A DNA stretch of 36,829 bases from an uncultured Patescibacteria group bacterium (lineage in GTDB: Bacteria > Patescibacteriota > Patescibacteriia > Veblenbacterales > UBA10138). The notes below the pieces were generated by a model. The model did not search any database, had not been told where the DNA came from, and worked only from the letters and a program-made list of their open reading frames with translations. The DNA is taken from NCBI GenBank assembly GCA_937929825.1, contig CALFUV010000005.1, forward strand, positions 1-36,829, in the 5' to 3' direction. The position numbers were made by a program, and so were the translations under genes. Positions 1 through 36,829 of the stretch are shown here, piece after piece. Positions within the stretch are counted from its first letter, which is position 1, and each line of letters opens with the position of its first letter.

Positions 1-3000
1 TACCCGCGCAGACCAATGTGGGTATCCTGCCGGCGCAAACGGGTAAGAATAGGCGAACCATCAGAATTAACATCTACAGCATAAGCTGAAGCAATCTGTG
101 AAGGCTGAAGACTATAAAACAGATTATCGCCGTTAGCATAAGTAAGGCGGGAATAAGAACACTCACAAACTTCATCTTTTTGGCAGGCATAAGCATCGCT
201 AAAGCCTGAACTCATTGATTTGGGTTTTTCAATATAATACGGTGAGTTTGGATCTGGGCATCCGGTTGTCCCCGGAGCATTAACACAAGCTGGGGTATAT
301 TCTTTAACCACCCCCTGAGGAAAAGGCGAATCTGTCTGCGGATAAGCACGGCAAATTTTAGGTTTAGTATTTTCCAAAGAATCCCCCGGACCATTGCTGG
401 TTAAGCCCAAATCTTCATATTGGCAAACATAACTATTGTCTTGATAAGCGCAGGGGGCACCAATGGTATTACAAGGTGTACCATTATAAAAACCACCGCA
501 AGTTTTTTTATCAGGATGCAAATAAGTAAGCCTGATATCGCTGTTGCCTTGAGTACCGTATTCTTTTTGCACTAGCGTTTCAACAGGGAAAATATTAGGC
601 AGGGAATAACCCGAATATTCCTGACTGCTCCAATCCAACCCGCGTTCCTTATATTTTGATTCATTTAAAGGAGTAGCCAAAAGTGGCGGCTGAACCCAAT
701 TGGCACAACGCCCAGTAGCATTATTTCCAGTGCCCAACTGATTGCAGGCACCAAGAGCATAACAAATAGAATCAAACCTGCCTGTTTGTGAATTAAAACG
801 CGGGCTCTCGCTTTGACAAGCCAGCCATTCAGAACAAATTCTATCACGCCGCACCTTCAAAACCAGATTAGTATCAGCCACATAGCAAATACCGTTGTCT
901 GTACCACAATCTGCATTTTTAATACAAGAAATGGCTTGATTTAAAGAACATTTGCCCGGCAAAGTCGCTGAGACCGGCGCTACTAGCTTGTTATTAGCAT
1001 CGCGGCTATCAATATAAGTATTAATGGCACTCCAATTATTAGCAGGCTGTGACATTTCATTAAACAGCAAACAACCCTCTTTTTCGCTTACCTGCCCGGC
1101 GCATAAACCCTTGTTTAAAGCGGTATTATTCAAATACCAATAGGTTTTATTAGTAAGCACAGGATCGCGATAGCCAGTACACCCCACCTCACTAGAAGAA
1201 CATTCGTAAGCATAAGTTATAGCCGCCTGCTCCAAAATAATACGTCTAAGTTCGTTTTCGTCATAATTTTGAACATTCACTCCTGATAATATCTCCACCG
1301 CCTCTACCTGATCCACAAAAATATCATTATTGGCTGAACTTTCTAATTGAATTTTTACAAGCGGTACAGAGGTAGCTTGAACTTTATATACCCGATACAA
1401 TAATAACCACTGATTACGGGGCGTATTAGAATTTATAACTAATTGGAAATTACCACCATAATTAGTACAGGTTGTATTTTGACAGTTCACACTAAGAGTA
1501 ATAGTACCGGTAGTCGCATTTTCCGGTATACGTACACGGGCGTAAGTTGCCAAAAAACGAGAGTCTGCCGATGCTAATGCTATTAAATCACTTCTAACAA
1601 TATTGGTAGCGGAAGGCAGGCGTAAAACAGTTGATCCCCAATACTGACCATTAAATGATGGTACTGCCTCCAACGGATTGGTGGAAGGAAATGAAGACCA
1701 GCCTACGAATGTATCGGCATTACCGTCATTAACTTCGCCGTTAGCTAAAATCTCAAAACTTGGATTTTTTACTAAATTACAAAGCTGGTTAGTGCCTTTT
1801 TTATACCAGTTGTAACCTACTGAACTATCAATAATTTTATATTCACAAACTTTTTCTCCCGGATCTTTAAAGTAATTAGTTACACCGCCAGGGCTGGTAT
1901 AGACTTGGCACATATTTGAAACTGATGAGCACAATGGGCTGGCAGTCAAATTTACTCCGGGATCAAAAGTATCGGGATTAAGTACAGTAAAGATATCACT
2001 CCAAGAGGAAATCTCGCCTGAGGGCAAATAATTTGGCAGGCCCAAACGTTTACAGCCAATAAATTGGTTGGAACAGGATTTATTAGTATCGTAAACCCTA
2101 TAAACCACATTATCTTTGGGAATCTGAACCGTTTGATCACCTACAGTTACAGACATATTCTGCGGTGAAACAGAATTATGAGTATCAACCAAAGCACGAC
2201 AACCTACCACCTCAGCCCGACAAATTTTACTAAAGCCAGTAAGGTGTATGGTTTGTCGGTCACGTGTAGTGTAAGCAGAACAACGCAAGGTAGCTGGAGT
2301 GCAGGTGCTGGGCGTATTCCAAGAATTTTTCCGTACAAAGAAAGTATCCTGCACTTCACGCAGGGCTATATTATCAAAATACACAATTTGCAGAGCTGTT
2401 GAAGCTATAGTTAAATTTATTGGACCCGCATCATTCAAAGTAAATTCAATTGGTCCAAAATTAAATATTTGCCAGTCAGTAGTAATTGGATAAGGAGACT
2501 CAGTAAAAAGATTAGCCTCAGATCCTTTGGTGATTCCCACAACAATCTGTGAGTTTGTTTCTCCTTTTACCCACATACTAACCATATATTGTTTACCTGT
2601 GGTTAATAAACCGGTTAAATCTTTATTCGATACATTAGTTATTTTTAATGAATGTCCGGTAGCAGAAGTTGATTCATTAGAATTAGTGCCACCTACCCAA
2701 CCGGAAAGCGGCCTGGAATCAGCATTCACCCCGGGCTCCGCATCACCAAAAGTGGAAATAGGGAAAACCAATCGTACATTACCAGCGGTCGGGCCTCGAT
2801 ATTCACGGCAACCAACTGCTTGCGCTGAACAAACCTTGCCTTGATTAGGTATGGCGCGGTAATAACAACGCCCTGCCTCCCAAACTCCACCAGAAGTAGC
2901 ACAATCAGCCTCAACAACATTAGTGGCGCGATAACGGTTGCATAAAGAAGAAGAATAAATTACCTTACTTTCATAACGTAAATGAACTACTACATCACTG

Positions 3001-5711
3001 CCCGAAGTAGCATAGAATTCCTTACAATCAGGATTAGTAATGGCGTTCAATTCACAAGAACCTGAACCGTCGGTGGTTAAGGGTGGCGACAAGGGATCTG
3101 AAATATCTAAAGCGGCTAACTGCCATGTTTTAAGCTGATAGCCAGTAAGATCAGAACCAACCCAAGTATAATAAGTATTAGCTAAATTATCTTCAGGCCG
3201 CACGCACTGCCTAAGCTCAATATAGTACTCACGACGCTCGTTCTGCTCTATATTGGTAAACTCCTCGCAACCTACCTGCGCGGCTGAACATTTTTGACCG
3301 CTCGCTGGAATAAAATTAAAAGTCGGCTCTGTATTATTTGGCGGTGTGCGTAGGGAAAAATTTTCAAAGAAGGAACTAGTTTGCTGATAAGTATTAAAGC
3401 CCGCGCATTCTCCGGGACAAATATTAGCCGCTTCCACCCTGCCCGGCACAGCCGGCGAACCGTCACGGGGAGTATAAAGCTCACAACCTACTTCATTCTC
3501 GGCACACATTTTTAAATAATTAGCACATTCCGGAGCATCATTCTCCAAATTAGCATCATAACAATTAAGATAATCCGGTGCTTGGCGCAGAGAAACATTA
3601 ATTGGTGTAGCTAACTCGCCATATACTTTATAAGTAGAGCCATCAGTTACTAAATCAACCACATCCTTTACCTGCTGAACATAGGGTGGTGGACTGTCAC
3701 TGCCATATAAAATATCGGTGCTGATATTGGATAGCTGAATAAATCTGGTACAGCCCTCCTGATTAGAGGCGCATTTCCTGTTCTCTATATTTTTTAAGTA
3801 AAATATAGGGGGTGTATTTGGTGTTGCTAATGTAAAATCAACTGTATTTACATTAGCTTGCGTACCAATATTTCTTTTATGTGGCAAATAAATATCTGCG
3901 CCTTTTTCTTCCGGATCAGGATTAATATTACGGGCAGCTGAATACCAACGGCAAGAAACTGCATCGGAACAAACACCATCATTATAATTGGTTAAAGAAT
4001 TAGCCAAATAATTATTTGTTTTACCGGCTTTGTTTGTAAAACTTTGACAAGTTCCCCAAGGACTCACCCCCGATCCTTCTGGAAACTCACAACTTTTTCC
4101 TGATAACCGCCAAATATTTTGTTCTCTTTTGCAATAACCCCAAGCTTCACAAGTGCCATCAGCTTTTTCGGCAATACAATGCTGGAAGTCAACACAAGCA
4201 GTCTGACGATTAGGGCCGCGCGGCTCTAATAATTGACCATAGGCTTCTATGCGGCACTGAGCCGGCGGCGCGCGTAAAACCCAATTGGGATCTATAAGAC
4301 CGCAAAAAGGACTTTCGCCAGCATCTCCATCGCCACAAATTTTGTTGCCGCCGGTAGAATTAAATCCTTCCATCACTTGCCGTAAAGTAATCGGTTGACC
4401 AGCAAACTTTTCTGCCGCCAATTCCCAACCAACCGGAATAATACGAGCTAATCTTAATTTTTTTAAATCAGATAAATACCAAGCTTTGGTAGGAGAACGA
4501 ACGTCATCTGTAGTACGCACTAAAGCAAAACGTAAATTACCATCTATAAAACCTTGTTCAATAGCTTCTTTAACTGTTAAGGGTGTTCCTTGGTTGGCCT
4601 TACGCAAAGCCTCGGCAAATTTAGATGTAATAGTACAATTATTAATTGGGGTATAAAAATTGGGGTTGGAAGGACAATTCGCGAACTGGCTAATAATATC
4701 CACCATACCAGTGCTGTTGACCAGCTGAACAGTGGAAATAGAACTGTTTACTTGAACGGCATACTCCACCCCAGCACCACTGGAAGAAGCCCATTTACCT
4801 GATTCAATCAATGAAGGCGCTGGTACTGTACCTTCCAATAATCGCTTCATTAATCTTGCTCCCAAAGTATTAGTAAATACACCTAAAGCATCCGCAATAA
4901 CGTCACCGGTAAAATCGCCAAATTCACCCAAACCAAGATTTATACGCGTATTCATAAGCGACTGTATTTCCTTGGCCGGTGTTTTTACAAAACCGGTAAT
5001 TGGCTCAACTATTGGATTTATAAAATCAAGAGCGGCGGTTTCGGCTGCTTTGGAAGCGGCCTCTTGCGTAGACTTGGTAACTATATTTTGTTGTAAAGCA
5101 AGAGCAATGCCAAGATCATTCTGTCTTGGGTCAAGCACAAAACCAATATTATGTAAAACATTAGGATCTCTAATTAGCTGCTGCCAGTTTTTTTGCATTT
5201 CACTCCAAGTACAACGCGGCTGACGCGGCTTTATTTCATTGAACATGGAAAAACCAATAATCAACTCAACCTGTGGCGCTGATGGTCGACAAACATCTAA
5301 ACCAATTATATTAGATTCTCTGGCCCAAGAATCAATAAAATCGCCGGCGGCGGCATCTCTGGCTCTTTTTTCAACATCACCTAATCTTCGCCAAGTAAAA
5401 GCTGGAGTCTGGCCTGTGCCGCCGGAACCAATCATAACTGCTGATTCGTAGGCAATATTTGTTAAGTAAGTTCGCAAAGCATTTTTATAAGCCACCGCTC
5501 CGCCATGTTTCCAGGCCCATTCAGCTGCGGTTTGAATTTGTTCCCACACCCATGAGGCAGCGCTGGCTATATCCTGTACAATCCACTGGGCGTAAACAGG
5601 TCGTGGAGTTAAAGAAACTAACGAAACAGAAAGAGCTAATACTATACTTAAAAAAGCAGCTGATAAACGACGATGGATTTTATGATTACGGCGACTGATT
5701 TGGTGATTCAT
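1..5711 (-). CDS. Giant Cys-rich secreted protein with carbohydrate-binding-like modules (C-terminus outside window)
   Basis: I followed this frame from the ATG at 5711 to position 1 and found no stop, so 1903 codons are visible and the gene continues past the left edge. The N-terminus has basic residues, then a hydrophobic stretch ending in VYA-Q near residue 30, which looks like a signal peptide. Residues about 30-480 look helical and Cys-poor. The rest is Cys-rich and repeats a motif of form C-x5-G-C near residues 646, 735, 807, 961, 1163, 1219 and 1503. Two beta-rich regions (about 984-1100 and 1314-1474, the second opening with NPSFE) resemble CBM4/9-type jelly-roll modules. The gene follows the thrombospondin-repeat gene by about 95 nt and probably shares its promoter. 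It is inferred to be an exported surface protein; ligand and partner are unknown. Confidence 0.85.
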   Translation of the reverse strand, partial: MNHQISRRNHKIHRRLSAAFLSIVLALSVSLVSLTPRPVYAQWIVQDIASAASWVWEQIQTAAEWAWKHGGAVAYKNALRTYLTNIAYESAVMIGSGGTGQTPAFTWRRLGDVEKRARDAAAGDFIDSWARESNIIGLDVCRPSAPQVELIIGFSMFNEIKPRQPRCTWSEMQKNWQQLIRDPNVLHNIGFVLDPRQNDLGIALALQQNIVTKSTQEAASKAAETAALDFINPIVEPITGFVKTPAKEIQSLMNTRINLGLGEFGDFTGDVIADALGVFTNTLGARLMKRLLEGTVPAPSLIESGKWASSSGAGVEYAVQVNSSISTVQLVNSTGMVDIISQFANCPSNPNFYTPINNCTITSKFAEALRKANQGTPLTVKEAIEQGFIDGNLRFALVRTTDDVRSPTKAWYLSDLKKLRLARIIPVGWELAAEKFAGQPITLRQVMEGFNSTGGNKICGDGDAGESPFCGLIDPNWVLRAPPAQCRIEAYGQLLEPRGPNRQTACVDFQHCIAEKADGTCEAWGYCKREQNIWRLSGKSCEFPEGSGVSPWGTCQSFTNKAGKTNNYLANSLTNYNDGVCSDAVSCRWYSAARNINPDPEEKGADIYLPHKRNIGTQANVNTVDFTLATPNTPPIFYLKNIENRKCASNQEGCTRFIQLSNISTDILYGSDSPPPYVQQVKDVVDLVTDGSTYKVYGELATPINVSLRQAPDYLNCYDANLENDAPECANYLKMCAENEVGCELYTPRDGSPAVPGRVEAANICPGECAGFNTYQQTSSFFENFSLRTPPNNTEPTFNFIPASGQKCSAAQVGCEEFTNIEQNERREYYIELRQCVRPEDNLANTYYTWVGSDLTGYQLKTWQLAALDISDPLSPPLTTDGSGSCELNAITNPDCKEFYATSGSDVVVHLRYESKVIYSSSLCNRYRATNVVEADCATSGGVWEAGRCYYRAIPNQGKVCSAQAVGCREYRGPTAGNVRLVFPISTFGDAEPGVNADSRPLSGWVGGTNSNESTSATGHSLKITNVSNKDLTGLLTTGKQYMVSMWVKGETNSQIVVGITKGSEANLFTESPYPITTDWQIFNFGPIEFTLNDAGPINLTIASTALQIVYFDNIALREVQDTFFVRKNSWNTPSTCTPATLRCSAYTTRDRQTIHLTGFSKICRAEVVGCRALVDTHNSVSPQNMSVTVGDQTVQIPKDNVVYRVYDTNKSCSNQFIGCKRLGLPNYLPSGEISSWSDIFTVLNPDTFDPGVNLTASPLCSSVSNMCQVYTSPGGVTNYFKDPGEKVCEYKIIDSSVGYNWYKKGTNQLCNLVKNPSFEILANGEVNDGNADTFVGWSSFPSTNPLEAVPSFNGQYWGSTVLRLPSATNIVRSDLIALASADSRFLATYARVRIPENATTGTITLSVNCQNTTCTNYGGNFQLVINSNTPRNQWLLLYRVYKVQATSVPLVKIQLESSANNDIFVDQVEAVEILSGVNVQNYDENELRRIILEQAAITYAYECSSSEVGCTGYRDPVLTNKTYWYLNNTALNKGLCAGQVSEKEGCLLFNEMSQPANNWSAINTYIDSRDANNKLVAPVSATLPGKCSLNQAISCIKNADCGTDNGICYVADTNLVLKVRRDRICSEWLACQSESPRFNSQTGRFDSICYALGACNQLGTGNNATGRCANWVQPPLLATPLNESKYKERGLDWSSQEYSGYSLPNIFPVETLVQKEYGTQGNSDIRLTYLHPDKKTCGGFYNGTPCNTIGAPCAYQDNSYVCQYEDLGLTSNGPGDSLENTKPKICRAYPQTDSPFPQGVVKEYTPACVNAPGTTGCPDPNSPYYIEKPKSMSSGFSDAYACQKDEVCECSYSRLTYANGDNLFYSLQPSQIASAYAVDVNSDGSPILTRLRRQDTHIGLRG

Positions 5712-5805
5712 AAAAAAATTTCAAAATCAAAGATCAAAATTAAAAACTATAGTGCTTAATGACAACTCCATGACATTTTTAATTTAAATCTTTGGCTGCT
5801 CATAA

Positions 5806-6540
5806 CTACAAACCAAGTTGTTGATTAACAACAGCTCGCAAAGTAGCGTCATCTATTTTTTTTAAAAATTCTGGATCGGCTCCGCCATTTATTAAAAATT
5901 GTCTAAGCTCGCTGTTACTCATATTCTTTATTAAGGCTTTTTGTTCTGGTGTCAAAACAAGCTCCTGTTTTACAATATTGTTTGACTGGCTAGAATTAAC
6001 GCCTAATTCACCGGATACTTCTTTATAAAGGGCTATTAAAGATTCATCATCGTAACCAGCTATCTGCTGTTCACTAGCGCCATATTTCCTGAGAAAATCT
6101 CTTATTTCCGCTGCTGTTGGCGTAGGTCTGGCAGAATCACCTGTCAGTGAACTGGAAATCTTTATAGCTGGACCGCAATCTGTTCCTTGGGCACAATTAG
6201 GATCTGTTCCTTGTTCAATTTCTGTTTTATCATCAACACTATCACTATCAGTATCTGCTAAATAAGGGCTGGTACCGTACACATAAAGCTCATCATAATC
6301 AGATAAACCGTCACCATCGGAATCCTTTTGTTGAAGTTGAGCTATATCTTGGCCAAGATCAAGATTTTGTTTATTAAATTCTAGTGGTATATTTTCCCCG
6401 GGTATATCCAAAGGTAAACTTAAAGATGTTTTTATTTGCCAAAAGCCAAATATCAAAGCCAATAAAGCCACTACCCCTAGAGCAATTTGAGTTTGCTCCG
6501 GTTTATTGGTAAATTCCTTTAATTTAGCCAAGGAAAACAT
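5806..6540 (-). CDS. Single-pass membrane protein with thrombospondin type 3-like calcium repeats
   Basis: The protein has 244 residues: a short cytoplasmic N-terminus, one hydrophobic helix at about 19-36, and a long exterior part. Two Asp-rich repeats follow, DSDGDGLSDYDE (73-84) and DTDSDSVDDKTE (96-107), the spacing typical of thrombospondin type 3 calcium-binding loops. Two Cys lie at about 115-122. The C-terminal half is a charged helical region with two related segments (about 145-175 and 197-240) of the form 'E-L-R-x-F-L...G-A'. It is first in a two-gene unit with the giant Cys-rich protein, so the two may work together at the cell surface; that is inference. No enzyme signature is visible. 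Confidence 0.8.
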   Translation of the reverse strand: MFSLAKLKEFTNKPEQTQIALGVVALLALIFGFWQIKTSLSLPLDIPGENIPLEFNKQNLDLGQDIAQLQQKDSDGDGLSDYDELYVYGTSPYLADTDSDSVDDKTEIEQGTDPNCAQGTDCGPAIKISSSLTGDSARPTPTAAEIRDFLRKYGASEQQIAGYDDESLIALYKEVSGELGVNSSQSNNIVKQELVLTPEQKALIKNMSNSELRQFLINGGADPEFLKKIDDATLRAVVNQQLGL

Positions 6541-6661
6541 TATTACTGCTAAACAACTATTTTATAAAATCGGCGCAAACTGCGCTTTGTTTGAATATAT
6601 CTGAATATAATTCGCAAATTTATTATAATTTTAAGGTCAAAAATCTTAAAATACACCTTTA

Positions 6662-6690
6662 ATTATATCATGTATCTAATAAAAAGTCAA
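6662..6690 (-). promoter_or_regulatory. Sigma-70-type promoter for the surface-protein unit
   Basis: On the minus strand TTGACT (6690-6685) is followed after exactly 17 nt by TATAAT (6667-6662), with an extended -10 TG dinucleotide. It overlaps the stop codon of rsmA and points at the thrombospondin-repeat gene, leaving a 5' leader of about 115 nt. Confidence 0.7.
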
Positions 6691-7568
6691 AGGTATTTTA
6701 ATTCTTGACTTAATGCTTTCCAGTTATCTAAAGAAAGTTCTTGAGCCCGGGCCGTAGGTTTAATTCCTGCCGCAGTTAAAGCTCTAGCTATATCTTCGCG
6801 TTTAATAGGTAGAGCGCTAACTAAATTATTAATAAGTAATTTCCGACGGGCGGCAAAACCAATTCGCGCCAAACGCCATAAAAAATTGATATCTAGACCA
6901 ACTAAAGATTTTTGCAACTCATAAGGTGATAAAATTTCCATTCGCACTAAACTTGATTGAACTTTGGGCTGAGGCCAAAATGACTTAGGTGTTACATGAC
7001 GTACAATTTCTATCCGGCTTTTTAGTTGGCAACTTAGAGATAATAAACTCATTTTTCCGGGAATAGCCATCATTCGTTCAGCTACCTCCCTTTGTACCAA
7101 TAATGTCATACTGCTTGGTTGAAAATCTTCCCATAAAAATTTATACAAAAAAGCTCCGCTGATTTCATAAGGCAAATTAGCCACTATTTGCCAATCCTGC
7201 TGACCAGTAATGCCTAAAGCTTTCTTAAATTCTGTGGCTGGTATTTTAATAATATCTCCGGGAATTATTATAAGCTTATCGCTACCTAAAGATATATTTT
7301 GTAAGGCTTGCATCATTTTTTTATCTAACTCTACCACTACCACTCTTCCCGCACGAGCTAATAATTCCAAAGTAAGAATACCTAAACCACCACCAACTTC
7401 TAAAACTCTAGCTTCAGTGGTTAGCTTGGCGGTTTCAATTATATCCTGCAGAACTTGCTGATCTACTAAAAAATGCTGACCCATTCTGAGGCCAGCTTTT
7501 AAACCATAGCGCTCCAATGATAATTTGGTCCATTTTCTAAGATCAAGCGGTAAAACAATTTCTGACAT
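6687..7568 (-). CDS. rsmA: 16S rRNA (adenine1518/1519-N6)-dimethyltransferase
   Basis: This SAM-dependent enzyme (KsgA/RsmA) dimethylates two adjacent adenines in the 3'-terminal hairpin of 16S rRNA during small-subunit maturation. Visible features are the family N-terminal GQHFL, the SAM-binding motif VLEVGGGLGILT, the catalytic NLPY motif followed by EISG, and the C-terminal helical domain with AARRK. Length (293 residues from ATG 7568) fits the family. A TTG at 7574 would add two residues and abut the upstream stop at 7575; I prefer the ATG. It is the last gene of leuS-tsaC-MFS-rsmA, with only 6 nt between the MFS stop and this start, so it is probably co-transcribed. Confidence 0.95.
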   Translation of the reverse strand: MSEIVLPLDLRKWTKLSLERYGLKAGLRMGQHFLVDQQVLQDIIETAKLTTEARVLEVGGGLGILTLELLARAGRVVVVELDKKMMQALQNISLGSDKLIIIPGDIIKIPATEFKKALGITGQQDWQIVANLPYEISGAFLYKFLWEDFQPSSMTLLVQREVAERMMAIPGKMSLLSLSCQLKSRIEIVRHVTPKSFWPQPKVQSSLVRMEILSPYELQKSLVGLDINFLWRLARIGFAARRKLLINNLVSALPIKREDIARALTAAGIKPTARAQELSLDNWKALSQELKYL

Positions 7569-7574
7569 AAACAA

Positions 7575-8744
7575 CTAAATAATGGTGTAAAAAAGTGTCA
7601 TTACTGCCGCTATTAACCAGGCTACCGGCCAGACGTTTTCCAAAGAAGTAATTTGTGAAAATATAATCAGTAGCAAACCAGCAGTTACCACCTTGCCAAT
7701 AATTAAAGCTAATTCAAAAGAAACCACTGTATCCATCACCGAACGAGAACGAGCTCGTTCATAAAGTAGGGCTAATAAAGGAACATTAACAATATTTTTG
7801 GTCAGACGCGAAAATGAATCAACAAAAAATATTCCCAATGGCGTGCGGGCTAAAAGACGTGCCAGCCATACAAAAAAATAAAGTACTGTAGAAAATCTCA
7901 AAACGTATCGTTTGTCTCGCTCATCAGAAAGCTTGCCAATATAAAGAGTAGCTACAATCATTACTAAAGTAGAAACAGCCACTAAAGCGCCAATCTCTAC
8001 ATACTGACTAATGATGGTGGCTATAAAAACGGGCCACAAAACCAATAAAATTAGTTCCTCACCAAACCCCAGATAACCTACTAAACTACGACGATTCTCT
8101 CGAGCAAAAAGGCGTTTATAAGCTGCTAAATATGGAAAGTTGCGCGGCGCAAACTGTTCACGGGTATGCAATAAAAACCAGTTGGAAGCCAATATTAAAG
8201 AACAACCAACAATAAACATTAAGCCCCAAGAACCATAAGTAATCAGCGCGCCGCCTAACAGAGGACCAATTACATAAACACCGGACAAAGCCACATGAAG
8301 AGCACTTACTTCTTTACCTTCTTCAGCTAAATCGGAATAACGACCAAAGTCAGCGTAAAAAGCCGGCCAATAAAATGTTTTTTGTAAAACATAAAAAATA
8401 ACTGCTGGCACAATCCACCACCAAGAAAAAGCCACTAAATATAAACAAGCGTAATAAGCTACTAGAGCTACGGTGGAAACAGCTATACCGTTCTCAAAAC
8501 CCTTAAGTGTGGCAAATTTGGCACCAAGGGGCAAAATAAAAAAATAAACCGCGTAAAGAATAAAAAAGAACCAAAGTATTTGTGTAATTGAAAATCCTTG
8601 TTGCCACAAATAAATAGGCTCAAATAACAACAACATAGCTAACGCCAAGTTTTGTATGAACGTAGCCCAATATAATTCTCTCATCTGACGCGTCAGATGA
8701 TTAGGTAGCCAACCATTAAGCATACTTGTAAAACGACAAGACAT
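7575..8744 (-). CDS. Major facilitator superfamily membrane protein
   Basis: The protein has 389 residues and about 11-12 hydrophobic helices in two halves, with a basic cytoplasmic loop in the middle (around 205-220). Short charged motifs between helices 8 and 9 (GKLSDERDKR) resemble the conserved MFS loop motif. No substrate can be read from the sequence; some MFS-like proteins of this type are merely annotated as transporters. It sits between tsaC (18-nt gap upstream) and rsmA (6-nt gap downstream), so it belongs to the same operon, but those neighbours do not hint at a substrate. Confidence 0.75.
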   Translation of the reverse strand: MSCRFTSMLNGWLPNHLTRQMRELYWATFIQNLALAMLLLFEPIYLWQQGFSITQILWFFFILYAVYFFILPLGAKFATLKGFENGIAVSTVALVAYYACLYLVAFSWWWIVPAVIFYVLQKTFYWPAFYADFGRYSDLAEEGKEVSALHVALSGVYVIGPLLGGALITYGSWGLMFIVGCSLILASNWFLLHTREQFAPRNFPYLAAYKRLFARENRRSLVGYLGFGEELILLVLWPVFIATIISQYVEIGALVAVSTLVMIVATLYIGKLSDERDKRYVLRFSTVLYFFVWLARLLARTPLGIFFVDSFSRLTKNIVNVPLLALLYERARSRSVMDTVVSFELALIIGKVVTAGLLLIIFSQITSLENVWPVAWLIAAVMTLFYTII

Positions 8745-8761
8745 AAATAATTTTTGGTAAT

Positions 8762-9391
8762 TTATTTTCTATTTAAGTTTAACACACGCCATAGTTTAAA
8801 CTCAGAAATAGCCCCTGAACGCAATATTATTAAACTTCCATGATTTATTTTAACCACTGTTGAAGTAGGCCGCGCTGACAAATAACCACCATCAATCAAA
8901 AATTTTAAACCACAATTAGATAATTGTTTTTTAACTGCGGCGGCTGAATAAACTGTTGCCCGGCCTGCCGGATTGGCGGAAGTGGCGGTTAATGGTCGGC
9001 CATAACTGGCTACTAAATTTCTTAACCATTTATTAGCCGGCACACGTACACCCACCAATCCGCCTAAACCAATAATACTCTGTGGAAATTTGAATTTTGG
9101 TTTTAATAATAAAGTCAAGGGTGCTGGCCAAATCTTTACAGCCAAAAATTTTTCTAAACCTTCCAGTTTAAAATAACATTTAACCATTTCTATATCAGAC
9201 GCTATTAAAGCAGACGGTTTATTGGCTTGACGATTTTTTATTTTAAAAACTTTAGTCACCGCTTTTTTATTAGTAGCGTCAGCCAATAAACCATAGGCTG
9301 TTTCGGTAGGGGCGGCAATTACTTCGCCGGCTAATAAGATTTTACAAATCTGGGGAATGGTACTGACAGATTTTTTAATAAGAGTAATCAT
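8762..9391 (-). CDS. tsaC: L-threonylcarbamoyladenylate synthase (Sua5/YrdC family)
   Basis: The enzyme makes threonylcarbamoyl-AMP from threonine, bicarbonate and ATP, the first step of the universal t6A37 tRNA modification. The YrdC fold is seen in the N-terminal segment PTETAYGLLADA, the conserved K-x-R...KPSALI block, VGVRVPANKWL and the TSANPAGRATV stretch that lines the active site. Length (209 residues) matches the short TsaC form without the extra Sua5 C-terminal domain. The gene lies between leuS and an MFS gene in a minus-strand run of translation-related genes. Confidence 0.92.
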   Translation of the reverse strand: MITLIKKSVSTIPQICKILLAGEVIAAPTETAYGLLADATNKKAVTKVFKIKNRQANKPSALIASDIEMVKCYFKLEGLEKFLAVKIWPAPLTLLLKPKFKFPQSIIGLGGLVGVRVPANKWLRNLVASYGRPLTATSANPAGRATVYSAAAVKKQLSNCGLKFLIDGGYLSARPTSTVVKINHGSLIILRSGAISEFKLWRVLNLNRK

Positions 9392-9465
9392 CTTAAAATC
9401 TACAAATATAATTTACAACTATTAATTTATTATTTTTTACTCTTAGTCTTAATTGAAAATTAAAA

Positions 9466-12339
9466 TTACTCAATCACTAAATTAATTAGTTTATCGGGCA
9501 CATATATAATCCTTTTAATATTTTTACCAATCAAATACTTGGACACAGGCTCTAATTTTTTTGCCCAGTCAATTACTTCCACCTCATTAAGACCGGCTGT
9601 CAATAATAGCTGCCCCCTAAGTTTGCCATTTACCTGTACGGCTATATTAACTTTGTTTAATTGTAAAGCTTGAGGGTTGTATTCCGGCCAAGGCTGCTGC
9701 CAAATTTGCCCCGGTCGCTCTAATTGTTCCCAAAGCTCACAAGCTAAATGAGGGGCAAAAGGATAAACCAATTGCAACAGCAGATCTGTAACTTTTTGCT
9801 GGTTAATAGCCGGTAAAGTAACTTTAAACAAATAATTCACAAATTCCATAAGTGCGGCAATGGCGGTATTAAAACGAAAAGTTACAATATCATCTGTTAC
9901 TTTTTTGGTGGTTTTTGACATCCAATAAGACAGTTCTTGTTCTTTATCTGCTGATAAATCAACTAAGTGATTGATTTTTGGTGTCAGGGCTAATTGCCAA
10001 ACTTTTTCCAAAAAACGCCTAACTCCAATAATAGAAGTAGTATTCCATGGTTTGGCGTCTTCTAAGGGACCCATAAACATTTCATAAAGCCTAAAAGTGT
10101 CGGCGCCATATTTTTCTACTATTTCATCAGGATTAATCACATTACCACGAGATTTGGACATTTTTTGCCCGTCTTCGCCTAAGATTAATCCTTGATTTCT
10201 AAGTTTCAAAAATGGTTCAGAAAAATTAACATATCCCAAATCCCGTAAAACCTTAGTAAAGAATCGAGCATACAATAGATGCATAACCGCATGCTCCGCC
10301 CCGCCTACATAAAAATCTACCGGGCACCAAATATCAATTTTTTTCTTGTCAAAAATTTCTTCGGTATTATGTGGATCGCAATAACGTAAAAAATACCAAG
10401 AAGAATCCACAAAGGTATCCATGGTGTCGCTTTCACGTCTAGCAGCTGCCGCACACTGAGGACAAGAAACATTTTGAAAACTTACGGAACGCACTAAGGG
10501 CGATTCGCCCGTAGGCTTAAAATCAACATCGTCAGGCAACAAGACCGGCAAATCTTTTTCTGGTACCGGAACTTCACCACACTGATTACAATAAATAATA
10601 GGAATAGGCGCCCCCCAGTAACGCTGACGACTAATAAGCCAATCGTGTAACTTATACTGAGTAGTTAATTGTGCTTTTATTTTTTTAGCTATCGCCGGAA
10701 TAGCGGCGGCTGATTCCATGCCCGAAAATTCATCTGAATTCCACAATATACCTTCGCCAGTATAAATATAATCTGAATTTGCCAAGAAATTTTCCGTAAA
10801 TTTACCTTCTATGACTGAAAGGAAATTTTTTAAATTATTACGTTTAATCCATAATACTTCATGAAGTGACTCCTCCTGAATATTAATAGGATCTTTTTCT
10901 TCATTTTCCAGTTCAAAAAATAAATACTGGAATCTGGCATGCCTGTTTTGTTTTTTTACCCGATGGTAAAAAAAACTATGTAAAGCAAATTCGGGATTAC
11001 TCACCAAACGAACATTCTTATACCCTGTTTCTTCATGAATCTCCCGCTTGGCCGCCGCCACAATATCCTCACCTTCTTCTACTCCACCGGTAATAAAACC
11101 ATGCATAATAAAATGTTTCCAACTAACACATAAATATGAATCGTCCTTGGGATTACGCACCACACAACAAACTGCATTTCTTTTTACCGTTTCTTCTTGA
11201 GGACGAAATGCTTCCTCGCCTTCAGTAGCTACAAATTTAGGTTCAACCACACGCCTAATTGGCAGATTAAATTTTTTAGCAAAAGCAAAATCCCTTTCAT
11301 CATGAGCCGGTACGGCCATAATAGCGCCGGTACCATAACTGCCCAACACATAATCGGCTACCCAAACAGGAATTTCCTCCCCAGTTGCCGGATTAATAAC
11401 CTTAATCCCTGTCTCCACGCCGGTTTTTTCTTTAACTGCTCTCTCTACCCTTTCTAATTCTCGTCCTTTAAGAGATTCATGTACATAAATTATTATACCT
11501 TCATTAGCCTGCCAGCCGGCTTCAATCCACTTCTTGGCAAGTTCCGGGGAGATAACTATAAAAGTAGCTCCATAAATAGTATCAAGACGTGTGGTAAATA
11601 TCTCAATCTCTTGAATTTTAAATTTAATATTGGAAATTGGAAATTTTATCACGGCACCCTGACTGGCTCCAATCCAATTACGCTGCATTTCCTTAAGCGA
11701 TTCAGGCCAATCTAATTTATCCAGGTCGCACAATAACTCATCAGCGTAATCGGTAATCTTGAAAAACCATTGTTTCATATTTCTTTGCTCAACTTCTGTT
11801 TTGCAGCGTTCACATTTTCTATCTACTACTTGTTCATTTGCCAATACTGTTTGACATGATGGACACCAATTAACCGGCGCTAGAGCGCGATACGCCAACC
11901 CTTTTTTATAAAATTGCAAAAAAAGCCATTGAGTCCAACGGTAATAGTCTGGTGAAGATGTGTTTATTTCACGCGACCAGTCATAGGAAAAACCCAACGA
12001 TTTAATTTGCCGTCTAATATTGTTGATATTTTCTTCAGTGGTTAAACGCGGATGCCGTCCACTTTTAATAGCATAATTTTCCGCCGGCAAACCAAAAGCA
12101 TCCCAACCCATAGGATGTAACACTTCCACACCCTTCATACGCAAATATCGACAATAAATATCTGTGGCAGTATAACCTTCTGGATGTCCAACATGCAGCC
12201 CTTGGCCGGAAGGATAAGGAAACATATCTAAAATATAAGACTTCTCTTGATTGGGCTTATCTTTAGCTACAAAAATATTTTTTTCTTCCCAGATTTTTTG
12301 CCACTTTTCTTCTATTTTCTTATGATCGTATAATATCAT
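9466..12339 (-). CDS. leuS: Leucyl-tRNA synthetase with an inserted Nudix hydrolase domain
   Basis: The enzyme charges tRNA-Leu. The class I signatures are HVGH (residues 49-52) and KMSKS (726-730). A zinc-binding cluster lies at 159-179 (CPSC, CERC) and a second Cys pair set at 584-629. The CP1 editing domain keeps the Thr-rich stretch TTRLDTIYGATF and the discriminating Asp in VPAHDERD (D347). Instead of the usual short linker between the end of the editing core and YTGEG (526-530), about 140 residues (roughly 372-515) form a Nudix domain with a full Nudix box at 418-440 matching G-x5-E-x7-R-E-U-x-E-E-x-G-U. The total of 957 residues exceeds the usual 800-870 by about that amount. The frame is continuous, so this is a true fusion. 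It heads leuS-tsaC-MFS-rsmA. Confidence 0.97.
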   Translation of the reverse strand: MILYDHKKIEEKWQKIWEEKNIFVAKDKPNQEKSYILDMFPYPSGQGLHVGHPEGYTATDIYCRYLRMKGVEVLHPMGWDAFGLPAENYAIKSGRHPRLTTEENINNIRRQIKSLGFSYDWSREINTSSPDYYRWTQWLFLQFYKKGLAYRALAPVNWCPSCQTVLANEQVVDRKCERCKTEVEQRNMKQWFFKITDYADELLCDLDKLDWPESLKEMQRNWIGASQGAVIKFPISNIKFKIQEIEIFTTRLDTIYGATFIVISPELAKKWIEAGWQANEGIIIYVHESLKGRELERVERAVKEKTGVETGIKVINPATGEEIPVWVADYVLGSYGTGAIMAVPAHDERDFAFAKKFNLPIRRVVEPKFVATEGEEAFRPQEETVKRNAVCCVVRNPKDDSYLCVSWKHFIMHGFITGGVEEGEDIVAAAKREIHEETGYKNVRLVSNPEFALHSFFYHRVKKQNRHARFQYLFFELENEEKDPINIQEESLHEVLWIKRNNLKNFLSVIEGKFTENFLANSDYIYTGEGILWNSDEFSGMESAAAIPAIAKKIKAQLTTQYKLHDWLISRQRYWGAPIPIIYCNQCGEVPVPEKDLPVLLPDDVDFKPTGESPLVRSVSFQNVSCPQCAAAARRESDTMDTFVDSSWYFLRYCDPHNTEEIFDKKKIDIWCPVDFYVGGAEHAVMHLLYARFFTKVLRDLGYVNFSEPFLKLRNQGLILGEDGQKMSKSRGNVINPDEIVEKYGADTFRLYEMFMGPLEDAKPWNTTSIIGVRRFLEKVWQLALTPKINHLVDLSADKEQELSYWMSKTTKKVTDDIVTFRFNTAIAALMEFVNYLFKVTLPAINQQKVTDLLLQLVYPFAPHLACELWEQLERPGQIWQQPWPEYNPQALQLNKVNIAVQVNGKLRGQLLLTAGLNEVEVIDWAKKLEPVSKYLIGKNIKRIIYVPDKLINLVIE

Positions 12340-12602
12340 TAAAATACCATTTAAATTAAGAAAAACAGGAAATTATCCCCTATCTTATGCTAGCATTTGC
12401 TTTTGAGAGCGACAAATTAATTATCTCCTGCAAATATTGGTACTCATTGACCATAAGTATTTAAATTGGTAATCTTACTAACACTTTATGGCGCTGATAT
12501 GGCCATGATATTTTCTGTCATTATTGCTTGCTTTTGACTACTATAGCCTAAGGGCGCGTATAAGGAAATAATCTTATAAAAAAAGATTTTTACATATTTT
12601 TT
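12340..12602. other. Divergent intergenic region between leuS and the M23 peptidase gene
   Basis: This 263-nt AT-rich spacer must hold the leuS promoter (minus) and the peptidase promoter (plus). I see no well-spaced consensus promoter, RNA gene or strong hairpin. An AAGGA sequence at 12562-12566 is a possible ribosome binding site but lies too far from the TTG at 12603. Confidence 0.4.
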
Positions 12603-13859
12603 TTGCGAGTCGCTCTGGTATCAATAAAAGCTCTGAAAAAAACAGTTGCTATAACTGGACGATTTCTAGACACTCTAACTAAAGTTACAAAACCAATACT
12701 TAGATTAACGATCAATTGGTTAATCTTAAGACCTTATCGTCTGTTAATTAAACTAGGCCGACGAGTAAAAAATCTTTGGCTAAAACTGCCTAATTTAAAT
12801 TTTTTATCTCATCACCAAAGTATACTTTATCTATTACTGGTTTTTGCTTTATTGGTAACGGCCAATAACTGGCGTATACACCAAGCTTCAGCTGAAAATT
12901 TTGGTCAGAATAATCTTATATTCCCTCTTATTAAACCCGATTTTGAACTATTGATTATCGAAAGCGGTGCGGGCTTAATAGCTGAATCAACAGAGACAGA
13001 AGTGGACGAGGAAACAAGCGCTATTACTCCTGAAAAACAAATTGAGCCCTCGGGAATTGGCGCCGCTTTATTAAAACCTCATTTGGTTACCTCTGCCCCT
13101 GGAACTGCCGCCAGAACAACTATTGAATTTTACACTGTGGAAGCAGGTGATACTATTTCTAGCATTGCCGAACGTTTTGGTTTAAATATTAATACTTTGT
13201 TATGGGAAAATAAATTAACTGCCCGCAGTCTTATTCGTCCAGGACAAAAACTTACTATTTTACCTACTGATGGAGTAACTTACCGTATTGGACGTGGCGA
13301 TACTATTAATTCCATAGCTAAAAAATATAATGTACTGCCAGAAAATATTATTAATTACAATAATATTTCCAGCAGTTCCTTAACTATCGGACGAACCATA
13401 ATTATACCAGGCGGGAAACCACCAGCACCACCAGCTCCGGTAAGAGTAACAAAACCAATACCAAGTTTACCGGCTATTAGTGTACCTACTAGCGGTAATA
13501 CCCGCTTATTATGGCCAACTGATACCAGAAGAATCACGCAATATTATACTTGGCGACATGGTGGTGTGGATATTGCCGGACCGACTGGCACACCTATTTA
13601 TGCGGCTGATGAAGGTATTGTTGAAATAGCCGGATGGAATAATGGCGGCTACGGCTATTATATAGTTATTGATCATGGCGGCGGTATAAAAACTCTTTAT
13701 GCTCATGCGTCTAAATTACATGTGTCTGCTGGAGATAGGGTTGATAAAAGTCAACACATAGCCAATATTGGTTCCACTGGTCGTTCCACCGGACCTCATT
13801 TACATTTTGAAGTACGTATTCGTGGTAGTCGTACCAATCCCTTAAACTACATTAGATAA
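12603..13859 (+). CDS. Membrane-anchored LysM-M23 peptidoglycan endopeptidase
   Basis: The protein is about 418 residues. A basic N-terminal segment leads to one transmembrane helix (about 73-88). Two LysM domains (about 175-219 and 225-269) bind peptidoglycan, then a Pro-rich linker, then an M23 domain (about 300-418). Zinc ligands of M23 are visible as H319-x3-D323 and the H399-x-H401 pair in GPHLHFEVR, with H368 in TLYAHAS. It probably cleaves peptide cross-links during wall growth or division. The start is uncertain: no ATG or GTG lies near the 5' end and TTG at 12603 is the only conventional start. The frame stays open back to 12564, where AAGGA (12562-12566) sits 9 nt before an in-frame ATA at 12576. 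Confidence 0.9.
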   Translation: MRVALVSIKALKKTVAITGRFLDTLTKVTKPILRLTINWLILRPYRLLIKLGRRVKNLWLKLPNLNFLSHHQSILYLLLVFALLVTANNWRIHQASAENFGQNNLIFPLIKPDFELLIIESGAGLIAESTETEVDEETSAITPEKQIEPSGIGAALLKPHLVTSAPGTAARTTIEFYTVEAGDTISSIAERFGLNINTLLWENKLTARSLIRPGQKLTILPTDGVTYRIGRGDTINSIAKKYNVLPENIINYNNISSSSLTIGRTIIIPGGKPPAPPAPVRVTKPIPSLPAISVPTSGNTRLLWPTDTRRITQYYTWRHGGVDIAGPTGTPIYAADEGIVEIAGWNNGGYGYYIVIDHGGGIKTLYAHASKLHVSAGDRVDKSQHIANIGSTGRSTGPHLHFEVRIRGSRTNPLNYIR

Positions 13860-13867
13860 TTTTTTCC

Positions 13868-15391
13868 TTATTCGTTCTGTCCCCGCGGTCTATACTGTAA
13901 AGCCTCAGCCACATGAATTGGGGTAATATTTTCCATACCGGCTAAATCAGCAATAGTTCTGGAAACTTTAAGTACCCGATGATAAACCCGCCCGGAAAGA
14001 TGATATTTATTTACAGCCTGACGCAGTAATTCTATTGCTTCCGGCGGCAGTTTAAGCTCCTTAATATCTGTTAACTTCATGGCAGAATTAAGTTTAGATT
14101 CGTTCTTAAAACGTTTAGCTTGTGTTTGACGGGCACTAATTATTCTTTGCCGAAAATTAACAGATGGTTCAGCCGGAGGTAATTCCATTTTTTCAAAAGG
14201 CAAACGTGGTACACTTACATGTAAATCAAATCTATCAAGCAAGGGGCCTGATAATTTATGCTGATAACGATAAATCATTCCCGGTGTACAAGTGCAGTGT
14301 TTTACTGTGTCACCAGTATAACCACAAGGACATGGATTCATAGCAGCTACTAAAATAAAACGAGCCGGGTATTGAATAGTGCCAGCGGCCCGAGCAACAG
14401 TAACCATACCGTCCTCCAATGGCTGGCGGAGGCTTTCCAATACTGAACGGGGGAACTCGGGTAATTCGTCAAGAAATAGTACTCCTCTATGTGCCAAAGA
14501 AATTTCACCCGGCCTAGGGGTTGATCCTCCACCAACCAAAGATACTTCTGAAGCGGTATGGTGGGGAGAACGAAAAGGTCTGCTCCTAATAAGCGGCTGT
14601 GATAAAGAAAGCAAACCAGCTACGCTATAAAGTTCAGTCACCTCCAAAACCTCATTGCGCGACAATGGTGGTAAAACACCGGCCAAAGCTCTGGCTAGTA
14701 AAGTCTTGCCGCTGCCCGGCGGGCCTGACATAAGAAGATTGTGTCCTCCAGCAGCTGCAATTTCTAAAGCGCGTTTAGCGTGTTCTTGACCATGAATGTA
14801 AGCTAAATCGCTGTCTGGCGAAATATCATCTAAAGTAATATTTTCTAAACTAGTGGTGGGAATACTTGGCAAAGTATTTTGGCCTGATAAATGTTCCAAT
14901 AATTCTACTAAACGCTTTGGTGCGTATACTTTTAAGCCTTCAACCAAAGCTGCTTCGGCGGCATTAGCCTGCGGAACAAAAATTTCTTCAAAACCTAATC
15001 GTTTAGCGGCACGGGCTACCACCAACACACCGGGCACAGGTCTTAATTCGCCTTCTAAAGAAAGTTCTCCCAAAAATAAACGTTTACTAAAACCACCCTC
15101 GCTTTCAAGCTGGCCACTGGCTACTAATAAAGCAAGAGCAATGGGCAAATCATAAGAACTACCTTCTTTTTTAACATCAGCCGGCGCCAAATTGACAGTA
15201 ACTTTAGTGCGCGGAAATTCACAGCCTGAATTTTTTAACGCCGAGCGAACCCGCTCTCTAGCCTCCTCCACCGCCTTGTCCGGCAGCCCAACTATAAAAA
15301 TCCCCGGTAATTGGGAAGAAACATCGGCCTCTACTTCAATAGATAAAGCTTGTAAACCAAAAACACCACAAGTATATATTTTAGCTGACAT
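13868..15391 (-). CDS. comM: YifB/ComM family Mg-chelatase-like AAA+ ATPase
   Basis: The protein has 507 residues, the usual length of YifB/ComM. The N-terminal domain carries the family opening (GLQALSIEVEADVSSQLPGI), followed by the AAA+ core with Walker A GPPGSGKT (about 220-227), Walker B FLDELPEF and the Cys-rich segment with CPCGYTGD and CTC. The C-terminal domain ends in the usual helical bundle (SGRVYHRVLKVSRTIADL). In Vibrio, ComM is a branch-migration helicase that promotes integration of transformed DNA; the role here is inferred. It converges with the M23 gene, 8 nt apart, with no clear terminator between them. Confidence 0.92.
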   Translation of the reverse strand: MSAKIYTCGVFGLQALSIEVEADVSSQLPGIFIVGLPDKAVEEARERVRSALKNSGCEFPRTKVTVNLAPADVKKEGSSYDLPIALALLVASGQLESEGGFSKRLFLGELSLEGELRPVPGVLVVARAAKRLGFEEIFVPQANAAEAALVEGLKVYAPKRLVELLEHLSGQNTLPSIPTTSLENITLDDISPDSDLAYIHGQEHAKRALEIAAAGGHNLLMSGPPGSGKTLLARALAGVLPPLSRNEVLEVTELYSVAGLLSLSQPLIRSRPFRSPHHTASEVSLVGGGSTPRPGEISLAHRGVLFLDELPEFPRSVLESLRQPLEDGMVTVARAAGTIQYPARFILVAAMNPCPCGYTGDTVKHCTCTPGMIYRYQHKLSGPLLDRFDLHVSVPRLPFEKMELPPAEPSVNFRQRIISARQTQAKRFKNESKLNSAMKLTDIKELKLPPEAIELLRQAVNKYHLSGRVYHRVLKVSRTIADLAGMENITPIHVAEALQYRPRGQNE

Positions 15392-15499
15392 ATTTATATA
15401 ACTTAAATAGTCATCTACCTTACAACCAAAACCAGCCCGGCGTCAAATCTTATTAGCTAATTGTTAATAATTACTTAATAAAAGTATTGTTGTGTTTTT

Positions 15500-15946
15500 T
15501 TAATAAACCTTTTTAACTTGATAATAGGTGCGTAATAAAAAACATAAGCCAATCATTAATAAAACATCTGCTAAATTAAAATGCATATTACTCGGCCAAG
15601 TTATTTGCCAAACATCTATTACCCCTCCCCAAATTAATCTGTCCCATAAATTACTAAAACCGCCAACTATCATTAAACCGGTGCCCCAAAAACTGAAAAA
15701 ATTTTTTTGCCCAAAATAAGTTAAAGCTAAACTAACCAGCCAAATTAGCAATGGTATGGTTATTATCACCATAATAATGTTAGCTAATGGCAAACTAAAT
15801 GGTCCGTCTTGGTTTAAATATGGAGAGATAATAAAAAATTCTCCGGCAAATTCAACCGAAGAATTCCAAACTAAATTCTTTATTAATCTGTCAAGTAAAA
15901 AAAATATTAATAACCCAACCACCCAACTAAAGTTTATGAGTTTCAT
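15500..15946 (-). CDS. lspA: Lipoprotein signal peptidase (signal peptidase II)
   Basis: This four-helix membrane aspartyl protease cleaves the signal peptide of prolipoproteins. The two catalytic-Asp blocks are visible: GGFSNLWDRL with GGVIDVW, and HFNLADVLLMIG; the Asp residues are D102 and D127 counted from the ATG at 15946. I chose this ATG because it overlaps the TGA of the upstream DksA-like gene as ATGA (15943-15946), a translational-coupling arrangement; the frame is open to a further ATG at 15973 inside the upstream gene. Four hydrophobic segments fit the family. A lipoprotein substrate is encoded in the same window (33679-35058). Confidence 0.92.
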   Translation of the reverse strand: MKLINFSWVVGLLIFFLLDRLIKNLVWNSSVEFAGEFFIISPYLNQDGPFSLPLANIIMVIITIPLLIWLVSLALTYFGQKNFFSFWGTGLMIVGGFSNLWDRLIWGGVIDVWQITWPSNMHFNLADVLLMIGLCFLLRTYYQVKKVY

Positions 15947-16314
15947 GCCTGACCCAATTTTTTCTTTTTGCAATTAACACAAGAGCTTGATTCGGGGCGG
16001 GCGCGTAATCGCCGTTCATCAATTTCTTTATTGCAATAACGACAATAACCGTAAGTTCCTTTAGCAATGCGCGCTAGGGCCGAATTAACATCTTCCAAAG
16101 CATTTTCCAAGGTATGCTCTAAGGCCAAATTATCAGTAAAGGTAGCTACCTCTGCTGCGTTTTCATCATCTTTATCTCCATAATCTGGAAATTCAGCATC
16201 AAAACCCTGAGGCGAACGAACATTTTTCCGGGCAAAAACCCGTAGCTCAGCTTCCAGTTTTTGCTTCATACTAAGAAGCGCTTGCTCCATTTCTTTTACA
16301 AATGTTTGCTTCAT
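15943..16314 (-). CDS. DksA/TraR family C4 zinc-finger protein
   Basis: The protein has 123 residues: an N-terminal coiled coil (1-30), an acidic middle (46-66) and a C-terminal C4 zinc finger C91-x2-C94...C112-x2-C115 with RRLRARPESSSC, as in DksA/TraR/YteA proteins. Relatives bind the RNA polymerase secondary channel and alter initiation; whether this one does so is inferred. It overlaps lspA by 4 nt and is translated first. A good promoter ends only 10 nt before the start codon, so the mRNA is probably leaderless or nearly so. Confidence 0.88.
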   Translation of the reverse strand: MKQTFVKEMEQALLSMKQKLEAELRVFARKNVRSPQGFDAEFPDYGDKDDENAAEVATFTDNLALEHTLENALEDVNSALARIAKGTYGYCRYCNKEIDERRLRARPESSSCVNCKKKKLGQA

Positions 16315-16324
16315 ATGTTAACAA

Positions 16325-16353
16325 AGTATACCATCGAAAAAATAAACTATCAA
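16325..16353 (-). promoter_or_regulatory. Promoter of the dksA-like/lspA unit, predicting a leaderless mRNA
   Basis: On the minus strand TTGATA (16353-16348), a 17-nt spacer and TATACT (16330-16325) form a near-consensus promoter. Only 10 nt separate the -10 element from the ATG at 16314. With transcription starting 6-7 nt after the -10, the 5' leader would be about 3-4 nt, with no room for a ribosome binding site. Confidence 0.65.
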
Positions 16354-16401
16354 TACCTAAATTCTTCCCCAAAATAACTTTTAAATACTAAATTAACAAA
16401 T

Positions 16402-16459
16402 AAAAAAGGCGCCGTTTGGTTGCCCGTTAAAAAATTAATAATTGGCACCTAACGGCGCC
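16402..16459 (-). terminator. Rho-independent terminator of the unidentified RNA
   Basis: On the minus strand a 9-bp GC-rich stem (16451-16459 with 16408-16416, GGCGCCGTT/AACGGCGCC) has an inner helix (16444-16449 with 16418-16424) and is followed by six U (16407-16402). It ends the transcript that begins near 16805. Confidence 0.7.
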
Positions 16460-16805
16460 TAATACGATGCTTGCTCTACTTGCTTTGCGCGAGCTTAGTT
16501 AATTTCTTTTTTCTTAAAATTAAATTAAAGAAACTAACTACGCCCGCACAAAAAACAAGAATGTATCATCAAGCACCTTAGGCGCAACTACTGGCTTTGT
16601 TAAGCTGCGATTCTCGCTACCAGCCTTGTGGTCTACTAACCAGTTAAGATCAGTGGACCGTGATTTTGTTTTTGTTTCAAAAATTTTTTGGTTTGACCTC
16701 GGCCAGTACCAGGTCGAAATCCGGACAGTAGCAAGGGAATAAAAGCCTTTAATTAAGTCTGATAATCCTCTGCTACGGTCTTTTTAACCTATTTTTAATT
16801 TACTA
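16402..16805 (-). ncRNA. Unidentified structured RNA, about 400 nt, own promoter and terminator
   Basis: The segment between pnp and the dksA-like gene has no start-bearing gene but is a complete transcription unit: a promoter at 16812-16840 and a terminator at 16402-16459. In between are several helices: 16767-16776 with 16728-16737 (one bulge), 16695-16699 with 16711-16715, an 8-bp helix 16630-16637 with 16652-16659, and a long imperfect helix 16486-16508 with 16527-16548. Size would fit tmRNA, RNase P RNA or another housekeeping RNA. I could not find a T-arm with CCA end (tmRNA), the GAGGAAAGUC core (RNase P) or the SRP RNA core, so the identity is open. One minus-strand frame is open for about 80 codons to a TAG near 16540 but has no start codon near its beginning. 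Confidence 0.6.
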
Positions 16806-16811
16806 TTAACT

Positions 16812-16840
16812 AATATAGCATACTTTTTATTTAAGGTCAA
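16812..16840 (-). promoter_or_regulatory. Extended -10 promoter of the unidentified RNA
   Basis: On the minus strand TTGACC (16840-16835), a 17-nt spacer and TATATT (16817-16812) with TGC just before it give a strong extended -10 promoter. Predicted start is near 16805, in the pnp-dksA spacer. Confidence 0.7.
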
Positions 16841-16904
16841 CTACTAAATTTTCTTTATTTTTAGCCAAATAATATTAATTTAACCTGAATACATTTGTTA
16901 TTCA

Positions 16905-16933
16905 TTATCCACATAAATCACAAATTATCCACA
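16905..16933 (+). promoter_or_regulatory. Two perfect DnaA boxes
   Basis: TTATCCACA occurs at 16905-16913 and again at 16925-16933, same orientation, 20 bp apart. Both match the strict DnaA-box consensus. They lie in an AT-rich stretch upstream of the unidentified RNA promoter and downstream of pnp. They could serve an origin, DnaA titration or transcription control. Confidence 0.55.
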
Positions 16934-16990
16934 AGCCTAACTTATTTTAAAATTAAGCCATGATGGTTTTATTAAGATTTTCTAGATTAC

Positions 16991-19231
16991 TTAACGATGA
17001 TTATAGTTTGCTAGGGAGCTACGGTTGTTTCTTTGATGTCGTTGACTATTATCACCATGATTATTATTTTTTTTACTATAACCACGAGGCGATTCAGCAT
17101 AACCTTCAGGCTTAGGCTGTGTTTGGCGGTATGACAAATTTATCCTACCCTGCTCATCAATCTCAATAACCTTAACCGGAATAATATCGCCTATCTTAAC
17201 CACATCAGAAACGTTATTTACGTAATTCCAAGATAATTCTGAAACATGCACTAGGCCTTCTTGTCGTGGTAGTACTTCCACAAAAGCACCAAAGTTCATT
17301 ATTCTGGTAACCTTACCTTGAAAAACTTCTCCTACAACTACTTCACGCGTTAAATTCTTAATCCATTCTACAGCCTTGGCGCTGGCTTCGGCTGAAACCG
17401 AAGTTATCATTACCAACCCGTCATCCTCAATATCAATTGTTACACCAGTAGCATCAATGATTTCATTAATAACCTTGCCTCCCGGGCCAATAACTTCTCT
17501 TATTTTATCAACCGGTATATTGAAAGAAACAATACGAGGAGCATAAGGCGAAAGCTCCAGCCTAGGTTGAGCTATAGTTTTATCCATAACCTCAAGAACC
17601 TTCAATCTGGCAACGCGAGCCTTGCTTAATGTCTCATCTACTATTTTAGGAGCAATCCCTCCTAGTTTAATATCAAGCTGAATAGCGGTTATACCCGCAC
17701 GTGTACCAGCAATTTTAAAATCCATATCACCAGCATGATCTTCTATCCCCTGAATATCGGTGATGATGGTGTATTTTGATTTGTCAGCTGGGTCAGTTAT
17801 TAAGCCCATGGCAATACCAGCTACTGCTGCTTTGATTGGCACACCAGCATCCATTAAGGCCAGGCTTGATCCACAAATAGAAGCTTGAGAAGAAGAACCG
17901 TTTGATGACAAAACTTCGGATACAATTCTAATAGTATAAGGGAAGACTGATTTGTCTTGCGGTATCACTGGTAATAAAGCCTTCTCGGCTAAAGCGCCGT
18001 GACCTATTTCCCGCCTACCGGGACCGCGTACTGGTTTTACTTCACCCACTGAATAACCCGGAAAATTATAATGATGCATAAATCTTTTTTTGCCATCTTC
18101 TTCCATACCATCTAAAGTTTGCTCCATACCCGGACTGCCTAAGGTTACTACCGACAATACCTGTGTTTCACCTCGACGGAAAAGTCCAGATCCATGAGTT
18201 CGTGGCAAAACACCAACTTCTGCCGTCAACTCACGTAACTCATCTGGTGTCCGACCATCCACCCGACGTCCTTTTTCTAACACCTGTCGCCTAGCAGCCA
18301 AATCCAAATAATGATCCACCATACTTAAGGCTTTAATGCGCGCTTCTTTAGATACTTCATTATCGGCTTTTAAAACAGCATCCAAACCTTGGTTTATTTC
18401 AGCTAATTTAGCTTGATAACTTTCTTTGCTGCCAGCGGTAAAAAGATCATCAAGTTTATCGGCTAAATAATTTTCTACTTTATCTCGCAAGAGAGCTAGA
18501 TTTTTAACTTCTTCTTCACTTAGTTCAACTTCAGCCCGTTTAGCTACTGCGCAAGACTGTATTACCTGTTGGAAAAAAGGAAATAATCTGGCAATGTGTT
18601 TATGACCAAAAGATATGCCTGTGGCCATATCCTCTTCCGATACCTCATTAGCCCCAGCTTCCAACATTACAATTTCATCAGCAGTCGCTGCTACAAAAAT
18701 ATCTAAATCTGATTTCAAGCGAGCGTCATAAGATGGATTAAGCACCCACTCACCACTCACACGCCCTACTCTAGCCGCACCTAGTGGACCATTCCAAGGA
18801 ATAGGAGAAATGGATAAAGCTAAAGAAGCGGCTATTAAAGAAATTACATCGGGATCATTTTCCTGATCAATCGATAAAACCGTAACCACCACCTGCACAT
18901 CGCGCCTTTCTGTGTCCTTAAACAAAGGACGAATAGAACGGTCGATTAAACGAGCGTTCAAAATAGCCTCATCTGTTGGCCTGCCTTCCCGTTTAATAAA
19001 ACGAGAACCTTTTATTTTACCGGCAGCATAAAGCCTCTCTTCATAATCCACCATCAGCGGAAAAAAATCCGTGCCTTCGCGCGGTTCAGGTGATTGAACA
19101 ACTGTAGCCAAAACCACTGTTTCGCCATAACTCACTGTACAAGCTCCGTGAGCTTGCTTGGCCAAACGACCTACCTCCACCCGCAATTTTTTGCCGGCAT
19201 ATTCTTGTTCAAAAATTTTTATCTCTGACAT
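16991..19231 (-). CDS. pnp: Polyribonucleotide nucleotidyltransferase (PNPase)
   Basis: The enzyme degrades RNA 3' to 5' by phosphorolysis and can add tails. Domains in order: first RNase PH domain, helical linker, second RNase PH domain (with SSNGSSSQASICG and the catalytic-site stretch around DIQGIEDHAGDMDFK), KH domain (IREVIGPGGKVINEI), S1 domain (GKVTRIMNFGAFVEVLPRQEGLVHVSEL) and a short Asn/His/Arg-rich tail. I chose the ATG at 19231 (MSEIKIFEQ); the frame extends to a TTG at 19252, but that TTG lies in the 3' arm of a long leader hairpin. The order rpsO-NYN-pnp keeps the common rpsO-pnp linkage. Confidence 0.96.
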   Translation of the reverse strand: MSEIKIFEQEYAGKKLRVEVGRLAKQAHGACTVSYGETVVLATVVQSPEPREGTDFFPLMVDYEERLYAAGKIKGSRFIKREGRPTDEAILNARLIDRSIRPLFKDTERRDVQVVVTVLSIDQENDPDVISLIAASLALSISPIPWNGPLGAARVGRVSGEWVLNPSYDARLKSDLDIFVAATADEIVMLEAGANEVSEEDMATGISFGHKHIARLFPFFQQVIQSCAVAKRAEVELSEEEVKNLALLRDKVENYLADKLDDLFTAGSKESYQAKLAEINQGLDAVLKADNEVSKEARIKALSMVDHYLDLAARRQVLEKGRRVDGRTPDELRELTAEVGVLPRTHGSGLFRRGETQVLSVVTLGSPGMEQTLDGMEEDGKKRFMHHYNFPGYSVGEVKPVRGPGRREIGHGALAEKALLPVIPQDKSVFPYTIRIVSEVLSSNGSSSQASICGSSLALMDAGVPIKAAVAGIAMGLITDPADKSKYTIITDIQGIEDHAGDMDFKIAGTRAGITAIQLDIKLGGIAPKIVDETLSKARVARLKVLEVMDKTIAQPRLELSPYAPRIVSFNIPVDKIREVIGPGGKVINEIIDATGVTIDIEDDGLVMITSVSAEASAKAVEWIKNLTREVVVGEVFQGKVTRIMNFGAFVEVLPRQEGLVHVSELSWNYVNNVSDVVKIGDIIPVKVIEIDEQGRINLSYRQTQPKPEGYAESPRGYSKKNNNHGDNSQRHQRNNRSSLANYNHR

Positions 19232-19245
19232 ATTTAATCTTTCTG

Positions 19246-19357
19246 GTAGCAATTTGATCGGGCAACTATTGGTTATTTGAAAAGAGCTGTGTCCTGACTA
19301 TTTGGCCAAACACAATTCTCTTCAAATAACTGATGGCCCAAAATCTTATGTTGCTAC
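19246..19357 (-). promoter_or_regulatory. Long stem-loop in the pnp leader
   Basis: The 5' leader of pnp folds on itself over about 112 nt. Paired arms are 19351-19357 with 19246-19252, 19336-19339 with 19260-19263, a perfect 10-bp helix 19321-19330 with 19272-19281, then CTCT/AGAG and a 5-bp helix 19310-19314 with 19288-19292. The structure ends 14 nt before the chosen start codon. In E. coli a stem-loop in the pnp leader is the RNase III site for PNPase autoregulation; a similar role is inferred here. Confidence 0.6.
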
Positions 19358-19403
19358 TGTCTAATTATAATTTAATAATAAAAATAAATTATTAATGAAT
19401 TAC

Positions 19404-19943
19404 CTACCCACTCTTTTTAGCTAACTGACGACGCAAAGAAGCCGGTAAAGCCATTAAAAATTGGCTACGTGAAGATGATAAGTCAAAAAAATCATCAGCC
19501 GCTTCCACTAACTTAGATGAGGCTGTTTCGCTAAAAGCCATCACCTCCACTCGTTGGCCTAAAAACTGTAAATATTGAATTAGGGGGACAAAATCGCCAT
19601 CACCTGTAACTAAAACAACCACATCAATCTTAGAAGCCATAGAAATAGCATCAATAGCGATTCCAATATCCCAATCGCCTTTTTTAGCGCCACCCACAAA
19701 AACCTGCAGATCTTTAGTTTTTACCTCAAAACCCTGATTATCCAAAGCTTCAAAAAATTTAGCTTCTTCCGGAGTTTCAGATTTAATAACATAAGCAATG
19801 GCCCGAATTAATTTACGATCAGCCACGGCCGCTTCCAGAACTTTACCAAAATTAGTACGACTGCCAAAAAGATTCCGGGACGAATAATACATATTAGATA
19901 CATCCACAAAAACCCCAACGCGTTGATCTTTGTGTTTTAACAT
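19404..19943 (-). CDS. NYN-domain (LabA/DUF88, PIN-like) putative ribonuclease
   Basis: The 179-residue protein is a single NYN domain. Acidic residues expected at the metal site are seen in VFVDVSNMYY (D near residue 14), DWDIGIAID and VTGDGDF. The family is PIN-like and typically cleaves RNA; the target here is unknown. It lies between rpsO and pnp (26 nt after rpsO), so it is probably co-transcribed with both and may take part in RNA turnover with PNPase. That link is inferred from position only. Confidence 0.85.
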   Translation of the reverse strand: MLKHKDQRVGVFVDVSNMYYSSRNLFGSRTNFGKVLEAAVADRKLIRAIAYVIKSETPEEAKFFEALDNQGFEVKTKDLQVFVGGAKKGDWDIGIAIDAISMASKIDVVVLVTGDGDFVPLIQYLQFLGQRVEVMAFSETASSKLVEAADDFFDLSSSRSQFLMALPASLRRQLAKKSG

Positions 19944-19969
19944 ATTAACTTCCTCTTAGTAAACACTTT

Positions 19970-20296
19970 TTACTCCACCCCCTCCACCTCTTCAATAGAC
20001 TCAGGTAATTCCTGAGGAATGGCAGAAATTTTTATCTTCAGTTTAAGTTTTTTAACAATATTATCAAAACTGGCAGGGTTATCGCGCTGCAAAAACTTTA
20101 GTAATTTACGACGCTGACTAACCTTTTTTATCAAACCGCGACGGGAAGAAAAATCTTTTTTATGGCCCTTGAGGTGTTCGGTTAATCTTCTTATCTCTTC
20201 AGTTAAAATGGCTATCTGAACTTCGGTTGAGCCGGTATCAGCCTCATGGGTTTTAAACTTTTTTATAATCTTATCCTTAGTTGTTTTATCGAGCAT
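19970..20296 (-). CDS. rpsO: Ribosomal protein S15 with an acidic C-terminal extension
   Basis: S15 binds 16S rRNA in the platform of the small subunit. The first 88 residues match the family well, including the ADTGSTEVQIA segment, the HKKDFSSRRGL loop and the KLLKFLQRDNP helix. The protein has 108 residues against the usual 88-89; the extra part (from about 85) ends in a run rich in Glu. A good ribosome binding site (GGAG, 10 nt before the ATG) is present. It opens the rpsO-NYN-pnp unit. Confidence 0.96.
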   Translation of the reverse strand: MLDKTTKDKIIKKFKTHEADTGSTEVQIAILTEEIRRLTEHLKGHKKDFSSRRGLIKKVSQRRKLLKFLQRDNPASFDNIVKKLKLKIKISAIPQELPESIEEVEGVE

Positions 20297-20386
20297 AATT
20301 TAGCTCTCCTCATAATCGCCAATCGAGTAAGGGGATGGATAACTCCACCAAACCCAAGTAAGCGAAACTATTATTAAACTTTGTTA

Positions 20387-20415
20387 AATGTAACATGTAA
20401 TACATTTTTTGGCAA
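20387..20415 (-). promoter_or_regulatory. Promoter of the rpsO-NYN-pnp unit
   Basis: On the minus strand TTGCCA (20415-20410), a 17-nt spacer and TACATT (20392-20387) form a plausible promoter about 90 nt upstream of the rpsO ATG. The leader has room for S15 autoregulation, but I do not claim a structure. Confidence 0.5.
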
Positions 20416-20489
20416 GTTCTTCAAATTCTTGGTGTTGTTTATGGACAATGGCCAACCTATTAAGAGGGGCGTAAAATTAAGATAGATAT

Positions 20490-21398
20490 ATGAATAAGAA
20501 TCTACCTGATCTAATTGAAGATTTTTTGCGCTATTTAAAAGTACAACGCGGGCGTACTACTTTAACTGTTCGTAATTACCGACTATACTTGAAAAGGTTT
20601 ACTAATTGGAGCGTAATTAGTCAGCTATCATCAATAGTTGATATCTCTAGAGAAAAACTGCGTGACTACCGATTGTGGCTATCACGCCAAAAAAGTCTTA
20701 ACGGCAATCCGCTTTCTTTAGCAACTCAAAATTATCATCTTACAGCCTTGCGATCTTTTGTAAATTACTTAAAACAAAAAAATTTTCCTGTCTTGCCAGC
20801 TGCCAGTATTAATCTAACGCCGCCGCAAAAAAGAAAAATCATCTACCTAACTGAAACAGACTGTTTGGCTTTACGACAAGCTATTAAACAAAGCGGGGAG
20901 CCTGCTCTAACAAAGTATCGCGACCAAATAATAATTGAACTAATTATAAATACTGGTTTAAAAGTTTCTGAACTGGTCAGCTTGCAAAAAAAACATTTCT
21001 TGCCAGAAAACGGACAATTGGAGATTACCAAACGTTACTCTGTTGACAAAATAAATTTATCTGCTGAACTAAAAAATCTTCTACAAAACTACATTAAGAC
21101 CCGCGAAGATCAAAGTCCTTATATTTTTGTAAGACACGACAGGGCAGCTGATAAAAATCCCGGGCCACTGACTCCTCGTAGTTTACAGCGCAGTTTGGAA
21201 ACATACCGCAAGCTGGCCGGACTAAAACAAAAAATAACTCCGCATACCCTTAGACACACTTTTGCCTATACCCTAGCTCGCCAAGGCAAAACACCTGCTG
21301 AACTGCAAAAAAGTTTAGGGTTAAAACACCGCGCTACTGTACAGATTTATAAACCAACCGGCAATAAAACTATTGACCAAAACAATAAAATATCTTAG
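20490..21398 (+). CDS. XerC/XerD-like tyrosine recombinase with altered active site
   Basis: The 302-residue protein has the SAM-like N-terminal core-binding domain (about 5-100) and a tyrosine-recombinase catalytic domain (about 110-290). The box II motif HTLRH (252-256) and a nucleophile-position Tyr (Y287 in VQIYKPT) are present. Two catalytic positions differ: the first Arg in TGLR-x-SEL is Lys here (K158, codon AAA), and the His/Trp after LG in LGH is Leu (L278). The protein may be inactive, use another mechanism, or be a structural partner. It is the first plus-strand gene after the strand switch and lies 41 nt before tRNA-Arg, so both a chromosome-resolution Xer role and a decayed integrase are possible. 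Confidence 0.85.
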   Translation: MNKNLPDLIEDFLRYLKVQRGRTTLTVRNYRLYLKRFTNWSVISQLSSIVDISREKLRDYRLWLSRQKSLNGNPLSLATQNYHLTALRSFVNYLKQKNFPVLPAASINLTPPQKRKIIYLTETDCLALRQAIKQSGEPALTKYRDQIIIELIINTGLKVSELVSLQKKHFLPENGQLEITKRYSVDKINLSAELKNLLQNYIKTREDQSPYIFVRHDRAADKNPGPLTPRSLQRSLETYRKLAGLKQKITPHTLRHTFAYTLARQGKTPAELQKSLGLKHRATVQIYKPTGNKTIDQNNKIS

Positions 21399-21439
21399 CC
21401 TCAAAAAGTACTTGCTTGTCAAAATCTTCATCAATCCTT

Positions 21440-21514
21440 GCCCCTGTAGTTCAATGGATAGAACACCGGACTTCTAAGCCGGTTATAGAGGTTCGATTCC
21501 TCTCGGGGGCACCA
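21440..21514 (+). tRNA. tRNA-Arg (TCT), CCA encoded
   Basis: A full cloverleaf is visible: acceptor 21440-21446 with 21504-21510, anticodon loop CTTCTAA giving TCT, T-loop TTCGATT, discriminator A and encoded CCA. It decodes AGA. Confidence 0.95.
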
Positions 21515-21519
21515 AATAA

Positions 21520-21681
21520 TACTTCCCCGATTTTTGGGATTTAGATTTCGACGTTATTGAACGGCGAACAGCTCATCAAAATTTAACTGGTGATATTCTC
21601 GCTTTATTTAGAGAACATGATATTGATGTTTCAGATTATAATTCCAATTTAAAAACTAATATAATTGAAATCAAAATTTAA
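21520..21681 (+). pseudogene. Start-less gene fragment after tRNA-Arg
   Basis: Six bases after the tRNA an open frame of 53 codons runs to a TAA at 21679-21681. It has protein-like composition (WDLDFDVIERRT..., LTGDILALFREHDIDV) but no ATG, GTG or TTG at its 5' end; an in-frame stop lies at 21517-21519. It looks like the 3' end of a longer gene whose front was lost. I do not recognise the family. A remnant of an insertion at the tRNA is one explanation. Confidence 0.45.
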
Positions 21682-21693
21682 AAATGGTATTCT
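21665..21693 (+). promoter_or_regulatory. Promoter of the DUF3048 gene
   Basis: TTGAAA (21665-21670), a 17-nt spacer and TATTCT (21688-21693) precede the ATG at 21724. The -35 lies inside the gene fragment's last codons. Confidence 0.45.
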
Positions 21694-21723
21694 CAAGTAT
21701 GTTAAATAATAAATTATAACGCC

Positions 21724-22977
21724 ATGGCAAAATCAAAAAAACAACTCTCAAAAAAAGAGGGGGTTAAAAAAAAGAAAACCGGCCAGCTAAAAACTAAAAG
21801 AACATCTATCAAAAAAACACCTAACCGATCAGTACCTCAGTTGCCCGAAGTTGCGCCGGAATTAAAAAGCCATATTATCAGCCGATCATCAATAAGGCAC
21901 GACCATAGTTATTGGCGAGCTTTAGCTTGGTTGAGCGCTAGTCTTTTAGGAGTACTTATAGTAACCGGCTCAATCATTTGGCTGATTCAGTTAAAAAATC
22001 CTCCACAAAAACCTGTGGCGGCCCCGCTTGTACAAACCTCTCTTAACAACAAATACTTGGCGCCGCTTACCGGATTACCCAGCTCTCCCGAAACATTAAA
22101 CCGACGTCCTTGGGCTGTGGTAGTGGAAAATTTTGTTACTGTTCGACCTCAGGCCGGCTTAAGTTCAGCTGATATTGTTTTTGAATCGCCAACTGAAGGC
22201 GGCATTACCAGATTAGTAGCTATATATCAAAGTCAATTACCTAAAACAGTCGGGCCTATACGCAGCGCTCGTTCATATTTTAATGATTGGATAAGACCCT
22301 TCTCGCCTTTTTATAGTCACTCCGGCGGCAGTAACCGCGCCTTACAACAACTAAAAGCTGGTTACGGTGGAATTGTCGACATTAATGAATTTTTTCATGG
22401 CATAGCTTATACCCGCCAGCCCAATTTACAAGCACCACATAATCTTTTTACTACTCCAGAAAAATTCTTTTCCTATTTAGACAAAAATAAATTCAATTTA
22501 ATATCTGAAGTACCCAAAATAAATTTTACTAATTCTCTGCCCTTAGCACCTAAAATAAGCGTTATCACCCTGCCTTATGTGCCGCAAGAGTACGAAGTAA
22601 CTTACGAATACCAAACCCTAACCGGTACTTATCAAAGAATAGTTAACGGCACTACACAATTAGATGCCAACAACAATCAAATTCTGATGGTTAAAAATGT
22701 GGTGGTTATGTTTACTGATATCAATCCTATACCAAATGATCCTCTATTAAGGGTAGAGCTTAGAACCATAGGTACTGGTGAAGTTAAAATTTATACTGGC
22801 GGCGCTGTATATGTTGGTTTATGGAAAAAAAATTCACCTGACAGCATGATTCAATTTGTTGATAATGCTGGCAATCCCCTACCATTGCAACCGGGCAATA
22901 CTTGGATTTCAGTAATGGATACCTCTGCTTCTTCCAAACTACCGTCATCTGCCAGTCAATTATCATTACCGCTTTAA
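21724..22977 (+). CDS. DUF3048 (YerB-like) membrane-anchored protein
   Basis: The 417-residue protein has a very Lys-rich cytoplasmic N-terminus (1-60), one transmembrane helix (about 64-90) and a large exterior domain. The exterior part matches the DUF3048/YerB type, with the block VENFVTVRPQAGLSSADIVFE, the following EGGITRLVAIYQS, VGPIRSARSYF and the YSHSGGS stretch. The C-terminal half corresponds to the second YerB domain. The function of this family is not established; many carriers are lipoproteins or anchored proteins of the cell surface. It is flanked by two tRNA genes and looks monocistronic. Confidence 0.85.
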   Translation: MAKSKKQLSKKEGVKKKKTGQLKTKRTSIKKTPNRSVPQLPEVAPELKSHIISRSSIRHDHSYWRALAWLSASLLGVLIVTGSIIWLIQLKNPPQKPVAAPLVQTSLNNKYLAPLTGLPSSPETLNRRPWAVVVENFVTVRPQAGLSSADIVFESPTEGGITRLVAIYQSQLPKTVGPIRSARSYFNDWIRPFSPFYSHSGGSNRALQQLKAGYGGIVDINEFFHGIAYTRQPNLQAPHNLFTTPEKFFSYLDKNKFNLISEVPKINFTNSLPLAPKISVITLPYVPQEYEVTYEYQTLTGTYQRIVNGTTQLDANNNQILMVKNVVVMFTDINPIPNDPLLRVELRTIGTGEVKIYTGGAVYVGLWKKNSPDSMIQFVDNAGNPLPLQPGNTWISVMDTSASSKLPSSASQLSLPL

Positions 22978-22980
22978 ATC

Positions 22981-23009
22981 TTGCCCGGATAATAAAATAA
23001 TGTTACTTT
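22981..23009 (+). promoter_or_regulatory. Promoter of tRNA-His
   Basis: TTGCCC (22981-22986), a 17-nt spacer and TACTTT (23004-23009) lie about 20 nt upstream of the tRNA-His gene. The -10 is imperfect. Confidence 0.4.
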
Positions 23010-23029
23010 AATCGCGCTATTATTTTTAT

Positions 23030-23105
23030 GGTGGCTATGGTGTAATGGTAGCACAGGGGCCTGTGGAGCCCTTAGCGAGGGGTTCGATTCCCCCTAGCCA
23101 CCCCA
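23030..23105 (+). tRNA. tRNA-His (GTG), with encoded G-1 and CCA
   Basis: Acceptor 23031-23037 pairs with 23095-23101; the anticodon loop CTGTGGA gives GTG. A G at 23030 faces C at 23102, the extra G-1:C73 pair that identifies tRNA-His. CCA is encoded at 23103-23105. Confidence 0.95.
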
Positions 23106-23114
23106 TCAAGAACT

Positions 23115-23140
23115 CCCTCGCTCAAACGAGGGTTTTGTTT
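23115..23140 (+). terminator. Rho-independent terminator after tRNA-His
   Basis: A 6-bp stem CCCTCG/CGAGGG (23115-23120 with 23127-23132) with a 6-nt loop is followed by TTTTGTTT. The next 270 bases, up to the small gene at 23415, hold no gene that I can see. Confidence 0.75.
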
Positions 23141-23353
23141 GGTTTAATTTAAATATAGTCGCCCTGTTAATCTGATTATCAGCCCGCCTAAATTATTATA
23201 AAAAACAATAAATAACTATCCTAATCCATTAATAATACCGGCATCGGCCCTTATATTTTAAGCCTTCTCTGATCATAAATATTTTCACCTATTATTTTTT
23301 CTAAAGCAAAAATTAAGTGTATGAAATTAATCATGACCAAAACTGACTAGTAA

Positions 23354-23380
23354 TTGACTAAATTCTAAATATAATATAGA
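23354..23380 (+). promoter_or_regulatory. Possible promoter of the 72-aa gene
   Basis: TTGACT (23354-23359) and TATAGA (23375-23380) are separated by only 15 nt, in an AT-rich stretch 35-60 nt before the gene at 23415. The short spacing makes this a weak call. Confidence 0.3.
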
Positions 23381-23414
23381 CTCTAAAAAAAATATAAACT
23401 ATTTAAATAATCGT

Positions 23415-23633
23415 ATGGAAAAAGAAAATGAACTAAATCAAAATCCAGAAAATATTAATGTCGAAATGGAAATTGAAATAATACGCCAACAAATTGCCGT
23501 TATGGGGGCAAATGATTATGAATTCGACGAACTAGACAATATAAAAAAGCTTTGGCAAAAAAAAGAAATTTCAGGAAAAGAAGCTGTTGCTAGAGCCCGG
23601 GCTGTTTTAAATAACAAACAAGATTACCACTAA
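23415..23633 (+). CDS. Small unassigned protein, 72 residues
   Basis: The protein is short, charged and probably cytoplasmic, with two helical segments: an N-terminal acidic tail, then VEMEIEIIRQQIAVMG, and a second helix KEAVARARAVLN. There is no membrane segment, Cys or known motif. The second part (FDELDNIKKLW...GKEAVARARAVL) resembles small helical regulators in shape only. A hairpin follows 10 nt after the stop. I do not recognise the family. Confidence 0.6.
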   Translation: MEKENELNQNPENINVEMEIEIIRQQIAVMGANDYEFDELDNIKKLWQKKEISGKEAVARARAVLNNKQDYH

Positions 23634-23643
23634 ATTTACACAA

Positions 23644-23672
23644 ATCAAGCCGCTGCTTTGGGGCGGCCTTGT
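23644..23672 (+). terminator. Hairpin after the 72-aa gene
   Basis: CAAGCCGC pairs with GCGGCCTTG (one bulged C) around an 8-nt loop. The downstream tract is only moderately T-rich (TATTTATT), so it may be a weak terminator. Confidence 0.45.
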
Positions 23673-23703
23673 ATTTATTAAAAAGTGCTAGTCTATTAGC
23701 TAT

Positions 23704-23976
23704 ATGCCAAATAAATTTGAAAATGTTCCCCATCAAGTAAATGAAAAATTACTCCCGGAAGAAGCGCAAGAAATTGTCGTCCGCATTAATGACAGCCGCA
23801 TTTCCATAGATCCTGCTAATCATGAATATTTTTTGATAAAACTGCCTGAAGGCACAAGATATATTCCTCGTCTTAAAAATATTCCCCAAGTTAAAAAAGA
23901 TGGTTCAGTAAGTTACATTCACGTGGAGGATTTTTTACGTCAAACATTAACTTCTCTAGATAATCCGGACAAATAA
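23704..23976 (+). CDS. Small unassigned protein, 90 residues
   Basis: The 90-residue protein is soluble and mixed alpha/beta in appearance, with a central stretch ISIDPANHEYFLIKLPEGTRYIP and a C-terminal segment VKKDGSVSYIHVEDFLRQTL. No Cys, membrane segment or catalytic motif is visible. It is 70 nt after the 72-aa gene but a hairpin lies between them. I do not recognise the family; the coding call rests on length and protein-like composition. Confidence 0.55.
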   Translation: MPNKFENVPHQVNEKLLPEEAQEIVVRINDSRISIDPANHEYFLIKLPEGTRYIPRLKNIPQVKKDGSVSYIHVEDFLRQTLTSLDNPDK

Positions 23977-24015
23977 CTAATAACTAAAAATAAAACTAAA
24001 TTTTTTCAAGTAAAA

Positions 24016-24064
24016 TTAACACCACTTGACTTAATTATTGAAAATGATAAGAAGGGGGTGTTAA
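24016..24064 (+). promoter_or_regulatory. Inverted repeat in the leader of the 131-aa gene
   Basis: TTAACACC (24016-24023) is perfectly complementary to GGTGTTAA (24057-24064), with further partial pairing inside. The 3' side includes a run of five G that could act as a ribosome binding site for an 8-codon frame starting at a TTG about 5 nt downstream. The next gene starts at 24138. Its role is unknown. Confidence 0.4.
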
Positions 24065-24137
24065 ATTTGTATATAAAAAATAAAATATAAGCCTAATAAG
24101 CTTATTAAACTAAAATCACTTTAAAAAAGGAGAACGC

Positions 24138-24533
24138 ATGAAAAAAAGAACTTTTCTCGGTTGTAGGACTTACAAACAAAGTCCTGACATTAATCTTGAA
24201 GATTTATTCGATGATATCGAAGATGATCTTCGAATAAATAAAAAAGATAAAAAATTCATCCCTATTGAAGAATTAGGTTCAAATGAATTCAATCCCGAGA
24301 TCATATTCATAAGCAATGAGGAAAAAGAACTCAATAAAATAAACGAGAGTCAATCGTTTATAATAAAATCGCCACGCCAACAAATTCACTCTCGTTACCT
24401 ATCTATAGAGGAAGAGGAACATATCCTCGAATTAATACCCTGCAACCCAGGAATATCAATTATATCACAACCTAGCCAATTAGGAATTGGCAAAATAAGG
24501 CAGCTAAAAAAGCTGCACCATGGTCGCCGTTAA
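24138..24533 (+). CDS. Unassigned acidic protein, 131 residues
   Basis: The ATG is preceded by a clear AAGGAG ribosome binding site, unlike many genes here. The protein has a basic N-terminus, an acidic segment LEDLFDDIEDDLR (about 21-33), and a C-terminal basic tail (KIRQLKKLHHGRR). No membrane helix is present. It is followed by a strong terminator, so it is a single-gene unit. I do not recognise the family. Confidence 0.65.
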   Translation: MKKRTFLGCRTYKQSPDINLEDLFDDIEDDLRINKKDKKFIPIEELGSNEFNPEIIFISNEEKELNKINESQSFIIKSPRQQIHSRYLSIEEEEHILELIPCNPGISIISQPSQLGIGKIRQLKKLHHGRR

Positions 24534-24555
24534 GACTAAGCATTAAAATTTTTTT

Positions 24556-24595
24556 ACCGCCGAAACTGTTAAACAGTTGAGGCGGTTGTTTTTTT
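24556..24595 (+). terminator. Rho-independent terminator after the 131-aa gene
   Basis: ACCGCC (24556-24561) pairs with GGCGGT (24581-24586), with an inner AACTGTT/ACAGTT helix, followed by TG and seven T. It is the strongest terminator in the plus-strand half. Confidence 0.85.
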
Positions 24596-24618
24596 ACTTG
24601 CCTTACTATCAATGAGGG

Positions 24619-24624
24619 TATACT
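24619..24624 (+). promoter_or_regulatory. -10 element just before the frameshifted membrane gene
   Basis: TATACT lies 8 nt before the ATG at 24633, which again predicts a leaderless mRNA. No convincing -35 is seen at the correct distance. Confidence 0.4.
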
Positions 24625-24632
24625 TTAAAAGT

Positions 24633-24946
24633 ATGAAACTACCTCAAAATTATATAGCTCGTTCGCTCTTACACGCTCTGGGTGTTATGGCCTACACTGC
24701 CCTCGCCAGCACTATACTAAATAGCGGCGAAAGTTTGTTCGGCGACAAGCCAACTATTTGGGGCCCATAGCATTTCTGATGTTCTTTGTACTCTCAGCTA
24801 CCATCACAGCTCTCTTAGCGCTTGGTAAACCAGTAACATTATTTATTGAGGGGCAAAAGAAAGAGGCCGTCACTTTTTTAACTGTCACGGTAGCTTGGTT
24901 GGCTATTCTAACGAGTCTGATTTTTTTAACTCGATTACTTATTTAA
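24633..24946 (+). pseudogene. Three-helix small membrane protein split by a frameshift
   Basis: An ATG at 24633 opens 45 codons ending at TAG 24768-24770; a second frame starts within it (TTG 24758) and runs to 24946. Joined by a -1 shift at the TTTGGGG run (24757-24763), the two give one protein of about 105 residues with three hydrophobic helices: LLHALGVMAYTALASTIL, PIAFLMFFVLSATITALLA and TFLTVTVAWLAILTSLIFL. Adding one G to the GGGG run would restore the frame. It could be a real mutation, a sequencing error or, less likely, programmed shifting; two overlapping small genes are the alternative. It lies just upstream of the DUF4015 gene. Confidence 0.55.
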
Positions 24947-24962
24947 TCCACCAAAAATTTCT

Positions 24963-25994
24963 GTGTCGTTTTTATCTGTAATCACCTTACTGGCAGCTTT
25001 GCTAAATCAACACATTACTCCACTTCCGCCCCCTGAACCACGCGAACTGCCCCGCTTTATGCCTCAAGAGGTTAAAGCGATTTATATTACCTCACAAACT
25101 GCCAAACGTACGGACCGTATGGTAGAACTACGGCAACTTATTAAAGATACGGAACTTAATGCTGTGGTTATAAATACCAAAGAACCTTTTGGTGCAAGAA
25201 TGGATGAAGACTTGGGTAAATTGGTAGCTGAATTACACGATGAGGGTGTGTGGGTGATTGCTCGGCATGTTGCTTTTCAAGATGATGATCTGGCTACCCG
25301 GCAACCGGAATATTCATTAAAAAGAATTAACGGTACTAATTGGAAAGATAGAGGCGGACATGGTTGGGTGGATCCTGCTAATCCTGATGTTTGGCAATAT
25401 AACTTATCTTTAGCACAAGAGGCCTTACGTCTAGGTTTTGATGAAATAAACTTAGATTACATCCGCTTCCCTACTGACGGCGATTTACAAAATATTATTT
25501 ATCCAACTTGGGATAAAATTAAACCACGCGAAGAAGTCTTGCGTGATTTTTTGCGCTGGTTCAGGCAAAACTTGCGTACCTATTTTCCTCACGTCATTGT
25601 TTCTATAGATGTTTACGGAGAAGTTTTTTTACGTGATTTTGCCGGTAATACCGGGCAACGAATTTCTATATTAGCGCCAGAAGTAGATGTAATTGCGCCT
25701 ATGGTATATCCATCACACTACCGCACAGGTAATTTTGGTTATACTAATCCAGCAGCTGAACCATACGGCGTGGTCAGGGGTACTCTGGAAAAGGGTCGAA
25801 CATTATTGACAGATACTCCATCAATAATTATTCGTCCTTGGTTGCAAGATTTTCATTTGGGAGCTAAGTATACGCCCGCTATGGTGCGGGCCCAAATTCA
25901 GGCTACCCAAGATGCCGAATACTTTAATGGTTGGATGTTGTGGAATTCAAAAAATATTTACTCTGTCCAAGCTTTAGAAAAAATTAAGCCATAA
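24963..25994 (+). CDS. DUF4015 putative glycoside hydrolase, exported
   Basis: The 343-residue protein starts at GTG 24963 with a hydrophobic signal-like segment (3-15). The body is a TIM-barrel of the DUF4015 putative glycosyl hydrolase type. Features include VKAIYITSQTAKR, AVVINTKEPFG, VWVIARHVAFQDDDLA, WVDPANPDVW and the barrel-strand motif FDEINLDYIRFPTDGD (around D165), where catalytic acids are expected. It is inferred to act outside the membrane on a polysaccharide, substrate unknown. It starts 16 nt after the three-helix membrane gene, so the two may be co-transcribed. Confidence 0.85.
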   Translation: MSFLSVITLLAALLNQHITPLPPPEPRELPRFMPQEVKAIYITSQTAKRTDRMVELRQLIKDTELNAVVINTKEPFGARMDEDLGKLVAELHDEGVWVIARHVAFQDDDLATRQPEYSLKRINGTNWKDRGGHGWVDPANPDVWQYNLSLAQEALRLGFDEINLDYIRFPTDGDLQNIIYPTWDKIKPREEVLRDFLRWFRQNLRTYFPHVIVSIDVYGEVFLRDFAGNTGQRISILAPEVDVIAPMVYPSHYRTGNFGYTNPAAEPYGVVRGTLEKGRTLLTDTPSIIIRPWLQDFHLGAKYTPAMVRAQIQATQDAEYFNGWMLWNSKNIYSVQALEKIKP

Positions 25995-25998
25995 TTTA

Positions 25999-26007
25999 TG
26001 GTATAAT
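25999..26007 (+). promoter_or_regulatory. Extended -10 element before the 137-aa gene
   Basis: TG-G-TATAAT (25999-26007) lies 29 nt before the ATG at 26037, just after the DUF4015 stop codon. No good -35 is present, as is usual for extended -10 promoters. Confidence 0.45.
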
Positions 26008-26036
26008 TTAATAGCTTATAATTATTATCTAATTTT

Positions 26037-26450
26037 ATGCCAAAAGAAAAATGGCCTGAGCCAGAAGAAGATAATTTATTAATTGATGATGAAAAATACT
26101 CTGAGGATTGGCCCTCAAATGAACCCCCTAATACCGGAGATATAGCCACAGCTCATTTCAATAATGAAAACGGAGAAAAAACATTAATTATTAAACGTCA
26201 ACCAAAAGATAAAGAATTATTTAATAAAGAAAAGTTGATTGAATTTTATGATGAGCAATTAAATTTACCGAAGAATTTTAATGAACCCGCTAAACAAGGC
26301 TTGTCGGAAAAATATTTAAAAGGCCATCAATTGCCCAAATCACAAATAATCAAATGGAATACTCCCCACAAAGAAAGCATTAAAGATGAGAAAGCTAAAC
26401 GCCACGAAGAAAAAAGAAGAGGTAGAAAAGCGATAGGTAAAAGAATATAA
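26037..26450 (+). CDS. Unassigned charged protein, 137 residues
   Basis: The protein is very rich in Lys, Glu, Asp, Asn and Pro, with an acidic N-terminal half and a basic C-terminus (KAKRHEEKRRGRKAIGKRI). It is likely largely disordered and cytoplasmic. There are no Cys residues, no membrane segment and no domain I recognise. The basic tail could bind nucleic acid, but that is only a composition-based guess. It is 26 nt upstream of the thioredoxin-like gene. Confidence 0.6.
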   Translation: MPKEKWPEPEEDNLLIDDEKYSEDWPSNEPPNTGDIATAHFNNENGEKTLIIKRQPKDKELFNKEKLIEFYDEQLNLPKNFNEPAKQGLSEKYLKGHQLPKSQIIKWNTPHKESIKDEKAKRHEEKRRGRKAIGKRI

Positions 26451-26476
26451 TTTGCCTCTGTTATTGATTATTAACT

Positions 26477-26830
26477 ATGCCTTATTTTTCTACACCTAAT
26501 GAAGGTATAGAACTATTATATACCCGCGATTGTCAGGTTTGGCCACAAGCAATGGCAAATCTAAAAACAGCACTAGCCGCCATGGGCATAAATGAAGAAC
26601 CTAAACTTGTGACTATAGATACTTTGGATCAGGCTATAATTTACAATTTTTTTGCTTCGCCTACTATTCATATTGATGGGGTGGATATTGATCCTCATGC
26701 TCGACGTATTAGTAAAAGAGGGTTAGGAACTGGTAGACCTTATTTTGAAAATAAACATAGTTCAGATGTCCCATCAGTTAATCTTATAAAAAGGGCACTT
26801 CAGGAGCTATACTATATTAATGAAAAATAA
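26477..26830 (+). CDS. Thioredoxin-fold protein with a single active-site Cys
   Basis: The 117-residue protein begins with a beta-strand and loop (IELLYTRDCQVWPQAMANL) where thioredoxin-like proteins carry C-x-x-C; here only C19 is present and the second position is Trp (C-x-x-W). A later strand with the cis-Pro type motif FASPTIHIDGVDIDP fits the fold and resembles thiol proteins near mercury or arsenic genes. Without a second Cys, disulfide exchange by the normal mechanism is unlikely; a monothiol role is possible. No metal-resistance genes are near. Confidence 0.6.
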   Translation: MPYFSTPNEGIELLYTRDCQVWPQAMANLKTALAAMGINEEPKLVTIDTLDQAIIYNFFASPTIHIDGVDIDPHARRISKRGLGTGRPYFENKHSSDVPSVNLIKRALQELYYINEK

Positions 26831-26908
26831 AAAAGCAAAATTTATAAATAACCATCAGGCCAAAATTTAATAATATCTTAAATTTTTCATTGATCAAAGT
26901 ATTTTTCT

Positions 26909-26937
26909 TTGACAGACAGCTCGCTGGGTTTTAATCT
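26909..26937 (+). promoter_or_regulatory. Promoter of pilT, predicting a leaderless mRNA
   Basis: A perfect TTGACA (26909-26914), a 17-nt spacer and TAATCT (26932-26937) lie only 8 nt before the ATG at 26946. Transcription would start 1-2 nt before the start codon. Confidence 0.6.
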
Positions 26938-26945
26938 TAAAATAT

Positions 26946-27983
26946 ATGACCATAGATTCACTCTTTTCAACTGCCACAGAAAAAGGCGCTTCAGACCTCC
27001 ATCTGGCTGTAGGATTACCACCCATCATTCGCCTGCACGGCGAGCTTAAAACTTTGGATGAACCAATTTTAAATGCCAAAAAAATGGAGGAGGTTGTTTT
27101 GGGTTTGTTACAACCGGCACAAAGAGATAGATTTGAAAAAGAAAAAGAAATGGATATTTCGTATGAGCTTAAAAATGGCACTCGTTTTCGTATCAACTTA
27201 CATTATGAAAAGGATAATATCGGTTTAGTGGCACGCATTATTCCCACGACTATTCCCAATCTTGAAGATATTGGTATGCCGGAAGTGGTATATAATCTTA
27301 CCCGCATGGATTATGGCTTGGTACTAGTTACCGGCCCTACTGGCTGCGGCAAATCAACTACTTTGGCAGCTATGATTAAACTAATTAATTCCGAACGAGC
27401 GCTAAACATTATAACTTTGGAGGATCCGGTAGAATTTATATTTAAACCCGAAAAAAGTATTATCAAACAACGCCAACTAGGCACTGATATGCTAAGTTTT
27501 GCCGAAGGATTAAAACACACCCTCAGACAAGATCCCAATGTTATTATGGTCGGTGAAATGCGTGACCTAGAAACAATCGCCACTACTTTAACATTAGCTG
27601 AAACGGGCCACTTGGTTCTTGCTACTCTACACACTTCTAACGCCGCCCAAACTATTGATCGTATTATAGATGTTTTTCCGCCGCATCAACAAACACAGGT
27701 TCGTCTGCAATTATCTTTTTCTTTAAAAGCAGTAATTTCACAACGCCTTTTACCTAAAGAAAACGGCGGGAGGATTGCTGCCCGGGAAATACTATTAAAC
27801 AATCCGGCAGTGGCTAACCTGATAAGGGAAAATAAAATTGCCCAAATTAAATCAGTTATTCAAACTGGCGCTGAAGATGGCATGATCACTATGGATCAGC
27901 ATATTAAACATCTGTTACAAGATAAGATGATTAGCAAAGAGACTGCTTTAGCGCATGTTTCCTCCCCCGAGATATTAAGATAA
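26946..27983 (+). CDS. pilT: Type IV pilus retraction ATPase
   Basis: PilT is a hexameric cytoplasmic ATPase that powers pilus retraction and twitching. The 345-residue protein has the N-terminal PAS-like domain with ASDLHL, Walker A GPTGCGKS (130-137), the Asp box around EDPVEF, Walker B region VGEMRDLETI and the His box GHLVLATLHT. The AIRNLIRE-type C-terminal motif appears as AVANLIRENKIAQI. No pilin or assembly gene of the type IVa system lies in this window, so its partners are elsewhere. It is monocistronic, with its own promoter and terminator. Confidence 0.95.
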   Translation: MTIDSLFSTATEKGASDLHLAVGLPPIIRLHGELKTLDEPILNAKKMEEVVLGLLQPAQRDRFEKEKEMDISYELKNGTRFRINLHYEKDNIGLVARIIPTTIPNLEDIGMPEVVYNLTRMDYGLVLVTGPTGCGKSTTLAAMIKLINSERALNIITLEDPVEFIFKPEKSIIKQRQLGTDMLSFAEGLKHTLRQDPNVIMVGEMRDLETIATTLTLAETGHLVLATLHTSNAAQTIDRIIDVFPPHQQTQVRLQLSFSLKAVISQRLLPKENGGRIAAREILLNNPAVANLIRENKIAQIKSVIQTGAEDGMITMDQHIKHLLQDKMISKETALAHVSSPEILR

Positions 27984-27988
27984 AAACT

Positions 27989-28019
27989 AAAACACCCCGC
28001 TTAAAAAGCGGGGTGTTTT
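27989..28019. terminator. Bidirectional terminator between pilT and the tRNA operon
   Basis: A 12-bp perfect stem AAAACACCCCGC/GCGGGGTGTTTT (27989-28000 with 28008-28019) with a 7-nt loop has T runs on both strands. It serves pilT on the plus strand and the tRNA operon on the minus strand. Confidence 0.85.
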
Positions 28020-28027
28020 ATTAATTC

Positions 28028-28102
28028 TGGAGCGGGTAGGGGGAGTCGAACCCCCGTCATCAGTTTGGAAAACTGAGATAATAACCGTTATACGATACCC
28101 GC
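28028..28102 (-). tRNA. tRNA-Gly (TCC), CCA encoded
   Basis: Acceptor 28096-28102 pairs with 28032-28038; anticodon loop TTTCCAA gives TCC. Discriminator T and encoded CCA are present. Its first base overlaps the last base of the stop codon of the 57-aa ORF. Confidence 0.94.
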
Positions 28103-28275
28103 TAATCTTTTTTAAAACTCCAATTTATTATTGTTTGTTGTTTATCAAACAAATCCTGCTTAAGTAATATATTAAAATCTTTACCTGTTCTTAAACTTTC
28201 ACTATAAAGCCACATACCATACCCCAAAAACAATACTAACAAAAAAATTATAACTGCTAATAAATGCTTTCCCAT
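28102..28275 (-). CDS. Small single-helix membrane protein inside the tRNA operon, 57 residues
   Basis: Between tRNA-Phe and tRNA-Gly on the same strand an ATG (28275) opens 57 codons to TAG at 28102-28104. The product has a basic start, one transmembrane helix (about 5-20, LLAVIIFLLVLFLGYGMWLY) and a charged C-terminal tail (GKDFNILLKQDLFDKQQTIINWSFKKD). Its composition is that of a real membrane protein. The stop codon touches the first base of tRNA-Gly, so tRNA processing would cut at the end of the reading frame. No family is recognised. Confidence 0.55.
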   Translation of the reverse strand: MGKHLLAVIIFLLVLFLGYGMWLYSESLRTGKDFNILLKQDLFDKQQTIINWSFKKD

Positions 28276-28296
28276 ATATTTAAGTGATCATCAAGG

Positions 28297-28368
28297 TGCC
28301 GCGGGTCAGAATCGAACTGACGACGCCAGCCTCTTCAGGGCTGCGCTCTACCACTGAGCTACCGCGGC
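28297..28368 (-). tRNA. tRNA-Phe (GAA), CCA not encoded
   Basis: Acceptor GCCGCGG/CCGCGGC, anticodon loop CTGAAGA giving GAA, T-loop TTCGATT and discriminator A are all visible. The next bases read CCT, not CCA, so a CCA-adding enzyme is required. Confidence 0.94.
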
Positions 28369-28418
28369 ACGCTGCCGATCACATAATTATTATAATTTTT
28401 ATTATATTATAAAAAAGC

Positions 28419-28495
28419 TGGTCGGGGTACTGGGACTTGAACCCAGGACCTCCTGCTCCCAAAGCAGGCGCGCTAGCCAACTGCGCTATACCCCG
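28419..28495 (-). tRNA. tRNA-Pro (TGG), CCA encoded
   Basis: Acceptor CGGGGTA pairs with TACCCCG; the anticodon loop TTTGGGA gives TGG. Discriminator A is followed by an encoded CCA. Confidence 0.95.
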
Positions 28496-28499
28496 AGTT

Positions 28500-28575
28500 T
28501 GGTGGGTCGTACAGGACTCGAACCTGTAACCAACTGCTTAAGAGGCAGCTGCTCTACCACTTGAGCTAACGACCC
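28500..28575 (-). tRNA. tRNA-Lys (CTT), CCA encoded
   Basis: Acceptor GGGTCGT pairs with ACGACCC; the anticodon loop CTCTTAA gives CTT. Discriminator A and CCA are encoded. It is 4 nt from tRNA-Pro. Confidence 0.94.
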
Positions 28576-28607
28576 TTTTAAATAATTTAAAATAATTTAC
28601 GAATCCT

Positions 28608-28679
28608 TGCCCCCGGAGGGATTCGAACCCCCAATAGCTGGTCCGAAGCCAGCCGTGATATCCATTTCACCACAGGGGC
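28608..28679 (-). tRNA. tRNA-Arg (TCG), CCA not encoded
   Basis: Acceptor GCCCCTG pairs with CGGGGGC; anticodon stem GCTGG/CCAGC with loop CTTCGGA gives TCG. The bases after discriminator A are AGG, so CCA is added post-transcriptionally. It is first in the tRNA operon. Confidence 0.94.
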
Positions 28680-28715
28680 ATAAATTAAAGAACTTATTTA
28701 ACTAAGAGCTAGCCC

Positions 28716-28744
28716 ACGATAACATAAAATATAATTGTCTTCAA
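28716..28744 (-). promoter_or_regulatory. Promoter of the tRNA operon
   Basis: On the minus strand TTGAAG (28744-28739), a 17-nt spacer and TATCGT (28721-28716) lie about 35 nt upstream of tRNA-Arg(TCG). Confidence 0.45.
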
Positions 28745-28778
28745 GCCTAACTAGCCTCGTTAGTATATACTAAATGTT

Positions 28779-29093
28779 ATGGTATCCGGTTTTTACAAAT
28801 CTGTTTATGATAAAGTTAAAGAGATCCCTTTTGGTAAAGTAGCAACATACGGACAAATTGCAACACTTTTAGGTAGGCCGAAAAGTGCCAAATTGGTAGG
28901 CTGGGCCCTAAGTTCTTTACCGTTTGGTGTGCCATGGCACAGGGTTGTAAACCGACAGGGTATGATCTCTATAGAAAATTTGCGTGCCAGCAAGGATTTA
29001 CAAGCAAAAATTTTAAAAAGCGAGGGTATAAAAGTTATTTTTAAACAGGGTAACTACTGGGTGGATTTAAAAAAGTATCTTTGGCAAAATTAA
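28779..29093 (+). CDS. Alkyltransferase-like protein (ATL)
   Basis: The 104-residue protein is the DNA-binding domain of the MGMT family: FGKVATYGQIATLLGRPKSA includes the recognition helix region. The active-site motif PCHRV of O6-alkylguanine-DNA alkyltransferases reads PWHRV here (W53 in place of Cys), the hallmark of ATL proteins. ATLs bind O6-alkylguanine without repairing it and hand the lesion to nucleotide excision repair. The next gene starts 6 nt after its stop. Confidence 0.92.
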   Translation: MVSGFYKSVYDKVKEIPFGKVATYGQIATLLGRPKSAKLVGWALSSLPFGVPWHRVVNRQGMISIENLRASKDLQAKILKSEGIKVIFKQGNYWVDLKKYLWQN

Positions 29094-29098
29094 TAAAT

Positions 29099-30505
29099 AT
29101 GTTAACCAAGCTGGGAATTAATACTATTATTCAACTATTTGGTAAATTACTGGCAACCTTAACGGGTTTAATAATAGTAGCTTTAATGACGCGAGATTTG
29201 GGGCCTGTTGGTTTTGGTTATTACACTACTGTTATAGCTTTTCTACAAACTTTTGCCATCTTGGTTGATTTTGGCTTAACTATGACGGCTGGAAGAAGTT
29301 TGGGTAATCAACACATTCCACCAGCTACTCTTTTGGGAAATATATTAAGTTTTCGCACCGTTACATCGGCTATTACTTTCTCATTAGCCCCCTTAATTGC
29401 CTTAATTTTACCTTATCCAAATATTGTTAAAGTTGGTATAGCTTTTACTAGTATAGCTTTTTTTCTAGCCAGTCTTACACAAAGTTTTCAAGCGGTTTTT
29501 CAAGCTGCTCTTAAGAGTAGCTATTTAGTATTAGCAGATTTTTGGGGCCGGTTAATATTGCTTGTTGGCACCATAATTGTAGCTCAAATGAGCTTAGGGT
29601 TGATTGCCTATTTATTTATTTACAATCTAGCCAGCTTAATAATTACTCTTAGCACCCTAATATATGCCCAAAAAATTATGCCATTTCGTTGGGAGCTTGA
29701 TTTGGCTATCTGGCGAAAGATTTGGTTGGTAACATGGCCGCTAACCATCACTATAATCCTTAACTTAATTTATCTTAAAGCTGACACACTCATACTGGCT
29801 GCTACTTGGCCGGCAGAGTATGTAGGACAATACGGTGTAGCTTACAAAGTTTTAGAAGTACTTCTGGCTATACCAGCTATAATTGGTGGACTAGTTTTAC
29901 CCTTAGCCGCCAAATACCACGCGCAAAAAGAAAACCAGAAATTAATCCAGCTTTTTCATGATTCTTTTGATACGCTGTTAGCAGCCGCCGCGGCTATAAT
30001 AATCGGCAGTTTTATTGTTGGTAAAGAAATTATTACTACCCTAGCCGGATATGAATTTATAACCGCCGCCAAACTTTTATTACCCCTAAGTTTAGCTGCT
30101 GCTTTTATATTTATTAGTTATGCGGTGGGTTATTTTATATTTGCTATTGGTAAACAAAAAGAAATTATTCCTTTATATGTCATCACAGCCACCACGGCAT
30201 TAATATTATTTTTTTTACTAATACCAAAATATTCTTATTGGGGAGCGGCTTGGGGTGCAGTAGCGTCTAATTTTATAATGGCTGGCGGCAGTATTTTTCT
30301 TTTAACACGCTGGGGATTAAGCCCTTCAGTTCATAAGTGGCCTAAAATAATAATGGCTACAACCGTTTTGGCGATTGGATTGATGGTACCAATATCTTTA
30401 ATATTCAAATTAGGATTAGGTTTAATATTATATCTTCTAACAATTTTTTATTTAAAATTAATTCCCATAAAAACGGCGGCGGCTGTTATTAAAGAACAGG
30501 CTTGA
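29099..30505 (+). CDS. Lipid-linked oligosaccharide flippase (Wzx/MATE-like polysaccharide transporter)
   Basis: The protein has about 468 residues and some 12-14 transmembrane helices, with an N-terminal motif typical of the polysaccharide-biosynthesis (RfbX/Wzx) family: IQLFGKLLATLTG, MTRDLGPVGFGYYTT and a conserved mid-region YLKADTLILAATWPAEYVGQYGVAYK. It is inferred to flip undecaprenyl-linked glycans across the membrane. I place the start at ATG 29099 (6 nt after the ATL stop); the frame extends to a TTG at 29081 inside the ATL gene. No glycosyltransferases are adjacent, though galU lies 3 kb downstream. Confidence 0.85.
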   Translation: MLTKLGINTIIQLFGKLLATLTGLIIVALMTRDLGPVGFGYYTTVIAFLQTFAILVDFGLTMTAGRSLGNQHIPPATLLGNILSFRTVTSAITFSLAPLIALILPYPNIVKVGIAFTSIAFFLASLTQSFQAVFQAALKSSYLVLADFWGRLILLVGTIIVAQMSLGLIAYLFIYNLASLIITLSTLIYAQKIMPFRWELDLAIWRKIWLVTWPLTITIILNLIYLKADTLILAATWPAEYVGQYGVAYKVLEVLLAIPAIIGGLVLPLAAKYHAQKENQKLIQLFHDSFDTLLAAAAAIIIGSFIVGKEIITTLAGYEFITAAKLLLPLSLAAAFIFISYAVGYFIFAIGKQKEIIPLYVITATTALILFFLLIPKYSYWGAAWGAVASNFIMAGGSIFLLTRWGLSPSVHKWPKIIMATTVLAIGLMVPISLIFKLGLGLILYLLTIFYLKLIPIKTAAAVIKEQA

Positions 30506-30530
30506 CGCTGAGGTATACTATATTTATACT
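30502..30530 (+). promoter_or_regulatory. Promoter of tRNA-Ser
   Basis: TTGACG (30502-30507), a 17-nt spacer and TATACT (30525-30530) overlap the flippase stop codon and lie about 60 nt upstream of tRNA-Ser. Confidence 0.5.
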
Positions 30531-30592
30531 GTAATAATTTCTTTTGTAAATTTACTTAATAAAACAAGTTTAAAATAATTTCACCTTATAGT

Positions 30593-30683
30593 GGTGGGGT
30601 GCCAGAGTGGTTGAATGGGCCGGTCTCGAAAACCGGTGTACCTTAAAAAGGTATCGCGAGTTCGAATCTCGCCCCCACCGCCA
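30593..30683 (+). tRNA. tRNA-Ser (CGA), CCA encoded
   Basis: Acceptor GGTGGGG pairs with CCCCACC; anticodon loop CTCGAAA gives CGA; a long variable arm (ACCTT/AAGGT) marks a class II tRNA. Discriminator G and encoded CCA follow. Confidence 0.95.
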
Positions 30684-30796
30684 TGTTATATAATAAAATT
30701 CTATTTTCAAATTATCTTATTTAATAAAATAATCCACAACCAAAACAGGATATATTTTTATTTACAACCTGTTAAAGCAATCTACTATAACTAGAT

Positions 30797-32806
30797 ATGT
30801 TTAAAAAGCTTGACAATATTCGTGGACAGATTTTTTTAACTAGCGCCATAATACTTTTTTTGGAACTGGCGCTTATCCGTTATTTACCAGCTAATATTTC
30901 CTACCTTGGTTATTATTCAAATTTTATCTTGCTGGCAAGCTTTATTGGTATGGGCACAGGAATGCTTTTGGCTAGAAAAAAATATAACTTGGAAAAAATT
31001 TTTTCTCTGCTCCTTTTAATAACAGTCATCATAGGCTCAATTTTGGCTATATCAATTTATCCAGATCCAACAGGGGAAATACACTTTACTAGTATTTTTC
31101 GTGGGCTGGTAATTCCCGAATTTTTACTTATCCCAGCCGTTTTTCTGCTTGTCGCAGCTACCTTTGTAACTATTTCCCAAAGACTAGGCCGCCTTTTTAC
31201 TCAACTGCCCCCACTGGTTGCTTACCGTTGGGATATTTGGGGCAGTCTAAGCGGCATTATTCTTTTTACCGCGATGTCTTTTCTTCAATTGGGACCAGTA
31301 ATATGGTTTAGCATAATATTGATATTTTTTTTGCTACTCAATAATAAAAACAGACACGTTTGGCTGGTTGATGTACCAATTTTTATCTTGATTCTAATCA
31401 TTGTCAGCATAGCTTCCATTAATACTTTTTGGTCGCCTTATCAAAAACTACAAATTACCCGCCTGTCTGAATCTGATGAATATGTACTTTCCGCCAACAA
31501 TGTCTTGGGGCATCAACGGCTACAATCTCACCAAAAAATGTTTGATATTTACCATTTACCATATGATCTCTTTGCTGAAAAATCAACTTACCAACACGCC
31601 TTGATAATTGGCGCTGGCACAGGCAATGATGTGGCTATGGCTTTATCTCGGGGTGTGAAAAAAATTACCGCCGTTGAGATTGATCCGACTATACTAGCGC
31701 TGGGAAAGGAATTCCATCCTGATAAACCATATGACGACCCACGTGTCGTAACCTATATCGACGATGCTCGTTCTTTTTTGCAACGGACCCAAGACACCTA
31801 TGACTTAATAATTTTTGCCTTGCCAGATTCTGTTTTATTAGCTTCTGGTCGCGGTAATATACGTCTGGAAAGTTTTCTTTTTACACAAGAAGCCTTTACT
31901 GCCGCCCGACAGCGATTGGCCGAAAACGGCTTGCTGGTGCTTTATAATTTTTACCGCCAACCATGGTTAGTGGATAAATTAGGCGGCATGCTAAATAAAG
32001 TTTTTAACCAAAAACCATATATATTAAGCTACGGACCTCCATATTACCTTGCTATTTTAATGGCTGGCGAAAAACTGCATGATTTATCATCTTTAGCTCC
32101 GCCTTCAATTACTTTAAAAAATCCGCCGCCGCCGGCTACAGATAATTGGCCCTTTCTTTATTTAAAAACACCACATTTGCCGTGGATATATATCTTAATG
32201 CTGGGAATAATCGGTTTCATTATATACTTATCAGTCTCTGTAGTTACAGGCGGATCGCTTTACCGACGCCTAAAACCAGTTTATTTCTTTTTAGGTTTAG
32301 CCTTTTTGCTTCTAGAAACCACTGCTTTAATTCGTTTTTCTCTACTTTTTGGAACAACTTGGCTGGTTAATTCTTTTGTGTTTTTTGCAATTCTTAGTTT
32401 AGTACTCTTGGCAATTATACTTGCTGAAAAAATATCCTATCGTTCTCTGCCTATTTGGTACGCCGGTCTGATTATGATGTTAATTTTGCAATTTTTTATA
32501 CCACTACAAAGTTTGTTATCGCTAGGCCCAATTATAAAATATTTGTCTGTTAGTCTTCTTACCTTACTGCCAGTATTTTTTGCTAATATTATCTTTTCCA
32601 TTACTTTCAAATCATCTAAAGATAATGATTATAATTTTGCTTCCAACATTTTAGGAGCAGGTGTGGGTGGAATGCTGGAATATACCGCTCTTTTATCTGG
32701 TTATCGTAATTTAATTATCGTAATATTAGCCTGTTATATTCTGGCTTTTATACTAGCAACAAAAATACGCCACCCTTCTCCTGATACTGGAAATGATGCG
32801 GTATGA
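30797..32806 (+). CDS. Membrane protein with embedded spermidine-synthase-like methyltransferase-fold domain
   Basis: The 669-residue protein has about six N-terminal transmembrane helices (11-210), a soluble Rossmann domain (about 215-410) and a second helical bundle (455-660). The soluble part has the SAM/decarboxy-SAM binding loop LIIGAGTGNDVAM (269-281), the acidic VEIDPTIL and a DDARSFL segment, as in spermidine synthase. The catalytic Asp region reads ALPDS (341-345) instead of the usual D-x-x-DP. Such 'fused MFS/spermidine synthase' proteins are common in bacteria, but polyamine synthesis is unproven for them. A TATAAC element 5 nt before the ATG again suggests a leaderless transcript. 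Confidence 0.8.
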   Translation: MFKKLDNIRGQIFLTSAIILFLELALIRYLPANISYLGYYSNFILLASFIGMGTGMLLARKKYNLEKIFSLLLLITVIIGSILAISIYPDPTGEIHFTSIFRGLVIPEFLLIPAVFLLVAATFVTISQRLGRLFTQLPPLVAYRWDIWGSLSGIILFTAMSFLQLGPVIWFSIILIFFLLLNNKNRHVWLVDVPIFILILIIVSIASINTFWSPYQKLQITRLSESDEYVLSANNVLGHQRLQSHQKMFDIYHLPYDLFAEKSTYQHALIIGAGTGNDVAMALSRGVKKITAVEIDPTILALGKEFHPDKPYDDPRVVTYIDDARSFLQRTQDTYDLIIFALPDSVLLASGRGNIRLESFLFTQEAFTAARQRLAENGLLVLYNFYRQPWLVDKLGGMLNKVFNQKPYILSYGPPYYLAILMAGEKLHDLSSLAPPSITLKNPPPPATDNWPFLYLKTPHLPWIYILMLGIIGFIIYLSVSVVTGGSLYRRLKPVYFFLGLAFLLLETTALIRFSLLFGTTWLVNSFVFFAILSLVLLAIILAEKISYRSLPIWYAGLIMMLILQFFIPLQSLLSLGPIIKYLSVSLLTLLPVFFANIIFSITFKSSKDNDYNFASNILGAGVGGMLEYTALLSGYRNLIIVILACYILAFILATKIRHPSPDTGNDAV

Positions 32807-32818
32807 TATTATTAATCT

Positions 32819-33682
32819 ATGAGATCAATAGTAAAAAAAGCCATTATACCTGTAGCTGGTTATGGTACTAGATTTTTACCGGCCACTAAAGCTCAACCTA
32901 AAGAAATGCTGCCGGTAGTTGATAAACCGGTATTGCAATATATTGTGGAAGGAGCCGTGGCGGCAGGTATTGAAGATATAATAATTGTTACTAATTTTAA
33001 TAAAAGAGCTGTGGAAGATCATTTTGATCGTTTGCCAGAGCTAGAAAGCTGGCTAGCCAAACAAGGTAAAGATAAGGCCTTAGAACAAATTAAACATGTA
33101 GCTGAGTTGGCTAATTTTATTTATATTCGCCAAAAAGGTCCTTACGGCAATGGTACACCAATTATGAATGCTAAACATTTAATTAAAGACGAACCTTTTG
33201 CTGTGCTTTTTGGTGATGATTTAGTTATAGGCCGGGAACCCCATCCCAAGGAACTAATTGAAACTTATGCCAAATACGGCCACCCTGTAATAGGAGCGAT
33301 TAAAGTTGATGACGAAGGCACTAAAAGTTACGGCATTTTGGAAACAGAACAAGTAGAACCTAAAATATTTAAGGTTAATAGTATTTTGGAGAAACCAGGC
33401 CCACAAGCCACTACCTCGCGCCTAGCCGCCAGTTGTGGTTATATTTTAACACCAGATATTTTTACTGAACTGGAAAATACTTCTATAGGTAAGGGGGGTG
33501 AGCTTTGGTTAGTTGATGCAATTGAAAAACTAAGAGCCAAACAGCCTATTTACGCCAGGCAAATAGATGGACAATATTACGATATGGGTTCAAAATTAAG
33601 ATGGTTAGAAGCTAATGTTATTTTTGGTTTACAACACCCTGATTTGGGTAAAGATTTCAGTAAATTCATAAAATCATTATGA
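32819..33682 (+). CDS. galU: UTP--glucose-1-phosphate uridylyltransferase
   Basis: The enzyme makes UDP-glucose from UTP and glucose-1-phosphate. The 287-residue protein matches GalU over its length: nucleotide-binding GYGTRFLPATKAQPKEMLP (14-32), VVDKPVLQYIVEG, FAVLFGDDLV with the metal-binding Asp pair, ILEKPGP and the Glu-rich GGELWLVDAIEKL. UDP-glucose feeds glycan synthesis, consistent with the upstream flippase. Its TGA overlaps the ATG of the next gene (ATGA), so the two are translationally coupled. Confidence 0.96.
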   Translation: MRSIVKKAIIPVAGYGTRFLPATKAQPKEMLPVVDKPVLQYIVEGAVAAGIEDIIIVTNFNKRAVEDHFDRLPELESWLAKQGKDKALEQIKHVAELANFIYIRQKGPYGNGTPIMNAKHLIKDEPFAVLFGDDLVIGREPHPKELIETYAKYGHPVIGAIKVDDEGTKSYGILETEQVEPKIFKVNSILEKPGPQATTSRLAASCGYILTPDIFTELENTSIGKGGELWLVDAIEKLRAKQPIYARQIDGQYYDMGSKLRWLEANVIFGLQHPDLGKDFSKFIKSL

Positions 33683-35058
33683 ATAGATTTTTATCGCTTC
33701 GTTGGTTTATAATAGCACCGCTCATGCTGGTATTAATGCTTACCGGTTTTGGTTGCAGGGGCGGCAGTAAAAAAGTTAAAGAGTCTGTTCAGCCTGTTAC
33801 TATAAATTGGTGGAGAATTGGTGGTTCGCCGCAAGAAGTAGCCAATTTGGTGTCAGAATATAAACAAATCCGACCAAATGTAACTATTAATGTCATACCC
33901 GTGCGTGAGGAAGAATTAGAACAATCGCTTGTTCAGGCTTTAGCTGACGGACAAGCCCCTGATATTGTTACATTTCCCAATACTTGGTTACGCGGTTGGC
34001 AACATCGCTTGGCCCCATTGCCGCCTACATTAAATCTGCCTTATCTGGAAATTGCCGGTACTATAAAAAAAGAAGCTCGCTGGGTTTTAAAGAATATTCC
34101 TTCTTTAGATATAAAAACAATTCGTTCCCGTTATGTAGATGTGGTAGTAAACGATATTTATCTTAACGGACAAATTTATGGCTTGCCGCAAAGTCTTGAT
34201 ACTTTAATGGTTTTTTATAACATTGATCTTTTAAATGCTGCTCAATTCCCGGAGGCTCCTGCCACTTGGAATGATTTTAAAGAAGCCTCACAAAGAATCA
34301 CCAAACTCGATCGACAAGGTCGCTTACTGCAAAATGGTGCTGCCCTAGGTACTGCTGACAATATTCCTTATGTCTTTGATATTCTTTCAGCTCTCATGAT
34401 GCAAAACGGCACACCAATGACCAAGCCAAACGGCACCGCCTCTTTTAATGAAGCTTTAACCGTTGAGGGAGAAAATTATTTTCCCGGAGCCGATGCTTTG
34501 CGTTTTTACACTGATTTTGCTAATCCTACCAAAGAAACCTACTGCTGGTCAGCAGAACAGCAAAATGCCCGCGAAGCTTTTGCTGGTGGTAAACTTGGTT
34601 TTATTTTTGGTTATTGGCGGGATTTGCCTACTCTTAAAGCTATGGCTCCGCGTATACGAATTGGTATAGCTAAATTTCCCCAAATAGAAGGTAGTTTCCA
34701 AACTTCTTATTATGCCAATTACTTTATTGAAGCAGTAATGAAACAAAGCCAAAATCAAGCAGAAGCTTGGGATTTTATTCAATTCATTAATGCTCCTAAA
34801 CAAAATAAAAAGTACTTGGACGCCAATAAAAAGCCTACTGCCCAGCGTGAATTTGTGACTGAACAGCTGGCTGATGAAAATTTAAGCGTCCCGGCAGCTC
34901 AAGTGCTAACTGCCAAAAACTGGTACCGAGGGTACAATTATAAAGTAGCGGAAAATGCTTTTATGGCTATGGTGCGACAAACACTTACAGGCACTACCTA
35001 CCAAGAGGCTTTAAATACAGCCGCCAAACAAATAAACCAAACTATGAAAAAACCTTAA
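33679..35058 (+). CDS. Solute-binding lipoprotein, ABC family 1 type
   Basis: The 459-residue protein has a basic start, a hydrophobic segment and a lipobox-like LTGFGC with Cys at 26, so it is a substrate for the LspA encoded in this window. The mature part resembles sugar-type extracellular solute-binding proteins: ITINWWRIGGSPQE-like opening, QALADGQAPDIVTFPNTWL, YGLPQSLDTLMVFYNIDLL and a C-terminal WDFIQFINAPKQNKKYLD stretch. No permease or ATPase gene is adjacent; instead it is coupled to galU upstream and followed 17 nt later by pilin genes. It may be an orphan binding protein. Confidence 0.85.
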   Translation: MNRFLSLRWFIIAPLMLVLMLTGFGCRGGSKKVKESVQPVTINWWRIGGSPQEVANLVSEYKQIRPNVTINVIPVREEELEQSLVQALADGQAPDIVTFPNTWLRGWQHRLAPLPPTLNLPYLEIAGTIKKEARWVLKNIPSLDIKTIRSRYVDVVVNDIYLNGQIYGLPQSLDTLMVFYNIDLLNAAQFPEAPATWNDFKEASQRITKLDRQGRLLQNGAALGTADNIPYVFDILSALMMQNGTPMTKPNGTASFNEALTVEGENYFPGADALRFYTDFANPTKETYCWSAEQQNAREAFAGGKLGFIFGYWRDLPTLKAMAPRIRIGIAKFPQIEGSFQTSYYANYFIEAVMKQSQNQAEAWDFIQFINAPKQNKKYLDANKKPTAQREFVTEQLADENLSVPAAQVLTAKNWYRGYNYKVAENAFMAMVRQTLTGTTYQEALNTAAKQINQTMKKP

Positions 35059-35075
35059 ACTTATAAATCAAGTTT

Positions 35076-35795
35076 ATGTCCCGTAAATACATTATTTTAA
35101 GTGTATTATCAATAATCTTTGTTGCTTTTTTTGCTTATGTACTGCCTGTTTTAGCCTTTGATTTAAAATTAGGAATTGTGGGAAATTTACCATATGAATG
35201 CAGAGTGAATGGTAATTGTGGGTTTTGTGATTTTATTGATTTATTTATTATTTTACAAAAAGTAATATTATCGCTTTTCGGTGGATTGGCACTAATTATG
35301 ATAATTTGGGGTGGAATAAACATTATCACCTCTGCTGGCAATTCACAAAAAATGGCTGAAGGAAAAAAACTTATTTTCTCCACTCTTTTAGGTGTATTAA
35401 TTATTTTAGGTGGGTATTTTTTAATAGCTATTTTAGTTACAATTATGGCCTCACCAAGCAGTCCTGACGGAGTTAACAAAAATAACCCAACCTCAGGAAT
35501 ACTTGTTTGGCAAGGTAATTGGTTAAAAGCTTTTTGTGCTGATAAAACCGATACTGATTTTTGTAAAACAAGAACTGACGGCACTCCCTGCGGTGTACGA
35601 GGTAAATGCCAGGGCGGACAATGTATTTCAGCTTGTGAATATGATTACGGCAGAGAGGGATACAAATGTAAAAATATAAATACTTGTCAAGAAAACAACG
35701 CTATAGGAGGCAATCCTGCTAATTGCAACGCTAATACTCTCTGCTATAGAGGACTATGTCCTAGTAATGAAATAACTGAAGTTTGTTGTAAATAA
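35076..35795 (+). CDS. VirB2/TrbC-like pilin with a Cys-rich C-terminal domain
   Basis: The 239-residue protein has a signal-like N-terminus ending in VLPVLAF, then two transmembrane helices around a short polar loop (about 60-130) with the TrbC-type GGINIITSAGNSQKMAEGKKLI segment. This part matches VirB2/TrbC pilin architecture. The C-terminal 100 residues hold about 16 Cys in C-x-x-x-G-x-C type spacing, unlike normal pilins. The Cys-rich part recalls the style of the giant protein at the left end. It is the first of three pilin-like genes, 17 nt after the lipoprotein. Confidence 0.8.
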   Translation: MSRKYIILSVLSIIFVAFFAYVLPVLAFDLKLGIVGNLPYECRVNGNCGFCDFIDLFIILQKVILSLFGGLALIMIIWGGINIITSAGNSQKMAEGKKLIFSTLLGVLIILGGYFLIAILVTIMASPSSPDGVNKNNPTSGILVWQGNWLKAFCADKTDTDFCKTRTDGTPCGVRGKCQGGQCISACEYDYGREGYKCKNINTCQENNAIGGNPANCNANTLCYRGLCPSNEITEVCCK

Positions 35796-35797
35796 TT

Positions 35798-36478
35798 ATG
35801 AAAATCATAAATAAAAAAATTATAGTTATATTATTTTTTTTGCCACTGGTAATTTTGGCTGGTAACGGAACTGATCTTGTTAATACTGAGCTAAGTAATC
35901 CTCTGGGTGATAATGTATATCCTTGGGAAATTTTTGCCCGTGTAGCAGGCGGTTTAAGTTTTGTCGCTGGCACCCTAGCACTAGTTTTTACAGTTATTGG
36001 CGGCTATATCATCCTGACTGCCGCTGGTAATAGCGAACGTTTTGCTACTGGGAAAAAAGCAATTACTTATGCCGTCTTAGGTTTACTGATTATTGTAGGT
36101 AGTTATCAAATTTTAACTACCACTATTAATATTTTAACTGGCGCGGCTGTTGGACAAGGCGGGTTACCAAAAATAACCGGCGACAAGCTTATTGATCCTT
36201 TGGGTATCACTGATGCTGTTCCTGCTGGAGATTCTATAGCAATTTTTTATGGCCAGCGAATTGTAGGCTACTTAGTAAATCTGCTTGGGGTGGCGGTAGT
36301 GGTAATGTATGTTTACGGCGGCTTGCTATGGATGCTGGCGGGCGGCAATGAAGATAAAATTAGTCAGGCTAAAAAAACTTTGCTCTATGCCACTATTGGG
36401 GCAACTGTTGTTTTGTGCTCTTATATTCTTATTAAATTTGTTTATGTTCCGTTCGCCCATATATTACAAAGTGGTTAA
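35798..36478 (+). CDS. Tandem double VirB2/TrbC-like pilin protein
   Basis: The 226-residue protein has a signal-like N-terminus (cleavage near LAG) and four transmembrane helices that form two copies of the same two-helix module: the first has GGYIILTAAGNSERFATGKKAI (about 70-91) and the second GGLLWMLAGGNEDKISQAKKTL (about 170-192). Each module has the Gly-Gly turn, a polar loop with G-N-x-E/D and a basic K-K before the second helix. It starts 2 nt after the previous stop, so the genes are co-translated. A double pilin could not polymerise by simple head-to-tail addition of single modules; it may be a membrane platform or tip part. Confidence 0.8.
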   Translation: MKIINKKIIVILFFLPLVILAGNGTDLVNTELSNPLGDNVYPWEIFARVAGGLSFVAGTLALVFTVIGGYIILTAAGNSERFATGKKAITYAVLGLLIIVGSYQILTTTINILTGAAVGQGGLPKITGDKLIDPLGITDAVPAGDSIAIFYGQRIVGYLVNLLGVAVVVMYVYGGLLWMLAGGNEDKISQAKKTLLYATIGATVVLCSYILIKFVYVPFAHILQSG

Positions 36479-36496
36479 AATTATAAATATTAACTT

Positions 36497-36525
36497 TTGA
36501 CATTTTTATCAACCTCTGTTATAGT
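36497..36525 (+). promoter_or_regulatory. Consensus promoter of the third pilin gene
   Basis: TTGACA (36497-36502), a 17-nt spacer and TATAGT (36520-36525) form a near-perfect promoter. The predicted leader to the ATG at 36589 is about 57 nt. Confidence 0.75.
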
Positions 36526-36540
36526 TAAAATAGTAATATA

Positions 36541-36584
36541 CACCCTTCTAGTTTTAAAATGGGTGATAACTAGAAAGGAGGTGA
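36541..36584 (+). promoter_or_regulatory. Pilin leader: interlocked helices and perfect ribosome binding site
   Basis: CACCC (36541-36545) pairs with GGGTG (36561-36565); CTAGTT (36548-36553), inside that loop, pairs with AACTAG (36568-36573). The two overlap as in an H-type pseudoknot or as alternative hairpins. Directly after comes AAAGGAGGTGA (36574-36584), fully complementary to the usual 16S 3' end and 4 nt before the ATG. Confidence 0.6.
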
Positions 36585-36588
36585 AAAT

Positions 36589-36829
36589 ATGAAGAAAACA
36601 ATTAAATACATTACAAGCGCAGTAGTCTATGGCTTACCTGCCCTGGTTATGGCTCAGGTTGGCGATCTTTCCAATCTTGGTCTTAATTCATTTAGCAATG
36701 AGACTAATTTAGGCACAAATATTGCTTTGATTGAAACTATCGCTCGTATTATTAATATCTTGCTTGGTTTCTTGGGTGTAATCGCAGTAGTCTTGGTGCT
36801 TCTTGGAGGCTTTAAGTGGATGACCGCCG
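36589..36829 (+). CDS. VirB2/TrbC-like major pilin candidate (cut by right edge)
   Basis: Eighty codons are visible. The N-terminus is a classic signal peptide (KKTIKYITSAVVYGLPALVMA, cleavage near residue 22) followed by a polar segment and the first transmembrane helix (IINILLGFLGVIAVVLVLLGG) ending with the GGFKW turn shared with the two genes before it. Its own consensus promoter and perfect ribosome binding site make it the best-expressed gene of the cluster and the most likely major pilin subunit; that is inference. The second helix lies outside the window. Confidence 0.8.
   Translation, partial: MKKTIKYITSAVVYGLPALVMAQVGDLSNLGLNSFSNETNLGTNIALIETIARIINILLGFLGVIAVVLVLLGGFKWMTA

Follow-up and report, generated by a model that had tools for sequence, protein, structure and literature searches.

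The locus analysed here raises the question why the leucyl-tRNA synthetase (LeuRS) of an uncultured Patescibacteria group bacterium contains a Nudix hydrolase domain, and whether this domain acts as an enzyme, serves as a structural accessory or is simply carried along. The gene, leuS, lies at 9466..12339 on the minus strand of the window, the whole stretch of 36,829 nucleotides under analysis, and all its features given below are on the same strand. Its open reading frame, assigned with Pfam and NCBIfam, starts with ATG and runs for 957 codons without an internal stop. The initial annotation had described an intact frame that keeps both synthetase and editing motifs, and this holds: the HIGH-type motif HVGH (residues 49-52, 12184..12195), the threonine-rich TTRLDT (249-254, 11578..11595) and AVPAHDERD (342-350, 11290..11316) of the editing site, and KMSKS (726-730, 10150..10164) were all found intact in a motif check. 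Together with the match to the NCBIfam model leuS_bact (TIGR00396; 1039.8 bits, cut-off 548.4), which the insert breaks into two pieces, the HIGH, KMSKS and CP1 editing motifs identify the protein as a bacterial LeuRS. Pfam places the editing domain (PF13603) at residues 220-371 and the anticodon-binding domain (Anticodon_1) at residues 807-918, and the full-length AlphaFold model is confident (pLDDT 90.5). leuS is apparently the sole LeuRS gene of its genome (G000; 0.8 Mb, 98% complete), whose two TIGR00396 matches are halves of one frame; we therefore predict that the protein both leucylates and edits. Elsewhere, the window holds five clustered tRNA genes (Gly, Phe, Pro, Lys, Arg; 28028-28680, minus strand), further genes for tRNA-Arg, tRNA-His and tRNA-Ser, and an open frame for a large protein of at least 1903 aa that runs off the left end (3-5711, minus strand).

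Compared with a core LeuRS HMM, the protein carries 147 additional residues at a single position, and residues 372-527 (10759..11226) were taken as the inserted segment for domain modelling. The Nudix profile search proposed by the initial annotation bore out its main claim, a Nudix domain inserted into LeuRS at 10795-11240: Pfam NUDIX (PF00293) matches residues 386-506 (about 10822..11184), within that interval, at 57.7 bits against a cut-off of 21.1 (E=1.6e-15), and matches the isolated segment with E=7e-17. The Nudix box, GGVEEGEDIVAAAKREIHEETGY, is complete as claimed (GX5EX7REUXEEXGU; residues 418-440, 11020..11088), with E433, E436 and E437 as putative metal ligands and a tyrosine at its final position, as in almost the entire family of embedded domains. 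Downstream, FFYHRVKKQNR (residues 456-466, 10942..10974) includes the aromatic residues 16-18 positions past the box as well as K..NR, a signature of the embedded subfamily. AlphaFold models the isolated domain confidently (pLDDT 92.2), and its Foldseek neighbours are structures of NudI, RppH and Ap4A/Ap6A hydrolases at E values around 1e-7 (best 4e-8); neighbours found by PDB profile likewise include Ap4A hydrolases. The insert is thus a real and intact Nudix domain, with both the box and the alpha/beta/alpha fold of the superfamily (Pfam, AlphaFold, Foldseek). It passes none of the NCBIfam equivalog models for Nudix Ap4A hydrolase, RppH or NudI (best 29.2 bits against cut-offs of 95-169). 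Only one further Nudix domain is encoded in the genome; its box, QFPQGGIEKGES, is RppH-like, and the domain follows an apparent 2H phosphoesterase (ThpR/LigT-like) in a 367-aa frame (L001:1426-2526:-), and related 334-aa frames occur in genomes G382 and G383.

In an alignment with Thermus thermophilus LeuRS, homology is unbroken as far as residue 364 of that protein and resumes at its residue 376, so that the insert replaces a short CP1 loop near the C-terminal end of CP1. This refines the initial annotation, which had the insert in place of the short linker between the editing core of CP1 and the return to the catalytic domain: the site lies inside CP1 and not after it.

A survey of other LeuRS proteins for insertions, likewise suggested at the outset, revealed that the architecture recurs across the phylum. 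A profile built from 20 embedded domains was searched against 380 genomes of the phylum and gave at least 47 matches better than 1e-26, of which 46 lie within long synthetase frames and one is free-standing (G280, L025, 182 aa). Counting weaker matches after a check of the frame, at least 51 of the 380 genomes, including the host, carry the Nudix domain in LeuRS, almost always at the same CP1 site (site B); at least one genome carries it in ValRS (G159, L175) and at least one in IleRS (G281, L176). Among 359 genomes of three other phyla (120, 119 and 120) there was no match at 1e-15 or 1e-12, which speaks for rarity elsewhere and not for absence. A scan of IMG/VR for a viral origin returned just 14 weak partial matches, and a scan of wider genome contigs recovered mostly LeuRS without the insert, plus three with the insert whose frames are identical to those of the sampled genomes. 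Since at least 50 other sampled genomes share the architecture, neither chance nor faulty assembly accounts for it. The precise insertion into an essential gene, with a sister species lacking the insert, might suggest an intein, an intron-like element or a faulty assembly, in which case the segment would be removed or unreal. Against this stand the open frame, the same architecture in about 50 independent assemblies and the selection acting on the insert at the amino-acid level. Moreover, Pfam finds no intein family, and the boundary residues are unfit for splicing (Cys/Ser...His-Asn); we rejected this explanation, whose chances are close to nil.

The distribution of the domain on the LeuRS tree is strikingly patchy. 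Mapped on a tree of 106 LeuRS cores, Nudix at site B requires 30 changes between presence and absence, at least 24 of them forced by well-supported branches; this count is a guide, as the tree was quick and the sample enriched for long frames. It is incompatible with one ancestral insertion that was passed on vertically and never lost or exchanged. Within the genus of the host, G380 has a short linker in place of the domain, although the N-terminal part of its LeuRS is 77% identical to that of the host, and G386 is a further close relative without it. G384 and G385, from the same family, carry an alpha/beta serine hydrolase (PF06821) at the identical site, while G056 has both Nudix and HAD at site B and its genus-mate G256 has HAD alone. 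The CP1 site behaves like a cassette slot, and the patchy presence shows that LeuRS function does not in general depend on the activity. The same data bear on whether the Nudix fold could be a module for tRNA or protein contacts whose catalysis is dispensable. CP1 takes the tRNA 3′ end for editing, accessory inserts are used by other LeuRS lineages, and the LSD found before KMSKS in T. thermophilus LeuRS is absent from our protein by alignment, all of which would suit such a module. However, close relatives (G380, G386) do without it, unrelated folds take the same site, and the metal-ligand glutamates of the box are some of its most highly conserved residues, so that we regard a purely structural or RNA-binding role as quite unlikely.

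A tree of 103 Nudix domains showed that most of the embedded domains belong together: 58 of 61 fall into one clade (support 98/92), which takes in just two domains that are not embedded (one of these has an in-frame TAG), and the ValRS domain nests among those of LeuRS. The subfamily resides almost exclusively inside synthetases. It is marked by a tryptophan before the box, K..NR after it and the lack of a proline before the GG of the box. Separate capture of unrelated Nudix genes in every case is thereby rejected for most of the domains. A single clade of all 61 is likewise rejected (p-AU 3.5e-5), which implies that a few captures were independent. We accept as independent captures the IleRS domain L176, L178/L250 and the MutT-like domain of G390 in L149/L206; the domain of L177 was perhaps captured separately as well. 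The tree also hints at horizontal transfer of the G382 domain, but the AU test does not establish it (p-AU 0.08).

Our analysis further revealed that the Nudix insert is one case of a wider pattern of exchangeable hydrolases in LeuRS, ValRS and IleRS, which the initial annotation, made from one sequence, had not envisaged. Further LeuRS insert sites in the phylum are site A (core position 241), C (about 447-485) and D (583), and the contents of the LeuRS sites include Ser_hydrolase, Ham1, HAD, Nudix and nucleotidyltransferase domains; among the recurring alternatives, those inserts that Pfam can name are hydrolases or nucleotidyltransferases. The LeuRS of G416 (1558 aa) combines Ham1, Nudix, Ser_hydrolase and an extra domain, and that of G003 (L249:1177-6561:+), 1795 aa in one open frame, carries HAD, Ham1, NUDIX and nucleotidyltransferase-like inserts. 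These genomes, like those behind the ValRS and IleRS cases below, were picked partly for long frames, so that they give no frequency. ValRS and IleRS contain histidine phosphatase, Ser_hydrolase, HAD or Nudix. In the host itself, ValRS (L295:258-3380:+ on contig C14, 1041 aa) carries a histidine phosphatase (PF00300, E=3.1e-38) in its catalytic domain, between PF00133 positions 259 and 286, while the IleRS frame has the usual length (974 aa). All inserts in the cases examined sit in LeuRS, ValRS or IleRS, the editing-class synthetases. We tentatively propose that these three enzymes serve in this phylum as systematic hosts for exchangeable, active hydrolase cassettes (Nudix, Ser_hydrolase, Ham1, HAD, histidine phosphatase and, in a few cases, a nucleotidyltransferase), up to four per LeuRS, which would shift from site to site and from one synthetase to another and would shield or clean up their host enzyme in cis; in this general form the proposal is possible but somewhat more apt to fail than to hold.

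Several observations adjoin this survey. The ValRS of G383, a genome of the same family as the host (L296:405-3749:-), has the same histidine phosphatase as that of the host, preceded by about 110 residues that resemble an ASCH/PUA-type domain by eye and have no Pfam name. An IleRS-type synthetase of G243 (L297:1167-5882:+, 1572 aa) contains three His_Phos_1 stretches, and the site A insert in the LeuRS of G319 (L165; 124 aa at core position 241) has no Pfam match. In G329, a Ser_hydrolase match on contig C14 near 152668-152955 lies in an open frame of 24,995 aa, either a giant protein or a peculiarity of the sequence.

Could the insert be a neutral passenger, one of several compact domains with close termini that gather without benefit in insertion-tolerant loops? 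The involvement of several loops and several domain types, together with frequent gain and loss, is what such a process would produce. In three close pairs of genomes, however, dN/dS of the insert is only 0.013, 0.042 and 0.051, compared with 0.025 and 0.116 for the LeuRS core in the two pairs where it could be computed; in these pairs the insert is under protein-level selection at least as strong as that on the synthetase. Between the host and G383, the insert is 73% and the core 67% identical. The putative metal-binding glutamates are kept throughout the embedded domains, with the counterpart of E433 in 61 of 61, that of E436 in 59 and that of E437 in 60. The catalytic residues are thus intact, the inserts come from a palette of few enzyme families, and the Nudix subfamily is almost confined to synthetases. 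The passenger explanation is disfavoured by the dN/dS values, and we consider it very unlikely. Conserved glutamates and low dN/dS (0.01-0.05) rather suggest that the insert is a selected and probably active enzyme.

What would such an enzyme do? Our preferred reading is a bifunctional LeuRS, in which the synthetase and editing core holds within CP1 a folded and, by its residues, catalytically competent Nudix phosphohydrolase. This domain would cleave, in a metal-dependent manner, a compound linked through a nucleoside (poly)phosphate and may thereby act in cis as a clean-up enzyme beside the synthetase. The likeliest substrates would be dinucleoside polyphosphates such as Ap4A, or damaged or inhibitory nucleotides that would otherwise occupy the synthetase. 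Synthetases form Ap4A as a by-product, and this, together with the Ap4A hydrolases among the solved relatives, favours a substrate of the Ap4A type, although NudI and RppH are as near to the insert. The initial annotation had proposed action on mis-made adenylates or Ap4A, or the sensing of a nucleotide; an aminoacyl-adenylate is a less likely substrate, since Nudix enzymes cut pyrophosphate linkages. An aromatic residue, in particular a tyrosine, 16-18 residues past the box is a feature of Ap4A hydrolases; an aromatic is present there in 60 of 61 embedded against 33 of 40 free-standing domains, and a tyrosine in 43 of 61 against 18 of 40, so that the aromatic signature is just slightly commoner in the embedded domains. 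Other hydrolases in the same or other loops of relatives may be alternative answers to the same kind of need, but Ser_hydrolase inserts fit poorly with a purely nucleotide role. Overall, we regard this bifunctional clean-up enzyme, acting on Ap4A, damaged nucleotides or a similar compound, as having an even chance of being correct.

A related explanation is that the inserts provide resistance, destroying nucleotide-like toxins or inhibitors directed against editing-class synthetases, such as agrocin 84-type analogues of leucyl-adenylate and similar compounds, and being exchanged as threats change. This would account for the patchy presence, for the swap between Nudix and alpha/beta hydrolase at one site within one family and for the confinement of the known cases to LeuRS, ValRS and IleRS. 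It would also fit the strong divergence of inserts within a genus: G184 and G041 have cores that are 82% identical and inserts that are only 40% identical, which could reflect either replacement by a related copy or rapid divergence. A precedent comes from histidine-triad enzymes, universal hydrolases that are reported to confer resistance to a peptide-nucleotide antibiotic (PMC7157772). However, the same Nudix subfamily persists over deep lineages with very low dN/dS, and several of the inserts, such as Ham1 and histidine phosphatase, belong to typical housekeeping families. Furthermore, we know of no Nudix resistance gene of this kind. We therefore consider detoxification unlikely.

LeuRS ranks with the most conserved of essential enzymes. 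In these bacteria its editing domain is host, time and again at one site, to what appears from its residues to be an active Nudix hydrolase. Should this activity prove real, it would suggest that small-genome bacteria profit from destroying some nucleotide right beside the synthetase, and the cost of synthetase by-products or inhibitors to the cell becomes a testable question.

The initial annotation knew of no described LeuRS of this type, and our search of papers outside subscription journals likewise turned up no description of LeuRS, ValRS or IleRS with inserted Nudix or other hydrolases; the architecture may already be listed in domain databases. Both the LeuRS-Nudix architecture and the swapping are apparently undescribed. 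The Nudix and LeuRS families are both well known; the greater surprise lies in the cassette-like exchange. Extra CP1 sequence is also found in the alpha/beta LeuRS of Aquifex aeolicus and in eukaryotic and archaeal LeuRS, but these insertions are short or structural and, to our knowledge, none is a known enzyme. With bacterial LeuRS that edit through CP1 (T. thermophilus 1H3N, Escherichia coli 4AQ7, TIGR00396), our protein shares all catalytic and editing motifs and the domain order. In place of the roughly 12-residue loop of T. thermophilus (364-376) it has a 147-aa Nudix domain, and the LSD before KMSKS is missing. The insert shares fold, box and metal-ligand glutamates with Nudix enzymes of the NudI, RppH and Ap4A hydrolase types and has aromatic residues past its box, but differs from them in being embedded in another enzyme, in its own subfamily signatures and in scoring under all equivalog cut-offs. 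Judged by its name, the NCBIfam model NF040702 (IleRS with a GNAT domain) represents another class I synthetase with an added enzyme, albeit one of a different type. Finally, a 2026 survey of domain insertions (PMC13114784) reported the LeuRS editing domain PF13603 as an inserted module only and never as a host, whereas in the protein described here this editing domain is itself interrupted by another domain.
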